64,000 nt of DNA from Fidelibacterota bacterium MT.SAG.2. Lineage in GTDB: Bacteria > Fidelibacterota > SORT01. The DNA lies in NCBI GenBank assembly GCA_004402915.1, contig SORU01000002.1:41286-105285 (forward strand). Direction: 5' to 3'. A program made the position numbers and the translations under genes. The notes beneath the pieces are model-generated. The model was not told the DNA's origin and ran no database searches. It saw nothing but the letters and a program-made list of their open reading frames with translations. Of the stretch, positions 1 to 64,000 are shown piece by piece; position 1 is the first letter of the stretch; each line of letters begins with the position of its first letter.

Positions 1-1930
1 TGAGTTGCGTAGCTCGTGTTGCGCTTTTGTTTATCGTATTCAGCGCTTTTTTCAGCGGATCGTCATCTTCGAGGCGGGCGAAATGCATCTGAGAGAGGGC
101 AAGAATAGGAGTCAGCGCATTGTTAAAATCGTGCGCTATCCCGCCTGCAAGATTGCCTATAACTTCCATACGCTGCGCATGACGCAGCTGCTCTTCGGCA
201 TTGATCCTGTCTGTCATATCGGAGCCGATGCTTGCTGCTCCGAATATTTTACCGGATGAATCTCTAAGAGGAGTGTTATTCCAGGAGAACAGGAGATTAT
301 TCCCATCTTTTGTAATTATTTCGTTATCAAAGTGAGAGGGTATTGAACCGGCGAGAACGTTATCCAAAAACATTTTTTTAATATTAGCTCTTATCTCTTC
401 GGGGAGGAAAATATCGAACCAGTTCTTCCCTAAAACGTCACTCTTCTTATGACCTGTTTTTTCCAACAGGTAATCGTTGCAAAAGAGGATATTCCCCTCG
501 AGGTCAAGGAGAATAGCTATCATTTTAAGGTTTTCAAGCAGTTCACGGAATCTCCGCTCGGTCTGGAGCAGCGCTTCTTCAGATTGTTTATGTTGGGTTA
601 TATCCCTGATAATTCCCTGATAACGTAAAACCTTTCCATCGGCTGACGGTCTGATAGTAGCGGAGAGCAAACAGTCTATCGGTGTACCGTCCCTTTTTTT
701 AAGTTTCAGTTCATAATCTCTGACAAAGCCGTTGGATTCTAAATCGTGAACGAATTTAAAACGATCATCGGGATTTAGGTAAAGGTCCCTTGCGGTGATC
801 TTCTTGATCTCTTCACGAGTGTAACCGAAGAGCTCCAAGCCCGACTCGTTTATCTCTATGAAGTGCCCATCGGTGTCCGTGACATAAATGACATCCCGTG
901 ATTCTTCAAATATTGAACGGTATCTTCGCTCGCTTTCCGCTAACGCGAATTCAGCCACCTTTTGCTGCGTTATGTCTCTTGCGACCGCCTGAAATCCCTT
1001 TATCTTGCCTTTTTCGATGATAGGTTGAACGTTTTGACCAAGCCATATTTCAGACCCGTCGCCTTTAATTGCAGGGAATTCGAAGTAGGTATTCGAAACT
1101 TTATTCCGAAACTGTTTCGTATAGAATTTCTTAGCAATTTTGCGATAATCTTTCCTGATAAGACTTAGATAATTTCTTCCTAAGAGCTCCTCTTTCGATA
1201 TTTTCATGATAACTGAGGCTTTAGGATTAAAGTAAGTTGAATTGCCTCTCCGATCGGTTTCATATATCATGTCGCTTGCATTATCGATGATGTGCCTGAA
1301 TCGAGCTTCGCTCTCGAGAAGAGCCTTTTCCATTTTGGTTCTTTCTTTAATATCTCTCCGAAGTTTTTCCAAAGCTTGATTGAGCTCTTCGGTGCGTTGC
1401 TTTACTTTATCTTCAAGTGACTTATTGAGCGTAATTATTTCATTTTCTATTTTTTTGCGGGTAGCGATATCTCTTGCGATCCCGAGAACGAGTCTGCGTC
1501 CTCCGATCTTGACGGGGTGCGTACGAATCTCCAAATCGATTTGTGAGCCATCTTTTCTGTTGAAGGTGAACACGGTAGGACCGGTAGATCTTCCACGGGC
1601 ATTATGGTATAAATGTTTAGCCGCTTTGATTATCCCACTCGTCGTTAGGAGTCTGAGCTTAAGGAAGTTTTTTCCGATAAGTTCTTCCCGCTTGTATCCG
1701 GAAAGTTTTTCAGTCATCAAATTTCCGTCAATGAAGTAGCCTTTTAGATCGTAAAGATAATACGCATCGGGCGCGTGCTCAAAAATTACGTTTAGATCTT
1801 CGGTATTATAACCTTCTCCAAAGTAGCTGGAAATATTATCATTGAGCGAGGATTTCTTTTCAGGCTCTTTCCCGTCGATGAGCTCTAAATCTTTATCCGG
1901 TCTACCTTTCGTCTTTTGAAATATTTTCAA
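1..1930 (-). CDS. Multi-PAS sensor histidine kinase (3' part outside the window)
   Basis: Not in the ORF track because it runs off the left edge; I read it from the reverse strand. About 643 codons are visible. Four PAS-like domains follow one another (roughly residues 45-160, 208-325, 335-450 and 460-590), with a charged helical linker after the first. They are followed by the phosphoacceptor H-box 'GNLAGGIAHDFNNALTPI', whose His is the expected autophosphorylation site. The HATPase part lies beyond base 1. The start is TTG at 1930: an in-frame TGA lies directly upstream, AAAGG sits about 7 bases before it, and no earlier ATG exists. There is no membrane segment in the visible part, so a soluble sensor is likely. 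The 'HDFNN' H-box style is typical of hybrid kinases with a C-terminal receiver. Ligand and output are unknown. Confidence 0.88.
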   Translation of the reverse strand, partial: MKIFQKTKGRPDKDLELIDGKEPEKKSSLNDNISSYFGEGYNTEDLNVIFEHAPDAYYLYDLKGYFIDGNLMTEKLSGYKREELIGKNFLKLRLLTTSGIIKAAKHLYHNARGRSTGPTVFTFNRKDGSQIDLEIRTHPVKIGGRRLVLGIARDIATRKKIENEIITLNKSLEDKVKQRTEELNQALEKLRRDIKERTKMEKALLESEARFRHIIDNASDMIYETDRRGNSTYFNPKASVIMKISKEELLGRNYLSLIRKDYRKIAKKFYTKQFRNKVSNTYFEFPAIKGDGSEIWLGQNVQPIIEKGKIKGFQAVARDITQQKVAEFALAESERRYRSIFEESRDVIYVTDTDGHFIEINESGLELFGYTREEIKKITARDLYLNPDDRFKFVHDLESNGFVRDYELKLKKRDGTPIDCLLSATIRPSADGKVLRYQGIIRDITQHKQSEEALLQTERRFRELLENLKMIAILLDLEGNILFCNDYLLEKTGHKKSDVLGKNWFDIFLPEEIRANIKKMFLDNVLAGSIPSHFDNEIITKDGNNLLFSWNNTPLRDSSGKIFGAASIGSDMTDRINAEEQLRHAQRMEVIGNLAGGIAHDFNNALTPILALSQMHFARLEDDDPLKKALNTINKSATRATQL

Positions 1931-2322
1931 TCAGAACCTTTTGTAATGAGCCATCTTAACCACGCCAGCAGCTGAGCATACCATAAAAAAGCAGTAGTAT
2001 GGTTGTGAATAACTTTTATTAAAATTTAATTATTAGCATGAAATATAAAGCCCGGCGTTCATTTTTAAAAGAGGAAAATATAAAAGGAATTCACGTTTTT
2101 TAGTTCAACTCTCTAAATATGTTTTTATTATATTGATATTACAAGAGTTAGCACGTTTAATAAGGTTCAATATTTTTCCTATATCGGTTACTTAAACGAA
2201 TTAGATAACCATTCCTAAGCTGTTGATAATGTGAGGTATATCAACAAAAATCATCATATTGACAGGGAACACACTATGTTACTCTCGTCTGATTAGCTTG
2301 ATTTAATAAGGAGAGGAGTAGA
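1931..2322. other. Divergent intergenic region
   Basis: No gene is seen in these 392 bases, which separate the leftward kinase from the rightward TerB-like gene and should carry both promoters. The only clear structure is an inverted repeat, TGTTGATA / TATCAACA, at 2221-2246 (listed separately). A TTGACA at 2259-2264 has no convincing -10 partner at normal spacing. Confidence 0.5.
2221..2246. promoter_or_regulatory. 8-bp inverted repeat upstream of the TerB-like gene
   Basis: TGTTGATA (2221-2228) and TATCAACA (2239-2246) are perfect inverted arms separated by 10 bases, about 75 bases before the TerB-like start codon. The geometry fits a dimeric repressor operator. No regulator is identified. 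Confidence 0.35.
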
Positions 2323-2697
2323 ATGAGCGGTAAAAATAGATCACGGATCGGACGAGAGGAGGCATCGAGGAAGGCATTTATCGGGCTTTGCATCGCAATG
2401 GCGGGGTGTGATTCAAAGATGGACATCAAAGAGATTTCGAAGCTCAGAAGAGTCATGGACAGATACGGATTTTCCGAGGAAGAAGTAGTGCGTGAACTAA
2501 AAGATTTTTCCAAAATGAATATCGAGGAGGCGTTACTATATGGAAGACGGTGCATGGCTGCTCTTCCAGAGTTAGACGAGGATTTACAGAAGAGATTGTT
2601 GATTTCTCTTACAGAAATAGCCTTAGCTGAAGACGATTTCGAAGAGACTGAAATCAGAGTGATGAACACGGTTATGGATCGGTTCGTAAATGATTAA
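2323..2697 (+). CDS. TerB-like domain protein
   Basis: A 124-residue, mostly helical, acidic protein. The pattern 'FIGLCIAMAGCDSKMD' followed by 'EISKLRRVMDRYGF' and 'ISLTEIALAEDDFEETE' matches the TerB fold: helices in which Asp/Glu-rich loops recur after 'A..D..'. TerB-family proteins are linked to tellurite resistance and stress and are thought to bind metal through these acidic loops; that is family knowledge, not shown here. The start ATG is preceded by AAGGAGAGGAGTAG, a good ribosome site. No other ter genes are nearby, so a tellurite role should not be assumed. It is convergent with the HU gene. Confidence 0.65.
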   Translation: MSGKNRSRIGREEASRKAFIGLCIAMAGCDSKMDIKEISKLRRVMDRYGFSEEEVVRELKDFSKMNIEEALLYGRRCMAALPELDEDLQKRLLISLTEIALAEDDFEETEIRVMNTVMDRFVND

Positions 2698-2853
2698 GAC
2701 TTTAGACTCGAATGTAGTATATAAAATCAATTGAAAAGTGTTACCCATCTCTCCGAACATTTGATATTATAATTTGAACTGGGCAAAATAATCACTGCTC
2801 ACATAGGTTGTGATAGTGACCTAAAATAGTGGGGAAGGGAGGGAAGACTAATT

Positions 2854-3144
2854 TCAGCCCAGACTCAGACTCTCCATATTCGAAATTACCAACTCTTTTA
2901 CCGGTTGGAACTCGGGGATATGAGTAATGGAGTATTTGATCGTCTCCCCGGTAATAGGGTCGCTTTCCGCAATTTTCGAGTGTATCGAGTATTTAAAAGA
3001 TCCAAGCCCCTTAAGGGTGACACTTCCTTTGTCATTTAAGGCAATTTTCATGTTGGTTGCCAAGGACTTGAGTACTTTCGCAGTCTGTTCAACGGAAACA
3101 CCGCAATCACGGGCTACAGCCCGAATGAGGTCTTTATCGTTCAT
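2854..3144 (-). CDS. HU/IHF-family DNA-binding protein
   Basis: 96 residues, the normal length for the family. The N-terminal helices 'MNDKDLIRAVARDCGVSVEQTAKVLKSL' are the dimerisation region and 'TLKGLGSFKYSIHSKI' is the beta-sheet 'G.F' region. The DNA-contacting arm is unusual: the typical 'RNPKTG' is replaced by 'SDPITGETIKYSI', with fewer basic residues. It should bend DNA in the nucleoid, but the weakly basic arm hints at altered binding. The ribosome site GGGAGGGAAT lies directly before ATG. Two tandem perfect palindromes lie about 150-190 bases upstream of this start. Confidence 0.85.
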   Translation of the reverse strand: MNDKDLIRAVARDCGVSVEQTAKVLKSLATNMKIALNDKGSVTLKGLGSFKYSIHSKIAESDPITGETIKYSITHIPEFQPVKELVISNMESLSLG

Positions 3145-3287
3145 TTATTCCCTCCCTTTTGCCCAAAATCTTATAGATCGAATTCATCTATTTTAAAGGC
3201 AATAGTTGTGCCAATCTATGCTGCTGGCTGTTTTTGGCTTAGACTCTGTATCAGTGATTTTAATTAGACTGTTGAATCGGGAACTAT

Positions 3288-3332
3288 CGGCAATATATTG
3301 CCGCTTTAAGATGTAAAACGGCAATATATTGC
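3288..3332. promoter_or_regulatory. Tandem palindromes CGGCAATATATTGC
   Basis: CGGCAATATATTGCCG at 3288-3303 is a perfect 16-bp palindrome. The 14-base CGGCAATATATTGC recurs at 3319-3332, where GCAATATATTGC is again perfectly palindromic. The centres are 31 bp apart, about three helical turns, which suits two dimers on the same face of DNA. The arms have no loop, so a terminator hairpin is unlikely. The site lies between the end of the YWRTP gene and the HU gene, upstream of HU. Confidence 0.6.
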
Positions 3333-3371
3333 ACATTTCACATTTAAGGTTCAGAGCGGGAGAGAAAGAAT

Positions 3372-3425
3372 ATGCTCCGCATATTCGGTTGCACCATGAA
3401 AAATGAACCTCAGTATGCGGAGCAT
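3372..3425 (-). terminator. Hairpin downstream of the YWRTP gene
   Basis: ATGCTCCGCATA (3372-3383) and TATGCGGAGCAT (3414-3425) are perfect 12-bp inverted arms. An inner GGTT/AACC pair extends the stem. On the minus strand this follows the stop of the gene at 3466 by about 40 bases and is followed by a moderately U-rich ATTCTTTCTC, so it probably ends that transcript. Confidence 0.55.
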
Positions 3426-3465
3426 TGTGGTTGTTGGGGATGTCTAAAAATTCAAATAGGGTGGT

Positions 3466-3963
3466 TCATCTTACTATCCTGTCAAGTGAAGGCATTCTCA
3501 CCGGTTGCCAGGAGACGATGCCGTCCTTGTTGATTATTGTAGAAAATTCTAATCCTGTATAATTACCTCTTGCTATGAGCGTGAACTGCTCACCTGTAAT
3601 ATCTGCTACTTCATAGGTGCCCCATTCATAAGTCGAATCGATGGCGAAGTTCGTAATATCGGAACGGGTAATGATCTTTGGAGCGTCCATACCTCTGGAT
3701 ACCGGCGTTCTCCAATACAATTTTGAAACTTCCGATATTTCCTGCACTCCCTGCATGAGTTGGTTAAATTCCATTAAAAGGACTTTTCGCTCTATGTTAA
3801 AGTCAGCGAGCAGATACTCATATTGTCCGTAAATCTTGTCCTGAAATATTTCGTTCTCAACCTTTACTTCGTGCATTACATACCAACCGATGCCGGAAGT
3901 AATTAAGATCCCGAATATCGATATTACCAATACCACCATTGCTGATTTATTTTGATTCATCAT
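3466..3963 (-). CDS. Membrane-anchored 'YWRTP' protein, pilin-like architecture
   Basis: 165 residues. A single N-terminal membrane segment (about residues 9-30, 'AMVVLVISIFGILITSGIG') is followed by a helical stretch and a C-terminal beta-rich domain. It is homologous to the interrupted gene just upstream: both contain N-(I/A)-E-R..LL, then 'YWR(T/K)P', then 'F..DST...GT(Y/F)', then 'F.L.A.G'. The layout of one N-terminal hydrophobic helix with a C-terminal head resembles type IV pilin-like subunits. There is no prepilin peptidase site G/F-T-x-x-E that I can see, so this is only an architectural likeness. GAGGAAACTCT precedes ATG. Function unknown. Confidence 0.7.
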   Translation of the reverse strand: MMNQNKSAMVVLVISIFGILITSGIGWYVMHEVKVENEIFQDKIYGQYEYLLADFNIERKVLLMEFNQLMQGVQEISEVSKLYWRTPVSRGMDAPKIITRSDITNFAIDSTYEWGTYEVADITGEQFTLIARGNYTGLEFSTIINKDGIVSWQPVRMPSLDRIVR

Positions 3964-4102
3964 AGAGTTTCCTCTTTATTGTTCGTTAGAGTTAAGTTTT
4001 CAATAATTCGGTTCATATCTATTAGCTCCCGTTTTGAGTCGTTGGCGGCAGAGGGAGCTGCCGCCGTAATATCTGACTCGTTAGATCCTATCATTCACTC
4101 AC

Positions 4103-4489
4103 TTACGGTAATGTTATCGTAGGAGTTCCCGAAACTCCCTGTTGAGTAATAGTCGCCACAATAACGACTCCTTCGTTCGCTCCGGTGGCGGTAAGTATAA
4201 AATCATCTTTCGTAGGTGTTGACATAACGAAGGTTCCATTTGCATTTGTTGAATCGGCTCCAAATACAACCACATCGGCAACTAAGAGAAAACTACGCGC
4301 TCCGCCGCCGAGTGCGGCAGGTTTACGCCAATATGCCGCTGCCGTTGATGCGATATTATTGACATCCTGGAGTAGTGCGTCCCTTTCCGCGTTGATTGCA
4401 CCTGTAGTGAACATATTAATTCCTACCACTACTGCGACTCAGACGATTATAGTACCGAGTACGATAAGCAGTAATTGTTGTTGACCCAT
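4103..4489 (-). pseudogene. 'YWRKP' pilin-like protein interrupted by an in-frame TGA
   Basis: The ORF track starts this at 4429, but the natural start is ATG at 4489 ('MGQQQLLLIVLGTIIV'), preceded by GGAG. Codon 17 is TGA (4441-4439), after which the same frame continues 'VAVVVGINMFTTGAINAERDALL' and on to TAA at 4103. Without the stop the product is about 128 residues: a membrane helix plus a head domain homologous to the neighbour at 3466. From memory of this family, a Gly is expected at the TGA (GGA to TGA is one change). TGA is a true stop elsewhere in the window (rplD, pgk), so recoding is unlikely; a nonsense mutation or a sequencing error are the simpler readings. Restart at the internal GTG would lose the membrane anchor. 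Confidence 0.75.
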
Positions 4490-4938
4490 GATTCTTCTCC
4501 TTTATCTTGTTTTTTGTTTTTCCACAGTGTTACTGTTCATATTCCGCCCAACAACATGGAGCCGTTAGTATCCGTATCCGGTCCTGACTCTCCTGATCCT
4601 TATTTTTTTTACCGCCTATCATTTTTCCATCTCTGTTCATGCCACAAAGATATCTGTGCGAAGATATTGTGATATGACCCAGAGCACGTTATGCACTGTT
4701 TAGACGGTTTACACGCTAATTCTGTGACTTGTGTCATAAAATTGCGACAGCTTATGTTATCCATGTCACAATCGGTTCAAATATAATAGTAAATGTGAAA
4801 TATGAAAGTAAATATCAGCTCCCGGTTCATTTTTAATTTTCACTCTGAATTGCACAAATGATGCCGAAAAGTTAAGAAAGTTCTAAATTTTATCTTGACT
4901 ATTTATAGAGGCATGATAAGTTTACGCAGCTGTGAAAT
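4490..4938. other. Divergent intergenic region before the tRNA cluster
   Basis: No gene is supported in these 449 bases. They separate the leftward YWRKP gene from the rightward tRNAs. A TTGACT at 4895-4900 is a plausible -35 for the tRNA operon, but no -10 at ideal spacing is clear. The short plus-strand ORF at 4475-4672 has no ribosome site and no recognisable content. Confidence 0.4.
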
Positions 4939-5011
4939 GCCACCATAGCTCAGTTGGAAGAGCAGGGGTTTTGTAAACCTCAGGTCGCGGGTTCGAATCC
5001 TGCTGGTGGCT
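4939..5011 (+). tRNA. tRNA-Thr (anticodon TGT)
   Basis: Full cloverleaf: acceptor GCCACCA pairs with TGGTGGC, the D arm is GCTC...GAGC, the anticodon loop is TTTGTAA with TGT at 34-36, and the T arm has GTTCGAATC. The discriminator is T, and CCA is not encoded. It is the first gene of the tRNA cluster. Confidence 0.96.
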
Positions 5012-5021
5012 CTGCTGAGAC

Positions 5022-5104
<83 letters not shown>

Positions 5105-5119
5105 CGAATTGCGGTAATT

Positions 5120-5190
5120 GCGAGAGTAGCTCAGTGGTAGAGCCCCGGCCTTCCAAGCCGGATACGCGGGTTCGATCCCCGTCTCTCGCT
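5120..5190 (+). tRNA. tRNA-Gly (anticodon TCC)
   Basis: Acceptor GCGAGAG pairs with CTCTCGC. The anticodon loop CTTCCAA gives TCC, and the T loop is GGTTCGATCCC. In many related genomes tRNA-Thr(GGT) and tuf follow directly; here 4.7 kb of accessory DNA intervenes. Its 3' 17 bases recur almost exactly at 5886-5902. Confidence 0.96.
5174..5190 (+). repeat. Possible attachment site, left copy (tRNA-Gly 3' end)
   Basis: GATCCCCGTCTCTCGCT at the 3' end of tRNA-Gly matches GATCCCCGTCTCTTGCT at 5886-5902 in 16 of 17 bases, in direct orientation. Duplication of a tRNA 3' end is the classic footprint of integrase-mediated insertion. No integrase is present. Confidence 0.45.
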
Positions 5191-5293
5191 CGGATGAAAT
5201 CTCTTCAATTTTCCGAAGATTTTCCCAACTGTTTTTTCGTGTATTTTAGTGATCTTCAGGTGGCATATAGCGGTCACACTATCGGCAAGAGAA

Positions 5294-5727
5294 TTATTGC
5301 TTGGTATATTCAATCACGGTAAAGGTAGTGTAACCATCTACGGTCTCGCTGCTCGTTAGGGTAAGCTTATTTCCCGATATAGAATATTCATAAACGTCAT
5401 CTCCATCACCAACCCCATACAGAGTCAGCGTATCTCCATCAGCCCACCAGCCGCCTGAATCGTTTTTTGTTTCAACAAGAGATAGGCTTTCCGCTGACCA
5501 TCTGTTGTCAGCGCTGATAGTAAGCGTAAATTGCAAGTCATTAACGAATGTATACACGAACGTAAAATCAGGATTTGAGATCGATCCCCTATAAATGGTG
5601 AATTTATCTGCTTTCCACGTACCAACCAATTCGTGAGTCTTGGTGCAGTAGGATTATCATCACCACATGCGGAAAAGAGCGATAATGTCAATGATAGAAT
5701 CAAGACTAAGATTTTCAAAGAATTCAT
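5294..5727 (-). pseudogene. Frameshifted lipoprotein with lipocalin-like domain
   Basis: Two overlapping minus-strand frames make one gene. The 5' frame encodes a lipoprotein signal, 'ILSLTLSLFSACGDDNPTAP', with a lipobox Cys. The second frame continues from 'ELVGTWKADKFTIYRG' to 'TVIEYTKQ'. The frames join near 5630-5640 and differ by a one-base loss. 'LVGTWK' followed by repeated beta strands ('GGWWADGDTLTLYG') resembles the small lipocalin-like or META-type domains found on FCB lipoproteins. It lies between the two copies of the tRNA-Gly 3' end. Whether the frameshift is real or a consensus error cannot be told from the sequence. Confidence 0.7.
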
Positions 5728-5835
5728 TATCTAACTTCCTTTGTTGCGAATATAAATGTCAATGTGGTTCTACCAATCTAGCTGATTCTTTAGCATAAGT
5801 CAAATATTAATTGAGTAAAAGGTTCTTGCCGCCCC

Positions 5836-5883
5836 CGATCATCCGATTTTGTCTGGACGAGGAAGATGATGTGATTGAAATAG
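5836..5883 (+). pseudogene. Decayed T9SS sorting-tail remnant A
   Basis: Read in frame, this gives R-S-S-D-F-V-W-T-R-K-M-M-stop-L-K-stop, matching the end of T9SS C-terminal sorting domains (compare 'FTETKKMILLK' at the end of the intact gene at 46357). No cargo gene precedes it. It closely matches remnant B at 7090 (27 of 29 bases over 5857-5885 versus 7099-7127). Confidence 0.6.
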
Positions 5884-5885
5884 AG

Positions 5886-5902
5886 GATCCCCGTCTCTTG
5901 CT
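5886..5902 (+). repeat. Possible attachment site, right copy
   Basis: GATCCCCGTCTCTTGCT is a direct near-repeat (16 of 17) of the 3' end of tRNA-Gly at 5174-5190. The DNA between the two copies is about 0.7 kb and holds the broken lipoprotein gene and T9SS remnant A. Confidence 0.45.
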
Positions 5903-6047
5903 TAATAGAGGATAATTTAGGCAATCATTTATCTTGCGAGATTTTAATTAATGAGGTATCTTTTGACCTTAGTTTTGTGTAATCAATATGAGATATTTAA
6001 AAGGATATTGATGACATCTGAGCCTAAACGAAAATTAGCCTATTCAG

Positions 6048-6175
6048 TCTTTGCGAGAAGCGAGGCGACGAAGCCCGGAGGGATTCCTTTGGAACAATCT
6101 CAATTTAAAGCTGTGCGGGACAATTTTGAGATTGCCGCGATCATCCGCCAAGAGGCGGATTCCCTCGCAATGACA
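6048..6175. repeat. Dispersed 'GCGAGGCGACGAAGC' type repeat
   Basis: It starts with TTTGCGAGAAGCGAGGCGAC and ends with CCCTCGCAATGACAG, with inner inverted arms around CAATCTCAATTT / TTTTGAGATTG. This is the well-known interspersed palindromic repeat type found in many bacterial lineages; when translated it yields spurious 'FARSEATK' proteins. The ORF 5951-6265 is such an artefact. Confidence 0.6.
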
Positions 6176-6429
6176 GCTGATCACTGTTTAGGGCTTATTT
6201 TGATCTCCCTTAGACACGATATTTCACATACCGATTGGAGAAACGGACGCAAGTTGCAGCATTAAAAGTTTTTATTGTTAATGTGATGAATTTAGTCTTA
6301 TATTTTTCATAGTGAAACTCCATAGGGTCTAACTTCTTGGTAATACTTGATAGCCCTTGAAGATTTTAGTTCAGTACGATAGGTCAGATGGAGCATACAC
6401 TATTACTCAAACTCAAAAAGGAGCACGAT

Positions 6430-7041
6430 ATGCGGATAAATCCTTTATTTATCACCATAGCACTCATTAGTATTATAACTGTAACCTCCTGCTCCGGCTA
6501 CGAAGAGAAAAAGCCGGTTGCAAAAAGTTCTCGGGCTGTATCAGAGGTAAATGAGGGAACAGTAAGAAGAACTTACGTTGACAAGCCACTCATTGGTGCA
6601 AAGGGTTATGTAGTCGGCGATTGGGAAAAGGGAGAAGCCAGGGTTGAAGTAATGAACTTCCCGCCATCAGAAACAGGATATGAAGCATTCCTCTTTGAAA
6701 TTGATGTGATGGCCTATATGTCAATGATGTTCGTTGATGGAAATCCGGAAAAAGGGATTGTCCCTGAACCACCACCTTTTGGTGACGTTGGAGCTTTGAT
6801 AAGCCAATGGCACAGTTTAGGAGATATTGAGATGAACGACAATGGGGGCGGTACGCTCGAATATCGGGAAGGTGATGACCTTGTAGCCAAAGGACTCAAC
6901 ATGATAATGATATTTGAAAAGGTAACAGATGGTAGGCACGAAGGTCCTGAGGATTTCAGTAAGCTCATGGTCGAATGCAATGGGCCAGTTGCCGGATTCC
7001 CGGGTGCGGATATAATGGCTAAGGCGATAAATGTGTTTTAA
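6430..7041 (+). CDS. Hypothetical lipoprotein
   Basis: 203 residues from ATG at 6430, chosen over the track start at 6388 because AAAAAGGAG precedes it and it places a lipoprotein signal, 'ITIALISIITVTSCSG', at the N-terminus with a lipobox Cys about residue 20. The mature part is acidic, with 'GYVVGDWEKGEARVEVMNFP' and 'SLGDIEMNDNGGG'. I do not recognise a family. It is probably anchored in the periplasm or outer membrane. It lies alone between the SPAM-like repeat and T9SS remnant B. Confidence 0.65.
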   Translation: MRINPLFITIALISIITVTSCSGYEEKKPVAKSSRAVSEVNEGTVRRTYVDKPLIGAKGYVVGDWEKGEARVEVMNFPPSETGYEAFLFEIDVMAYMSMMFVDGNPEKGIVPEPPPFGDVGALISQWHSLGDIEMNDNGGGTLEYREGDDLVAKGLNMIMIFEKVTDGRHEGPEDFSKLMVECNGPVAGFPGADIMAKAINVF

Positions 7042-7089
7042 GTCTAAAAAATAATTGAATTGCTTTTTTCCAATTATGCTAAATGCCAA

Positions 7090-7125
7090 CTCGTCCCGAC
7101 GATGAAGATGATCTGATTGAAATAG
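7090..7125 (+). pseudogene. Decayed T9SS sorting-tail remnant B
   Basis: In frame it reads L-V-P-T-M-K-M-I-stop-L-K-stop, the same degraded ending as remnant A, including the same TGA position. The similarity resumes downstream: the 49 bases at 7213-7261 and 5914-5962 share long identical blocks such as ATCATTTATCTTGCG. A and B are therefore copies of one segment. Confidence 0.55.
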
Positions 7126-7285
7126 AGTATCAGATTCATAAGGAATAGAGTTCCCCCGAGAGGACTCTTCGGTGACCTTTGGAGGATCTCCCTCTTTCGT
7201 TCACTGAATGCTAATTTAGCTGATCATTTATCTTGCGGAGAATTTAACAAATTGGTATCTTCCAGCTTTAACAATGGAGGTACCG

Positions 7286-7510
7286 ATGCCGGAAGAAAAA
7301 AATGTAGGTCAACTTGACAGTATAATAAGAATAATTTTAGGCTTCGGCTTTGTAGGGTTGATCGCTTATCATTTCATTGGTGATAGAATTCTCCCGATCT
7401 ATGGGCTTATTCCTGTCCTGATCCTTATACCATATTTCCTTAAAACCGGATTTACTAAAGTATGCCCGATCATGAAAGCCATGAATGTTTCGACTATCAA
7501 AAGCAAATAG
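7286..7510 (+). CDS. YgaP-type DUF2892 membrane protein
   Basis: 74 residues from ATG at 7286; GGAGG at 7276-7280 with a 5-base gap fixes this start rather than 7274. The order 'NVGQLDSIIRIILGFGF', a hydrophobic segment 'ILPIYGLIPVLILIPYFL', then 'TGFTKVCPIMKAMNVST' is the DUF2892 signature: an inner-membrane two-helix protein, fused in some species to a rhodanese. The conserved Cys-Pro is present. Its exact role is unknown; the family is often near sulfur-handling genes, but none are adjacent here. Confidence 0.8.
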   Translation: MPEEKNVGQLDSIIRIILGFGFVGLIAYHFIGDRILPIYGLIPVLILIPYFLKTGFTKVCPIMKAMNVSTIKSK

Positions 7511-7575
7511 AATCACTGAAGCAGGAAAGTTAAATCTATAGATCTCAGTCATATCAAAAGAATGAGGTTATTGAG

Positions 7576-7881
7576 TTGAAATATAAAGTCCAAGCGAGAG
7601 TTATCCAGAGCAAATCTAAAGAGTTTTATCAGCTGCTCAAGGGCGGGAGTTTAGAAGAGCAAGCGCCCGACGGACCGGAAATTCTTGCCTCGATGGATAG
7701 AGCGACGGTGGACTCTTCAGGTTTAGTCAGGTGGACAGAAACGTGTTATTGTCCGACTCCATTGAGACATGAACGGGCAACGGTTTACGATAAATATTTC
7801 TCTGATATGCAAACCGAGGAGACAACGGATCATGAAAGGTTTGAGGGAGAATCATTCTTAAAGCATATTTCTAAGAATTAA
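7576..7881 (+). CDS. Conserved-looking hypothetical protein
   Basis: 101 residues starting at TTG (7576), with GAGG 8 bases upstream. It begins 'MKYKVQARVIQSKSKEFYQLL' and has a central 'ETCYCPTPLRHERATVYDKYF' with two close Cys residues, then an acidic end. It looks soluble, with mixed alpha/beta content. I do not recognise the family. It follows the DUF2892 gene by 65 bases on the same strand and may be co-transcribed. Confidence 0.55.
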   Translation: MKYKVQARVIQSKSKEFYQLLKGGSLEEQAPDGPEILASMDRATVDSSGLVRWTETCYCPTPLRHERATVYDKYFSDMQTEETTDHERFEGESFLKHISKN

Positions 7882-7908
7882 TGCTTTTGATTATCGCAAG
7901 CTACAAGT

Positions 7909-7971
7909 CCGTTCGCCCGACTGTCTGGCAGCGGTTTCATCCGGACAATGAAGATGTCTCTTTTGAACTGA
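7909..7971 (+). pseudogene. Decayed T9SS sorting-tail remnant C
   Basis: In frame it reads 'FARLSGSGFIRTMKMSLLN' then TGA, matching the last two strands of a T9SS sorting domain (pattern Y-x-R-L-x-x-G-x-F-x-x-T-x-K-M-x-L-L-K). No upstream cargo domain is present. It ends 10 bases before the MDR gene. Confidence 0.65.
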
Positions 7972-7981
7972 ATACCGCTGA

Positions 7982-8965
7982 ATGAAAGCAATTGTCTATT
8001 ACAGCTATGGCTCACCGGATGTTCTCGAATTCAAAGAAGTAGAAAAACCTGTTCCAAATGAGAATGAAGTCCTGATAAAAGTCCGGGCGGCGTCCGTAAA
8101 TCCACTCGAGTGGCATTTCATGAGAGGCAAACCGCTCTTTATGCGACTAATGGGTATAGGTCTTCTAAAACCGAAAAACAATATTCTCGGAGTTGACATA
8201 GCGGGCCGGGTAGAGGCGGTTGGCAGAAACGTAAAACGGTTTCAGCCGGGTGATGAGGTCTTCGGAGGAAGTAATTCCGGGGGAGGATATGCTGATTATG
8301 CCTGTGTCGATGAAGATCGATTAGCGCCGAAACCGGAGGGTACGACGTTCGAGGAAGCAGCGGCTATTCCTATAGCGGCAATCACCGCCTTGCAAGGTCT
8401 TCGAGATAAAGGAGAGATTCAGTCAGGACAAAAAGTATTGATAAATGGAGCGGGTGGAGGTGTTGGTACATTCGCGGTGCAGATAGCCAAATCGTTCGGG
8501 GCTGAAGTGACAGGAGTGTGCAGCACAGAGAAATTGGAGATGGTCAGTTCGCTCGGGGCAGACCGGGTAATTGATTATACTCAGGAAGATTTCACTGAAA
8601 ATAGTGAGCGATATGATCTGATCTTTGATGCTGCGGCATATCGTTTGATTTCAGACTATAAGCGCGCATTAAGTCCGAATGGAATTTATGTCATGATCGG
8701 TGGCTCGATGTCTCTCATGTTCCGAATTATGTTTTCAGGACCATGGCTTTCAATGACCGGGAGTAAGAAATTCTTTGTCTTGATGGCGAAAATAACCGAC
8801 AAGGATCTGGTATTCTTGAAAGAGCTTTTTGAAGCAGGGAAAGTAAAATCTATTATAGACAGACGTTACCCGCTCAGTGAGGTTGCTGAAGCTATCCGGT
8901 ATCTTGAAGAAGGACACGCCCGGGGAAAAGCTGTTATAACTTTGGAGCATGACAGCAAAACCTAA
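7982..8965 (+). CDS. Zinc-independent MDR alcohol dehydrogenase / quinone oxidoreductase
   Basis: 327 residues, typical of the medium-chain dehydrogenase family. The N-terminal GroES-like half contains 'KVRAASVNPLEWHFMRG' and 'GVDIAGRVEAVGRNV', and the Rossmann motif is 'LINGAGGGVGTFAVQIAK'. The catalytic-zinc Cys/His set and the structural-zinc Cys cluster of classical alcohol dehydrogenases are absent, as in quinone oxidoreductase-like members. It would reduce a quinone, enone or aldehyde with NAD(P)H in the cytoplasm; the substrate is unknown. It stands alone among T9SS remnants in the tRNA-Gly/tRNA-Thr gap. Confidence 0.88.
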   Translation: MKAIVYYSYGSPDVLEFKEVEKPVPNENEVLIKVRAASVNPLEWHFMRGKPLFMRLMGIGLLKPKNNILGVDIAGRVEAVGRNVKRFQPGDEVFGGSNSGGGYADYACVDEDRLAPKPEGTTFEEAAAIPIAAITALQGLRDKGEIQSGQKVLINGAGGGVGTFAVQIAKSFGAEVTGVCSTEKLEMVSSLGADRVIDYTQEDFTENSERYDLIFDAAAYRLISDYKRALSPNGIYVMIGGSMSLMFRIMFSGPWLSMTGSKKFFVLMAKITDKDLVFLKELFEAGKVKSIIDRRYPLSEVAEAIRYLEEGHARGKAVITLEHDSKT

Positions 8966-9062
8966 TATAGCGTTTCAGTTGATGGTGGTTCTGACCTTAC
9001 AAGGAAGATAGCGTTTTTAAGTAATCTGCGTAGAAATTAAATAATCAGGAAAGGAGGAAGAA

Positions 9063-9284
9063 ATGCTCACTCTATTCGGCTCTGTTGCCGTCGCTGTCAT
9101 GTTCTTGTCTTACTGGTTCGAGCCGAGGTCTAAATGGTTCGTTCTGATCTTCGCCGGTGCCTGTGCTTCTACTTCAGCCTACAGCGCCCTTGCGGGGGTC
9201 TACCCAATAACCGTTATTGAGGCGCTCTGGTCGATCGTGGCGTATCAGCGGTTCTCTCAGAGGAGTCGGCATGAGGCATCATAA
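9063..9284 (+). CDS. Small integral membrane protein
   Basis: 73 residues, ATG with AAAGGAGGAAGAA just upstream, an excellent ribosome site. It is largely hydrophobic with two or three short membrane segments ('LFGSVAVAVMFLSYWF', 'WFVLIFAGACASTSAYSAL', 'VIEALWSIVAYQRF'). Small proteins of this style occur widely beside unrelated genes. I cannot name a function. Confidence 0.65.
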   Translation: MLTLFGSVAVAVMFLSYWFEPRSKWFVLIFAGACASTSAYSALAGVYPITVIEALWSIVAYQRFSQRSRHEAS

Positions 9285-9375
9285 CAATTCTTCTGGTGGA
9301 TGGACTTGGAACGGGTTCTTTGCAACAGCTTGATCAAAGTAGGTTCATCGTAAAACCAAATCAGTGAGTGGCTGG

Positions 9376-9453
9376 ATGGAATTCAGCATCGCTGAAAAGG
9401 AAGGTTACTCGGAAGTGGCTCAATTGCAGAAGAAAGCAGGTGCGAAGGTCTAA
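9376..9453 (+). pseudogene. Ankyrin-repeat C-terminal fragment
   Basis: 26 codons reading 'SIAEKEGYSEVAQLQKKAGAK' then stop. This matches the end of an ankyrin repeat ('A...G..EVA.LL..AGA'). Upstream in frame there is a stop about 40 bases away and no other repeats, so it is the remnant of a deleted gene. Remnant D begins 7 bases later. Confidence 0.45.
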
Positions 9454-9459
9454 CAATAA

Positions 9460-9528
9460 GGCATCTACTTCTACCGTCTCCAAGCCGGCGATTTCGTCCA
9501 GACGAGGAAGATGGTTTTGTTGAAGTAG
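9460..9528 (+). pseudogene. Decayed T9SS sorting-tail remnant D
   Basis: The clearest of the four: 'GIYFYRLQAGDF' then 'VQTRKMVLLK' and TAG, an intact ending of a T9SS C-terminal sorting domain. It begins immediately after an in-frame TAA, with no cargo gene. Confidence 0.75.
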
Positions 9529-9780
9529 AACTGTCCCATAAACCCAGGTTATGACACACCCCGTCAGACCGATGTCGGGCTGGTTGATAGCGGGGAATTT
9601 TTCAGTCTCTCCTCGCGAAGGGAAAGGTTTATTGAAACCACCCCTCCGCTCAGAGCGGTTTTCCCTCCTTTGAAAGGAGGGGAGATATCAGCATTTCGAC
9701 TCCGATTTTGAGTAAAACGGATTCGCAATCCGGAATGCATAGAAAAATGTAAATTTATTTTATTTTCGGCACTTTTTTTC
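9529..9780. repeat. Repeat-rich non-coding stretch
   Basis: No gene. It contains CAGACCGATGTCGGGCTGG near 9563-9581, an inverted copy of the palindromic repeat in the rplJ-rplL gap, and a CCCCTCCGCTC...GGAGGGGAG repeat at 9640-9690 of the family also seen at 45.7 kb. Confidence 0.5.
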
Positions 9781-9807
9781 TTGACAGATAAATCTTTCTT
9801 TTATAAC
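9781..9807 (+). promoter_or_regulatory. Promoter for tRNA-Thr-tuf1 operon
   Basis: TTGACA at 9781-9786 and TATAAC at 9802-9807, 15 bases apart, about 75 bases before tRNA-Thr(GGT). It is the best sigma-70-type promoter in the window and sits exactly where the translation operon should start. Confidence 0.6.
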
Positions 9808-9881
9808 TTTATGAGCTGTCTTGCTTGCGTAAATTTTACGCATATTTTGAGGCGGCTGAGAGAAGAAAAAATGGGCAGAGT

Positions 9882-9954
<73 letters not shown>

Positions 9955-10024
9955 CTGAAAAAGTAAGATGTCCCGTTATTGGGAGGGACAATAAAAGAAC
10001 TGAAATAGAACCAGGAGGAGATCG

Positions 10025-11215
10025 ATGGCTAAGGAAAAGTTTGAGAGGACAAAGCCACACGTAAATGTCGGTACTATCGGTCACGTTGACCATGGAAAGA
10101 CGACGTTGACCTCGGCGATCACAATGTATTTGAGTAAGAAAGGACTGGCTGACGCCCGTACCTTCGATTCTATTGATAACGCTCCTGAAGAGCGTGAAAG
10201 AGGGATCACCATAGCCACGGCGCACGTCGAGTATGAAACGGAAGCTCGTCATTACGCTCATGTTGACTGTCCCGGTCATGCCGACTATATAAAGAACATG
10301 ATAACGGGTGCCGCTCAGATGGACGGCGCTATCCTTGTGGTCTCCGCAGCTGACGGTCCGATGCCTCAGACTCGCGAGCATGTGCTTCTTGCCCGCCAGG
10401 TCAACGTTCCTTCTATTGTAGTGTATCTGAACAAGATCGATATGGTCGACGATCCCGAACTGATAGAGTTGGTGGAACTCGAGTTAAGAGAGCTTCTCTC
10501 CAAGTATGAGTTCCCGGGCGATGAAATACCTATCATTAAAGGGAGCGCACTCGAGGCGCTCAACAATCCCGATGACGCCGAGAAGACGAAGAGCTTACAG
10601 GAGTTGTTGGATGCGATTGATAATTACATTCCGATCCCTGAGCGTGAGATCGACAAACCCTTTTTAATGCCTGTCGAGGATGTATTCTCCATAACGGGTA
10701 GAGGAACTGTAGGCACAGGCAGGATAGAGCGTGGAGTTGTTACGGTAGGCGAAGAGATGGAGATGGTCGGTCTTAACGCCGAAGGAAAGACTACTATCAC
10801 GGGCGTAGAGATGTTCCGTAAGCTTCTCGACAGAGGCGAGGCAGGCGATAACGTCGGTCTCCTGATGCGTGGAGTCGACAAGGATTATCTGAAACGCGGA
10901 ATGGTCATAGCCAAACCCGGCAGCATTACTCCTCATACGAAGTTCAAGGCTGAGGTATATATCTTGTCGAAAGACGAGGGCGGCCGTCACACACCTTTCT
11001 TCAAGGGCTACAGACCGCAGTTTTATTTTAGGACAACCGATGTGACCGGTTTGGTCGAGCTTCCCGAAGGCACGGAGATGGTAATGCCGGGTGACAGTCT
11101 GAGTCTTGAGATCGAGTTAATAATGCCTATAGCGATGGATAAGGAGTTGCGTTTCGCCATCCGTGAAGGTGGACATACGGTCGGAGCGGGTGTCGTAACG
11201 GAGGTGATAAAGTAG
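10025..11215 (+). CDS. tuf: Elongation factor Tu, copy 1
   Basis: 396 residues. It delivers aminoacyl-tRNA to the ribosomal A site with GTP. G1 '[10 protein letters not shown]', G3 'DCPGHADY' and G4 'NKID' are present, as are domains 2 and 3 ('[12 protein letters not shown]', 'GGRHTPFF'). AGGAGGAG precedes ATG. The protein is identical to tuf copy 2 at 26093, and the reverse-strand shadow ORFs inside both copies are also identical, so the DNA is the same. Identity runs from 10009 to 11225 (26077 to 27293) and stops just outside the gene, which suggests gene conversion. Confidence 0.99.
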
Positions 11216-11275
11216 TTGATGTATTCTAATAATTATACAGATGTGCGATCGGGTTTTACCACAAACTACATCCAT

Positions 11276-11405
11276 GATCCTCTCCCCTTGAGGGGAGTGC
11301 CTCGTAGAGGCGAGGGGTGTAACCTTTTAGAGGCGATAATACTGGAAAGAACATCAGAATCACACCCTCCGTCACTTCGTGACACCTCCCTCAAGGGAGG
11401 AGTTA
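11276..11405. repeat. CCTCTCCCC...GGCGAGGGGTG repeat pair
   Basis: Between tuf1 and rpmG. CCTCTCCCCTTGAGGGGAG and its outer partner GAGGCGAGGGGTGT (11276-11322) form nested inverted arms. A second unit, CACACCCTCCGTCACTTCG...CTCCCTCAAGGGAGGAG, follows at 11364-11404. Related units lie at 49.1, 52.2, 53.3 and 58.4 kb. It sits inside the translation operon, so it is transcribed. Confidence 0.55.
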
Positions 11406-11409
11406 AATA

Positions 11410-11559
11410 ATGAGAGAAAAGATTACTCTTGAGTGCGTTGAATGCCATCAGAGGAATTACGATACGACTAAAAATAAACATTTGCATCCGGACAGGGTCG
11501 AGCATAAAAAGTACTGCCGCTTTTGTCAGAAGCACACTACACATAAAGAGACTAAATAG
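11410..11559 (+). CDS. rpmG: 50S ribosomal protein L33
   Basis: 49 residues, too short for the ORF track. It starts '[20 protein letters not shown]' and ends 'HTTHKETK'. Two Cys pairs ('CVEC', 'CRFC') mark the zinc-binding form. Its place between tuf and tRNA-Trp is usual. Confidence 0.95.
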
Positions 11560-11574
11560 AGAATTTTAATATAA

Positions 11575-11648
11575 AGGCCTGTAGCTCCAATTGGTAGAGC
11601 GCCGGTCTCCAAAACCGGATGTTGGGGGTTCGAATCCCTCCAGGCCTG
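11575..11648 (+). tRNA. tRNA-Trp (anticodon CCA)
   Basis: Acceptor AGGCCTG pairs with CAGGCCT. The anticodon loop CTCCAAA gives CCA, and the T loop is GGTTCGAATCC. The discriminator is G, the normal tRNA-Trp identity base. It lies between rpmG and secE. Confidence 0.96.
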
Positions 11649-11675
11649 CAGAGCAGGCACGGAAATAAAAGGAAT

Positions 11676-11861
11676 ATGATAACAAAAATAAGATTGTTTT
11701 TCGAGAGCGTCGTCTTCGAGTTGAAGAAGGTCTCATGGCCCAGCTGGGCGGAGCTCAAAGGTTCAACCATAGTAGTACTTGTCTTCTCTCTGATATTGGC
11801 AATATTCCTATTCGGGATCGACCGGACGCTCGGCGGTGTTGTAGGATTTTTACTTCAGTAA
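11676..11861 (+). CDS. secE: Preprotein translocase subunit SecE
   Basis: 61 residues from ATG at 11676, with AAAGG upstream (the track start at 11619 reads through tRNA-Trp). The conserved amphipathic region 'FELKKVSWPSWAEL' is followed by one membrane helix, 'STIVVLVFSLILAIFLFGI'. This is the usual short single-span SecE that clamps SecY. It is five bases from nusG. Confidence 0.96.
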   Translation: MITKIRLFFESVVFELKKVSWPSWAELKGSTIVVLVFSLILAIFLFGIDRTLGGVVGFLLQ

Positions 11862-11866
11862 GGATT

Positions 11867-12763
11867 ATGAAAAATAAAAAAGAAAATATGCCTAAAAGCG
11901 AACCGCTTGATAAAACGATAGATGGTTCCACTATGGCAGAGGATGTTGAAGCGGTCGATAGCGTCGCTCAACCCTCAAAAGAAATCGTTGCAGCGGAAGA
12001 GAGCGAAAGCGAGAATGGGGATAGCTCCGTGACGGAAGAAGCTGAGGAAGCGTCTGATGCTGATACTACTAAGGGTGCTGCTGAAGAAGACGGGGACGAG
12101 AAACCCGAAATTGAGGTCACCGGGTCTGAACCTGCTGTAGAAGATGTCAAGGTTGCCGAGGAGACGGAAGAAGAGTCGGACGAGGCTGTAGATCCGGATG
12201 ATCCGGATGGCGAGCATAAAATTGATATCGGCAGAGCGAAATGGTATGCCATTCGGACATTCAGCGGTCAGGAGAAGAAGATAAAGGATTCGTTGCAGGC
12301 GAATATTGACCGCGAAAAGATGGATGACAGTATCTTTGAGATATTGGTGCCTACGGAGAACGTTGTCGAGATGCGCGACGGAAAGAAGCGCTCGAGGGTT
12401 AAGGTCTTTTTCCCCGGTTATGTTCTCATCCAGATGGATCTGAATAAAGCGACACGCTTCCTTATAGAAGAGACTTACGGCGTTTTGAATTTTATCGGAC
12501 CGGGTAACAATCCTCAGGAGCTCAAAAAGAAGGAACTGAGGCGGATATTAGGCGATACGGAAGAGCGTAAAAAGAGGAATATCATGGCTGCTCCGTATGA
12601 GGTCGGTGATTCGATCAAGGTCGTTGACGGTCCCTTCAATGATTTCTCCGGTTACGTGCAGGAGATAAACGAAGAGAAACAGAAGGTCAAGGTGATGGTG
12701 TCCATATTCGGCAGGGCGACGCCGGTGGAGCTTGATTTTCTTCAAGTAGCATTAGAGAAGTAG
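11867..12763 (+). CDS. nusG: Transcription antitermination factor NusG with long acidic N-terminal extension
   Basis: 298 residues from ATG at 11867 (the track start at 11735 lies inside secE). The NGN domain begins about residue 125 ('KWYAIRTFSGQEKKI') with 'KVFFPGYVLIQMDL', and the KOW domain follows at about 245-295 ('PYEVGDSIKVVDGPFNDF'). NusG binds the RNA polymerase clamp and, through KOW, Rho or S10. The first 120 residues are dominated by Glu, Asp, Ala and Ser ('EESESENGDSSVTEEAEEA'), look disordered and are very acidic. Ordinary NusG is about 180 residues and lacks this. An alternative start at residue 8 would not remove it. Confidence 0.95.
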   Translation: MKNKKENMPKSEPLDKTIDGSTMAEDVEAVDSVAQPSKEIVAAEESESENGDSSVTEEAEEASDADTTKGAAEEDGDEKPEIEVTGSEPAVEDVKVAEETEEESDEAVDPDDPDGEHKIDIGRAKWYAIRTFSGQEKKIKDSLQANIDREKMDDSIFEILVPTENVVEMRDGKKRSRVKVFFPGYVLIQMDLNKATRFLIEETYGVLNFIGPGNNPQELKKKELRRILGDTEERKKRNIMAAPYEVGDSIKVVDGPFNDFSGYVQEINEEKQKVKVMVSIFGRATPVELDFLQVALEK

Positions 12764-12769
12764 AGGATT

Positions 12770-13198
12770 ATGGCAAAAAAAGTAGAAGCAGTTATCACAT
12801 TACATATTAAGGCAGGGGAAGCTTCTCCTGCGCCGCCCGTCGGACCGGCGCTCGGTCAGCACGGCTTGAACATTATGGAATTTTGCAAGGCGTATAATTC
12901 CCGAACGGATAAGATGCGTGGATATATCATCCCTGCTAAACTTACCGTCTATTCGGATCATACGTTTTCATTTATTACAAAGACTCCTTTAGCCTCCGAT
13001 CTGCTTTTGAAAGCGGCGAAGATAGAGAAAGGTTCCGGGGAGCCGAATAAGGAAAAGGTTGCGGATATCAGCAAAGCAGAAGTTAAAAAGATAGCGGAAA
13101 TGAAGATGGTCGATCTGAATGCGGGCGATATCGAAGCGGCGATGAAGATAATTGCCGGCACGGCACGCAGCATGGGGATATTAGTAGAGGGGGAATAA
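12770..13198 (+). CDS. rplK: 50S ribosomal protein L11
   Basis: 142 residues, the usual length. '[18 protein letters not shown]' is the L11 signature. It binds the GTPase-associated region of 23S rRNA at the stalk base. The C-terminal rRNA-binding half ends '[15 protein letters not shown]'. It lies 6 bases after nusG and 1 base before rplA, in one transcript. Confidence 0.98.
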
Positions 13199-13199
13199 A

Positions 13200-13895
13200 A
13201 TGAAGCATTCAAAAAGATATAATGAAAGTTCTAAGAAGGTGGATCGATTGACAGAGTATTCCCTGAACGACGCAGTGGCATTATTAAAGGATATGCCGGC
13301 TACGAAATTTGATCAGACGGTCGAAGTAGCAATTAATCTCGGAATAGATCCCAAGCATGCAGACCAGCAGATAAGAGGGACGGTCTCTCTTCCTCATGGG
13401 ATCGGGAAAACGGTAAAAGTTCTCGCCATCACTAAGGGCGAGAAGCAGAAGGAAGCAAAAGACGCGGGCGCAGATGTGGTAGGGTTTGAAGATATATTGG
13501 AGAAGATAGAGGGCGGATGGTCGGATATAGACGTCATAGTCGCGACACCCGACGTTATGGGTCAGCTCGGAAAGCACGGAAGGATTCTTGGTCCGAAGGG
13601 ATTGATGCCGAATCCTAAGAGCGGCACGGTAACAAACGACATAGGCAAAGCAGTGAAAGAATTGAAAGCGGGTAGGTTGGAGATCAGGACGGATAAGTTC
13701 GGAGCCGTTCACTCCGCGGTAGGGAAGCTTTCGTTTGACAACGACAAGATAGCAGAGAACATCAAAAGTCTCGTAAGTACTCTGATGCGGATGAAACCTG
13801 CGGTTGCAAAGGGTGTTTACTTTAAGAATATGACGATCTCGTCATCGATGGGTCCCGGTATAAAGGTTGAAAAGACCTCTGCGGGCGCAAAATAA
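13200..13895 (+). CDS. rplA: 50S ribosomal protein L1
   Basis: 231 residues. 'KFDQTVEVAINLGIDPKHADQ' at the N-terminus and 'LGPKGLMPNPKSGTVT' in the middle are the L1 signatures. It forms the mobile L1 stalk at the E site and in many bacteria represses its own operon by binding the L11 leader; I see no obvious mimic here because nusG abuts rplK. Confidence 0.98.
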   Translation: MKHSKRYNESSKKVDRLTEYSLNDAVALLKDMPATKFDQTVEVAINLGIDPKHADQQIRGTVSLPHGIGKTVKVLAITKGEKQKEAKDAGADVVGFEDILEKIEGGWSDIDVIVATPDVMGQLGKHGRILGPKGLMPNPKSGTVTNDIGKAVKELKAGRLEIRTDKFGAVHSAVGKLSFDNDKIAENIKSLVSTLMRMKPAVAKGVYFKNMTISSSMGPGIKVEKTSAGAK

Positions 13896-13928
13896 GATTT
13901 GAACATTTTTTTAATGGAGAACTGATAA

Positions 13929-14447
13929 ATGCCTAATGCTCAGAAGATAGAAGCCGTAAAGGAACTCGTTGAGAAGCTTTCCAAGGCAAAAGGGATCTAT
14001 CTTGCCGATTTTACCGGATTGACGGTTCAGGAGGCGGTTGAATTCAGAAGGAAGCTCAAGGAGAACGGCATTGAGTACCGCGTTGCTAAGAACACTTTGA
14101 TAAAGATCGCAGCGAAAGAAGCCAAAATTGAAGGACTTTCGGAATATCTTGTAGGTCCGACGGGGATCGCTTTGAGTTACGATGATCCCGCCAGTCCCGC
14201 GAAGCTATTCTACGATTTTGCAAAAGAAAATGATAAGATGAATGTGAAGGTGTGTTGGATGGAGGGCGAACTGTTCGGGGCGGAGAAGTTCGTGGAGATA
14301 GCCAAGCTGCCACCGAGAAATGAAATGTTAAGTCGTCTTATCGGCGATTTGCAGAGTCCGATGAGAACATTGGCAGCAACTCTCCAAGCGTCGATGTCCA
14401 AATTGGTAGGAACTTTGAATTCACTAAAAGACACTAAACAGGAATAG
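13929..14447 (+). CDS. rplJ: 50S ribosomal protein L10
   Basis: 172 residues. 'VEKLSKAKGIYLADFTGLTV' and 'RVAKNTLIKIA' are the rRNA-binding domain; the C-terminal helix 'TLAATLQASMSKLVGTLNSL' holds L7/L12 dimers. Only 33 bases separate it from rplA, too short for a long L10 leader. The gap to rplL holds a palindromic repeat. Confidence 0.98.
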   Translation: MPNAQKIEAVKELVEKLSKAKGIYLADFTGLTVQEAVEFRRKLKENGIEYRVAKNTLIKIAAKEAKIEGLSEYLVGPTGIALSYDDPASPAKLFYDFAKENDKMNVKVCWMEGELFGAEKFVEIAKLPPRNEMLSRLIGDLQSPMRTLAATLQASMSKLVGTLNSLKDTKQE

Positions 14448-14477
14448 ATAAATTTTAATTATAAACATGATAAGCAA

Positions 14478-14506
14478 CCAGCCCGACATAGGTCTGGCAG
14501 GGAGGA
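14478..14506. repeat. Palindromic repeat in the rplJ-rplL gap
   Basis: CCAGCCCGAC-ATAG-GTCTGGCAGG forms an imperfect 10-bp hairpin (8 pairs). Close copies lie at 58507-58530 (CCAGCCCGACTTATGTCTGG) and, inverted, near 9563-9581. The right end, GGGAGGATAG, also supplies the ribosome site of rplL, so folding could affect L12 translation. Confidence 0.5.
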
Positions 14507-14516
14507 TAGACTAAGA

Positions 14517-14897
14517 ATGGCAGCCATCAAAAAAGATGATGTAATCTCTTACCTCGAGAAAGCGAATATGCTTGAGATATCCGAGTTGATCGGAGATATA
14601 GAAGAGAAATTCGGAGTAACAGCAGCAGCGCCGGTCGCGGTAGCGGAGGCAGAAGGCGGAGATGCCGGCGTAGCAGCGGAAGAAAAGACAGAATTCGATG
14701 TTTTTCTCGCAGATATAGGCCCTCAGAAAATTCAGGTTATCAAGACGGTCAGAGCCATGACGGATCTTGGATTGACAGAAGCGAAGGAAGTTGTTGACAA
14801 AGCACCCGGTAATGTGATTGAGGGGGTCTCAAAGGAAGACGCCGAGAAAGCAAAAGCAGCTTTAGAAGAGGTTGGCGCAACAGTAGAGCTGAAGTAA
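14517..14897 (+). CDS. rplL: 50S ribosomal protein L7/L12
   Basis: 126 residues. It has an N-terminal dimerisation helix region, an Ala/Gly/Glu-rich hinge ('[18 protein letters not shown]') and the C-terminal factor-binding domain '[19 protein letters not shown]'. It forms the stalk that recruits EF-Tu and EF-G. The start follows GGGAGGATAGACTAAG. Confidence 0.98.
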
Positions 14898-14958
14898 ATA
14901 TCCGTTTCGCGCAAGAATATCTAAACTTTCAAGCGATTTATCGCAAGGAGGAATACTC

Positions 14959-17900
14959 TTGAAAAGAGTAAAGGGTCAATTTTTGACTCGGCAGTCCTTC
15001 GCTAAGATTCCCGTATCTGTTGATATGCCGAATCTTCTTGACATTCAGCTGTTGTCGTACGAGGATTTTTTGCAGCAGAGTGTGAAACCCGAGGATAGGG
15101 AGAGTAAAGGGCTACAAGCCGTATTTGAGACTGTCTTTCCAATTGAAGACAATCATGGAAATTTTAAAATTGAGTTTCTAAATTATTTTGTAACATATCC
15201 TAAATACACTGTTGAGGAGTGCCAAGACAGGGGAATGAGTTACAGCGCGCCGCTGAAAGCGAATCTTCGACTGACGGTGGCGAGTGAAGACGATAAAAAC
15301 GTTGTTGCCGAAGTTATTGAGCAGGAAGTCTTCTTCGGAAACGTTCCTTATATGACAGATCGGGGAACGTTCATCATCAATGGGGCCGAAAGGGTTATCG
15401 TCAGCCAGCTGCATCGCTCACCGGGAGTTTTCTTCGATCAGAGTATTCATCCGAACGGGACAAGATTGTTCTCGGCAAGGATCATACCTTTCCGCGGGTC
15501 ATGGGTCGATTTCACTACGGATATTAACGATGCGCTTTTCGCGTTGATAGACAGGCGAAAGAAGTTTCCCGTAACAACTCTTTTGCGCGCTATCGGCTAT
15601 TCGACGAACGCCCAAATATTAGAGTTGTTCGGTATGGCAAAAGAGCTCAAGGTCGGCTCTAAAAATATTTCCGATCATTTTGAGTCCGCCATCGCCGAAA
15701 ATATAATCAATAAGGAGACGGGCGAGATACTTGCGGAGGCGGGTTCTCCTCTCAACGAAGAGGTAGTTGCCATTCTTAAGAAAGAGAAGGTCAGATCCGT
15801 AATCATCTTCGACGCTTCAGACGAAAAAGACGCTGAAGTAATCGCCAATACTCTGAAGAAGGATACTTCCACCGATGAGGAATCGGCGCTTCGGCTTATC
15901 TATAAACAATTGAGATCCGGAGAACCGCCGAATATAGAGACTGCGCGGAAATTCGTTGACAGACTCTTTTTCAGTCCTGCGAAGTACGACCTCGGAAGCG
16001 TAGGAAGGTATCGTATAAACAGAAGGTTCGATCTTAAAACGTCTGACGATGTTACGGTTCTCACCAGAGAAGATATTGTCGCGATAATTAAACATCTGAT
16101 GGAAGTAAAGAAGGGTAATGAGACCACGGACGACATCGATCATTTAGGAAATAGACGGATAAAGACGGTCGGAGAACAGCTCAGCAATCAGTTCAGCATC
16201 GCTTTCGCGCGTACTGCGAGGACAATAAAAGAACGCATGAATGTAACCGACGGGGAAACGCTGACTCCTTCAGACCTCATTAACTCACGGATAATCACTT
16301 CCGTAGTCAATACGTTCTTTGGAACAAGTCAGCTTTCGCAGTTCATGGACCAAACAAACCCGCTCTCGGAATTGACTCACAAGAGGCGTCTGAGCGCACT
16401 CGGACCGGGTGGATTGACGAGAGAACGGGCAGGGTTCGAGGTAAGAGACATTCATTATACACACTATGGCCGTCTCTGTCCTATCGAGACTCCGGAGGGT
16501 CCGAACATCGGACTTATCTCTTCGCTTTGCACATTCGCGAGGATAAATCAACTCGGATTTATCGAGACTCCTTATATGAAAGTCAGCCATCACGGTAAAT
16601 CAAGGGTGACAAAGAAAGTAGTGTTTCTATCAGCCGACGATGAAGAGAAAATGAAGATAGCGCAGGCAAATGCTCCGCTGAACGATAAGGGAGAATTCTT
16701 AGAATCGACCACTCGTGTGAGATTACGGGCGGATTATCCTCTTGTGGATATCAAATCTGTTCAATATATGGACGTTGCTCCTCAGCAGATAGTCAGCGCC
16801 GCCGCAGCGTTGATACCGTTCTTGGAGCATGACGATGCTAACCGCGCGCTCATGGGTTCAAATATGCAGCGGCAGGGTGTTCCGCTTCTCAGACCGGGTA
16901 CTCCTATAGTAGGAACCGGAATGGAACGGATAGTGGCGATGGATTCCAAGGCGGTAGTGCTTTCAGACGTCACCGGAGTAGTTCAGAGCGTCTCGGCGGA
17001 TAAGATAGTCGTACGCAGAGATATATCCGAGTCCGAGGCTCTTCATCAGATCACCGATGAAGGGGTACGGGAGTTTGATCTTATCAAATTCCTCCGGACG
17101 AACCAGGATACTTGTGTCAATCAAAAGCCTTTAGTCAAGGTCGGCGATAAGGTAAAAGTCGGTGATGTGTTAGCCGACGGCGCCGCAACCGAAATGGGCG
17201 AGCTTGCTCTCGGGCAAAACGTCCTGGTCGCTTTCATGCCATGGAGAGGTTATAACTACGAAGACGCAATTGTCGTAAGCCAACGGCTTGCGAGAGATGA
17301 TGTCTATACTTCTATACATATTGAGGAATACGAGCTTCAGGTCAGAGACACCAAACGGGGCGAAGAAGAGCTTACGAGGGAGATACCCAACGTGAGCGAA
17401 GAAGCCACGATGAACTTAGATGAAAACGGCGTTATAAGAGTTGGAGCTGAGGTTGAGCCCGGAACTATCTTAGTAGGTAAGGTGACTCCCAAAGGTGAGA
17501 CCGATCCCACACCTGAAGAAAAGCTTCTCAAAGCCATCTTCGGAGAGAAGGCGGGCGACGTAAAGGATGCCTCGCTGAAAGCCTCACCCGGCGTTCATGG
17601 AGTAGTGGTCGACACAAAAGTCTTCACACGCCGAAGCAAAGACTTCAAACAGGAAGAGAAGAAGAAAGCGGCAAAGATAAGTTATGAATTCAACAGGCGG
17701 TTGAAATGGCTCCGCGAGCTTCGTAACGCGAAATTGACGAAGATCTTGGAAGGCAAAAAGAGCATGAGCTTACGCGATGTTGAAACCGGAAAGAGCGTTC
17801 TGAAAGCCGGTCTCGAGTATAACGCCGACCGAATTGATTCGATAGATTTCGACAATGTCAGCAAGGATACTCCTTGGACAGATAACACTGAAGCCAACGA

Positions 17901-18735
17901 ATCTGTCTTCAAATTAATGAAGAACTACGAAACAAAAGTTACCCAATTAAATGAAGAGAGAGATAGGGAATCGTTCAAGCTCAAGGCGGGTGACGATCTT
18001 CCCCCCGGAATAATTCAGCTGGTAAAGGTTTATATCGCCTCGAAGAGAAAGATTTCGGTGGGTGATAAGATGGCAGGACGCCATGGTAACAAGGGTGTTG
18101 TGGCAGAGATAGTGCCGATAGAAGATATGCCTCACTTGAAAGACGGCACACCGATAGATATGATCCTTAATCCGTTAGGCGTTCCCTCACGTATGAATTT
18201 AGGGCAGATCTACGAAACTCTGCTCGGATACGCAGGATTCAAACTCGGTGTTTATTATGAGACTCCGGTGTTTGACGGCGCCCAAGCTTCAGAGGTTGCT
18301 GATGAGTTGAAGAAAGCGGGGATCCCCGAAGACGGCAAGATTGAACTTTATGACGGAATCACAGGTGAGAAATTCGATCAAAGAGTGACGGTAGGAAAGA
18401 TATATATGCTGAAACTCTCTCACCTTGTTGACGATAAAATGCACTCACGTTCAACCGGACCCTATTCACTTATAACTCAGCAGCCGTTAGGCGGGAAGGC
18501 GCAGTTCGGCGGGCAGCGGTTCGGAGAAATGGAAGTATGGGCTCTTGAAGCTTACGGAGCTGCTCACACACTCCAGGAGATGTTGACGATAAAATCCGAT
18601 GATGTCGAAGGCAGATCGAAGACTTATGAGGCTCTTGTCAAAGGTCAGAACCTGCCTGAACCCGGTATCCCTGAATCTTTCAACGTGCTGTTACGAGAGC
18701 TGATGGGCTTAGGATTAGACATTGAACTTAGATAG
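14959..18735 (+). CDS. rpoB: RNA polymerase beta subunit
   Basis: 1258 residues starting at TTG with GCAAGGAGG upstream. The rifampicin region 'GTSQLSQFMDQTNPLSELTH' then 'KRRLSALGPGGL' carries the normal Asp, His and Ser of sensitive enzymes. 'YGRLCPIETPEGPNIGLI', 'GDKMAGRHGNKG' and the C-terminal clamp motif 'GGQRFGEMEVWALEAYGA' are intact. It is the catalytic partner of beta'. There are 61 bases after rplL with no strong attenuator hairpin that I can see. Confidence 0.99.
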   Translation: MKRVKGQFLTRQSFAKIPVSVDMPNLLDIQLLSYEDFLQQSVKPEDRESKGLQAVFETVFPIEDNHGNFKIEFLNYFVTYPKYTVEECQDRGMSYSAPLKANLRLTVASEDDKNVVAEVIEQEVFFGNVPYMTDRGTFIINGAERVIVSQLHRSPGVFFDQSIHPNGTRLFSARIIPFRGSWVDFTTDINDALFALIDRRKKFPVTTLLRAIGYSTNAQILELFGMAKELKVGSKNISDHFESAIAENIINKETGEILAEAGSPLNEEVVAILKKEKVRSVIIFDASDEKDAEVIANTLKKDTSTDEESALRLIYKQLRSGEPPNIETARKFVDRLFFSPAKYDLGSVGRYRINRRFDLKTSDDVTVLTREDIVAIIKHLMEVKKGNETTDDIDHLGNRRIKTVGEQLSNQFSIAFARTARTIKERMNVTDGETLTPSDLINSRIITSVVNTFFGTSQLSQFMDQTNPLSELTHKRRLSALGPGGLTRERAGFEVRDIHYTHYGRLCPIETPEGPNIGLISSLCTFARINQLGFIETPYMKVSHHGKSRVTKKVVFLSADDEEKMKIAQANAPLNDKGEFLESTTRVRLRADYPLVDIKSVQYMDVAPQQIVSAAAALIPFLEHDDANRALMGSNMQRQGVPLLRPGTPIVGTGMERIVAMDSKAVVLSDVTGVVQSVSADKIVVRRDISESEALHQITDEGVREFDLIKFLRTNQDTCVNQKPLVKVGDKVKVGDVLADGAATEMGELALGQNVLVAFMPWRGYNYEDAIVVSQRLARDDVYTSIHIEEYELQVRDTKRGEEELTREIPNVSEEATMNLDENGVIRVGAEVEPGTILVGKVTPKGETDPTPEEKLLKAIFGEKAGDVKDASLKASPGVHGVVVDTKVFTRRSKDFKQEEKKKAAKISYEFNRRLKWLRELRNAKLTKILEGKKSMSLRDVETGKSVLKAGLEYNADRIDSIDFDNVSKDTPWTDNTEANESVFKLMKNYETKVTQLNEERDRESFKLKAGDDLPPGIIQLVKVYIASKRKISVGDKMAGRHGNKGVVAEIVPIEDMPHLKDGTPIDMILNPLGVPSRMNLGQIYETLLGYAGFKLGVYYETPVFDGAQASEVADELKKAGIPEDGKIELYDGITGEKFDQRVTVGKIYMLKLSHLVDDKMHSRSTGPYSLITQQPLGGKAQFGGQRFGEMEVWALEAYGAAHTLQEMLTIKSDDVEGRSKTYEALVKGQNLPEPGIPESFNVLLRELMGLGLDIELR

Positions 18736-18774
18736 ATATGATTACGAGGCTGATTTACCCCTTAGGAGGATAGT

Positions 18775-21700
18775 TTGGCATATATAAAACCACGACAGGC
18801 GAAGTTTAAAGAAGAATTCACCGAAATAATTATTTCTCTTGCTTCTCCCGATGCAATACTTTCCCGTTCTTACGGTGAAGTGCTTAAACCGGAGACGATA
18901 AATTACCGTACCTATAAACCGGAGAAGGACGGGCTGTTCTGCGAGAAGATCTTCGGTCCGGTCAAAGACTGGGAATGTCACTGCGGAAAATATAAGAGGC
19001 CGCGTTACAAGGGGATCATCTGTGACCGGTGCGGAGTCGAAATAACCCGCAAGAAAGTCCGGAGAGAGCGGATGGGACACATCACTTTAGCGGTACCGAT
19101 AGTCCACATCTGGTATCTCCGCTCGATACCGAGCAAGATCAGCTACGTCTTGGGGATGTCGGTCAAGGAACTCGAAAAGATAGTTTATTATGAGAACCAT
19201 GTTGTTGTAGCTCCCGGCAGGACGACTTTAGACAAAAATCAGCTCCTGACGGAAGAGGAATACAATGAAGTTATTGAGGAGTTCGGCGAAGAGATAGAAG
19301 AAGGCGATGAACCGCTGATAGTTGAAACGGGCGGTGACGCCATCCGAAAAATGCTCTCCATTATAGTGGTGCCGGACCTTATGGCAGAATTGCATGAGAA
19401 GGTTCTTACCGAGACTTCTGTTCAGCGGAAGAATGATGCTCTCAAACGGCTCCGTGTTGTGAAAGCCTTCGCGGAAAAAGAAGGCAAGAAGTTGAACAAA
19501 CCTGCGTGGATGGTGATGAACATCATTCCTGTAATACCTCCGGAACTCAGACCTCTCGTGCCACTTGACGGCGGCAGGTTCGCCACAAGCGACCTTAACG
19601 ATCTTTACCGGCGCGTCATCATACGTAATAATCGTTTGAAGCAGCTCATGGAAATACGCGCTCCCGAGGTCATCTTGAGAAACGAAAAACGGATGCTTCA
19701 GGAAGCGGTGGATTCACTTTTTGATAACTCGCGCAGACGCACAGCGGTGAGAAGCGGCACACGAAGGCTGCTTAAGAGCCTTTCAGATATGCTCAAAGGG
19801 AAACAGGGCAGGTTCCGCCAAAATCTACTCGGTAAACGAGTGGATTATTCGGGACGTTCGGTAATTGTTGTCGGACCGGACTTGCAAATGCATCAATGCG
19901 GATTGCCGAAAGAGATGGCGATAGAGTTATTCAAGCCGTTTATCATCAACAAACTTATTGAGCGCGGCTATCAGAATACAGTCAAGGGCGCAAAAAGAAT
20001 GGTCGAGGGGAAAGACCCCCAAATATGGGATGTCTTAGAAGAGGTGATCGAAGATCATCCCGTTCTTCTCAATCGCGCGCCTACCCTTCACAGGCTCGGA
20101 ATACAGGCATTTCAACCCGTTCTGGTCGAGGGAAGAGCTATTCGAATTCATCCGCTTGTCACTACGGCGTTCAACGCTGACTTTGACGGTGACCAGATGG
20201 CGGTACATATTCCGCTTTCAGTTGAAGCTCAACTCGAAGCCCGCGTGCTGATGCTTTCGAGTCACAACATTCTTTCTCCGGCGCACGGTATGCCGATCGC
20301 GCTGCCTTCGCAGGACATGGTATTGGGATGCTACTATCTGACGAAGACTCTTCCCGGCGCGAAGGGTGAAGGTATGGTTCTCAGCTCTACATCAGAGGCG
20401 ATTATCGCATATGATCATAAAGAGATAGCATTACATGCCATTGTAAAGGTGCGGATGAACGGCGAGCTCGTTGAGACGACCGCTGGCAGGGTTATTTTTA
20501 ACACTGTAGTTCCGGAAACTTTGGAGTATGTGAATAGGGTAGTTACTAAAAAGCATCTTGAAAAGATTGTGGGTGAAGCATTCAGATTGTCTGGTAACTA
20601 TGAGACTGTCAAATTCCTTGACGGGTTGAAGAGACTCGGCTTTGAACATGCGACAATGGGCGGAATCTCTTTCGGTCTCGGTGATGTGGTCATCCCTCCG
20701 GAGAAAGATGCATTGGTGGAATCTGCCCGGAAGCAGGTCGATCAGATCATGGCGCAATACGATGCGGAGATCATTACCGACGGCGAGCGGTATAATAAAG
20801 TGATCGATATTTGGACCACCACGAGTTTGAAGATAGGCGACGCTATGATGACTCACCTCAAGGAAGCGGATCACGGATTTAATCCTGTTTATATGATGTC
20901 CGATTCCGGCGCAAGAGGAAACAAAGAGCAGATCCGGCAGTTAGCCGGTATGCGCGGACTTATGGCGAAACCGCAGAAGAGTCTCACGGGCGGCACCGGT
21001 GAGATCATTGAAAATCCGATCGTATCGAACTTCAAAGAAGGGCTTACAGTACTTGAATACTTTATTTCGACGCATGGCGCGCGAAAAGGACTTGCCGATA
21101 CTGCATTGAAAACAGCCGATGCGGGTTATCTCACAAGACGGTTGGTTGACGTAGCTCAGGATATGGTAATTCTCGAAGAGGATTGCAAAACAATTCGTGG
21201 AATTTCAATCTCTGCTCTTAAAGAAGGTGAAGAGGTCAAAGAGCTTCTTAAGGACAGAGTCCTTGGAAGGGTTTCGCTTGACGACGTTTACGATCCGATA
21301 ACAGAAGAATTTATCGTGGGCGCAGGCAAGGAGATAGTTGAAGCCGTAGCTGATAAGATTGAAAACAGTTCGGTCGAAACAATGTCGATCCGTTCTGCGT
21401 TGACCTGTGAAGCCAAGCGCGGTCTTTGCGTTCGCTGCTATGGCCGAAATCTCACTACAGGGAAGATGGCGAATATCGGGGAGGCAGTCGGTATCATGGC
21501 TGCCCAAAGTATCGGAGAGCCGGGAACACAGCTGACTCTTCGTACATTCCACGTCGGCGGTATCGCAAGCGTCATCGCCGCCAGGACCGAGATGAACGCC
21601 AAGGTAGCGGGAATTATAAAATATGATAAGGGTCTTAAAGTCACAAAGAAGAGGAAAGAGGGAAGAATTGCCCTTACAAGGAATTCCAGGATACATATCA

Positions 21701-23031
21701 TAAACAATGACGGTCAAAATCTTGTGAACTATAACGTTCCTTACGGAGCGGGCGTCCTCAAGAGGGACGGCGCGAAGATAGAAAAGGATGAAGTGATATT
21801 CAAGTGGGACCCGGATATGGATGTAATCCTTGCTCCGGAAGACGGCAAGGTCAAATTCCACGAGATAATCGAGGGACAGACACTGCGCGAGGAATCTGAT
21901 GAAGCGGGTCGTAAACAGCGATTTATCATTGAATCGAGAGACAAAAAACTTTCGCCGAAGATAGAGATATCGGCAAAGGGGAAGAAATCTCCATCGAGCT
22001 CGAGGATCCCTGTCCGTTCACAGCTCATGGTAGTCGATGGACAGACTGTAGTACAGGGCGACATACTTATCAAGAAGCGTCGTGAAAGCAGGAAAGCCGG
22101 CGATATTACCGGCGGTCTTCCGAGAGTTGCGGAACTCTTCGAGGCGAGACAGCCTAAAGAACCCGCCGTCGTGACCGAAATTGACGGTGTCGTGAGTTAC
22201 GGTAAGTTGAAACGAGGTGTGCAGGAGATCTATATCAACGAGGGACATGAAGAAGATGAGAAGAAATATAATATTCCATACGGAAAACATATTCTTGTGC
22301 ATCCGGGTGATATAGTTATTGCCGGCGAGGCATTGTCTGAAGGGTCGATCGTGCCGCAGGATATTCTGAGCATTCTCGGACCGGGTCGAGTTCAAGAGTA
22401 TTTGGTGGATGAGATTCAGGCTGTTTACCGATTCCAAGATGTGCGTATCAACGATAAGCATATTGAGGTCATAGTCAGGCAGATGATGCAGAAGCTCGAA
22501 GTTGAAGATCCGGGCGATACCGATTATCTTGAGGGCGATCGTGTAAATAAGGTTGCCTTCCTTAAAGAGAACATTAAGATGGAAGGGATCGTTGTGATCA
22601 CCGATTCAGGCGACTCCAAAATCGCTGTCGGTGAGATCTTGGATAAAGAACGCTTTAAACAAACCAACGAACGCTTGAAGAAGGTAAAGAAAGCTCCCAT
22701 GAAATCGCGCCCTGCTAAGCAGGCAACATCGAAACCGCTGCTCCTCGGGATTACCAGAGCCTCACTCAACACTGACAGCTTCATCTCCGCAGCTTCATTC
22801 CAGGAGACTACAAGAGTGCTTACGGATGCGGCTGTAGCGAGTAAGGTAGATCCGCTGAGAGGGTTGAAAGAAAACGTTATTATGGGACGATTGATACCTG
22901 CCGGAACAGGAACAATAAACATGAAAGATATGGAACTGATAGTCGACGATGATATTAAAACCGGTGTCAGCGAACAGATATCCGAATTGGAAGAGAAGGA
23001 AGCCGATGGAGTGGAAGAAAAAAGTCTGTAA
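18775..23031 (+). CDS. rpoC: RNA polymerase beta' subunit
   Basis: 1418 residues starting at TTG with TTAGGAGGATAG upstream. The N-terminal zinc site has '[20 protein letters not shown]'. The active-site Mg motif '[12 protein letters not shown]' is intact, followed by the bridge and trigger helices ('[19 protein letters not shown]' with 'GGIA'). Its second zinc site has '[16 protein letters not shown]'. The C-terminus ends in an acidic tail, '[12 protein letters not shown]'. It is 39 bases after rpoB and 80 before rpsL. Confidence 0.99.
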
Positions 23032-23111
23032 ATTGGCTGAAAAAGGTTGACAATAATGTTTATTCTATTACCTTTAATCGGCTTTACAAGAAACGGATAA
23101 AAAAGGATGAT

Positions 23112-23483
23112 ATGCCGACAATAAGTCAGTTGATTAGAAAAGGTCGTTCGACGAAGAAGAAGAAAACTTCGGCGCCGGCGCTTGCCGGTTCTCCTCAAAA
23201 AAGAGGCGTTTGCACGCGAGTTTACACGACCACTCCGAAGAAACCGAATTCGGCTCTGCGAAAAGTGGCGAGAGTCCGTCTGACAAACGGTTTTGAGGTT
23301 ACCGCCTACATTCCGGGTGAAGGACACAACCTTCAAGAGCACTCTATCGTGCTCATCGAAGGCGGAAGAGTAAAAGACCTTCCGGGAGTCAGGTATCATA
23401 TCATCCGAGGCACGCTCGACACAAGCGGCGTAGATGACAGAAAAACCAGCCGTTCACGATACGGCACAAAAAAACCGAAATAA
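23112..23483 (+). CDS. rpsL: 30S ribosomal protein S12
   Basis: 123 residues. The decoding-centre loops '[19 protein letters not shown]' and '[16 protein letters not shown]' are of the streptomycin-sensitive form with both conserved Lys. It heads the rpsL-rpsG-fusA-tuf (str) segment, continuous with rpoC in the same direction. Confidence 0.98.
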
Positions 23484-23489
23484 TAAGAT

Positions 23490-23963
23490 ATGGCTCGAAG
23501 AAGAAGACCTGAAAAACGATTAATACTCCCCGATCCTAGGTTCGGGGATCTGGTGATCAGTAAGTTCATAAACAACCTGATGATGAAGGGTAAAAAGAGC
23601 ATAGCAGAAACGATCTTTTATGACTCTCTCGAGATCATATCAAGTAAGCTCAAAACCGATGCACCGGAAGAGATATTCAAAAAGGCTTTGGAAAACGCCA
23701 CACCAATGTTAGAAGTCCGTTCCCGCAGGATCGGCGGTTCGACCTATCAGGTGCCGATAGAAGTAAACCCGAAGAGAAAACAGGCATTGGCAATGAGATG
23801 GCTTATAGATTTCTCCCGTTTAGGCAATGGCAAGAGCATGGCTATAAAATTAGCGAACGAACTGATCTCTGCCTCGAAGAACGAAGGTCCAACTATTGAA
23901 AAGAAGAAGAACACCCATAAGATGGCTGAGGCGAACAAGGCGTTCGCTCACTTCAGGGTTTAA
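23490..23963 (+). CDS. rpsG: 30S ribosomal protein S7
   Basis: 157 residues, usual length. 'PDPRFGDLVISKFINNLM' and 'VGGSTYQVPIEV'-like 'IGGSTYQVPIEVNPKRKQAL' are the family signatures. It nucleates assembly of the 30S head and contacts E-site tRNA. It follows rpsL by 6 bases and precedes fusA by 15. Confidence 0.98.
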   Translation: MARRRRPEKRLILPDPRFGDLVISKFINNLMMKGKKSIAETIFYDSLEIISSKLKTDAPEEIFKKALENATPMLEVRSRRIGGSTYQVPIEVNPKRKQALAMRWLIDFSRLGNGKSMAIKLANELISASKNEGPTIEKKKNTHKMAEANKAFAHFRV

Positions 23964-23978
23964 GAGAATTTAGGAACA

Positions 23979-26060
23979 ATGAGCTCAAGGCAGGAATTAG
24001 AGAAAGTTCGTAATATAGGCATCATGGCTCACATAGATGCCGGTAAAACAACGACGACTGAGCGGATACTCTTTTATACCGGTAAACTTCACCGGATGGG
24101 CGAGGTGCATGACGGCGCCGCGACCATGGATTGGATGGAGCAGGAAAAAGAGAGAGGCATCACCATCACGAGCGCAGCGACAACCTGCGAGTGGGAAGGC
24201 CACAAAATAAATATCATAGATACACCCGGGCATGTTGATTTCACGATGGAGGTCGAGAGGTCTCTCCGTGTACTTGACGGAGCCGTCGCGCTTTTTTGCG
24301 CTGTAGGGGGAGTCGAACCGCAATCGGAAACGGTTTGGAGCCAGGCGGACAAGTATAAGATACCGCGGATCGCCTTCGTCAATAAGATGGACCGGGTAGG
24401 GGCTGATTTCAAATATGTAGTGGATATGATAAAAGAACGGTTAGGAGCGAATCCGCTTCCTCTTGTGCTGCCTATAGGCGCGGGAGAGATGTTCAACGGT
24501 ATCATCGATCTACTTGAAATGAGAACGGTCATCTACAGCCAAAGTTCGCAGGGTATGACCTTCGATTACGGTGAAATTCCCAACGAGATGTTGGCGGAAG
24601 CCGAAGAGGCGAGAAAGCATCTGATGGAGGAGACCGCCACATTCGATGACAGCCTATTAGAAGATTATCTCGAAGGTAACGAGATCACAGTCGAAAGAGT
24701 GATCGCGGCGTTGAGAAAAGCAACTATCGCCAATCAGGTTGTTCCTGTTATTTGCGGCTCCGCATTCAAGAATCAAGGCGTTCAGCGTCTTTTGGACGCA
24801 GTTAATCATTTTCTTCCTTCTCCTCTTGATGTACCTCCGACAATCGGTCATCACCCGTATTCGGATGATGAGGTCGAGCGTAAACCGAGCGATGACGAAC
24901 CGTTCACCGCTTTGGCTTTTAAGATAGTTACCGATCCGTTCGTAGGGCGATTAACCTATGTTCGTGTTTATTCCGGTGTCATAGAAAAGGGCCAGCACGT
25001 ATACAATAACACTACAGGCAAGAAAGAGCGTATAAGCAGAATACTTCTTATGCATGCCAATAAGAGAGAGGATCTGAAGATCGCCAGCACAGGCGATATT
25101 TGCGCGATGGTCGGACTTAACAAGACTAAAACAGGGGACACTATCAGCGAAAAGGATCATCCGATAATCCTTGAATCGATGAATTTCCCCGAGCCGGTCA
25201 TATCGGTTGCAATAGAACCTGTATCCAAGGCGGATCAGGATTCCCTTTCGACCGGATTGACAAAACTCTCGGAAGAAGACCCGACATTCAGGATAAAGAC
25301 CAACGAAGATACGGGACAGACAATAATTTCGGGTATGGGTGAACTTCACCTCGAGATTCTCGTTGACAGGCTTCTTAGAGAATTCAAGGTAGCAGCGAAA
25401 GTCGGTCGTCCGCAGGTCGCGTACAAAGAATCTATCACCAAACTGGTGGAAGCGGAAGGTAAATTCGTGCGTCAGAGCGGCGGCAGAGGACAGTACGGAC
25501 ATTGTAATATTATACTCGAACCGAGTGAACCGGGCAAAGAATTTGAATTTATAAATAAGATAGTCGGCGGATCGATTCCGAAAGAATATATTTCGTCGGT
25601 TGCAAAAGGGATCGAAGAAGCGATGTCGAACGGCGTGATAGCGGGTTTCCCGCTTATTGACGTGAAGGTCACATTGGTTGACGGTTCTTATCATGATGTT
25701 GATTCCTCTGAGATAGCATTCAAGGTAGCAGGTTCCATGGCATTGAAATCAGGAGCGAAGAAAGCGTCTCCGATCCTGTTAGAACCTATTATGGCAGTTG
25801 AGTCGGTCACTCCCGACGAATATCTCGGCGATGTGGTAGGCGACATTACCGCCCGCAGAGGAAAAATACTAAGTATGACTCCACGTAACAAGGTGCAGGT
25901 GGTTGCGGCAACCGTACCGCTTGCTAAAATGTTCGGATATGCGACGGATCTTAGATCTATGACACAGGGGAGAGCGGTATTCAGTATGCAATTTTCCCAT
26001 TACGAGAAGATGCCGAAACAGGTTGAGGAAAAGATCCTCGAAACTATAGGCGCGGCATAG
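23979..26060 (+). CDS. fusA: Elongation factor G
   Basis: 693 residues, full length. G1 '[15 protein letters not shown]', G3 'DTPGHVDF' and G4 'NKMD' are present, along with domain IV 'GGRGQYGHC' and the domain V end '[18 protein letters not shown]'. It drives GTP-dependent translocation. The intact domain IV tip and typical spacing argue for the translocation form rather than a recycling-only paralogue. It is 32 bases upstream of tuf2. Confidence 0.98.
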
Positions 26061-26092
26061 TCCGGTGAAGCAATTAAACCAGGAGGAGATCG

Positions 26093-27283
26093 ATGGCTAA
26101 GGAAAAGTTTGAGAGGACAAAGCCACACGTAAATGTCGGTACTATCGGTCACGTTGACCATGGAAAGACGACGTTGACCTCGGCGATCACAATGTATTTG
26201 AGTAAGAAAGGACTGGCTGACGCCCGTACCTTCGATTCTATTGATAACGCTCCTGAAGAGCGTGAAAGAGGGATCACCATAGCCACGGCGCACGTCGAGT
26301 ATGAAACGGAAGCTCGTCATTACGCTCATGTTGACTGTCCCGGTCATGCCGACTATATAAAGAACATGATAACGGGTGCCGCTCAGATGGACGGCGCTAT
26401 CCTTGTGGTCTCCGCAGCTGACGGTCCGATGCCTCAGACTCGCGAGCATGTGCTTCTTGCCCGCCAGGTCAACGTTCCTTCTATTGTAGTGTATCTGAAC
26501 AAGATCGATATGGTCGACGATCCCGAACTGATAGAGTTGGTGGAACTCGAGTTAAGAGAGCTTCTCTCCAAGTATGAGTTCCCGGGCGATGAAATACCTA
26601 TCATTAAAGGGAGCGCACTCGAGGCGCTCAACAATCCCGATGACGCCGAGAAGACGAAGAGCTTACAGGAGTTGTTGGATGCGATTGATAATTACATTCC
26701 GATCCCTGAGCGTGAGATCGACAAACCCTTTTTAATGCCTGTCGAGGATGTATTCTCCATAACGGGTAGAGGAACTGTAGGCACAGGCAGGATAGAGCGT
26801 GGAGTTGTTACGGTAGGCGAAGAGATGGAGATGGTCGGTCTTAACGCCGAAGGAAAGACTACTATCACGGGCGTAGAGATGTTCCGTAAGCTTCTCGACA
26901 GAGGCGAGGCAGGCGATAACGTCGGTCTCCTGATGCGTGGAGTCGACAAGGATTATCTGAAACGCGGAATGGTCATAGCCAAACCCGGCAGCATTACTCC
27001 TCATACGAAGTTCAAGGCTGAGGTATATATCTTGTCGAAAGACGAGGGCGGCCGTCACACACCTTTCTTCAAGGGCTACAGACCGCAGTTTTATTTTAGG
27101 ACAACCGATGTGACCGGTTTGGTCGAGCTTCCCGAAGGCACGGAGATGGTAATGCCGGGTGACAGTCTGAGTCTTGAGATCGAGTTAATAATGCCTATAG
27201 CGATGGATAAGGAGTTGCGTTTCGCCATCCGTGAAGGTGGACATACGGTCGGAGCGGGTGTCGTAACGGAGGTGATAAAGTAG
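26093..27283 (+). CDS. tuf: Elongation factor Tu, copy 2
   Basis: 396 residues, identical in protein to copy 1 at 10025. The flanking CAGGAGGAGATCG and the downstream TTGATGTATT are shared as well, but similarity ends there, so the homogenised tract is about 1.2 kb. It closes the rpsL-rpsG-fusA-tuf string, as in many bacteria. It is separated from rpsJ by a repeat-filled gap of about 220 bases. Confidence 0.99.
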
Positions 27284-27314
27284 TTGATGTATTTAATTAA
27301 TGATATAGATCAGG

Positions 27315-27477
27315 TGGCGGTCGGGGCAAGCCCCAACTCGCACGGGGAGTTAACGTCTTTGCGAGGAGTGCAACGACGTGGCAAACTCGAAATTGAACAT
27401 ACCGGAAGACTCTTTACACACCCCGTCTTCTCGATACCTTCGTATCTCGAATCCACCCCTCTTGATAGAGGGGAATA
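27315..27477. repeat. Repeats between tuf2 and rpsJ
   Basis: First a unit of the GCGGTC...ACTCGCAC inverted family (GGCGGTCGGGGCAAGCCCC then AACTCGCAC, 27315-27343). Then CACCCCTCTTGATAGAGGGG, a near-perfect palindrome, at 27457-27476. No gene fits here. The gap may hold a promoter for the S10 operon, but none is clear. Confidence 0.55.
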
Positions 27478-27501
27478 TTCGTGGTCAGGACAAGGATTAT
27501 A

Positions 27502-27810
27502 ATGGCTGGACAAACAATAAGAATAAGACTCAAAGCGTATGACTATACATTGGTCGATAAATCTACCGCATTGATAATGAAAACGGCGAGGTCAACCGGA
27601 GCTGTAGTTTCCGGACCGATTCCGCTTCCAACCCGCAGGACGATTTATACGGTGTTACGCTCACCTCACGTTAACAAAAAATCAAGAGAGCAGTTCCAGA
27701 CAAAGATACATAAGCGTCTACTTGATATATTGAACTCCACACCGAAGACGGTCGATGCGTTGATGAAGCTCGATCTTCCATCGGGTGTAGATATCGAGAT
27801 AAAGGTCTAA
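27502..27810 (+). CDS. rpsJ: 30S ribosomal protein S10
   Basis: 102 residues from ATG at 27502 (the track start at 27481 is too early); AAGGATTATA precedes it. '[18 protein letters not shown]' and '[20 protein letters not shown]' are the signatures. It is part of the 30S head and the NusG/NusB contact in transcription-translation coupling. It is the first gene of the S10-spc-alpha string. Confidence 0.98.
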
Positions 27811-27812
27811 GC

Positions 27813-28451
27813 ATGGCGGGAATCATCGGAAAGAAATTAGGAATGACGCGGTTCTTCACTGAAGAGGGCAAGAGTTTCCCTGTCACATTGGTTGAAGCGG
27901 GACCGTGCGTCGTTACTCAGATAAAGACAGTTGAAATTGACGGCTATGATGCCGTTCAGGTAGGTTATTTCTCGAGGAAGGAATCAAAGACCAATAAGTC
28001 AATTCTCGGAATTTTCAAAAAAGCAAACGTAGAGACCAGACAGGGATTGACAGAATTCAGAGGTCAGCTTACTATAACCGACGGGGAAGAGGAAAAACCG
28101 GTTGAAGTCGGCTCGGAGCTAACGATCGACCAGTTCAAAGCGGGTGAAAAAGTCCGTATCAGGGGTAAGTCAAAAGGGAAAGGATTTGCCGGAGTGGTGA
28201 AGAGATATCACTTCAAGGGCGGACCGGGTTCTCATGGACAGGGTGACAAATTGCGGTCGCGTGGTTCGGTAGGAGCAAGTTCGTATCCGTCGAGAGTAAT
28301 CAAGGGAATGAAGATGGCGGGCAGAATGGGCGGCGAAAACAGAACTCTTCGCGATGTTCAGATACTCGAGATAGACAGAGAGAAGAATTTATTAGTATTG
28401 AAGGGACCGATACCGGGAGCCATTAATTCTACTATAAGAATTTGGAATTAG
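27813..28451 (+). CDS. rplC: 50S ribosomal protein L3
   Basis: 212 residues. It begins 'AGIIGKKLGMTRFFTEEGK' and has the extension 'GGPGSHGQGDKLRSRGSVG' that reaches toward the peptidyl-transferase centre. Two bases after rpsJ and one before rplD. Confidence 0.98.
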   Translation: MAGIIGKKLGMTRFFTEEGKSFPVTLVEAGPCVVTQIKTVEIDGYDAVQVGYFSRKESKTNKSILGIFKKANVETRQGLTEFRGQLTITDGEEEKPVEVGSELTIDQFKAGEKVRIRGKSKGKGFAGVVKRYHFKGGPGSHGQGDKLRSRGSVGASSYPSRVIKGMKMAGRMGGENRTLRDVQILEIDREKNLLVLKGPIPGAINSTIRIWN

Positions 28452-28452
28452 A

Positions 28453-29112
28453 ATGAGAGTAAACGTACTTACGGCAGGCGGCGAAGACAGCGGAAAGAAG
28501 ATCAATCTCAATCCGTTGGTTTTCGAAGTGGAGCCGAGCAAGAATGCAATTTTCTCTTCGGTTGTCGCTGAGATGTGGCATCTGAAGCAGGGTTCACGAG
28601 CCACGAAGAGCAAAGGCCAAGTAAAGGTAAGCGGGAGAAAACCCTGGCGCCAGAAAGGCACAGGACGGGCAAGAGTAGGAACTTTGGGCTCTCCGATCTG
28701 GAGAAGCGGCGGTCATACGTTTGCGATCAAACCCGGCGTACGCGCTCACAAGGTAAATAAGAAGGTCAAGCAGCTTGCGCGGAAAAGCGCATTTTCGGTT
28801 CACGCAAAGGCGGGTACTTTAAAGGTCGTGGAAGAGTTGAAATTTGAAACCAATAAAACCAGCCAGATGCGCGCGCTTCTGAAGAATCTTGGTATTGACG
28901 GCGTCAACAGCTTATTGATACTGAAGGAACTCGACGAGAATATACTGCTTTCGGCGAGGAATATTCCGAACATTATGGTTGTCACAGCAGGCAACAGTTC
29001 CACGTTAGACCTCGTGAGTTCAAGGAAAGTTATTTTAGAATCGGGAGCTGTCGAAATTTTAAATAATATGTTTGTCAAGAAAGAAAAAGACTCCAAAGGA
29101 GATCCTGAATGA
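28453..29112 (+). CDS. rplD: 50S ribosomal protein L4
   Basis: 219 residues. 'WRQKGTGRARVGTLGSPIW' and 'GGHTFAIKPG' form the loop lining the exit tunnel. It ends with a true TGA stop inside ATGA, overlapping rplW. That shows TGA is a stop codon in this genome. Confidence 0.97.
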   Translation: MRVNVLTAGGEDSGKKINLNPLVFEVEPSKNAIFSSVVAEMWHLKQGSRATKSKGQVKVSGRKPWRQKGTGRARVGTLGSPIWRSGGHTFAIKPGVRAHKVNKKVKQLARKSAFSVHAKAGTLKVVEELKFETNKTSQMRALLKNLGIDGVNSLLILKELDENILLSARNIPNIMVVTAGNSSTLDLVSSRKVILESGAVEILNNMFVKKEKDSKGDPE

Positions 29113-29423
29113 GCGGATCAATTGTAATGGTGCCGATAATCACTGAGAAGATGCATAATCTTCAGGAGTCAAACAACAGTTACGCTTTCAAGGTGTTACC
29201 GAGCAGTAATAAACTTGAGATAAAAAAAGCGGTGGAAGAACGATTCGGTGTTCACGTGAAACATGTGAGGACGATGAATCTCAAAGGAAAAAGCAGGATA
29301 ATGTCTGTCAGAAGCGGTGGAAGAGTTATCCGCACTTCGGGAAAAAAGTCGAACTGGAAGAAAGCCATAGTAACGCTTCTGTCCGGTGAGACACTTGATA
29401 TTTATGGAAACGAACCATCTTAA
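29109..29423 (+). CDS. rplW: 50S ribosomal protein L23
   Basis: 104 residues. 'VPIITEKMHNLQESNNSYAF' and 'KKAVEERFGVHVKHVRTMN' fit L23, which sits at the tunnel exit and docks trigger factor and SRP. Coupled to rplD by an ATGA overlap. Confidence 0.96.
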   Translation: MSGSIVMVPIITEKMHNLQESNNSYAFKVLPSSNKLEIKKAVEERFGVHVKHVRTMNLKGKSRIMSVRSGGRVIRTSGKKSNWKKAIVTLLSGETLDIYGNEPS

Positions 29424-29440
29424 TTTGAGACATGGATTAG

Positions 29441-30265
29441 ATGCCGATTAAACAATATAAACCGACGACTCCCGCTCAAAGGTATAAAACTACCTCGACT
29501 TTTGACGAGATAACGAAAACAGAGCCTGAGAAGAGTCTTGTCACAGTTTTGAAGAAAACGGGCGGCAGGAACAATAACGGGCGAATTACCTCCCGCAGAC
29601 GGGGCGGCGGTCATAAGCGCAGATACCGTATTATCGATTTCAGAAGGGATAAGACTGGGATTCCGGCTAAGGTAGCGTCTATCGAATATGATCCGAACAG
29701 ATCCGCGAGGATCGCACTGCTCTTTTATGCGGACGGGGAGAAACGGTACATTCTTTATCCTGTCGGAATGAAGGTTGGCGACAGTGTGCAGTCGGGCACA
29801 GGCGCTCCGTTGAAACCGGGTAATTCACTTGCGATGGAAGATATTCCCACCGGTACAATGGTGCATAATGTCGAGATGACTCTCGGAAAAGGGGGACAGG
29901 CTGTCCGAAGCGCGGGCACATCCGCTCAGCTGATGGCTAAAGAAGGCGGTTATGTCACACTGAAGATGCCTTCAGGCGAAATTCGTATGCTTCGAAAAGA
30001 GTGTGTCGCTACGATCGGACAGGTGGGGAACAGAGATCATGAACTTATAGTAATCGGTAAAGCAGGACGCTCCCGCTGGTTAGGCAGAAGACCTAAGGTT
30101 CGCGGTGTCGCGATGAACCCTGTTGACCATCCGATGGGTGGTGGCGAAGGAAAATCTTCAGGAGGAAGACATCCCGTTTCACCGTGGGGAAAACCCTCGA
30201 AGGGAGGGAAAACCCGCAGAAAGAAGCTGTCGGATAAATTGATCATTAAGAGAAGGACAAAGTAG
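29441..30265 (+). CDS. rplB: 50S ribosomal protein L2
   Basis: 274 residues. '[20 protein letters not shown]' and '[20 protein letters not shown]' are the conserved rRNA-binding and peptidyl-transferase-proximal regions, including the key His. Normal length and position. Confidence 0.98.
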
Positions 30266-30268
30266 GGT

Positions 30269-30556
30269 ATGCCAAGGTCAGTAAAAAAAGGACCGTATGT
30301 GGACGAACGGCTTTTAAAGAGAATCACGGAGTTGAACAAGACTCGCGGTAAAAAGGTCATTCAGACCTGGTCGCGCAGAACGACGATCCCACCGGATTTC
30401 GTGGGACATACGATCGCAGTGCATAACGGAATGAAGTTTATCCCCGTATATATATCGGAAAATATGGTAGGACACAAGCTGGGCGAGTTTTCACCGACAC
30501 GCACATTCAGAGGTCACGCAGGCAGCAGCAAAGATTCATCATCAAGGGTACGATAA
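30269..30556 (+). CDS. rpsS: 30S ribosomal protein S19
   Basis: 95 residues. '[19 protein letters not shown]' and '[18 protein letters not shown]' are typical. It is at the top of the 30S head and pairs with S13. Three bases from each neighbour. Confidence 0.97.
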
Positions 30557-30559
30557 AAA

Positions 30560-30925
30560 TTGAACGCTAAAGCAATTAAAAAATATTCAAGACAAGGACC
30601 ACGCAAGGTTCGCCTGTTGGCAGACCTGATTCGGGGCAAGAATGTGGAAACGGCAATAAATATTCTTCATTTTTCTAAAAAGAAAGCGGCAACGGAATTA
30701 GAGAAAACAGTACGCAGCGCAATAGCCAACCTCGTAAACTTAGAGGGTGGAGATGTAGATCCGGAGAAGTTGTTCGTCAAGGAGGTCTATATCGACGGGG
30801 GACCGTCAATCAAGCGATTCCGTCCGAGAGCGATGGGCAGGGCGACACCGATATTGAAGAGAACTGCTCATATGACCGTAATTGTTGCAACCCAGGATGA
30901 ACGCAAAAAAGGAGTAAGGGCTTAA
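30560..30925 (+). CDS. rplV: 50S ribosomal protein L22
   Basis: 121 residues starting at TTG. '[19 protein letters not shown]' and the tunnel hairpin '[20 protein letters not shown]' are present. The start codon is weak and overlaps no good site except an A-rich stretch, so coupling to rpsS is likely. Confidence 0.97.
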
Positions 30926-30927
30926 GT

Positions 30928-31578
30928 ATGGGACAAAAAGTACATCCGATAGGGTTCAGGCTCGGTTATATAAAGACCTGGGATTCCCACTGGTTCGATG
31001 AAAAGAATTTTGCCGAAAAACTGAACGAAGATATAATGCTGAGGCGTTATGTGAACAAGCGTCTCGATAAAGCGGCGGTTTCAAAAGTCAGGATTGAGCG
31101 AACCAATAAGAGGATAACGATAACGATCCACACGGCGAGACCGGGCATAGTTATAGGCAGCAAGGGGACTGAGGTCAATAAGCTCCGCGAAGAACTCAGA
31201 AAGCTGACTGACCGGGAAGTGCAGATCAATGTCAGCGAGATCAAACGTCCGGAACTCGACGCATTTCTCGTTGCGCAAAACATCGCGAAACAGTTGGAAG
31301 AAAAAGTCTCTTACAGAAGAGCGATAAAGAAAACTATTCAGTCGACTATGAGAATGGGCGCATTGGGAATTAAAATTGGAGCAGGCGGAAGACTCGGAGG
31401 CGCCGAGATGGGCAGAAGAGAACGGTTTCAGGAAGGCAGAGTTCCGCTGCATACATTGCGCGCCGATATTGATTACGCCAGCGTAACAGCCTTCACGACC
31501 TACGGTTGTGTAGGTGTAAAGGTTTGGATCTACAGCGGTGAGGCGCAGCCGTTAAGAAGAATTGAGAAGAAAGATTAG
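30928..31578 (+). CDS. rpsC: 30S ribosomal protein S3
   Basis: 216 residues. '[19 protein letters not shown]', the KH motif '[18 protein letters not shown]', and '[17 protein letters not shown]'-type C-terminal half. It helps form the mRNA entry site. It ends directly at the rplP start. Confidence 0.98.
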
Positions 31579-31992
31579 ATGTTAGAGCCGAGGAAAGTAA
31601 AACACAGGAAACATCATCGCGGTAAAAGAACCGGATTGGCATATCGCGGTTCAACAGTAGCTTTTGGTACCTATGGCTTGAAGGCGCTCGAGGCTGCATG
31701 GATAACGGGGAGACAGATCGAAGCGGCGCGTGTCGCAATAACCCGAAAGGTCAAAAGACACGGCAAGCTCTGGATACGGATATTCCCCGATAAACCCGTG
31801 ACACAGAAACCCGCCGAAACCAGAATGGGCAAAGGTAAGGGTTCGCCGGAATACTTCGTGGCGGTGGTGAAGCCGGGAAGGATTCTGTTCGAGATAGACG
31901 GTGTTGACGAAAAATTGGCGCATGAAGCATTCAGACTTGGGCAGCATAAACTGCCGATAAAAACAAAAATAGTTAAGAGGGTAGAAGTGTAG
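31579..31992 (+). CDS. rplP: 50S ribosomal protein L16
   Basis: 137 residues. '[20 protein letters not shown]' and '[19 protein letters not shown]' are signatures. It lies near the A site and takes part in late 50S assembly. No gap from rpsC. Confidence 0.98.
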
Positions 31993-31994
31993 CG

Positions 31995-32237
31995 ATGAAA
32001 AGAGAGGAATTAAGAGAACTCACGGAGGACGAAGTATCAAATCGACTCCGCGATTCAGTCGAGGAGTTGGAAAATCTCAAATTTAAACACTCGCTTCGGC
32101 AGCTGGAAAACCAGCAACGGATTAAAATGGTGCGAAGAAATATTGCGCAGTTAAAGACGGTCATACATGAAGATAGGTTGGGACTCAGCGAATTACCCGG
32201 CAAAACGAAAAAGCAAGATGTTAAGGAGAACGAATAG
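31995..32237 (+). CDS. rpmC: 50S ribosomal protein L29
   Basis: 80 residues. The two-helix core '[18 protein letters not shown]' and '[19 protein letters not shown]' is followed by a C-terminal tail of about 15 residues, a little longer than usual. It is located at the tunnel exit. It shares its last base with the rpsQ start. Confidence 0.95.
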
Positions 32238-32497
32238 TGAGCGGTGAAAGCGGCAGAAGGAAAACGCTTACAGGTGTGGTAATGAGCGATGTCAACGATA
32301 AAACCGTGGTCATTAAAGTCGAAAGGAGATTCCCCCATCCTAAATACGGTAAGATGGTGCGGAAGTCTAAACGGTTCATGGCTCACGATGAGAATAACTC
32401 ATGCAGCATGGGCGACACTGTCAGGATAATCGAGTCGAGACCGATCAGTAAACTGAAAAGATGGCGCGTGTCGGAAATTATTGAGAAGGCGAAATAG
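32237..32497 (+). CDS. rpsQ: 30S ribosomal protein S17
   Basis: 86 residues starting at GTG, overlapping the rpmC stop by one base, with AAGGAG upstream. '[20 protein letters not shown]' and '[20 protein letters not shown]' are the OB-fold signatures. Confidence 0.96.
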
Positions 32498-32499
32498 GG

Positions 32500-32868
32500 A
32501 TGATCCAGACTCAGACAAAATTGACCGTTGCTGATAATACAGGCGCAAAAAGCATCATGTGCATAAAGGTTTTAGGTGGTACGAAAAAGCGTTACGCAAC
32601 CTTGGGCGATACCGTCGTGATAACGGTTAAGAGCGCAATACCAAACGGGATGGTGAAAAAGGGTCAGGTCGTGAAGGCGATAATCGTGCGGGTAAAGAAA
32701 GAGCGTGCAAGAAAAGACGGCACTTACATCAGATTTGACGAAAACGCCGCGGTGCTCGTAAACGATGCTTCCGAGCCGATAGGCACTCGTATTTTCGGCC
32801 CCGTTGCAAGAGAACTTCGCGAGAAGAATCATATGAAGATAATTTCTATGGCTCCGGAGGTTGTGTAA
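32500..32868 (+). CDS. rplN: 50S ribosomal protein L14
   Basis: 122 residues. '[20 protein letters not shown]' and '[20 protein letters not shown]' are conserved. It forms an inter-subunit bridge and is the binding site of the silencing factor RsfS. Confidence 0.98.
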
Positions 32869-32869
32869 A

Positions 32870-33175
32870 ATGGTAAAAAAAGGCGATCAGGTTCTCGTTA
32901 TTTCGGGTACAAGCGTTGCAAAAAAGGGGAAAGTCCTCAAAAGTCTGCCTAAGAAGAACAGGGTAATTGTTGAAGGACTGAATCTTGTAAAAAGACATTC
33001 AAAACCGTCCCAGAAACATCCGCAGGGTGGCATAATGGAATTTTCCGCTCCGATTCATGTGTCGAATGTGATGCTTATATGCAGTAAATGCAACACTCCG
33101 ACGCGGGAAAAACATAAAACGCTGGATGACGGCAGCAAGGTGAGAGTTTGCTCTCACTGTGGAGAGATTACTTAG
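32870..33175 (+). CDS. rplX: 50S ribosomal protein L24
   Basis: 101 residues from ATG at 32870 (the track start is three codons early). The KOW region 'KKGDQVLVISGTSVAKKGKV' is followed by a C-terminal zinc-ribbon-like part, 'CSKCNTPTREKH' ... 'CSHCGEIT', with two Cys pairs. This is an initiator of 50S assembly. It is two bases from the rplE start. Confidence 0.97.
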   Translation: MVKKGDQVLVISGTSVAKKGKVLKSLPKKNRVIVEGLNLVKRHSKPSQKHPQGGIMEFSAPIHVSNVMLICSKCNTPTREKHKTLDDGSKVRVCSHCGEIT

Positions 33176-33177
33176 AA

Positions 33178-34071
33178 GTGGCTGATAAAAAAGATAAAGC
33201 GGCAAAGCCGGAGGTGGCAAAGTCAGCGGCGAAACCACCGGTGGCAAAAGCAAAAGCTGAAGCGAAACAGGTTAAAACGGAGACGGCGGCTAAAGATGCC
33301 GTTGCAAAGAAAACCACGGCGAAACCGAAAAAGGTGGCAGTGCCACAGGTGAAACCACAGGCAAAGGCACAGGCGGAACCTGAGGCAAAGAAGGAAGTAA
33401 AAGCGGTGTCCAAAGAGGCTAAGCCTAAGGCGACAGCTAAAGCAAAGTCTGAAGCAGCCCCTACCGCAAAGGCATCGAAGAAAGCGCCTAAAACAGCGGG
33501 AGATTACGTTCCTCGCTTAAAGGTATACTATAAGGACAAAGTAATACCGTATATGATAGATAAATTTGAATACTCAAATACAAATATGGTACCGAAGCTC
33601 AGTAAAATATCTATAAACTCCCGCGTTTCGACCGCGAGGGACGAGGTTAAGGACCTTGAATCGATCACCGATGATATCAGCGTCGTTTCCGGTCAAAAAG
33701 CGGTTGTGACAAGGGCAAAGAAAGCTATCGCGAATTTCAAGATCAGACAGGGAGACCCTGTCGGAGCTACGGTAACGATAAGAGGAAGCAGGATGTACGA
33801 GTTCCTTGACAGGATGATATCCATTGCCATACCTCGAGTAAGAGATTTCAACGGTCTGAAAGAGAAGTCGTTCGACGGATTCGGCAACTTTTCTTTCGGC
33901 GTAAAAGAACAGATAATATTTCCGGAGATCGACTACGATAAAGTTAATAAGATAAGAGGAATGGACATAACAATAGTAACCACAGCCAATACGGATGAGG
34001 AAGGTTACGAGCTGCTGAAGTCGCTCGGAATGCCCTTCAGGATTCTCGAAACGGCGGAACCAGGTAATTAA
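33178..34071 (+). CDS. rplE: 50S ribosomal protein L5 with Lys/Ala-rich N-terminal extension
   Basis: 297 residues from GTG at 33178, with GGAGAG about 11 bases upstream. The L5 core starts about residue 110 ('YVPRLKVYYKDKVIPYMIDK') and is complete to 'LGMPFRILETAEPGN' (about 187 residues, normal length), including 'GDPVGATVTIRGSRMYEFLD'. It binds 5S rRNA in the central protuberance. Before it lie about 108 residues made almost only of Lys, Ala, Pro, Val, Thr and Glu ('KPKATAKAKSEAAPTAKASK'), resembling histone H1 tails. Ordinary L5 starts right at 'PRLK'. There is no stop codon, no internal start with a good ribosome site and no change of frame between tail and core, so it appears to be a true single product. 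Confidence 0.95.
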   Translation: MADKKDKAAKPEVAKSAAKPPVAKAKAEAKQVKTETAAKDAVAKKTTAKPKKVAVPQVKPQAKAQAEPEAKKEVKAVSKEAKPKATAKAKSEAAPTAKASKKAPKTAGDYVPRLKVYYKDKVIPYMIDKFEYSNTNMVPKLSKISINSRVSTARDEVKDLESITDDISVVSGQKAVVTRAKKAIANFKIRQGDPVGATVTIRGSRMYEFLDRMISIAIPRVRDFNGLKEKSFDGFGNFSFGVKEQIIFPEIDYDKVNKIRGMDITIVTTANTDEEGYELLKSLGMPFRILETAEPGN

Positions 34072-34074
34072 CTA

Positions 34075-34260
34075 ATGGCAAAAAAATCATGGATAGCAAA
34101 GCAGAAGAAGACTCAAAAGTTTGCCGTAAGAGAGTATAACCGCTGTCAACGATGCGGTCGAGCGCGTTCATATTACAGGAGATTCGGACTTTGCAGAATC
34201 TGTTTCAGGGAGTTAGCGCTCAAGGGCGAGATACCCGGTATAACAAAGGCAAGTTGGTAA
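34075..34260 (+). CDS. rpsN: 30S ribosomal protein S14, zinc-binding type
   Basis: 61 residues. '[20 protein letters not shown]' holds the CxxC-CxxC zinc site of the short S14Z form, and '[18 protein letters not shown]' is the C-terminus. Cys-free S14 is longer. Three bases after rplE. Confidence 0.98.
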
Positions 34261-34273
34261 GGGAGAGCTTTAG

Positions 34274-34672
34274 ATGTCGCACACATATCCGTTAGCGGAT
34301 TATCTGACGAGAATTAGAAACGCCCAAATGGCAGGGAAAAGATGGGTAGACGTTCCGTCATCAAATTTGAAGAAAGCAGTCTCTCTGATACTTCGCCGCG
34401 AGGGGTATATTAAGGATATCATTCATGTAGACGAAGGTCCACAGGGGATCCTGAGATTATATCTGAAGTACTTTGGCGAGGGGAGGGGAGTCATCGCAGG
34501 TATCGATTGCGTTTCCAAGCCGGGTAGACGCGTTTACTGTAATGCAAGCAACATTCCACGGGTGAGAAATGGACTCGGAATAGCAATAATCAGCACCTCT
34601 TCCGGAGTTGTCACCGGAAATGAGGCAAAGAAAAAAAATCAGGGTGGAGAAGTTCTCTGCCGGGTTTGGTAG
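34274..34672 (+). CDS. rpsH: 30S ribosomal protein S8
   Basis: 132 residues. 'DYLTRIRNAQMAGKRWVDVP' and the C-terminal 'RVRNGLGIAIISTSSGVVT' are signatures. It is a 16S central-domain organiser and the spc operon regulator in E. coli. GGGAGAG lies upstream of ATG. Confidence 0.98.
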   Translation: MSHTYPLADYLTRIRNAQMAGKRWVDVPSSNLKKAVSLILRREGYIKDIIHVDEGPQGILRLYLKYFGEGRGVIAGIDCVSKPGRRVYCNASNIPRVRNGLGIAIISTSSGVVTGNEAKKKNQGGEVLCRVW

Positions 34673-34680
34673 AGGTAGGA

Positions 34681-35265
34681 ATGTCAAAAATTGGTAAAGA
34701 ACCGATAGTTTTACCTGAAGGCGTCGAGCTGAAACAATCGGGAACGCTCATTAGCGTAAAAGGTCCGAAAGGTGAATTATCCCAGGTGATCGACGAGCGT
34801 ATCAGTGTAACAGTGGCAGACGGAATCGCTACCCTGACAAGAGCAAATGATGAAAAGCAGGTTCGCTCTTTACACGGATTATATAGAGCATTGTTAGCAA
34901 ATATGACAATCGGCGTCAGTGAAGGATACGAAAAAATTCTCATATTGATAGGGATAGGTTTCTCAGCAGAGTTAAAAGGGAGTAAGCTCCTTCTCAGTCT
35001 CGGATTTTCCCATCCCGTTCTATTTGAAGCGCCGGAAGGTATCACCTTCGATATTCAAAAACCTGATCCGCAGCTAAAATCGGAATTTCGCAATCTGCAG
35101 GTTCAAATTTCGATTAAGGGAATTGACAAGCAATTGGTCGGACAGGTTGCCGCGAACCTAAGGGCTATTAAACGACCGGAACCCTATAAGGGCAAGGGAT
35201 TAAGATATTTAAACGAATATGTACGGAAGAAAGCAGGTAAGCAGGTTGCCACGGCTGCCGCTTAA
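34681..35265 (+). CDS. rplF: 50S ribosomal protein L6
   Basis: 194 residues from ATG at 34681, which has AGGTAGGA directly before it (the track start at 34666 lies inside rpsH). '[16 protein letters not shown]' and '[10 protein letters not shown]'-type '[20 protein letters not shown]' are typical. It sits close to the factor-binding site. Confidence 0.97.
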
Positions 35266-35279
35266 AGCTAGAGGAAGAA

Positions 35280-35651
35280 TTGAAGGATAAAAATAAAATA
35301 AAAACCGCCTTAAGACTGAAAAAAGCGAGAAGGATCAAATCTCGTATGAGCGGAACCGCGGAGAAACCGCGTTTAGTCGTATTTCGTTCGCTCAAGCATA
35401 TATACGCTCAATTGGTCGATGACGTTTCGGGGAATACTCTCGTAACATCTTCAACAGCAGGAAAAGAATTGAAAGATAAAGGTTCATCAGGCGGCAAGGT
35501 CGAGCTAAGTAAGTTAGTCGGTATGCGATTGGCGGACGAGGCAAAGAAAAAGAAGATCACTGCGGCAGTTTTTGACAGAAACGGTTACCTCTATCACGGA
35601 CGGGTAAAAGCCGTTGCCGAAGGCGCCCGTGAAAACGGCTTAAAAATTTAA
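35280..35651 (+). CDS. rplR: 50S ribosomal protein L18
   Basis: 123 residues starting at TTG with AGAGGAAGAA upstream. '[20 protein letters not shown]' and '[12 protein letters not shown]' are conserved. It binds 5S rRNA together with L5, whose gene lies four genes upstream. Confidence 0.97.
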
Positions 35652-35660
35652 GGATAATAG

Positions 35661-36176
35661 TTGAAACGAATTAATGCATCGGAATTAGAGCTTCTCGATG
35701 AGAAGGTAGTAAAGATCAATCGCGTGTCCAAAGTGGTCAAGGGCGGACAAAGGTTCGGGTTCAACGCTCTTGTGGTCGTGGGAGACGGTAAGGGGCATGT
35801 CGGAATAGGTCTCGGCAAGGCGGGCGAAGTTCTCTCATCAGTGAATAAGGGAAAGGACGTCGCAAAAAAGAATATTGTGAAGATACCGCTGATGGGAGGG
35901 ACGATTCCTCATAAAATAATAGGAAAGTTCGGCGCAGCGAGAGTAGTATTGAAACCGGCATCGCCGGGAACGGGAATAATCGCGGGCGGCGCCGTGCGAG
36001 CAGTTATGGAACAGGTAGGTATCCATGATATTCTCGCCAAATCGATAGGCTCGCCGAATCCGCATAACGTTGTAAAAGCGACTATGAACGGATTGTTAGG
36101 TCTTATGGATGCCACGGAAGCTTCACGCAAGAGAGGTATCTCGATCAAACAGATGTTCGGGATGGAATCAGAATAA
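35661..36176 (+). CDS. rpsE: 30S ribosomal protein S5
   Basis: 171 residues starting at TTG after AAGGATAATAG. '[20 protein letters not shown]' and '[19 protein letters not shown]' are the signatures. It acts in mRNA unwinding at the entry site and in accuracy. It overlaps rpmD by one base. Confidence 0.97.
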
Positions 36177-36373
36177 TGGCTGAGAATAAAGAGAGCGGCA
36201 AATTGAAAATCACACAGGTGAAGAGTGGTATCGGCTATCACCATACAGCCAAAAAGACTCTGATAGCGCTCGGGCTGAGGAAGATGCATCAGACGGTGGT
36301 GCAGCCGGATAACGCTGCGATCCGCGGGATGATATTCAAGATCGACTATTTATTGAAGGTAGAAGAGGTATAG
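36176..36373 (+). CDS. rpmD: 50S ribosomal protein L30
   Basis: 65 residues. '[20 protein letters not shown]' and '[16 protein letters not shown]' are the L30 pattern. The N-terminus has a few extra polar residues. It starts within the rpsE stop (TAATG) and ends directly at rplO. Confidence 0.95.
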
Positions 36374-36811
36374 ATGGGTTTAGAGAATTTAAGACGACCC
36401 GGAGGTCCGCGAAAAGCCCGTAAGAGAATCGGCAGGGGACAAGGTTCAGGCACCGGCGGTACGTCGGGAGCTGGGCATAAAGGAGCGCATTCGCGCAGCG
36501 GATTCAAGCGGAAGAAGGGTTTTGAAGGCGGGCAGATGCCACTGCAGCGCCGGGTGCCGAAAGTAGGATTCACCAATATATTCAGAGTCGAATATCAGGT
36601 GGTGAACGTTCGGGATCTCGAAAGAGCAGGGGGCAAGGAGATAACGCTCGACACGTTGATAGCGAGTGGACTTGTAAGAAACATGAACAAGCCGGTGAAA
36701 ATATTGGGTACGGGCGACCTGACTGAAGCGTACAATGTTTCGGCAAATGCTTTCAGCAAGAGCGCCGTTGAGAAAATAGAGGCAGCCGGAGGCAAGACCA
36801 CTACCGTATGA
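36374..36811 (+). CDS. rplO: 50S ribosomal protein L15
   Basis: 145 residues. 'RKARKRIGRGQGSGTGGTSG' and 'RSGFKRKKGFEGGQMPLQRR' are the Gly-rich N-terminal extension that threads through 23S rRNA. It overlaps secY by ATGA. Confidence 0.97.
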   Translation: MGLENLRRPGGPRKARKRIGRGQGSGTGGTSGAGHKGAHSRSGFKRKKGFEGGQMPLQRRVPKVGFTNIFRVEYQVVNVRDLERAGGKEITLDTLIASGLVRNMNKPVKILGTGDLTEAYNVSANAFSKSAVEKIEAAGGKTTTV

Positions 36812-38148
36812 TAGAAAAGATATTAGCAATAACAAAGATACCCGAGCTTCGTAAAAGAATCGTTTTTACGCTGTTCATTATTATCGCTTATCGCATAGGC
36901 GGTCATATTCCTATTCCGGGAATTGACAGTCAGGCGTTGGCGATTGCGGTTCGCTCTTTCGCGAATACTCTGTTCGGACTTTACGATATGTTTGCCGGCG
37001 GCGCGTTTGCCAAGGCTACCATCTTCGCTCTCGGTATCATGCCTTATATCACTTCATCAATTATCATACAGTTATTAGGTTCGGTAATTCCTTACTTCCA
37101 GAAACTTCAGAAGGAAGGGGAAGAGGGAAGAAAGAAGATCACTCAACTGACGAGATACGGTACGGTTGCTATCGCAACGGTGCAGTCTTACGGTATCGCC
37201 ATTTATCTTATGGGTCTGCAGGCAGGAGCGGGGGGACAATCACTTCCTGTAGTGCCGGGCGATCCCGGGATGGCATTCATCTTGATGTCGATGTTGACGC
37301 TTATCACGGGAACGGTTGTTATCATGTGGCTCGGCGAGCTCATCACCGAAAGGGGAATAGGTAACGGTATCAGTCTTATAATCATGGTTGGAATCCTCGC
37401 GCGATTCCCGAATGTTATTATCATTGAAGCCGATCTTGTACGTGAAGAGGTCAGAGGAATATTCACCGAGGTCGTGCTCATAGGTCTGATGTTCATCATT
37501 GTCGGATTCGTAGTGCTGCTGACTCAAGGGACTCGTAAGATCCCGGTTCAATATGCCAAACGTGTGATAGGGCGAAAACAGTACGGCGGTCAGACGACGC
37601 ATATTCCGTTGAAAGTAAATACCGCAGGCGTTATGCCTATTATCTTCGCGCAGTCGATCATGTTCGTTCCGAGCACAATAGCGACCATATTTCCGAATAT
37701 AGCGTGGCTCCAGGATTATTTCCTAAGATATTTCTCTACCGATCATCCGTTTTATTGGTCCGTATTCGGGATTATGATAGTGTTTTTCACTTATTTTTAC
37801 ACGGCAATAGCTTTCAATCCGATCGAAGTAGCGGACAATATGAAAAAATCAGGCGGTTTCATACCGGGTATCAGACCGGGAAAGAAAACGTCGGAATTCA
37901 TTGATAATATTTTGACACGGGTAACTCTTCCCGGCTCTTTCTTCCTGGCGTTTATCGCAATATTCCCGTATATACTGATGCAGATGACGGATGTGCAATA
38001 CGATCTTGCTTCATTCTTCGGCGGGACAAGTCTGCTCATAATCGTAGGCGTGGCATTGGATACGCTCAACCAAATTGAATCGCACCTCATCAGCAGGCAC
38101 TATGACGGCTTCCTGAAGAGCGGTCGGATCAAAGGCAGGCGAAGGTAA
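36808..38148 (+). CDS. secY: Preprotein translocase subunit SecY
   Basis: 446 residues with ten expected membrane helices. 'RIVFTLFIIIAYRIGGHIPI' begins helix 1, the plug region follows, and 'KKSGGFIPGIRPGKKTSEFI' is the conserved cytosolic loop contacting SecA and ribosomes. It forms the channel with SecE (11676) and SecG (56612), all in this window. Translationally coupled to rplO. Confidence 0.98.
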   Translation: MIEKILAITKIPELRKRIVFTLFIIIAYRIGGHIPIPGIDSQALAIAVRSFANTLFGLYDMFAGGAFAKATIFALGIMPYITSSIIIQLLGSVIPYFQKLQKEGEEGRKKITQLTRYGTVAIATVQSYGIAIYLMGLQAGAGGQSLPVVPGDPGMAFILMSMLTLITGTVVIMWLGELITERGIGNGISLIIMVGILARFPNVIIIEADLVREEVRGIFTEVVLIGLMFIIVGFVVLLTQGTRKIPVQYAKRVIGRKQYGGQTTHIPLKVNTAGVMPIIFAQSIMFVPSTIATIFPNIAWLQDYFLRYFSTDHPFYWSVFGIMIVFFTYFYTAIAFNPIEVADNMKKSGGFIPGIRPGKKTSEFIDNILTRVTLPGSFFLAFIAIFPYILMQMTDVQYDLASFFGGTSLLIIVGVALDTLNQIESHLISRHYDGFLKSGRIKGRRR

Positions 38149-38152
38149 GATC

Positions 38153-38926
38153 ATGACTCTGCTGAAGACAAAAGAAGAGATCATGACGATCAGGGAGGCG
38201 GGTAAGATACTTTACGGCGCGATGCAGGCGGTGGAAGAAAAGATACAAGCCGGAATGACGACCGAAGAGATCGATCTGTTAGTGGAAAATTATATAAAAG
38301 AGCATGATGCGATCCCTTCTTTTAAAGGTTTTCAAGGATTCCCGGGAAGCATCTGCACTTCAGTCGGCTCGCAGGTAGTACATGGAATACCGGGCGACAG
38401 GGTACTCAAGACGGGCGAAATAGTAAGTATTGATATCGGCGTGAATAAAAACGGTTATCACTCCGATTCCGCAAAGACGTTCGCGCTCGGAGATATTGAC
38501 GAAAAAGTTCGCTGCTTGGTTGAAGTGACGGAGGAGGCTCTTTATCTTGGCATTGCGGAAGCTAAGGTAGGAAATAACATCGGAGATATTTCACGCGTGA
38601 TCCAGGAGCATGCCGAATCCAACGGATTTGCGGTCGTTAGACAATTGGTGGGACATGGTATCGGCAGATCGCTTCACGAAGATCCGAAGGTTCCGAATTT
38701 TGTGGACAGAAACCCGGGTCCCGTTCTTGAAAAAGGGATGGTTCTCGCGATAGAACCGATGTTCAATATGGAAGAAATCGATGTGTTGACAGAACAGGAC
38801 GGCTGGACGATAGTAACTAAAGACGGTAAACCGTCAGCGCATTTCGAGCACACTATCGTGATATTGGACGAAGGCCCTAAGATATTAACGAACGGAACAT
38901 CAATCGACTGGGAGAACATAAATTAA
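38153..38926 (+). CDS. map: Methionine aminopeptidase, type I
   Basis: 257 residues. It removes N-terminal Met from new proteins. The metal-binding set is visible in 'SIDIGVNKNGYHSDSAKTF', 'LVGHGIGRSLHEDP', 'LAIEPMFN' and 'AHFEHTIVI'. No N-terminal zinc finger, as in bacterial type I enzymes. It directly follows secY; adk, often between them, is missing. Confidence 0.97.
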   Translation: MTLLKTKEEIMTIREAGKILYGAMQAVEEKIQAGMTTEEIDLLVENYIKEHDAIPSFKGFQGFPGSICTSVGSQVVHGIPGDRVLKTGEIVSIDIGVNKNGYHSDSAKTFALGDIDEKVRCLVEVTEEALYLGIAEAKVGNNIGDISRVIQEHAESNGFAVVRQLVGHGIGRSLHEDPKVPNFVDRNPGPVLEKGMVLAIEPMFNMEEIDVLTEQDGWTIVTKDGKPSAHFEHTIVILDEGPKILTNGTSIDWENIN

Positions 38927-39145
38927 ATGGCAAAAGAACCGGGCATAGAGGTTGAAGGCAAGATACTTGAAACGCTTCCAAACGCAACGTTCAAAGTGGA
39001 ATTAGAAAACGGGCATGAAGTTCTGGCGCATATATCGGGTAAAATGAGAATGCATTATATTAAGATACTTCCGGGCGATAAGGTGACATTGGAATTATCC
39101 CCCTATGACTTAACGAGAGGCAGGATAACCTATCGCCATAAATAG
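38927..39145 (+). CDS. infA: Translation initiation factor IF-1
   Basis: 72 residues. '[20 protein letters not shown]' and '[20 protein letters not shown]' with 'RGRITYRHK' are the S1-like OB-fold signatures. It begins at the base after the map stop. Confidence 0.98.
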
Positions 39146-39157
39146 GCGGGTAGAATT

Positions 39158-39271
39158 ATGAAAGTTAGAGCATCAGTGAAAAAGATTTGTGACAATTGTA
39201 AAGTGATCAAGCGCAAGGGAGTTGTGCGTGTCATTTGCAGTAATCCTAAACATAAGCAGCGTCAAGGATAG
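39158..39271 (+). CDS. rpmJ: 50S ribosomal protein L36
   Basis: 37 residues, too short for the track. '[20 protein letters not shown]' then '[17 protein letters not shown]'. The zinc ligands Cys, Cys, Cys and His are all present. It overlaps only an out-of-frame extension of the rpsM ORF. Confidence 0.97.
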
Positions 39272-39287
39272 GCAGGGAGGAAAAGAT

Positions 39288-39665
39288 TTGGCACGAATTG
39301 CCGGCGTAGACATACCGAGTGATAAGAAGATAAAGATAGCGCTTACTTACCTGTTCGGAATCGGTAGAACGAGAGCGCTTAAAATTTTAGAAATCGCGGG
39401 TGTAGATCCTGAAGTCAGAACTAATACTTTGGACGATTCCACGGTTGCGAAGATCAGGGAGATAATCTCGGACAATTATGTCATCGAAGGCGCCTTGAGG
39501 ACTGACAGGACGATGAACATCAAGCGGTTGATGGATATCGGAAGCTACAGAGGCTTGCGTCATCGTAAGGGACTGCCGGTGCACGGGCAGCGGACAAGCA
39601 CTAACGCCCGGACGCGTAAAGGCAAGAAACGAGCCGTTGCAGGCAAGAAAAAAGTGATGAAATAA
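39288..39665 (+). CDS. rpsM: 30S ribosomal protein S13
   Basis: 125 residues starting at TTG 39288, with GGGAGG at 39275-39280; the track start at 39222 would overlap rpmJ. '[20 protein letters not shown]' and '[20 protein letters not shown]' are signatures. It is in the 30S head, contacting P-site tRNA. Confidence 0.97.
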
Positions 39666-39699
39666 TGGATAGAATTTTTAGCATAGATATTAACATCGT

Positions 39700-39745
39700 T
39701 GCGGTCGTGGCTCCGAAGGAGTTCAAAATAAACCCCAACCCGCAC
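39700..39745. repeat. Inverted repeat of the TGCGGTC family between rpsM and rpsK
   Basis: TGCGGTCGTGG ... CCCCAACCCGCA has the same ends and spacing as the dispersed family at 27.3, 46.3, 49.1, 53.2-53.6 and 58.3 kb. It is inside the ribosomal super-operon, in a 97-base gap. Confidence 0.45.
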
Positions 39746-39762
39746 AATTTTAGGAGGTAAGA

Positions 39763-40155
39763 GTGGCTGCTCCAAAGAAAAGCCGAAAGAAAAAGAAAAA
39801 AACTAAGGTAGATGCCAACGGTATCGCGCACGTGAAAGCGACTTACAATAACACCATAGTCACCTTGACCGATATATACGGGAACGTAATATCATGGTCT
39901 TCGGCAGGACGCGCAGGATATAAGGGTTCACGTAAGAATACACCGTTCGCGGCTCAGCTTGCGGGCGAAATGGCGGCGAAAGAGGCAATGGAACTTGGAC
40001 TTGTGAGGGTAGAAGTGCGAGTGAAGGGACCGGGCGGCGGACGCGAATCCGCTATCAGATCGCTTCAAGCTACAGGTCTTGAAATTATCGCCATCAAAGA
40101 TGTTACTCCTCTGCCACATAACGGTTGCCGTCCTCCTAAACGGCGAAGGGTATAG
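39763..40155 (+). CDS. rpsK: 30S ribosomal protein S11
   Basis: 130 residues starting at GTG with TTAGGAGGTAAGA upstream. '[20 protein letters not shown]' and '[20 protein letters not shown]' are the signatures. It shapes the 30S platform and E site. Confidence 0.98.
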
Positions 40156-40163
40156 GAGAGCCT

Positions 40164-40793
40164 ATGGGTAGATACACCGGACCGGTTTGTAAGTTATGCC
40201 GGAGAGAAAAAGAGAAACTCTTTCTGAAAGGCTCGAAATGCACTTCATCAAAATGTCCTGTAGAGAAGCGGGCATATGTTCCCGGTCAGCACGGACAGAA
40301 CAGAAGGAGCAGATTATCCGATTACGGGATTCAGCTCCGGGAGAAACAGAAAATAAAACGGATTTACGGACTATTCGAGAAGCAGTTCAGGAACTATTAT
40401 AAAAAAGCCGACAAGATGGCGGGTATCACGGGTAACAACCTGATACTTCTGCTCGAAAGCAGGCTTGATAATATAGTTTACAGGCTCGGATTTGCCCCGT
40501 CACGCAATGCGGCAAGGCAGCTAATCAGTCATCGTCACTTCAACGTGAACGGCAGAATAGTAAATATCCCGTCGTACCTCACAAGTGAAGGCGACCTTAT
40601 CGAGGTCCGTGATAAAGCAAAGAAGATGGAGGTGATACACGCTTCCATGAGAAGGGTCAAGACGGAAAACGCTACTCCATGGCTTGAGTTGGATAAAGCC
40701 AATATGCTCGGAAGGGTAATTGAAATTCCCGAGAGAGAGCAAATTCCGCTTGAAGTGAAAGAACATTTAGTAATCGAACTTTACTCAAAGTAG
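40164..40793 (+). CDS. rpsD: 30S ribosomal protein S4, zinc-binding type
   Basis: 209 residues. The N-terminus has a four-Cys zinc site ('CKLCRREKEKLFLKGSKC' then 'SSKC'). The S4 domain 'RLDNIVYRLGFAPSRNAARQ' is typical. It nucleates 30S body assembly. Confidence 0.98.
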   Translation: MGRYTGPVCKLCRREKEKLFLKGSKCTSSKCPVEKRAYVPGQHGQNRRSRLSDYGIQLREKQKIKRIYGLFEKQFRNYYKKADKMAGITGNNLILLLESRLDNIVYRLGFAPSRNAARQLISHRHFNVNGRIVNIPSYLTSEGDLIEVRDKAKKMEVIHASMRRVKTENATPWLELDKANMLGRVIEIPEREQIPLEVKEHLVIELYSK

Positions 40794-40809
40794 CATAGGA
40801 AATAAATAA

Positions 40810-41796
40810 ATGAATAAGATCAATGTAAGAATGCCCGATGCAGTAGTTGTGGATGAGTCCACATACACCGCCACAAAGGGAGAACTGTCGCTAGGACCGT
40901 TAGAGAAGGGATACGGACTCACACTCGGCAATTCACTGAGAAGAGTCCTTCTTAGCGCCATTCCGGGAACAGCCATCACTTCGTTCAAGGTAGACGGCGT
41001 GAACCATGAATTTACCACTATCGAGGGTGTCACGGAAGACGTATCGGAAATGATACTCAACATGAAAGAAGTCAAAGTGAAAATGATAGAAGGCACCTCA
41101 GATAAGGTGACCTTGGATCTGAAAGGACCGGGAGAATTCACGGCAGGCTCGATACAAAAAGCAACTTCGAACTTAGAAGTGCTCAATCCCAAACATCACA
41201 TTGCAACGCTGAACGAAGATACCAATTTCACGATCGAACTCAGGTTCGAGGTCGGAAGAGGTTACGTTCCGGCGGATAAGAATAAGATCCCCGATACGCC
41301 GATAGGCACAATCTTCATAGACTCGATCTTCACTCCCGTGAAGTTCGTGAATTATGAAATTTCGCCTGCGAGAGTCGAAGGCAAGACCGACTTCGAGAAG
41401 CTTACACTCGAAGTTGAAACAGATGGAAGCATCACTCCTGATGACGCCGTCAGCGAAGCGGCAAAGATTCTACGGGATCACTTGAACCTGTTCATCACCC
41501 ACGACGGTGAAAACAGATATGAAGAACCGAGTGAAAAAGAGGAAGACCTCGCCCGCACCAAGAAACAGCTCCAGCGCAGCATAGACGAGTTGGAACTTTC
41601 CGTGCGTTCTCATAACTGTCTTAAAGCAGCGGAGATAAATACTTTAGGCGACTTAGTCTCGAAAAGTGAATCAGAGATGCTGAAATTCAAAAATTTCGGC
41701 AGGAAATCACTCTTGGAGCTTCAGCAAAAATTAGGCGAACTCGGACTCAACTTCGATATGGACGTGAAACATTACATCGGTGAAGAGACCTTATAG
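40810..41796 (+). CDS. rpoA: RNA polymerase alpha subunit
   Basis: 328 residues. The N-terminal dimerisation domain has 'LEKGYGLTLGNSLRRVLLSA', and the C-terminal domain has 'LSVRSHNCLKAAEINTLGDL' and 'FKNFGRKSLLELQQKL', which contact UP elements and activators. It lies between rpsD and rplQ. Confidence 0.98.
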   Translation: MNKINVRMPDAVVVDESTYTATKGELSLGPLEKGYGLTLGNSLRRVLLSAIPGTAITSFKVDGVNHEFTTIEGVTEDVSEMILNMKEVKVKMIEGTSDKVTLDLKGPGEFTAGSIQKATSNLEVLNPKHHIATLNEDTNFTIELRFEVGRGYVPADKNKIPDTPIGTIFIDSIFTPVKFVNYEISPARVEGKTDFEKLTLEVETDGSITPDDAVSEAAKILRDHLNLFITHDGENRYEEPSEKEEDLARTKKQLQRSIDELELSVRSHNCLKAAEINTLGDLVSKSESEMLKFKNFGRKSLLELQQKLGELGLNFDMDVKHYIGEETL

Positions 41797-41798
41797 AG

Positions 41799-42233
41799 AT
41801 GCGTCATAGAATTAAAAAAAATAAACTCAACAGGACAACGAGCCACAGAAAAGCGATGTTGAACAATATGGTGGCTTCACTCTTTGAGCATAAACAGATC
41901 AAAACCACGCACGCAAAGGCGAAAGAGGCGAGGAAACTTGCCGAACGGTTGATTACGTTCGCGAAAAAAGGCGATCTCGCCGCGCGGCGGCATGTTCTCC
42001 GGTTCATTCCTAATAAAGCGCTGGTGCGCGAACTGTTTGACGTGATCGCACCGGTCTATGCAGAACGGGTCGGCGGATACACACGCGTCCTCAAGCTCGG
42101 CTATCGGCAGGGTGACGGCGCCGACATGTCACTGCTCGAGCTGGTCGATATTGAAAAAGCCGTTGTAGAGAAAAAAGAGAAGAAAGAAGGAATTGCGGAT
42201 AAGCTGAGAAAAGTGCGTTCAGGAGGAGGTTGA
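41799..42233 (+). CDS. rplQ: 50S ribosomal protein L17
   Basis: 144 residues. 'MRHRIKKNKLNRTTSHRKAM' and 'LKLGYRQGDGADMSLLELVD' are signatures. The C-terminus has a charged tail, 'KKEKKEGIADKLRKVRSGGG'. It is the last ribosomal gene and its stop overlaps a possible TTG start of the next gene. Confidence 0.98.
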   Translation: MRHRIKKNKLNRTTSHRKAMLNNMVASLFEHKQIKTTHAKAKEARKLAERLITFAKKGDLAARRHVLRFIPNKALVRELFDVIAPVYAERVGGYTRVLKLGYRQGDGADMSLLELVDIEKAVVEKKEKKEGIADKLRKVRSGGG

Positions 42234-42259
42234 GCAAGGAATTAAACTCCTTTAAACGC

Positions 42260-43447
42260 ATGCTGTTTATCCTATTAGGACATATTAAAGGCAACCTGAA
42301 ACGGTTGCCTTTTCTTTTGTTTATTCTCGTCTTGAATCACCCGGCTGCAACAGCCCAAAACAGAGAAACACGACCGGTCAAAGCTTTCTGGGTCATAAGG
42401 GACAGGCTTACCACAAAACAGAGCGTCAGAGAAGTTGTGGAGACTGCAAAGAAACACGGCTTTAACCATATCTTCGCGCAGGTCAGGGGGAGGGGAGACG
42501 CTTATTACAACAGCGAAATCGTTGTGCGCTCGCCTTTTGTGAAGGGCAGAAATTTTGACCCGCTGCGCGTACTCATAAATCAAGCACATAAAGAGAATAT
42601 CAAAGTGCACGCCTGGGTGAACGTTTACCTGCTTTGGAGTTCAGAGAAGAAACCCGTATCAGAAAACCATCTGCTCAATCAGCATCCGGAGTGGACGGCT
42701 CGAGCGTACGGAGATGTGATAGACGCTAAAAAGAGCCGCCGGCAATTCAAACTGCAAGGCTCGGAAGGCGTATATCTCTCACCCGGGCATCCGCAGGTCA
42801 AAAAATACCTTCTCGCCGTATTCGGCGAACTTATAGACGAATACGACATCGACGGGCTGCATCTCGATTATGTTCGCTATCCCGGACCGGAATACGGTTT
42901 CAACCGGGCGGCGATGAACAGTTTCAGAGATGAGACGGGAGTCGACCCGGTGCTCTTCATAGAAAGCGGTGCGGAAATTTCTGAGGTGATGGGCAAGGCG
43001 AGCGTAGAAGCGTTTGAGCGTCAGTGGAAAAACTTTAAATTACGAAGCATATCGAATCTCGTCATAGCGCTGAAAGAACGGATAAAAGCTTCGGGGAAAC
43101 CGATACTCCTCACGGCAGCCGTAAAACCGAATCCCGTCTCGGCGCGGGAACAAAACTATCAGAACTGGGTCAGGTGGGTGATGTCGGGCACGCTTGACTA
43201 TGCGGTACCGATGAACTATAATGCCGACCTTACACAATTCATGAATAACTTGGAATCGATACTGACGCTCGTTCCAGCAGATAAATTGATCATGGGGATC
43301 GGCGCGTTCAATCAGAACCACTTCGACGTCGAAAGCAAGATCTACAAATCCAAATCAAGAGGGATCGGAGATTTCATCTTCTTCTCCTATAACGAGATAC
43401 TCAAGGAAGAAGAGTACGTCAAGGCGATCCAGAGAGCGTTGGAGTAA
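42260..43447 (+). CDS. Secreted GHL10-family glycoside-hydrolase-like protein
   Basis: About 395 residues from ATG 42260; the track start is TTG 42230, but its AGGAGG is only 3 bases away. The signal peptide ends near 'LNHPAATAQN'. The body shows the GHL10 (PF02638-type) TIM-barrel pattern: 'FNHIFAQVRGRGDAYYNS', 'HAWVNVYLLW', 'YLSPGHPQVKKYLL' and 'DIDGLHLDYVRYPGPEYGF', with the putative catalytic acids in 'HLDYVRYP'. Such proteins are thought to act on peptidoglycan or other glycans outside the membrane; the substrate here is unknown. The first 20 codons contain a terminator hairpin, so expression may depend on readthrough or on a later start. Confidence 0.82.
   Translation: MLFILLGHIKGNLKRLPFLLFILVLNHPAATAQNRETRPVKAFWVIRDRLTTKQSVREVVETAKKHGFNHIFAQVRGRGDAYYNSEIVVRSPFVKGRNFDPLRVLINQAHKENIKVHAWVNVYLLWSSEKKPVSENHLLNQHPEWTARAYGDVIDAKKSRRQFKLQGSEGVYLSPGHPQVKKYLLAVFGELIDEYDIDGLHLDYVRYPGPEYGFNRAAMNSFRDETGVDPVLFIESGAEISEVMGKASVEAFERQWKNFKLRSISNLVIALKERIKASGKPILLTAAVKPNPVSAREQNYQNWVRWVMSGTLDYAVPMNYNADLTQFMNNLESILTLVPADKLIMGIGAFNQNHFDVESKIYKSKSRGIGDFIFFSYNEILKEEEYVKAIQRALE
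42287..42323 (+). terminator. Rho-independent terminator after rplQ, inside the next gene's start
   Basis: AAAGGCAACC (42287-42296), loop TGAAAC, GGTTGCCTTT (42303-42312): a perfect 10-bp stem followed by TCTTTTGTTT. It is the only strong terminator for the ribosomal super-operon, 54 bases after rplQ. The downstream ORF reads through it as part of its signal peptide. Confidence 0.7.
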
Positions 43448-43477
43448 GACAATGATATCACAAAATAAGAGCATGAT

Positions 43478-44038
43478 TTGATTCCGAAGAACGCAGTATT
43501 ATTTGTTGTGGATATACAAGATGGATTTGACGAGCCGCATTTTGGAAATAGAAATAACCACGAAGCCGAATCCAATGTGGCGCGACTTCTCGCCGCATGG
43601 AGAAAGTCAGCTCGTCCAGTGATGTATGCGCAGCACCATTCCATTAATTCTGATTCGCCGTTGCACCCAAGTCATCCGGGTGTCGCCATCAAGGATATCG
43701 TCAAACCCGAAGCGGGAGAGCAGGTATTCATCAAATCAGTCAACAGCGCCTTTATCGGAACGGATCTTGAAGATGTTTTGCGTGAAAAGGGTTATGATAC
43801 GATCGTGTTCACAGGGTTCACCACCAATTATTGTGTTTCGACGACAGTTAGGATGGCAAGTAATCTCGGCTTCAAAACATATGTGATCTCAGATGCGACC
43901 GCTGCGTGGGATACTGTCGACCATACCGGTAAAACGCACCCGGCGGAAACTATACACGAGATCTCGCTGGCGAACCTGCACGATGAATTCGCTACGGTGT
44001 TAGACAGTGAAAGCCTATTGGCTGAGCTGGAGGGATAG
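43478..44038 (+). CDS. Isochorismatase-like cysteine hydrolase
   Basis: 186 residues from TTG 43478. It has the alpha/beta hydrolase fold of nicotinamidases: Asp12 in 'FVVDIQDGF', Lys86 in 'VFIKSVNSAF' and Cys119 in 'GFTTNYCVSTTVRMA' form the Asp-Lys-Cys triad. Length and C-terminus 'HEISLANLHDEFATV' fit the RutB/YcaC-type group. It hydrolyses an amide or ureido substrate in the cytoplasm; the exact substrate is open. The nicotinamidase metal site (DxH near residue 52) is only partly visible ('AQHHS'). It is 30 bases after the GHL10 gene and may be cotranscribed. Confidence 0.85.
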   Translation: MIPKNAVLFVVDIQDGFDEPHFGNRNNHEAESNVARLLAAWRKSARPVMYAQHHSINSDSPLHPSHPGVAIKDIVKPEAGEQVFIKSVNSAFIGTDLEDVLREKGYDTIVFTGFTTNYCVSTTVRMASNLGFKTYVISDATAAWDTVDHTGKTHPAETIHEISLANLHDEFATVLDSESLLAELEG

Positions 44039-44067
44039 CATGCATTTCTATTATTTATTGCTTAATA

Positions 44068-44220
44068 TTAATCTGTTTCTGAATTTGTCAGAAATTCGTT
44101 TAATTCCTCTGCAGATATTTTTCTATCCAGCATATCTATTAATTTTAGGAATAAATTCTTTATATCATTCTCCTCTCTTGACCGAAGAAATATACGTACT
44201 TCATAAAACGACCAATACAT
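44068..44220 (-). CDS. Possible small or fragmentary protein
   Basis: A minus-strand frame reading 'MYWSFYEVRIFLRSREENDI' and ending 'ISAEELNEFLTNSETD'. The open frame extends about 15 codons further upstream without a start codon. The helical, charged composition looks protein-like, but there is no ribosome site and it is below the track cut-off. It may be a gene remnant. Confidence 0.25.
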   Translation of the reverse strand: MYWSFYEVRIFLRSREENDIKNLFLKLIDMLDRKISAEELNEFLTNSETD

Positions 44221-44262
44221 CCATTTTTGTTTTTCCAGACCAACCTTATTGATTAATTCTAA

Positions 44263-44412
44263 ACAAATATTTACAACCCTTCGTTAGGATTTAAAAAGTT
44301 AAAGGCTGCCAAAAACGAATATCAATTCAGAGTAGACTACAAGTTCAGAATACTCGGATTTCTAAATAAAGGTACGCTATCCCTGTTCTGGATTGGACCC
44401 CATAAAAAATAG
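44263..44412 (+). pseudogene. RelE/HigB-type toxin remnant
   Basis: An open frame without a start codon reads 'FKKLKAAKNEYQFRVDYKFR' then 'ILGFLNKGTLSLFWIGPHKK' and stop. The pattern 'LK...YRFRV.YKFRIL' and 'L.LFWIG.H' is that of RelE-superfamily toxins, in which 'H(D/E)EYD' normally follows; here a stop replaces it. The N-terminal half is missing and no antitoxin is seen. Confidence 0.4.
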
Positions 44413-44508
44413 GCTGATTCATCCTGAATAATAATTCAATTTTGATTTAACACAGATATTCTTATCTTATCCGAACAGTTTCTATGATAAAAGCGAGGTA
44501 ATGGCGTA

Positions 44509-45705
44509 GTGGCGTTTGTAATCATCTTCACAACCGTACTTGGATTGGTGTACGGGTACGTCGGTTGGCGTCTCATGTCGACCGCTGCGTTTCCCTCTCC
44601 CTGGAATTACGTTGTATGGGGAGTGATAGTGTTCTTGTGGCTGTCCATTCCGCTACGGTTCATGTTCTGGTTTAGAGGTTACTTCTCCACATGGGTCGAT
44701 TGGTTCGCTTCGTTCGCATACATCGGATTGGCGCTGTTTTCGATTTTGTTTGTACTAATGCTATCCCGTGATATCGTCTGGCTGCTGATCCTGCTCGGAG
44801 GAAAAGGCTTAGCTCTTTTCCAGGGATCAAAGGGCAGCGAAGAGGCGGCTTCGGCGGTGATGGATCCGGAGAAGAGGCGATTCCTGCTGAACATGATAAA
44901 CATAGGTATTGTAGGCGTTTCAGGCTCTTATATCGGTTGGGGGGTATACACCGCAAAGAGTCGTATCAAGGTTAAAAAGATCGATATCAGGGTCCCGAAC
45001 CTTCCTGAGGAGTTCAGCGGATATGAGATATTGCAGATTACCGATATCCATGTAGGTCCGTCAATAAAGAGGAAATTCGTGGAGCGGATCGTGGAGATAG
45101 CAAAAAGACTCTCACCCGATCTGTTGGTAATGACGGGTGATCTTGTTGACGGTTCAGTTGAATCGCTCCGGGATGATGTCGCTCCGCTGGCTGAACTTGA
45201 TATTCCTCACGGAAAATATTTTGTCACCGGGAATCACGAGTATTACTCGGGAGTAAATGAGTGGGTGGCTCATATCAGTGATGAATTGGGTTTCAGGGTT
45301 TTGAACAATGAGCATATCGTGCTTAAAAAAGGGAAGGGGCATATCGTTCTTGCAGGTGTTACCGACTTAGTGTCTAAGAATATGGATCCGCAAAACGCAT
45401 CTGATCCTCACAAAGCAATCGAAGGAGCCTCAGAAGAGAGCTTCAAAATACTATTGGCGCATCAGCCGAGCAGTATATTCAAAGCAGCGGAGGCGGGTTT
45501 CGATCTTCAACTTTCAGGACATACACACGGTGGACAATTTTATCCGTGGAACCTGCTTGTCGGACTGCAGCAGCCGTTCATTAAAGGAATTCATAGGTAT
45601 AAAAACACAGGTATTTATGTTGATACCGGCGTCGGTTATTGGGGTCCGCCCGTGCGAATCGGTGTACCACCGCAGGTTACGCTTTTGAAACTCGTTAAGG
45701 GGTAA
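44509..45705 (+). CDS. Membrane-anchored metallophosphoesterase
   Basis: 398 residues from GTG 44509 after AGCGAGGTAATG. Three or four N-terminal membrane helices (residues 1-105) and one near 145 precede a calcineurin-like phosphoesterase domain with all metal motifs: 'QITDIHVGP', 'VMTGDLVDG', 'VTGNHEYYSG', 'LLAHQPS' and 'LSGHTHGGQF'. This is the YkuE/YaeI-like class, some of which hydrolyse UDP-sugars or phospholipids. It acts at the inner membrane; the substrate is unknown. A 470-base gap of gene remnants lies upstream, and a repeat follows. Confidence 0.92.
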   Translation: MAFVIIFTTVLGLVYGYVGWRLMSTAAFPSPWNYVVWGVIVFLWLSIPLRFMFWFRGYFSTWVDWFASFAYIGLALFSILFVLMLSRDIVWLLILLGGKGLALFQGSKGSEEAASAVMDPEKRRFLLNMINIGIVGVSGSYIGWGVYTAKSRIKVKKIDIRVPNLPEEFSGYEILQITDIHVGPSIKRKFVERIVEIAKRLSPDLLVMTGDLVDGSVESLRDDVAPLAELDIPHGKYFVTGNHEYYSGVNEWVAHISDELGFRVLNNEHIVLKKGKGHIVLAGVTDLVSKNMDPQNASDPHKAIEGASEESFKILLAHQPSSIFKAAEAGFDLQLSGHTHGGQFYPWNLLVGLQQPFIKGIHRYKNTGIYVDTGVGYWGPPVRIGVPPQVTLLKLVKG

Positions 45706-45717
45706 GGTAGGTAAAAT

Positions 45718-45768
45718 ACCACCCCACCGCTCAAAGCGGTTTCCCCCCCCTTAGGAAGGAGGGGAGTC
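45718..45768. repeat. ACCCCACCGCTC...AGGGGAGTCC repeat
   Basis: CACCCCACCGCTCAAAGCGG and TTCCCCCCCTTAGGAAGGAGGGG contain two small palindromes. It is close to the unit at 9640-9690 (CCCCTCCGCTCAGAGCGG). It lies between convergent genes, where it could terminate transcription in both directions. Confidence 0.5.
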
Positions 45769-45814
45769 CATATAAAGTACTGTTTCCCCTTCTTTCTGAG
45801 GTGTCGATCAGGAC

Positions 45815-46201
45815 TCACAGATAAAGAAATTCGGAGGTCTGAATTTTAAGTGAGACAGCATCATCAACGATTTTTATGCCGAGGAAATACTCATGCGACG
45901 AACCTATCTGAACGGAGGAATCATCTGTCAATTGAGCGCCCGACGATCCCCATAAGACTTTGACAACGGCAATTCCCCGGGTCATGGAAAGCGTGAATTG
46001 ACCTTGCGGACCTGCCAATGGCTGCTGGCCTGACACCACTGCGTTATAAACTTGTTCATCATTCACCCAAATAGTTACCTGCCCGAAGAAACCGGATTGA
46101 AGATGAACTTCAGTGAGAACGCTCTCCGCTTCGTTCAGTGCTCTGTCCGAACATGCCATGAGCATCATGATAGAAATAAATATAAGTCTGCTCAGATTCA
46201 T
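45815..46201 (-). CDS. Hypothetical lipoprotein
   Basis: 128 residues from ATG 46201, chosen because AGAGGAGAAAA precedes it. The signal 'MNLSRLIFISIMMLMACSD' has a lipobox Cys at about 17. The rest is beta-rich ('FFGQVTIWVNDEQVYNAVVS') with no family I recognise; the size suits a small beta-sandwich. It lies 155 bases downstream of the T9SS beta-propeller gene on the same strand, with an inverted repeat between. Confidence 0.65.
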   Translation of the reverse strand: MNLSRLIFISIMMLMACSDRALNEAESVLTEVHLQSGFFGQVTIWVNDEQVYNAVVSGQQPLAGPQGQFTLSMTRGIAVVKVLWGSSGAQLTDDSSVQIGSSHEYFLGIKIVDDAVSLKIQTSEFLYL

Positions 46202-46295
46202 TTTTCTCCTCTGCAAAAGTATCAAGCCCTTCGGATATAGATAACCTATTGGGTTATCAATGTCAAATGTTGAACTATTTTTTTATCTGTTCAGT

Positions 46296-46342
46296 TGCGG
46301 TCAGAGTGCCAGGGGCACTTATTTTGTAGCCCTGACTCGCAC
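46296..46342. repeat. TGCGGTCAG...CTGACTCGCA inverted repeat
   Basis: The ends TGCGGTCAG and CTGACTCGCA are inverted with one base extra on the right. An inner GTGCCAGGGGCAC makes a second small hairpin. It belongs to the family described at 53.2 kb. Confidence 0.55.
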
Positions 46343-46356
46343 GTATCTATCAATTC

Positions 46357-48936
46357 TCATTTCAAAAGAATCATCTTTTTGGTTTCCGTGAAGTCGGCGG
46401 CACTGAGACGGTAAAAGTAAATGCCGGAGGAGACGTTCGAAGCGTTCCATTCGAATACATGAACCCCGGCGGGCTGCATCCCATTCGATAGGCGTTCGAC
46501 CTCACGACCGTTCACGTCATAGATGATCAAGGAAATAGTAGCCGCTACCTTGTTATGGTATTTTATAGTTGTGACCGGGTTGAACGGGTTCGGATAATTC
46601 TGCGCGAGTGTGAAGCGCTGCGAAATTGCTGACGGTTCCGGTCTTACTCTTACGATCGCCTCGGGCAGCTGCCGTTGATAGACTCCGCTGCCGTGCGTCG
46701 CGACACGAAGTTTTCTGTTTTGCGGCGAGATGACCAGGTCCATTACGATCACGGCTTCGGGCATGCCATCCATCAGAGTTTGCCACGTATTGCCCGTATC
46801 GGCTGACACGTAAACACCGATGTCGTTTCCGACATACAGACGGGCAGGGTCTTCAGGGTTTATAAGAACCGCGTTTGTCGGAATATCGGGCAATCCGCTT
46901 CCGATATCGTCCCAGTTAAGTCCGCCGTCCGCCGACCGGAAGAGATGCGAGGAGCCGAATTCCGACAGAGCCGCATATACAACATTGTTATCAGTCGGAT
47001 CGACCGCCAGATCGACTATGTACCGGTCAGGGAGATCCTGCGTGATATCCGTCCAGCTGATTCCGCCGTCACGCGTCACAAAAACGTGTGCCCTCGAATA
47101 CCATGGAGCGGTAGCGACGTAAACGACATTCGGATCAATTTCGGCTATTGCCATTGTAAGTACCGGGTTACCGTCGAGTTCATTTCCGTTATTCCCCGCA
47201 GTCCAGGAGGCGCCGCCGTCGGTCGTGCTATGAACGATGCTTCCTCCCGCATAGAGATGATCGGGGAATGTCGGGCTCATAACAAAAGGCGAGATGAAGT
47301 TAAGACTCTCGTTCGTTGTGTTTTGAGGAGAAACATTCGAAAAAAAGTTCATTCCTCTGTCGTTGGATCTGAGAATGTTTCGATAGTACCATGAGCCGTA
47401 AATAATATTGTCATCGCTCGTATTGATAGCGGAATAAGCGCCGTCGCCTCCGATGACTTTCATCCAGCCGTCACCGCCGTAATATATAGCGCTTCCGTTA
47501 TCCTGAAGTCCGCCCATTGCGAGGTTGGAGTCGAGTCTTGAACTCGAAAATCCCGAGTAGAATTGAGTCGTTTGATAACCGCCGTTCGAACTTCGGTATG
47601 TTTCTCCGCCGTCGATAGTGCGGAATATTCCGCCGTCGGTAGCGAAATAAATGGTGTCCCGGTCTGTCGGATGGAAGACCATCGCATGGTGGTCGGCATG
47701 AGAATAGTCCGCAGGTCCTTCGGGATCACCGGGGGGAACTACCGTTCCGAATGACCATTTCCACCAGTAGGTCTTTTGGCTGAACGTGCCGGAATCTTCG
47801 ATCCATTTGAAAATATCGATACCGCCCACAATCACCTTCGAGGAATCGGTCGGATGAACGCCGACAAAGTGAGAATACCAGCCCTGATAGATAGAGTAAT
47901 CGAAATCTGAAAGCAGTGTCCATGTGTCGCCTCCATCTGTTGACCTGCAAAGCTGTGTAGCTGTCGCGCCGCCGTGACTGAAGCCGATACTTACATAAAT
48001 CGTACTCGGGTCTGCCTCAAAGATAGAGAGTACAGCCTTTCCTCCGAAAGTTGCCGGTAGGCCGGCGGTCAACTTCTCCCAGCTGCCGCCCGAATCCTGA
48101 GTTCTGTAAATGCCGTGACCCTGACTGAACAGATCGCCATGTGTCACGAAAACGATATTCGTATCGACAGGGTTAACCGCCAGATCCATCGCCATGATGA
48201 CCGAATTAACGAGGGTCCAGGAGGTTCCCGCGTCAAAAGAGCGATAAACTCCGTCGGTCGTCGCAGCCCAAACGGTGTTCGGATTTTGCGGGTTCAATCG
48301 AATAGCTTCGATCCCTTTACGCTGGTCGAGAGAGAAATCGAGGCTCTTCTCCCATGCAACGCCGCCATCAGAGGTTTTCAGGATGCCGATCCCGTAGCTG
48401 CCTCTCGTGGCTCTGATGCTATAGCCCGTGCCAGTGCTTTCGGAATTATAAACCTCGCCCGTCCCTATATACATAGTGTTGGAATCATCGGGTGAGATCG
48501 CTATCGAGCTGACGCTCAGAACGGGGAAGGCTGTCGAAACGTGTTCCCATGCCTGCGCACCCTCACCGAGAGTGTAGCTGCGCCATAATCCACCGCCGGC
48601 AGAACCGGCATAGATCGTGTTCGGGTTTTGCGGGTTGAACGCAATTGCAAGCGTCCTGCCGCCGATGTTTTTCGGTCCGATAGCTTCCCAGGGGTGAGAA
48701 GCAGAGCTTTTACTGAGAGAGCGTTGCATCAATTTAGTTTGTTCAAACGCCTGATAGAAACCGCTTGCGGGAACATCATCACCCGGATAGGCGCGCTGAA
48801 CCGCCCATCCTTGCAACGCTCTGAATGCCCCGGATATCTTGCCTTTCTTTTCGGTCTCATCTGAAGACGTGAGATATACGATTATCAAAACGATGACCAT
48901 TGCAATGGGTATGAGAAATTCTCTGCGTTTATTCAT
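46357..48936 (-). CDS. T9SS-exported beta-propeller protein (BNR/Asp-box repeats)
   Basis: 859 residues. It has an N-terminal signal or anchor 'FLIPIAMVIVLIIVYLTS' (about 8-25) and then at least eight Asp-box repeats of type S-x-D-x-G-x-x-W ('KTSDGGVAWEK', 'RSTDGGDTWTLL', 'VTRDGGISWTDI', 'RSADGGLNWDDIG', 'VSADTGNTWQTL'), as in Vps10/sortilin-like propellers. The last 90 residues are a T9SS type A sorting domain: 'FTLAQNYPNPFNPVTTIKYH', 'SGIYFYRLSAADF' and 'TKKMILLK'. It should cross the outer membrane and be attached or released; the ligand is unknown. It is the only intact T9SS cargo in the window and a template for reading the four remnants near 5.8-9.5 kb. Confidence 0.93.
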   Translation of the reverse strand: MNKRREFLIPIAMVIVLIIVYLTSSDETEKKGKISGAFRALQGWAVQRAYPGDDVPASGFYQAFEQTKLMQRSLSKSSASHPWEAIGPKNIGGRTLAIAFNPQNPNTIYAGSAGGGLWRSYTLGEGAQAWEHVSTAFPVLSVSSIAISPDDSNTMYIGTGEVYNSESTGTGYSIRATRGSYGIGILKTSDGGVAWEKSLDFSLDQRKGIEAIRLNPQNPNTVWAATTDGVYRSFDAGTSWTLVNSVIMAMDLAVNPVDTNIVFVTHGDLFSQGHGIYRTQDSGGSWEKLTAGLPATFGGKAVLSIFEADPSTIYVSIGFSHGGATATQLCRSTDGGDTWTLLSDFDYSIYQGWYSHFVGVHPTDSSKVIVGGIDIFKWIEDSGTFSQKTYWWKWSFGTVVPPGDPEGPADYSHADHHAMVFHPTDRDTIYFATDGGIFRTIDGGETYRSSNGGYQTTQFYSGFSSSRLDSNLAMGGLQDNGSAIYYGGDGWMKVIGGDGAYSAINTSDDNIIYGSWYYRNILRSNDRGMNFFSNVSPQNTTNESLNFISPFVMSPTFPDHLYAGGSIVHSTTDGGASWTAGNNGNELDGNPVLTMAIAEIDPNVVYVATAPWYSRAHVFVTRDGGISWTDITQDLPDRYIVDLAVDPTDNNVVYAALSEFGSSHLFRSADGGLNWDDIGSGLPDIPTNAVLINPEDPARLYVGNDIGVYVSADTGNTWQTLMDGMPEAVIVMDLVISPQNRKLRVATHGSGVYQRQLPEAIVRVRPEPSAISQRFTLAQNYPNPFNPVTTIKYHNKVAATISLIIYDVNGREVERLSNGMQPAGVHVFEWNASNVSSGIYFYRLSAADFTETKKMILLK

Positions 48937-49349
48937 TGTTCCTCGATATAGTGAACGCTTGATTGTTCTTTCAATATATCTATTTATCTACATAAAGCAA
49001 TAGTCTCTTTTTTTATCCTCCTTGAAAGGAGCCTGCTCAAGTCGGTCTGGCGGGGAGAGGAATTTATCGCATCAGAGATGCGATGAGTGCGGTCAGGGCA
49101 AGTCCTAACCCGCACGGTAATCCTCTCCCCTTGAGGGGAGTACTCCACAGGAGGGAGGGGTGTAATTGATCGATGCTCTCAAATTTAGCTAAGCAGGATA
49201 AATCACGCCTTCCGTCTTCTTGTCTCTTTAAAATCCGACAGAAATAACCCTTGTGATAGCAAACAAAAACAGTATATTCACAGCGATAGGATTGATTTTT
49301 TCAGAAAAATATTTTAGTGTAACTCGCAAATAGGAGATGAGCTAATATC
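48937..49349. other. Intergenic region with repeats
   Basis: No gene. It carries GTGCGGTCAGGGCAAGTCCT with AACCCGCAC (49087-49115) and CCTCTCCCCTTGAGGGGAG...GGAGGGGTGTAA (49123-49170), two repeat families side by side. It separates divergent genes, so promoters for the propeller gene and the broken lipoprotein should be here. Confidence 0.5.
49087..49170. repeat. Adjacent units of both repeat families
   Basis: The compact inverted unit GTGCGGTCAGG/…CCCGCAC (49087-49115) is directly followed by the CCTCTCCCC/GAGGGGTG unit. The same pairing occurs near 53.2-53.4 kb and 58.3-58.4 kb, so the two units seem to travel together. Confidence 0.5.
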
Positions 49350-50191
49350 ATGAAAAAAATACCGTTCTAACTATTCGCATTATATTTGTCACTGTCCGTA
49401 AGCATTCAAGGCTGCGGCGATGACGATCCGACCGGACCGAATGACGAAGAAAATCAGGTGACAGTTAACGACCCGAAAAATGATTACAACATCTCTGCGA
49501 CTATATTCAAAACGGGATTTTTAGGTTGTACATTCATAGCAGTCGATAATAACGGACCAGTAACAGATGCCACAGTAAAAATAAACGATATGGAGCTCAC
49601 GGGGCAGACTTTTGGTGTATATTGGGACAGTTCCGGCTGGTAGGCTACGTAGTGGGGAACCAATATGAACTTACAGTTAGTGTAGGAGGAAATGAAATTG
49701 CCAGCGGGACTGCTATCATGCCGTCTGAGCCTACAATCACCAATCTTTCGGACAGCATTTCGCATGGCGCGAACCAACCGCTTACGGTGGAATGGAAGGA
49801 ACCCACAAACGCAACATCTATCCAGTTGGTGCTGGCGAGACCTTTTCCCTCGGATAGTTTCACAACCGTATTTCTCGCAATATCTCCTACTACTTATACA
49901 ATTGCCGGTTCACTTTTCAGTGTTGACGGCAGCTATCAACTTACCATAGCGGCATATTACGGATTTAATCCCGGTCTCAATGATAACTCCACAAAAGGAT
50001 ATAATATTAAAGGCGCTGCAGGCGCGTTCATTGCAATAAATTCGACTGGATCTACGGTAATCACCGTTGGGGATGGCAGTAGCGGTTCTTTGATCAAGAA
50101 AAATCAAAGTCTTTATTATGGAATTATTGAGAACGCCTCGTTTATGGGTGAGTATTGGATAGTGCGTTTGCGGGAGAAATTATTAGAGTGA
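49350..50191 (+). pseudogene. Lipoprotein gene broken by a stop and a frameshift
   Basis: From ATG 49350 (TAGGAGATGAGC upstream) the frame is MKKIPF, TAA, then 'LFALYLSLSVSIQGCGDDDP' with a lipobox Cys, and continues to a stop at 49643. The following frame (49622-50191) carries on with 'GYVVGNQYELTVSVGGNEIA' and a long beta-rich region ending 'WIVRLREKLLE'. One gene of about 270 codons is therefore interrupted twice. The 'GCGDDDPTGPND' start is like that of the broken lipoprotein at 5.7 kb ('ACGDDNPTAP'). The fold looks like a surface beta-sandwich or Fn3-like domain ('QPLTVEWKEPTNATSIQLVL'). Function unknown. Confidence 0.7.
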
Positions 50192-50345
50192 GTCCCGCGG
50201 GTTGTAATATCGCCTACTGACACAGAATTATCTAAATAAAATATTCAGCCCAGCGAGTTACTCCCTTTTCAATGATCTTTGGATAACGCCGTGAACGGCG
50301 TAAATTCGATTTTATTAACCACCGGTCCCAACCATAAATGGCTAG

Positions 50346-50759
50346 GTTAAAAAAAGCTTAAAAGGAAAACTCCTGCCGATTGGGTCAGCATCACCGCTTA
50401 CTGCGGGACAATACCATGATCCCATCCTTGTAGGAAGAAGAGGAGATCTCCACCCTGACGGCTACCCTTACGATAAGCTTGAAGTCGGTGATACCATTAC
50501 GTTGCAAGATGATGAACTCGGAATAGACATTACCGCGAGGATCCGATCGAAACGTTGGAACGTGCTTGAACCGCGGGATGCCGAGTTTGAAATAGATAAT
50601 TTCATTGACCGACTCCCGCGCAGACTTAAAAATGATCGGAAAAACCGCAAAAATCTTGATACTAATCTCTCAAACCTGATGGGCAGAAGGGTGGACGACC
50701 GCCAATTAGAGGAGGTAACTCTCGTTGTTAATGTTCGAGAGAATCAGCCTTTGGTTTAA
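50346..50759 (+). pseudogene. Fragment resembling a phage tail protein C-terminus
   Basis: An open frame with no start codon (after TAG 50343) reads 'YHDPILVGRRGDLHPDGYPY' and 'KLEVGDTITLQDDELGIDIT' with 'ARIRSKRWNVLEPRDAEFE'. The pattern 'GDT(V/I)...D..LGID..ARI....(W/Y)(N/D).L.P' is reminiscent of prophage tail-associated baseplate or endopeptidase proteins. Only the 3' part is present and no other phage genes surround it. The track lists only 50502-50759. Confidence 0.35.
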
Positions 50760-50838
50760 CTCCAACTTCTTAAGTAACTAAGCTACAAACTAAAAATATT
50801 TATTCGGTTTCCGTAAATTCAATATAGAAATAAACATG

Positions 50839-50934
50839 GAAATGAAAGTGGAAATAGAGAATACATAAAATTACTCTAAGCATTGGCAAATAAGGGTTAT
50901 AACGTTAGATTAGATAGAAATGAAAGTGGAAATA
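50839..50934 (+). repeat. 18-bp direct repeat GAAATGAAAGTGGAAATA
   Basis: GAAATGAAAGTGGAAATA occurs at 50839-50856 and again at 50917-50934, 78 bases apart, just upstream of the leader-like unit at 50964. The region 50760-50998 has no gene. Confidence 0.6.
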
Positions 50935-50963
50935 AGATGGAACAAAAACCCCTAGATAACGTA

Positions 50964-50969
50964 TATAAT
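50964..50969 (+). promoter_or_regulatory. TATAAT -10 box before the short leader ORF
   Basis: A perfect TATAAT lies 35 bases before the ATG of the ten-codon ORF. No good -35 is seen at 17 bases; the 18-bp direct repeats upstream may be activator sites instead. Confidence 0.4.
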
Positions 50970-50998
50970 ATTGCAAACGAATAGTGAGGATAAAGAAA

Positions 50999-51031
50999 AT
51001 GAAATGGACGGCATACGGGTGGGGATACTAA
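50999..51031 (+). CDS. Ten-residue Trp/Tyr-rich leader peptide
   Basis: ATG at 50999 with GAGGA at 50986-50990 (8-base spacing) encodes MKWTAYGWGY then TAA: two Trp and two Tyr in ten residues. Its 3' half lies in a perfect 8-bp hairpin (ATACGGGT 51013-51020 with ACCCGTAT 51031-51038), followed by a strong terminator at 51058 and then the TauE/SafE gene. This layout is that of an attenuation leader, in which stalling at Trp or Tyr codons would change folding. Too short for the track; it could also be chance. Confidence 0.4.
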   Translation: MKWTAYGWGY

Positions 51032-51057
51032 CCCGTATTGATAAAATAAGAAAATGA

Positions 51058-51090
51058 AGCCCCGAGGAAACTCGGGGCTTTTTATTTTCT
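51058..51090 (+). terminator. Strong intrinsic terminator before the TauE/SafE gene
   Basis: AGCCCCGAG, loop GAAA, CTCGGGGCT, then TTTTTATTTT: a perfect 9-bp GC-rich stem with a tetraloop and U-tract. It lies 50 bases before the transporter start, so it can act as an attenuator for that gene. Confidence 0.85.
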
Positions 51091-51140
51091 CCGAATAGCC
51101 ATATATTCACTTCTCGGTAACAATAAATGCGAATGAATAT

Positions 51141-51929
51141 ATGTTAATGTATCTGACTGTAATGGTTGCCGCGCTTGCGGTGGCTGCTTTGACTCTCATT
51201 TCCGGATTTGGTATCGGAACCCTTCTGATGCCGGTCTTCGCGATTTTCTTTCCGATAGAGGCGGCGGTGGCAATGACAGCGGTAGTGCATCTCTCAAATA
51301 ATCTGTTTAAAACGGCGCTTGTCGGTAAGCACGCTGATTGGAGCATTGCACTGCGATTTATAATTCCCGGACTGCTCTTTTCCGCGTTCGGCGCTTATTT
51401 ATTGACTCGAATGGCTGTATCCGAGCCTGTTTATTCGTACGAATTCTATGGCGCTCGTGATATGACGCTTATCAAATTGGTCATCGCGGCGCTTATGCTG
51501 CTTTTTGCGATTTTGGAGTTTTCCAAACGATTTGAAGGGCTGGCATTTCCGAAGAAATATATTCCGCTTGGCGGCGCTCTTTCGGGCTTTTTCGGTGGGC
51601 TTTCGGGTCATCAGGGAGCGCTCCGCAGCGCCTTTCTCATCCGTTCTATCGATGATAAAGCCAAGTTTATCGGGACGGGAGTCGTCTGTTCGGTTGTGGT
51701 TGACCTGTCGCGTGTTGCCGTATACGGCACTTTGTTTTTCGGAGGAACCCTGACAACTATTGTTGATTCGGGAGGGTTGAATCTTATATCAGCAGCCGTT
51801 TTGACGGCTTTTCTCGGTTCTTTTATTGGTAATCGCTTTATGAAGAAGGTGAAGATGCGCCATGTTCGAAATTTAGTCGGATGGATGCTGCTCACTGTCG
51901 CTCTGCTTCTTGGCAGCGGTATGATATAG
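51141..51929 (+). CDS. TauE/SafE-family transporter
   Basis: 262 residues with seven or eight membrane helices, typical of the sulfite/organosulfonate exporter family (DUF81). The two conserved Gly-rich repeats are visible: 'ALTLISGFGIGTLLMPVFAI' and 'GGALSGFFGGLSGHQGALRS'. Members export or import sulfite, sulfoacetate, taurine-derived or other anions; the substrate is unknown. It starts ATG 51141 after a terminator and leader-like ORF. No sulfur genes are adjacent. Confidence 0.9.
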   Translation: MLMYLTVMVAALAVAALTLISGFGIGTLLMPVFAIFFPIEAAVAMTAVVHLSNNLFKTALVGKHADWSIALRFIIPGLLFSAFGAYLLTRMAVSEPVYSYEFYGARDMTLIKLVIAALMLLFAILEFSKRFEGLAFPKKYIPLGGALSGFFGGLSGHQGALRSAFLIRSIDDKAKFIGTGVVCSVVVDLSRVAVYGTLFFGGTLTTIVDSGGLNLISAAVLTAFLGSFIGNRFMKKVKMRHVRNLVGWMLLTVALLLGSGMI

Positions 51930-52336
51930 AAAGCCTGAGAGCGCCGTTAATCGGTCAGATTATCGTATCGTTTGTAGTATTCCCTATGAACGTTTCTTAC
52001 GTGCTCGAACTGATTATCGATGTAGTCATACATGAAATAAGTAGCCGACCCGTTGAGGAGGATTATGAAAAACAGTTTGACAGCCCAATTGAAAACCGTA
52101 TCTTCAAATACCCACAGAACTAAACGGGTTAGAGCTATGTAAACGAGTACGAGTATTACAGTCATTGATTTCCTCTACATAAATATACTGCGGCAAAAGA
52201 GTACGGACAAGTGAATATTTCGACCTCTCCCCATTAGGAGAGTTTCTCTCAGAGGCGAGGGGTGTTCCGAAGGTCACTAAGGACTCTTTTGGAGAATCCC
52301 TTTGGGACTTCAACCTGATAAATAAGCTTTAATCAA
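51930..52336. other. Intergenic region with a repeat
   Basis: No convincing gene. The minus-strand frame 51947-52165 ('VYIALTRLVLWVFEDTVFNW') looks hydrophobic and could be a tiny membrane protein, but its start region has no ribosome site I trust. CCTCTCCCCATTAGGAGAG...GAGGCGAGGGGTGT at 52226-52265 is a unit of the repeat family at 11.3 kb. Confidence 0.4.
51947..52165 (-). CDS. Possible small membrane protein
   Basis: 72 residues: two hydrophobic segments ('MTVILVLVYIALTRLVLWVF' and 'LFFIILLNGSATYFMYDYID') and a polar end, 'HVRNVHREYYKRYDNLTD'. Upstream on the minus strand is GTAGAGGAAATCA, a fair ribosome site. The composition is protein-like. Not recognised. Confidence 0.45.
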   Translation of the reverse strand: MTVILVLVYIALTRLVLWVFEDTVFNWAVKLFFIILLNGSATYFMYDYIDNQFEHVRNVHREYYKRYDNLTD

Positions 52337-52994
52337 TCAGAATATGTAGCCGACTGAAATAATAATCCCTTTTGTTTTCAAAGCTACATCATCATCAACA
52401 GAATCTATATCCAATAATCCTAATGAATATAGGATTTCCACATATATTTTAGAATATCCTCTTTCCATCATGTAACCCGCGCCAATATTTAGAGCGATGT
52501 CTGTAGAAGAGAGAGTCTTTGATACTAAAACTCGTATCCGAATCAAAACTAATCCCCAACAGCTCGCCGGATGTTTTTGCCTCAATATCAGCGCTAGTTA
52601 ATATTCCTATATCCAAGCCGCCAAGACCATAGAGTGTATTCCCTGCACTGTTCAATTTATACTGCGCAAGTACCGGTATTGTCAGATACAATAGGTTTGT
52701 AGAAGATTCGAGTTTGAGACCTAAAATATCTGCGTTAAATTCTGAACCCTTTTGAGTAATAGATAAACCGCTTCTTAGATTTAGATTATCATTTATAGGA
52801 TATTCAATAACTCCTCCAATGGTGAAACCCAATTTCGAATCGGATGATAGATCGTCGGGATCTTCCGGGTCAACCGACATATTTGAACTTGTGATGCCGT
52901 AAGTAGCTCCAAATTTCACTTGAGCCATTGAAACGCTAATTAGTATAAGTACCAGCGCCATACTGCTAATTAAATGGATAATTGATTTTGACAT
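52337..52994 (-). pseudogene. Outer-membrane beta-barrel protein, frameshifted at a (CT)4 tract
   Basis: From ATG 52994 (AAGGAGGGGA upstream) the frame has a signal peptide ending 'LILISVSMAQ' and then porin-like strands ('VKFGATYGITSSNMSV', 'LNLRSGLSITQKGSEF', 'YLTIPVLAQYKLN'), as in the PorT/OMP-b-brl family. Near 52508-52515 the reading shifts. The true C-terminus is in another frame: 'LSSTDIALNIGAGYMMERGY' to 'LKTKGIIISVGYIF', which ends in the aromatic residue expected for barrel insertion. Adding one CT unit to the (CT)4 tract restores a single frame of about 220 codons. It is a slippage mutation, a phase-variable site or a consensus error. Confidence 0.75.
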
Positions 52995-53231
52995 CATTCC
53001 CCTCCTTCTGGTTTTGTTGATTAAATCACTCATAAAATTAAATTTTCTTACAAAATAACAATCCTGCCTTCCAGAGATTGCAATTAAAGCGCATAATATT
53101 GAATACTTTTTAGATACTTTTTAAAGATATGCCGGTTTATAAATGAAATGCAAGCTAATAAATTAATGAAGAAAGGTTCGGCCAACAGAGCCCGTTTAAG
53201 TATTGTGTGGTCAGGGCTAACCATCTTATCA

Positions 53232-53282
53232 GTGCGGTCAGGATTCCGCAGGAGTTTAGGCAACATGCCTCCTGACTCGCAC
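53232..53282. repeat. GTGCGGTCAGG...CCTGACTCGCAC inverted repeat
   Basis: The clearest unit of the family: GTGCGGTCAGGATTCCGCAGG on the left and GCCTCCTGACTCGCAC on the right give inverted ends of about 12 bp (GTGCGGTCAGG against CCTGACTCGCAC), with about 25 bases inside. Confidence 0.65.
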
Positions 53283-53331
53283 TCTCATATCCTTACGACG
53301 AGTGGTTTTGAATAAGAGCAAGTCCGCTAAT

Positions 53332-53379
53332 TCCCCTCTAAAAAGAGGGGTGCCCGTAGGGTGGGGTGTGTAAAGAGTT
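53332..53379. repeat. CCCCTC...GAGGGG palindrome unit
   Basis: TTCCCCTCTAAAAAGAGGGGTGCCC followed by GTAGGGTGGGGTGTGTAAAG. The same layout, CCCCTCTATCAAAAAGAGGGG ... GACGGGGTGTGT, is found at 58350-58427, and at 27.4 kb inverted. Confidence 0.55.
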
Positions 53380-53489
53380 AGCGTATATCGTTTGGCATAT
53401 CCTTCATCCATAGGATTGTTTCAATATAACTCTTGCATATTCTTAATTAGTGCTGTAATATTTTTCTCCGAGAAATCGGTTTACTTTGT

Positions 53490-53575
53490 GGCAGTCAGGG
53501 CAAGCCCTGACGCCGTATAGAAGTTAAGGGGCGGTCAGGATACAGAATAGTGTCTTTGACACCCTGACTCGCGCG
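53490..53575. repeat. Two adjacent GGTCAGG family units
   Basis: GGCAGTCAGGGCAAGCCCTGACGCC (a compact hairpin, 53490-53514) and GCGGTCAGGATACAG...GACACCCTGACTCGCGCG (53531-53575). They end 23 bases before the phosphofructokinase start. Confidence 0.55.
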
Positions 53576-53597
53576 GAAAAAACGAGGAATCTAACTA

Positions 53598-54629
53598 ATG
53601 CGAATTGGGATCTTAACGGGAGGGGGCGATTGCCCCGGATTGAATGCCGCCATAAGGGCAGTTGTCAGGCGGTCGATAGACGTTCATGGTCACGAAGTAT
53701 ACGGGATAAGAGACGGTTGGAAGGGATTGGTCGAAGGAGACGTCTATCAATTGAGTTCGTCTGATATGGCGGGTCTGATTCGTGAAGGTGGGACTATTCT
53801 CGGTACTTCCCGCACCAATCCATACAATGAAGAAGAAGATCTTAAAAGCTTAAAAGAGAACATAAAGAAATTCAAATTTGATGCTATAGTTGCGATCGGC
53901 GGGGACGATACGCTGTTGGTTGCCACTAAGCTCACCGAAGACGGGATTCCATGCGTCGGGATTCCGAAGACAATAGATAATGACCTGTCGGCTACCGATG
54001 CGACATTCGGATTCGACACTGCTCTGACAATTGCAGTGGAAGCCATCGACCGGTTGACCACAACAGCCAAGTCACATCACAGGACAATAGTAGTAGAGGT
54101 AATGGGCAGGCAAGCCGGATGGATAGCCCTTCATGCGGGAATAGCGGGCAGTGCCCACTGCATTATGCTCCCCGAGTTTAAAATGTCTGTCTCGGAAGTT
54201 GTGGGTCTGATCAACAAGCGGAAAGAGGCGGGAAAACGATTTCATATTATCGTCGTTTCTGAGGGAGCGGCGATCGGAGGCGATGACAGCATGGTTACTC
54301 AAGACGAGTCATTAGATGACTTCGGGAATATACGGCTCGGCGGCGTTGGAAAGTATGTCGGAAAGGAGATCGGCAAGCAGACGGGCGACGAGATTCGGAC
54401 TGTCGTGCTCGGTCACACTCAAAGAGGCGGATCGCCGACAGCATACGACAGGATGCTGGCAACGCGCTTCGGATTGGCAGCTGCGGATTACGTTAATAAC
54501 GGCGATTTCGGAAAGATGGCTGCGCTCAAAGGAAATGAAATAGTTCCTGTTCCTCTTTCGGACGCAACGAGTGAACTGAAACTCGTTCCGGCAGAACTCT
54601 ATGAACTCGCAAAAACGTTTTTTAGTTAA
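53598..54629 (+). CDS. pfp: 6-phosphofructokinase, PPi-dependent type by active-site residues
   Basis: 343 residues of the PfkA fold: 'MRIGILTGGGDCPGLNAAIR', 'GRQAGWIALHAGIAG' and 'TVVLGHTQRGGSPTAYDR'. The two positions that separate phosphate donors are both of the PPi form: 'AIGGDDT' (Asp instead of the Gly of ATP enzymes) and 'PKTIDND' (Lys instead of Gly). So it probably uses pyrophosphate and is reversible between fructose-6-phosphate and the 1,6-bisphosphate, though some group III enzymes are mixed. It heads a tight pfp-pgk-tpiA-secG cluster. Confidence 0.88.
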   Translation: MRIGILTGGGDCPGLNAAIRAVVRRSIDVHGHEVYGIRDGWKGLVEGDVYQLSSSDMAGLIREGGTILGTSRTNPYNEEEDLKSLKENIKKFKFDAIVAIGGDDTLLVATKLTEDGIPCVGIPKTIDNDLSATDATFGFDTALTIAVEAIDRLTTTAKSHHRTIVVEVMGRQAGWIALHAGIAGSAHCIMLPEFKMSVSEVVGLINKRKEAGKRFHIIVVSEGAAIGGDDSMVTQDESLDDFGNIRLGGVGKYVGKEIGKQTGDEIRTVVLGHTQRGGSPTAYDRMLATRFGLAAADYVNNGDFGKMAALKGNEIVPVPLSDATSELKLVPAELYELAKTFFS

Positions 54630-54631
54630 CA

Positions 54632-55831
54632 ATGCCTAAACTCACTCTCGATGACCTGAATCTCCTGAACAAGCGCGTTCTGATGCGGACTGATTTTAAC
54701 GTACCGCTTTCTTCCGCAGGTCAGGTTGAGGACGACCATCGGATCAGAGCTGCGATTCCGAGTATAGATAAAGTATTAGAGGATGGTGGAAGTCTTATTT
54801 TAATGAGTCATCTCGGCAGACCGGATGGAAAGGTTGAAGCAAAACTGAGCCTCAAACCTGTCGCTGAACTGCTTTCAAAAATACTTTCAAGAGAAGTAAA
54901 ATTCGCCGATGATTGTGTCGGAAAAGAATCGCTTGCTCTATCATCATCACTTAAAGCGGGCGAGCTGCTGCTTTTGGAGAATCTCCGCTTTCATAAGGAG
55001 GAAACGGAGAACGGGAGCGAGTTTGCTCAGGCGTTGGCGGTTCACGGAGACATATATGTCAACGATGCGTTTGGCACGGCTCATAGGAAACACGCTTCAA
55101 CGTATGGCGTCCCCGAGATCATGGATTCGGCAGTCGCCGGTTATTTGATGGATTCCGAAGTAAAATATATGAGCAGTATAGTAGATAACCCGAGGATACC
55201 GATGGTAGTTGTGCTTGGCGGCGCAAAGGTCTCGGACAAGATACCGGTCATAAAGAATCTTTCAAAACTTGCCGACGCTTTTCTCATAGGAGGAGGAATG
55301 GCGTTTACCTTTTTGAAAGCTATGGGGCATCCGATAGGGAAGTCGTTGGTTGATGAAAATCTGGTAGAGAGCTGCAAGGAGATATTGAGAGAGTTGAGCA
55401 AAAAAGGGATAAATTATCATCTCCCTACCGATTGCGTAGCGGTCAGCTCGATCGATTCACCGGAGTTGGGCGACGTATGTTTCATTGACGAACTTGGTGA
55501 TGACAAAATGGGTGTGGATATCGGACCGATGACGGTCGCGGAGTTCGATCATGTGTTGGAAGGGGCAAAAACGGTTATCTGGAACGGCCCAATGGGAATA
55601 TTCGAGGTTCCTCATTGGTCGAACGGCACTGTCTCTGTCGGCAAAAAGCTGGTTGAATTGACAAAGACGGGAACTACGACCGTAGTGGGCGGCGGAGATA
55701 CAGCCTCGGCTATGAAGCAGATGAATCTCTCAAACGATGTCTCTCATATATCGACCGGTGGCGGCGCTTCATTAGAGCTTCTTTCCGGTAACGCTCTGCC
55801 GGGTTTAGAGATGTTGCAGGAGAAAGAATGA
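54632..55831 (+). CDS. pgk: Phosphoglycerate kinase
   Basis: 399 residues. 'RVLMRTDFNVPLSSAGQVED' and 'SHLGRPDG' bind 3-phosphoglycerate; 'VVVLGGAKVSDKIPVI' and the C-terminal 'STGGGASLELLSG' belong to the nucleotide side. It makes ATP in lower glycolysis. It is two bases after pfp and overlaps tpiA by ATGA, with a genuine TGA stop. Confidence 0.98.
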   Translation: MPKLTLDDLNLLNKRVLMRTDFNVPLSSAGQVEDDHRIRAAIPSIDKVLEDGGSLILMSHLGRPDGKVEAKLSLKPVAELLSKILSREVKFADDCVGKESLALSSSLKAGELLLLENLRFHKEETENGSEFAQALAVHGDIYVNDAFGTAHRKHASTYGVPEIMDSAVAGYLMDSEVKYMSSIVDNPRIPMVVVLGGAKVSDKIPVIKNLSKLADAFLIGGGMAFTFLKAMGHPIGKSLVDENLVESCKEILRELSKKGINYHLPTDCVAVSSIDSPELGDVCFIDELGDDKMGVDIGPMTVAEFDHVLEGAKTVIWNGPMGIFEVPHWSNGTVSVGKKLVELTKTGTTTVVGGGDTASAMKQMNLSNDVSHISTGGGASLELLSGNALPGLEMLQEKE

Positions 55832-56610
55832 TCGGTCGGCGTTTACTCATAGCCGGCAACTGGAAGATGAATTTGGATCTATACGGATCTTATCAACTTG
55901 CCAAAATGGTCGCGGAAGGAACAAAGTCATTTGAGAATATTGATGTGCTGATAAGTCCGTCATTTATCTCTCTTGGAGTTATTGGTCAGAAACTTAAAGA
56001 TACGGAGCTGCTCATCGCTGCTCAAAACTGCCATTATGAGGAATCAGGAGCATTTACGGGTGAGATTTCGCTGGATATGATACGCTCTACCGGCGTGAAT
56101 TGGGTCATCATCGGTCATTCGGAGAGGCGCGCGCTTTTCGGAGAAAGCGATGAGATCGTAGCGAAGAAAATCAAGTATGCGCTTTTAAATCGGTTTCATG
56201 TTATCGGATGCGTTGGAGAATCACTTGAACAGAGGGAAAATAGGGAGCAGGAGGAGGTAGTACAGAAGCAGTTGGATACCATACTTCGGGACTTATCAGA
56301 GGGTGAATTAGAGAATCTTGTAATAGCTTACGAGCCTGTCTGGGCAATTGGCACGGGAAAAACAGCAACTCCGGAACAAGCTGAGGAGATGCATGAATTT
56401 ATCCGGAAGATAGTGAGTAAAATCGCGGGAGAAGATAGGGGAAAAAGTATTTTGATTTTGTATGGCGGCAGTGTATCTTTGCGGAATGCCGAAGAGCTGC
56501 TGAATCAAACTGATATCGACGGAGCTCTTATAGGCGGCGCAAGCCTTGAAGCGGAATCGTTTAACGGGATTGCAGCTATAGCTGAAGATATAAGTAAGGA
56601 GCAAGGATAG
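55828..56610 (+). CDS. tpiA: Triosephosphate isomerase
   Basis: 260 residues. Lys in 'AGNWKMN', His in 'VIIGHSERR', catalytic Glu in 'AYEPVWAIGTGK' and phosphate loop 'LYGGSV'. All active-site parts are intact. Translationally coupled to pgk. Confidence 0.98.
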   Translation: MIGRRLLIAGNWKMNLDLYGSYQLAKMVAEGTKSFENIDVLISPSFISLGVIGQKLKDTELLIAAQNCHYEESGAFTGEISLDMIRSTGVNWVIIGHSERRALFGESDEIVAKKIKYALLNRFHVIGCVGESLEQRENREQEEVVQKQLDTILRDLSEGELENLVIAYEPVWAIGTGKTATPEQAEEMHEFIRKIVSKIAGEDRGKSILILYGGSVSLRNAEELLNQTDIDGALIGGASLEAESFNGIAAIAEDISKEQG

Positions 56611-56611
56611 T

Positions 56612-56959
56612 TTGTATGGAATTTTAGTAGTAGTTCATATTTTTGTCAGTTTGACTCTTGTTATCACAATTTTAATGCAGTCGAGCAAAGGCGGGGGACT
56701 CGCCGGCGCTTTTGGCGGTGCGGGAACGAGCGCTGTTTTCGGAGGTAGAGGAGCTGCAAGTTTCCTGCAAAAAACGACAGTAGGACTTGTCGGGGCATTT
56801 ATGGTAATCGCCATCATGATCAGTTTTGCCTCGAATCCTGATAAAGGGAGTGTCAGCCTTATTCAGGAAGCTGCAAAGGAACAGACTACAGGACAGGGCG
56901 CAAGCTTGCCAACACCATCGGCTCCCGGTCTAACAGATGACCAAAACTCCGGTAATTGA
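56612..56959 (+). CDS. secG: Preprotein translocase subunit SecG
   Basis: 115 residues from TTG 56612 with AAGGAGCAAGGA upstream. Two membrane helices ('LVVVHIFVSLTLVITILMQ' and 'VGLVGAFMVIAIMISFAS') flank the conserved 'SSKGGGLAGAFGG' loop. It stabilises the SecYEG channel. The tpiA-secG link is common in bacteria. Confidence 0.95.
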   Translation: MYGILVVVHIFVSLTLVITILMQSSKGGGLAGAFGGAGTSAVFGGRGAASFLQKTTVGLVGAFMVIAIMISFASNPDKGSVSLIQEAAKEQTTGQGASLPTPSAPGLTDDQNSGN

Positions 56960-56968
56960 TCTTTTTCA

Positions 56969-57052
56969 GCCGAAGTGGTGGAACTGGTAGACACGCTGTC
57001 TTGAGGGGGCAGTGCTCTAACGGGTGTGCGGGTTCGAATCCCGCCTTCGGCA
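56969..57052 (+). tRNA. tRNA-Leu (anticodon GAG)
   Basis: Acceptor GCCGAAG pairs with CTTCGGC. The anticodon loop TTGAGGG gives GAG. The long variable arm (TGCTCTAACGGGTGTG) is typical of class II tRNA, and the T loop is GGTTCGAATCC. It is ten bases after secG, a common position. Confidence 0.96.
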
Positions 57053-57091
57053 CAAGTTGGGAGAATTTTAAATTATAAGGGAATGCAGCGA

Positions 57092-58210
57092 ATGAGAATC
57101 GTCTCTAATTTAGTTATTTGCAGCGCGCTGTTATTGCTTTCCGGACAGCTGCTTTTCGCGCAGGGCGGAGAGACAGACGAAGAAGCGAAAGAGCGGATAA
57201 TCAATAATCTTATGGTGGGAGCGAATAAGGCATTTACAGATGGAAACATTGCCGTTGCAAAAGATTCGCTGAAAAATCTCTTTGAAATGGATTCGCAATT
57301 TGCTCCGGCGTATTTCATTTACGGCAAGATCAATGTCAGGGAAAAGAATTATGTGGAAGCAGGAACTAATATTCGTCGTTCTATTCAGCTCGATCCCGAA
57401 AATGAAAAATACAGAAAAGAGCTTAAAAACATAATCGGTTTGAATTACAACGATGGTAATCTTGAGTATAAAAAGGGCAATTATGCCAAAGCGGTAGAGA
57501 AATACGATACTGTCTTGATGTTTGACGCCGGTTATTCCAGCGCTTATTACATGAAGGGCATAATCGCAAAGCGTCAACGAAACACTAAAGAATCCATAGA
57601 ACAATTCAGTAAGGCTATAAACGCCGATCCCACTATGTCAACTGCATACTATGCGCGTGGAAACAGCTACCTTTCTGACCGGAACTATGATAGGGCGATT
57701 CAGGATTTTGAAACAGCGACTTCGCTAAATCCTAATGATGCAAAGGCGTGGACGAATATCGGCGCGATCGAGCTTAACCGCAAGAACTACGACGAGGTAA
57801 TTGTAGCTACTCAGAAGGCGATAGAAGCCGATCCGAAAATGGCGAGGGCGTACAGAGATCAGGGTATAGCGTATTCTAAAATGGGCAACTGGACAAAGGC
57901 TGTTTCGCTTCAGGAGAAGTCGACGTCGCTCAACAAGAGAGATTCAAGAGCGTTTTTCCATCTCGCCGAAGCGTATAATCAGCTGAACAATTGTGAAGGC
58001 GCAAGAGATGCGGCTCTTACGGCAACGGGTATTAAAGCAACAAACGGCGGTTCATGGGTTGAACTCGGATTGGCATACAAATGCCTCACAATGGAAGCGG
58101 AAGCAATTGCGGCATTTGAAAAAGCCAAGCGCGATGGTCGGTGGAGAGAGGTAGCCGTTTATAATATTGACATTATCGTAAATAAGTCTAAATATAACTT
58201 AGACGATTAG
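57092..58210 (+). CDS. Exported TPR-repeat protein
   Basis: 372 residues from ATG 57092, favoured over 57083 because AAGGGA lies 9 bases before it (57026 lies inside the tRNA). The signal peptide is 'NLVICSALLLLSGQLLFAQG'. Seven or eight tetratricopeptide repeats follow with the W-LG-Y-A-P pattern ('AYFIYGKINVREKNYVEAG', 'AYYARGNSYLSDRNYDRAI', 'AWTNIGAIELNRKNYDEVI'). It acts in the periplasm as a binding scaffold; the partner is unknown. A clear terminator follows. Confidence 0.88.
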   Translation: MRIVSNLVICSALLLLSGQLLFAQGGETDEEAKERIINNLMVGANKAFTDGNIAVAKDSLKNLFEMDSQFAPAYFIYGKINVREKNYVEAGTNIRRSIQLDPENEKYRKELKNIIGLNYNDGNLEYKKGNYAKAVEKYDTVLMFDAGYSSAYYMKGIIAKRQRNTKESIEQFSKAINADPTMSTAYYARGNSYLSDRNYDRAIQDFETATSLNPNDAKAWTNIGAIELNRKNYDEVIVATQKAIEADPKMARAYRDQGIAYSKMGNWTKAVSLQEKSTSLNKRDSRAFFHLAEAYNQLNNCEGARDAALTATGIKATNGGSWVELGLAYKCLTMEAEAIAAFEKAKRDGRWREVAVYNIDIIVNKSKYNLDD

Positions 58211-58235
58211 TTTAAATTCTTAGGTGAAGTAAGAG

Positions 58236-58268
58236 CGGCGGTCCTTCGGATCGCCGTTTTTATTTTTA
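58236..58268 (+). terminator. Intrinsic terminator after the TPR gene
   Basis: CGGCGGTCC, loop TTC, GGATCGCCG (one G-U pair), then TTTTTATTTTTATT. It lies 26 bases after the TPR stop codon and probably closes the pfp-secG-tRNA-TPR string. Confidence 0.8.
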
Positions 58269-58285
58269 TTAAACACAGTTTAATA

Positions 58286-58338
58286 GTGCGAGTCAAGGCT
58301 TGCCCGCCTGGTATCAGTCGGACAGGTCCTTACCGCAC
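58286..58338. repeat. GTGCGAGTC...ACCGCAC unit (inverted orientation)
   Basis: Starts GTGCGAGTCAAGGCTTGCCC and ends CCTTACCGCAC: the dispersed family in reverse orientation relative to 53232. Confidence 0.5.
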
Positions 58339-58349
58339 TTCTGAAAAAT

Positions 58350-58535
58350 TCCCCTCTATCAAAAAGAGGGGTGTTCCGGAGGAACTCCTACGGAGGATTT
58401 TGGCGAAGCCAAAAGACGGGGTGTGTCAGAAGTTATCTGAAGCGTTAAAATTTGAGATTGGCTTACGCCTGTCTTCGGCTGCCACGACCTGAAAAATCAA
58501 GTCTCGCCAGCCCGACTTATGTCTGGCAGGCAATG
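58350..58535. repeat. CCCCTC...GAGGGG unit plus CCAGCCCGAC palindrome
   Basis: TTCCCCTCTATCAAAAAGAGG through GACGGGGTGTGT (58350-58427), then GCCAGCCCGACTTATGTCTGG with CAGGCAATGACA (58506-58536). The second half is the same palindrome as in the rplJ-rplL gap. The plus-strand ORF 58286-58492 is made of repeat and is not a gene. Confidence 0.5.
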
Positions 58536-58623
58536 ACAGAGGGTGAGGTTTTTCGGTAGTTGTCAAGTTTATAAATTTGGCAGTAAAAGTATAGAGAAAA
58601 ATGAAAATAAGATTTACAGCTCA

Positions 58624-59544
58624 TCAATCCTCGAAGATGAACTCTACAAACCCGATGGATGCTTCAATATCCATGACCAATTCGCCTTCTGTTTCACCCC
58701 AATTGGGACTTTCGTACACGTCATCTTCGACTTCAATGAGATCTTTCGTGTCAAATGAGGTGAATGCCGATACGTCGGCGTAGATTTTTACACCGATATT
58801 TCGTGGTAAAATTATTATCGTGGAGCTTATGCTGAGCTCCATCTGCACGTAACATTTTTCCGTTGTCTCGCCTGTGAAATCCAATGTACTTTTGCCAAGA
58901 CCACCCTCTATGGTCATATTCTCGAAATTTGCGTTGAGGAGATGTTTACCCCTGAACTTTGCCAGTCCCAGGGATATATTGAACTCCGACATCCTGATAG
59001 GATTGGGTTCATCAAAACTGATGAATGTCTTACTCGCGCCTGTTTCTATGTTGAGATTGCTAATCATCATGCCGGTGAAATCGAAATTTCCTTTAGTGGC
59101 GCCGGAGAATAAGTTAATATTTAAGGGAACTTTATCCGTGAATTTCAGATCCCATGAAGTCTTTTTTACCGATGAAAGTCCAATGTTTACATCATCTCCA
59201 TCAAAATCGAATTTGAAATTATCGTCGTTGAATTCGAAATCATCGTCCTCGTATTCCTCATCTTTAGATATGAGCCTGAAGGAGAGCGAAGGATCATCGC
59301 TGTCATACCTGAATCTCGGCCGCATTTCTTCGCTGTTATATTCAACTTCGATCATGAAGAGTTTGTCATATGGCGATTTAGTGAACCAGACCTTACCGCC
59401 GTTAAGTTGCAAATTCACTTCAAGACTTTCCTGATCGGCTAGATCCACTTCTTCAGAAAAGACCGACATCCTTTGTGCGTAAAGATTTCCGGCGCTGAGT
59501 GATAGAAAAATGGCAATGCTTAATATATATAGCTGCATCTTCAT
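58624..59544 (-). CDS. Exported beta-solenoid-like (toast-rack / DUF4097-type) protein
   Basis: 306 residues with signal peptide 'LYILSIAIFLSLSAGNLYAQ'. The mature part is a series of short beta strands with alternating polar residues ('KVPLNINLFSGATKGNFDFT', 'ISNLNIETGASKTFISF', 'MTIEGGLGKSTLDFTGE'), the pattern of toast-rack/DUF4097 right-handed beta structures that often accompany signal-transduction genes. A very acidic loop, 'EDDDFEFNDDNFKFDFDGDD', interrupts it. It overlaps the ECF sigma gene by ATGA and is therefore coexpressed; it may sense envelope state. No membrane-spanning anti-sigma is next to it. Confidence 0.7.
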   Translation of the reverse strand: MKMQLYILSIAIFLSLSAGNLYAQRMSVFSEEVDLADQESLEVNLQLNGGKVWFTKSPYDKLFMIEVEYNSEEMRPRFRYDSDDPSLSFRLISKDEEYEDDDFEFNDDNFKFDFDGDDVNIGLSSVKKTSWDLKFTDKVPLNINLFSGATKGNFDFTGMMISNLNIETGASKTFISFDEPNPIRMSEFNISLGLAKFRGKHLLNANFENMTIEGGLGKSTLDFTGETTEKCYVQMELSISSTIIILPRNIGVKIYADVSAFTSFDTKDLIEVEDDVYESPNWGETEGELVMDIEASIGFVEFIFED

Positions 59545-60122
59545 CTTAGATTCATTTTCGACAGCGATTTTTTCAATATTTCACGGGCGCGAAAGATGCG
59601 CGCTTTTACAGTGCCTATCGGCAATTCAAGCTCAATGGCGATCTCGTCGTAGCTCCTGTCCTGCTTGTGCCTCAAATTTATAACCTCTCTGTATTTTTCC
59701 GGTAGTTGATCAATCACGTTGTGGATGTTATTGATCATCTCGTTCCTTATTACGTCTGTCTCCGGATTGTAAGAGCTGTCCGGAATGTCCTGGGTTATAC
59801 TTCCATCCTTTGTCACAATAGGGGTATCAATTGACGTCGTGTTCAAACGCCTTTTCCTCAGGTGATCGATACAATTGTTCGATGCGATCTTGAATAGCCA
59901 CGTACTGAAGGAATACTGCTTATTGAAAGATTCAAGCGCATTATATGCCTTGATGAAAGCCTCCTGAACGAGGTCTTGTGTCTCTTCCTGGTTCCGGACC
60001 ATTCTGTAGATAATACCGTGGAGGGAATTCTTGTATCGCTCCATGATGATACCGTATGCCGCTTCGTTTCCATTAATTGCCTCATCTATCAATTCGTAAT
60101 CGGTTTTATCTTCACTGTTCAT
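59541..60122 (-). CDS. ECF (RpoE-like) sigma factor
   Basis: 193 residues. Region 2 is 'ETQDLVQEAFIKAYNALESF' with 'FSTWLFKIASNNCIDHLRKR'; region 4 is 'LPEKYREVINLRHKQDRSYD' with 'LELPIGTVKARIFRAREILK'. Sigma-3 is missing, as in all ECF factors. It redirects RNA polymerase to stress or envelope promoters. Its partner gene by overlap is the toast-rack-like exported protein and not the usual zinc-finger anti-sigma. The linker of about 30 residues between regions is of ordinary length. Confidence 0.93.
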   Translation of the reverse strand: MNSEDKTDYELIDEAINGNEAAYGIIMERYKNSLHGIIYRMVRNQEETQDLVQEAFIKAYNALESFNKQYSFSTWLFKIASNNCIDHLRKRRLNTTSIDTPIVTKDGSITQDIPDSSYNPETDVIRNEMINNIHNVIDQLPEKYREVINLRHKQDRSYDEIAIELELPIGTVKARIFRAREILKKSLSKMNLR

Positions 60123-60382
60123 ATAATTTTACGTTTTGGGGGTTATAATTGTTGCGTTTAAACCGCACAAAGATACCCTGAAGCCAAGTAAGAGTCAAGA
60201 TAGCATGGGAAACAAACAGGGCTGATAATTCAATTTAGCCCGGCCATTCATGGCTGGACTGATAAATCAGGTCCCGCAATGACAACAAAAGAAACTAAGC
60301 ATTCACGCACTTTACACTTGAATAATCGACAAGTTGACGTTAGTTTTCAGTGTTGTATGATTATTAAAAATCAGTAGAATAT
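60123..60382. other. Divergent intergenic region
   Basis: 260 bases between the leftward sigma gene and the rightward HAD gene. It includes CCCGGCCATTCATGGCTGGAC and GTCCCGCAATGACAAC (60236-60288), a degenerate member of the palindromic repeats. No gene. Confidence 0.4.
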
Positions 60383-61069
60383 ATGATACGTGCCTTGATA
60401 TTAGACCTCGATAACACAATCATTGACTTCGTTCGATTGAAGGAGAATGCAATCGATTCGGGTTTGGCTTCAATGGCGGAAGCCGGATTAAAATTTGATA
60501 AAAAAGAAGCCCATAAGCGAATAATGGAAATTTATGAAGAAAAGGGGTGGGAGTATCAGGAGGTGTTTGATGATTTCATAATCGAGATAAATGACGGTAT
60601 TCTTAATTATAAATTTCTCGCTGCGGGGATTGTCGGCTATCGCAGGGCGAAGGAAGCATCGTTGGTTCCTTATCCACAGGTAATATCCACACTTTTCAAA
60701 TTAGCGAAGAGAGGATTAAAACTCGGCATTGTTTCGGATGCTCCCAGTCGGGAAGCATGGCTTCGGCTCTGCTATCTAAATCTTCACAACGTATTCGACG
60801 AAGTTGTCACTCTGACCGACACGGGGGAATTAAAACCAGCTCCTGAACCATTCAGGGAAATTCTGAGCCGTCTTAATGTCAGTGCCGATGAAGCTTTGAT
60901 GATAGGTGATTGGCCCGAGCGTGATATGGTCGGAGCAGCGTCAGTAGGCATGAAATCAGTTTTCGCGCGCTACGGTGATACGTTTGATACTGTAGAATCG
61001 GGCGCTGATTATGTGATAGATGATTTTAACGAGATTCTCGATATTATCGACAAGGAAAATGAAGGTTGA
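60383..61069 (+). CDS. HAD-family hydrolase
   Basis: 228 residues. Motif I 'LILDLDNTIID' has the nucleophile and acid Asp pair, motif II 'GIVSDAPSREAW' the Ser, motif III a Lys in 'GELKPAPEPF', and motif IV 'MIGDWPERDMVGA' the metal-binding Asp residues. An inserted helical cap follows motif I, as in phosphoglycolate-phosphatase-like (subfamily IA) enzymes. The substrate is unknown. It overlaps acpS by four bases. Confidence 0.88.
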   Translation: MIRALILDLDNTIIDFVRLKENAIDSGLASMAEAGLKFDKKEAHKRIMEIYEEKGWEYQEVFDDFIIEINDGILNYKFLAAGIVGYRRAKEASLVPYPQVISTLFKLAKRGLKLGIVSDAPSREAWLRLCYLNLHNVFDEVVTLTDTGELKPAPEPFREILSRLNVSADEALMIGDWPERDMVGAASVGMKSVFARYGDTFDTVESGADYVIDDFNEILDIIDKENEG

Positions 61070-61434
61070 CCGAAGTCGGCATAGATATTATTGAGATAGC
61101 CCGAATCGGAGACGCGCTGTCGCGATGGGATAACAAGTTCAGAAAGATGGTATTCACAGCTTCGGAAATTGAGTTTTGTGAGGCTCGCTCGAATCCCGTT
61201 CAGCATTATGCGGCGCGTTTTGCCGCGAAAGAGGCTGTCGCCAAGGCGCTAAAATCCTCTAAAACTCTCTTTTTAAAATGGACCGACGTTGAGATCGTCT
61301 CTCACGAAAACGGCGCGCCTACGATATCTCTCCACGGTGAATCGGAAACACTTTTCAATGATTTTAAACTCTCTTTGAGCCTTTCTCATTCCGTAAATTC
61401 TGCAATAGCCGTTGCGATCTTGTCGGATAAATGA
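61066..61434 (+). CDS. acpS: Holo-[acyl-carrier-protein] synthase
   Basis: 122 residues from TTG 61066, in ATGA-like overlap with the HAD gene. 'VGIDIIEIARIGDAL' carries the Mg-binding Asp and 'ARFAAKEAVAKAL' the second acidic motif; 'LSLSHSVNSAIAVAIL' closes the fold. It transfers phosphopantetheine from CoA to ACP. Confidence 0.96.
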   Translation: MTEVGIDIIEIARIGDALSRWDNKFRKMVFTASEIEFCEARSNPVQHYAARFAAKEAVAKALKSSKTLFLKWTDVEIVSHENGAPTISLHGESETLFNDFKLSLSLSHSVNSAIAVAILSDK

Positions 61435-61438
61435 GTAG

Positions 61439-62977
61439 ATGCTTCCGGTAGTCAATTCTGAGCAGATGATGATCGTCGAACGGCGTTCGATCGACTCTCA
61501 GAAAGTTTCCATAACCGCTCTGATGGAAGCGGCAGGACTCAAAATATCTGAAGCGGTGATGGACCTTTTGAACGGCTTGGAAAATCCGAACGTTGCTCTT
61601 GTCTGTGGTAAAGGGAACAACGGTGGCGATGCTCTTGTAGCGGCGCGGCATCTAACGGCAAACGGTATCTCCAACAAAGTCTTTCTCATAAGCAAGAAGG
61701 AAGCTATGAAAGGGGATGCTCTCGCAAATCTTGAGATACTTCTGAAGACACAGCCTGATTCGGTGGAGTTCGTTATAAATCCTGAAGATATGTCGCTGAA
61801 TTCATTCGATATAGTCGTTGATGCCATACTCGGGACGGGAAGCTCGGGCGAACTGCGGGAACCCGCTAAATCCGCAGTAAAACAATTTTCCAATTTATCC
61901 GCAAAAGTTATAGCGGTCGATATGCCAACGGGAGTCAGCTCGGATAATGGAAGCGTCGGGGATGATTATGTAAAAGCGGACAGTACCATCACGATGGGTC
62001 TGCCGAAAATAGGGCAGCAGTTCTCTCCGGGGAAAGAACTTTGCGGAGAGGTGAAGATAGCGCGCATCGGCTTTCCCGCATCAGCAATGGAAGATGACTC
62101 GATCAATACCTTTATCCCCGAAAAGATTGATATCAGGCGATTGATCCCCGAACTGCCAAAGGAAAGTTATAAGCACAAGAGAGGAAAAGTTCTTGCCGTC
62201 GGGGGTTCAAGAGGAATGACGGGCGCTATCGTACTGTCGAGTCAAGCCGCACTCTCCATGGGCTGTGGATTGGTGATAACCGCAGTACCGGCAAGCCTGA
62301 ATCCTATATTTGAAATCAAACTAACCGAGGAAATGACGCTGCCGCTCAAAGACGAATCGAAGGGTTATTTTACAGCTGAGTCGAGCGGTCAACTTCTCGA
62401 TTTTTACGAGTGGGCAGACGTAATGCTGATAGGACCCGGAATGGGCGGCGATCCGAAAACCGCCGAGTTCATAATCAGGGTGGCGGAAGCGACGCGTATT
62501 CCGATGGTGATAGACGCCGACGCGCTAACCGCCTTTCGGGAGCGGACTTCGCTTCTTGCTCATCTCGGAAGCGCCGCGGTATTGACTCCGCATTACGCCG
62601 AGTTCGCTGATCTGTTTGAATGCACCATCGACATGATCAAAAGAGACCCGGTCTCCATCGCGCGGGAATCGGCATTGAAATACGGAATAAATATCGTCTT
62701 GAAAGGCGCGCCGACCGTCACCGCCGACCTCGACGGCAATGTATACATAAATAGCACAGGCAATCCGGGAATGGCTACCGCCGGTTCCGGTGACGTTTTG
62801 ACGGGAATGATAGGCTCTCTCATCGCGCAGGGGTTAACACCTAAAGATGCCGCATTCGCGGGAAGCTATCTTCACGGTCTTGCAGGAGATATAGCCTCTG
62901 CTGAGATGGGAGAGCGGACCATGAAAGCCTCGGATATTATTAAATTCTTTCCAAAAATGTATGAGAGTATCAAATGA
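61439..62977 (+). CDS. nnr: Bifunctional NAD(P)H-hydrate epimerase / ADP-dependent dehydratase
   Basis: 512 residues. The N-terminal YjeF_N epimerase (about 1-215) has 'LVCGKGNNGGDALVAARHL' and 'AVDMPTGVSSDNG'. The C-terminal ribokinase-like dehydratase (about 230-505) has 'KVLAVGGSRGMTGAIVLSSQ' and the nucleotide motif 'AGSGDVLTGMIGSLIAQGL'. Together they repair hydrated NAD(P)H. The acpS-nnr pairing is common. It overlaps the VanZ-like gene by ATGA. Confidence 0.96.
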   Translation: MLPVVNSEQMMIVERRSIDSQKVSITALMEAAGLKISEAVMDLLNGLENPNVALVCGKGNNGGDALVAARHLTANGISNKVFLISKKEAMKGDALANLEILLKTQPDSVEFVINPEDMSLNSFDIVVDAILGTGSSGELREPAKSAVKQFSNLSAKVIAVDMPTGVSSDNGSVGDDYVKADSTITMGLPKIGQQFSPGKELCGEVKIARIGFPASAMEDDSINTFIPEKIDIRRLIPELPKESYKHKRGKVLAVGGSRGMTGAIVLSSQAALSMGCGLVITAVPASLNPIFEIKLTEEMTLPLKDESKGYFTAESSGQLLDFYEWADVMLIGPGMGGDPKTAEFIIRVAEATRIPMVIDADALTAFRERTSLLAHLGSAAVLTPHYAEFADLFECTIDMIKRDPVSIARESALKYGINIVLKGAPTVTADLDGNVYINSTGNPGMATAGSGDVLTGMIGSLIAQGLTPKDAAFAGSYLHGLAGDIASAEMGERTMKASDIIKFFPKMYESIK

Positions 62978-63360
62978 ACATAATGAAATTTAACTACCAA
63001 AAGTTAGCCGCCGGATTTGCGGTATTAATATTGGGATTGTCGAGTATCCCGGCTGATAGCCTGCCTAAGCAGATCTTCTTCTCCTGGGATAAGATCTACC
63101 ACCTGATAGAGTATTTTATATTTATTCTACTCGTCGGGATGTCTTATATAACTTCCGAAACAAGACGTTTGCGGATGAAATGGATCCCATACACATTGAG
63201 AATCGGACTCATCTTTCCTATATTAGACGAACTTTATCAAAGTCTGATTCCGGGACGCCTTTCGAGCTGGTTCGATGTGCTTGCCGATCTTTCGGGTGTC
63301 TCAATTGGGATATTTGCATTAGCGTACTATTATGAAAAACATCTCAGAGACAAAGATTAG
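62974..63360 (+). CDS. VanZ-like family membrane protein
   Basis: 128 residues with four membrane helices. The VanZ pattern is visible: 'WDKIYHLIEYFIFILLVGM', then 'DELYQSLIPGRLSSWFDVLA' and 'DLSGVSIGIF', with the conserved Asp-Lys-His, Glu-Tyr, Asp-Glu and Pro-Gly-Arg residues. VanZ of enterococci gives low-level teicoplanin resistance, but most members have other, unknown envelope roles. It is coupled to nnr and ends one base before recN. Confidence 0.88.
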   Translation: MNIMKFNYQKLAAGFAVLILGLSSIPADSLPKQIFFSWDKIYHLIEYFIFILLVGMSYITSETRRLRMKWIPYTLRIGLIFPILDELYQSLIPGRLSSWFDVLADLSGVSIGIFALAYYYEKHLRDKD

Positions 63361-63984
63361 ATGCTGAAACGACTCACGATCACGAATTTCCAGCTGATCG
63401 AATCCGCGGATATAGAGTTCGGACCTGGTTTGAACGTTATTACGGGTGAGACAGGTTCGGGAAAATCGATGCTCATTAACGCCATCAACGTTCTTCTCGG
63501 TAAACGGACAAGCGCCGATGTAGTCCGCAAGGGCGCTGAGGAATCGATTGTGTCTTCCGAATTCAGAGCTCTATCCGGCGTGAACCCTCTCTTAGATAAG
63601 AAAGGGGAGAATGAACAATTTGAACTTTCCCGGATCGTAAACGTATCAGGCGGGTCAAAGTTTAGACTGAACGGAAAAAGTATCAGCGCTGGAGAGGTTC
63701 AATCTCTCGCTAAACAGCTGATTGACCTGCATGGGCAACATGAACATCAATCGCTTTTAGATTCAAAACGCCATGTTGAATTCATCGATGCGAGCGGAGA
63801 TCTCGACGGACTGACAGACAGGGTAAAGTTCAAATATCTTGAAACGAAAGCGGCGAAAGCTGCGCTTGACCTGCTGTTGGAGCGGAAACGGTTGATAGAG
63901 GAAAAACGGGAGCTGTTGGAATTCAAAATGAAAGAATTCAAGGAGGTGGCGCCGAAGGAACCGCTACACGCCTGCGGCCGATAA
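63361..63984 (+). CDS. recN: DNA repair protein RecN, N-terminal part with an abnormal end
   Basis: The first about 199 residues are good RecN: 'MLKRLTITNFQLIESADIEF', Walker A 'GETGSGKSM', and the RecN-specific 'LIDLHGQHEHQSLLDSKRH'. RecN is an SMC-like ATPase of about 550 residues that acts on double-strand breaks. Here the frame changes after 'KEVAPKE' into 'PLHACGR' and stop at 63984, and none of the three frames of the last 40 bases looks like RecN. Either the gene is truncated by a rearrangement, or the sequence end is an assembly or junction artefact. Confidence 0.85.
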   Translation: MLKRLTITNFQLIESADIEFGPGLNVITGETGSGKSMLINAINVLLGKRTSADVVRKGAEESIVSSEFRALSGVNPLLDKKGENEQFELSRIVNVSGGSKFRLNGKSISAGEVQSLAKQLIDLHGQHEHQSLLDSKRHVEFIDASGDLDGLTDRVKFKYLETKAAKAALDLLLERKRLIEEKRELLEFKMKEFKEVAPKEPLHACGR

Positions 63985-64000
63985 TCCTTACTTCCATAAC

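What the first reader, a model, noticed from the sequence alone, without database searches (positions are those of the whole stretch)
50964..51141. Possible new attenuation leader: MKWTAYGWGY, hairpin, terminator, TauE/SafE transporter
A TATAAT, a GAGGA ribosome site, a ten-codon ORF with two Trp and two Tyr, a perfect hairpin overlapping its end (51013-51038), and a perfect terminator (51058-51090) stand in order before a transporter gene. This is how amino-acid attenuators are built, yet the downstream gene is not an aromatic biosynthesis gene. The transporter might carry an aromatic compound or anion.
Basis: partly seen in the sequence, partly recalled or inferred. Interest (0 to 1): 0.65.

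Follow-up and report, generated by a model that had tools for sequence, protein, structure and literature searches.

The report
Conserved tiny RNA gene, not attenuator
A ~115-base unit with its own conserved promoter, a ten-codon reading frame, a hairpin and a strong stop signal is kept in four related marine bacteria, but it lacks the switch of an amino-acid attenuator and looks more like a small stand-alone RNA gene between phage-tail genes and a transporter gene.

Summary
The parts described are really there, and the hairpin plus terminator fold far better than shuffles (z -5.55). The same unit occurs in 4 of 5 held genomes of one Neomarinimicrobiota family. No true copy was found in the phylum's other held genomes, in viral contigs, or in other species of genome contigs.

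Two boxes, GGAACAAA-N13-CGTATATA, are invariant in the four genomes while their spacer is not. They resemble an ECF-sigma promoter rather than a TATAAT one (inference). Hairpin arms and terminator are nearly invariant, although tauE silent sites are saturated between genera.

The attenuator reading fails its main tests. The terminator has no competing antiterminator: a gap of 15-21 kcal/mol in every state, against 5.8 for stalled E. coli trpL. Trp3 is not conserved (W/W/R/A). The constant Tyr6 and Trp8 codons lie in the hairpin arm. tauE relatives in other families lack the unit, and in one genome 834 nt separate terminator and tauE.

In three relatives the unit follows a siphovirus-type tail cluster, truncated in the window genome. 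Best reading: an independent, terminated small RNA or mini-mRNA. A non-classical tauE leader remains possible. No transcript evidence exists.

The parts
50939..50946 (+). GGAACAAA, putative -35 box (ECF type, inferred)
   Evidence: identical in G000, G001, G003, G004; 13-nt spacer behind it only 51% identical
50960..50967 (+).
   Evidence: identical in four genomes at fixed spacing; one match of GGAACA-N14-16-CGTATA in G000, no excess over control in five genomes
50986..50990 (+). Shine-Dalgarno GAGGA
   Evidence: AGGA at fixed distance from ATG in all four genomes
50999..51031 (+). ten-codon ORF MKWTAYGWGY*
   Evidence: in frame with stop in four genomes: MKWTAYGWGY, MEWTAYGWAH, MKRTMYGWAY, MEATAYGWAY
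51013..51038 (+). hairpin AUACGGGU-10 nt-ACCCGUAU overlapping the ORF's end
   Evidence: arms 94-100% identical, 7 of 8 pairs never vary, one A-U to G-U
51056..51090 (+). intrinsic terminator, 11-bp stem and U tract
   Evidence: about -18 to -21 kcal/mol in all four genomes
51141..51929 (+). TauE/SafE-family transporter gene, next gene downstream
   Evidence: PF01925; orthologues at 87, 73 and 69% identity in G001, G003, G004
50450..50759 (+). 3' remnant of a phage tail-tip gene (Prophage_tail), neighbour of the unit
   Evidence: 56% identical to the last ~100 codons of the 637-aa gene in G004; full gene in G001, G003, G004

Best explanation
The element is a self-contained small transcription unit. 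Shown: invariant promoter-like boxes, a Shine-Dalgarno and ten-codon ORF, a hairpin and a strong intrinsic terminator, kept by selection in one Neomarinimicrobiota family. Inferred: an alternative (ECF-type) sigma factor starts a ~115-nt RNA at about 50972 that normally ends at 51085-51090, and this RNA acts as a small regulatory RNA, a mini-mRNA, or both. Ribosomes on the ten codons would melt the hairpin and ribosome-free RNA would form it, so translation could set the availability of the hairpin but not the fate of the terminator. Where the phage-tail operon is still present, the unit also forms its 3' end and shares its terminator. tauE is at most reached by read-through.
For: Own conserved promoter-like boxes and terminator in four species. 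Terminator folds in every state tested, with no competing fold (control). Unit kept in G004 although 834 nt of repeat-rich DNA separate it from tauE. tauE relatives in families f15 and f9 lack it. Parts intact in the window genome although the upstream tail cluster is gone. Coding frame has the most synonymous changes: 13 of 31 differing codon pairs against 2 of 30 and 8 of 31.
Against: No transcript data. tauE is the next gene, in the same orientation, in all four genomes, and only 51-93 nt from the terminator in three; no separate tauE promoter was identified. No target was found; pairing with the tauE start is not better than shuffled. The boxes are assigned to ECF sigma factors by resemblance only, and no wider regulon with the same boxes is seen.
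Confidence: 0.5

Rival explanations
1. Cis-acting leader of tauE with conditional read-through by something other than a classical antiterminator, for example a protein that binds the 51013-51038 hairpin or the polymerase.
For: tauE follows in the same orientation in all four genomes; gap of only 51-93 nt in three; the hairpin is nearly invariant.
Against: 834 nt lie between terminator and tauE in G004; no competing fold; no such unit before tauE relatives of other families.
Confidence: 0.26
2. Mainly the end of the upstream phage-tail operon: its terminator with an accidental promoter and ORF in its 3' untranslated region.
For: Same family-limited distribution as the tail cluster; 17 nt after the tail gene in G004; no other strong terminator between tail gene and unit.
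Against: The boxes, Shine-Dalgarno, ORF and first hairpin are not needed for a terminator yet are conserved at saturation of silent sites, and all remain in the window genome, where the tail cluster is truncated.
Confidence: 0.14
3. Ribosome-mediated amino-acid (Trp/Tyr) attenuator of tauE.
For: Order of parts: promoter, Shine-Dalgarno, ORF with Trp and Tyr codons, hairpin, terminator, gene. Tyr6 and Trp8 are constant in four species.
Against: No antiterminator in any species or ribosome position: gap 15-21 kcal/mol against 5.8 for stalled trpL. Trp3 and Tyr10 vary. Tyr6 and Trp8 are explained by the hairpin arm. Trp_leader scores 20.1 against a cut-off of 41.
Confidence: 0.05

Closest known systems
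sigma-E (RpoE)-dependent small RNAs of E. coli, especially MicL (also MicA, RybB)
   Same: Short RNA from a promoter with a GGAAC-type -35 box and, for MicL, in the 3' region of another gene (PMC8103513).
   Different: Here a Shine-Dalgarno and ten-codon ORF are conserved; no sigma factor, Hfq binding or target has been shown; no sequence relation.
trp operon leader (trpL) and its trans-acting RNA rnTrpL of Sinorhizobium
   Same: Short ORF with aromatic codons, hairpin and terminator before a gene; rnTrpL shows that such an RNA and its peptide can act in trans (PMC7298713).
   Different: No antiterminator; control codons not conserved as a set; the downstream gene is a transporter, not a biosynthesis gene.

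Membership tests
ribosome-mediated amino-acid attenuator | mutually exclusive antiterminator and terminator folds | tested here: not met
   gap 15-21 kcal/mol in four species and three ribosome states; trpL control 5.8 when stalled
ribosome-mediated amino-acid attenuator | conserved run of control codons for the regulated amino acid | tested here: not met
   codon 3 W/W/R/A, codon 10 Y/H/Y/Y; Tyr6 and Trp8 constant but inside the invariant hairpin arm
ribosome-mediated amino-acid attenuator | translated short ORF upstream of the terminator | tested here: inconclusive
   Shine-Dalgarno, start, frame and stop kept in four species; translation itself not shown
ribosome-mediated amino-acid attenuator | downstream gene makes, charges or moves the sensed amino acid | tested here: inconclusive
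   TauE/SafE family; substrate unknown
ECF-sigma-dependent small RNA | ECF-type promoter | tested here: inconclusive
   invariant GGAAC-N16-CGTATA in four species; sigma factor not identified; no regulon above control
ECF-sigma-dependent small RNA | short RNA ended by an intrinsic terminator | tested here: met
   predicted RNA of 113-118 nt with a strong terminator in four species; sequence prediction only
ECF-sigma-dependent small RNA | base-pairing target or protein partner | tested here: inconclusive
   only the tauE start region was tried, no signal
any Rfam release 15 family | match at the curated gathering score | tested here: not met
   none over 50939-51092 at gathering score; only sub-threshold hits with relaxed settings

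The most novel reading that the evidence does not exclude
A dual-function RNA in an uncultured marine phylum: an ECF-driven ~115-nt RNA that encodes a conserved ten-residue peptide (MxxTxYGWxY) and links a stress sigma factor to a domesticated, headless phage-tail (tailocin-like) cluster or to the TauE transporter.
Probability: 0.13. Interest if true: 0.62.

Novelty: new member of a known kind. Interest (0 to 1): 0.36.

Why it matters
Small RNAs seem hardly studied in Neomarinimicrobiota: a library search for Marinimicrobia plus small RNA gave three papers with one passing mention each. A family-restricted, strongly conserved short unit with a defined promoter-like pair of boxes and a ten-codon ORF is a concrete, testable candidate. 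It also shows why an attenuator-like order of parts should not be taken as an attenuator unless an antiterminator can form.

Tried and rejected
A covariance model of the whole unit hit 40 further genomes of the phylum weakly; the ten best alignments match mainly through a common AAAGCCCCGA-type terminator and were rejected. A model without the terminator left two marginal hits (E 0.002 and 0.01 per genome over 245 genomes), taken as chance. Free-phage origin: the tail gene has no match in phage records or viral contigs, and the one phage hit of the unit covers 28% of it, the end with the terminator. Attachment site: no second strong copy of the unit in the four genomes, so no att duplication is seen. 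Base pairing of the RNA with the tauE start is not better than shuffled. Covariation: the helices vary too little to test. An ECF regulon with the same boxes is not seen above control. Selenocysteine at the ORF's TGA in G001 was dropped, because the other three genomes have TAA. A search for GGAAAT-type repeats upstream of the promoter was attempted with a wrong strand setting and not repeated.

Full report
Observation. All the parts listed are in the sequence: GAGGA, the ten-codon ORF 50999-51031, the perfect hairpin 51013-51038, the terminator at about 51056-51090 and a TauE/SafE gene from 51141. The segment folds at -39.2 kcal/mol against -21.7 +/- 3.2 for shuffles. It is a single copy in the window's assembly, which is 67% complete. 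The one named record with the unit belongs to Candidatus Neomarinimicrobiota.

Conservation. The unit occurs in three further genomes of the same family (G001, G003, G004), each time between the same upstream gene and tauE. The fifth family member, G002, is 69% complete and has no match to tauE either. In 245 genomes of the phylum no other true copy was found by a hairpin pattern with up to three mismatches or by two covariance models; the weak hits that I inspected are terminators of a common type. An exact-pattern scan of viral contigs found none, and one of genome contigs found only G001's record.

What is under selection. GGAACAAA and CGTATATA are identical in all four species at fixed distance, while the 13-nt spacer between them is 51% identical. 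The hairpin arms are 94-100% and the terminator 87% identical. Four-fold degenerate sites of tauE are only 33-37% identical between the genera, so silent sites are near saturation. GGAAC-N16-CGTATA resembles promoters of ECF sigma factors; GGAACTT is the -35 box of E. coli RpoE (PMC8103513). The assignment is inference.

The ORF. The four products are MKWTAYGWGY, MEWTAYGWAH, MKRTMYGWAY and MEATAYGWAY: ten codons each, a Shine-Dalgarno at fixed distance, and a stop kept as TAA or TGA. In the coding frame 13 of 31 differing codon pairs are synonymous (stops counted), against 2 of 30 and 8 of 31 in the other frames. This favours translation, but the sites are few. The constant Tyr-Gly-Trp lies in the invariant hairpin arm, so it cannot be credited to the peptide. 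Trp3 is not conserved.

Attenuator test. With constrained folding I compared the best fold with the best fold in which the terminator's 3' arm is unpaired, for free RNA, for a ribosome up to the hairpin's 5' arm, and for a ribosome on the stop codon. The gap is 15-21 kcal/mol in all four species. The same computation on the E. coli trp leader taken from NC_000913 gives 5.8 kcal/mol and a 2:3-type antiterminator when the ribosome is held on the Trp codons, and 14.8 when it is at the stop. A ribosome on the ORF's stop covers the hairpin but not the terminator, which starts 27-32 nt further on. Translation can therefore act on the hairpin but not on the terminator.

Neighbours. In G001, G003 and G004 the unit directly follows tail genes: a distal-tail (Dit-like) protein and a tail-tip protein (Prophage_tail, PF06605), the latter 64-66% identical between genera. 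Further up in G004 and G001 lie a phrog_2175 protein, a tail-completion-like protein and others. No portal protein (PF04860) was found in any of the five genomes. In G001 the cluster begins near a radical-SAM gene, with no recognised capsid, portal or terminase gene between as far as the contig shows. This suggests a headless, F-type tailocin-like cluster; contig breaks and the few families searched leave it open. The tail-tip gene has no match in the other 95 genomes searched besides G002, nor in phage records or viral contigs. In the window genome about its last 100 codons remain (50450-50759), yet the unit is intact. In G004 the unit starts 17 nt after the tail gene, and 834 nt of repeat-rich DNA separate its terminator from tauE. 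The upstream regions of tauE relatives in families f15 and f9 show no such unit.

Mechanism. The most likely reading is a small, self-terminating transcription unit read by an alternative sigma factor, giving a ~115-nt RNA that acts as a regulatory RNA, as a mini-mRNA, or as both. Shown: the parts, their conservation and the missing antiterminator. Inferred: transcription, the sigma factor, translation and any target. A tauE leader with an unknown read-through factor is the main rival.

Standing. No Rfam family matches. The closest in layout are sigma-E-dependent small RNAs such as MicL, and the trp leader RNA rnTrpL, whose RNA and peptide act in trans (PMC8103513, PMC7298713). The library searches made found nothing on this unit.

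Noticed in passing
L080 7178-17180 (G004), L079 7480-14204 and L101 4493-9102 (G001), L081 3-4232 (G003); remnant window 50450-50759: Siphovirus-type tail gene cluster at the same place in three genera, without recognised head genes so far (tailocin-like), truncated in the window genome; no match in phage or viral collections.
   Followed up: partly
L037 1104-1457 (+) and L038 2264-2623 (-): Directly upstream of the tauE relatives in two f9 genomes is an ArsC-like arsenate reductase gene with in-frame TGA at the place of the catalytic Cys (YHNPRUSK / YHNTRUSK), a likely selenoprotein; tRNA-Sec is present in both genomes and in G000 and G001.
   Followed up: partly
window 58624-60122 (-): A SigW-like ECF sigma factor followed by a toast_rack-like (PF17115) protein, 8 kb from the unit; a candidate reader of its promoter, though its own upstream region lacks the same boxes.
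   Followed up: partly
window 10025-11215 and 26093-27283 (+): Two tuf (EF-Tu) genes with identical 396-aa products.
   Followed up: no
L035 2400-3080 (G004, - strand): Repeat-rich stretch between terminator and tauE with recurring CTCCCCTTGAGGGGAGTACTCCGAAGGAGGGAGG-like copies; BLAST shows related copies elsewhere in G004's locus and near window 49100.
   Followed up: no
window 50820-50940; L003 1680-1820 (- strand); L005 1260-1400: Recurring GGAAAT motifs, some 12 bp apart, just upstream of the promoter boxes in G000, G001 and G003 but not in G004; perhaps regulator sites.
   Followed up: no
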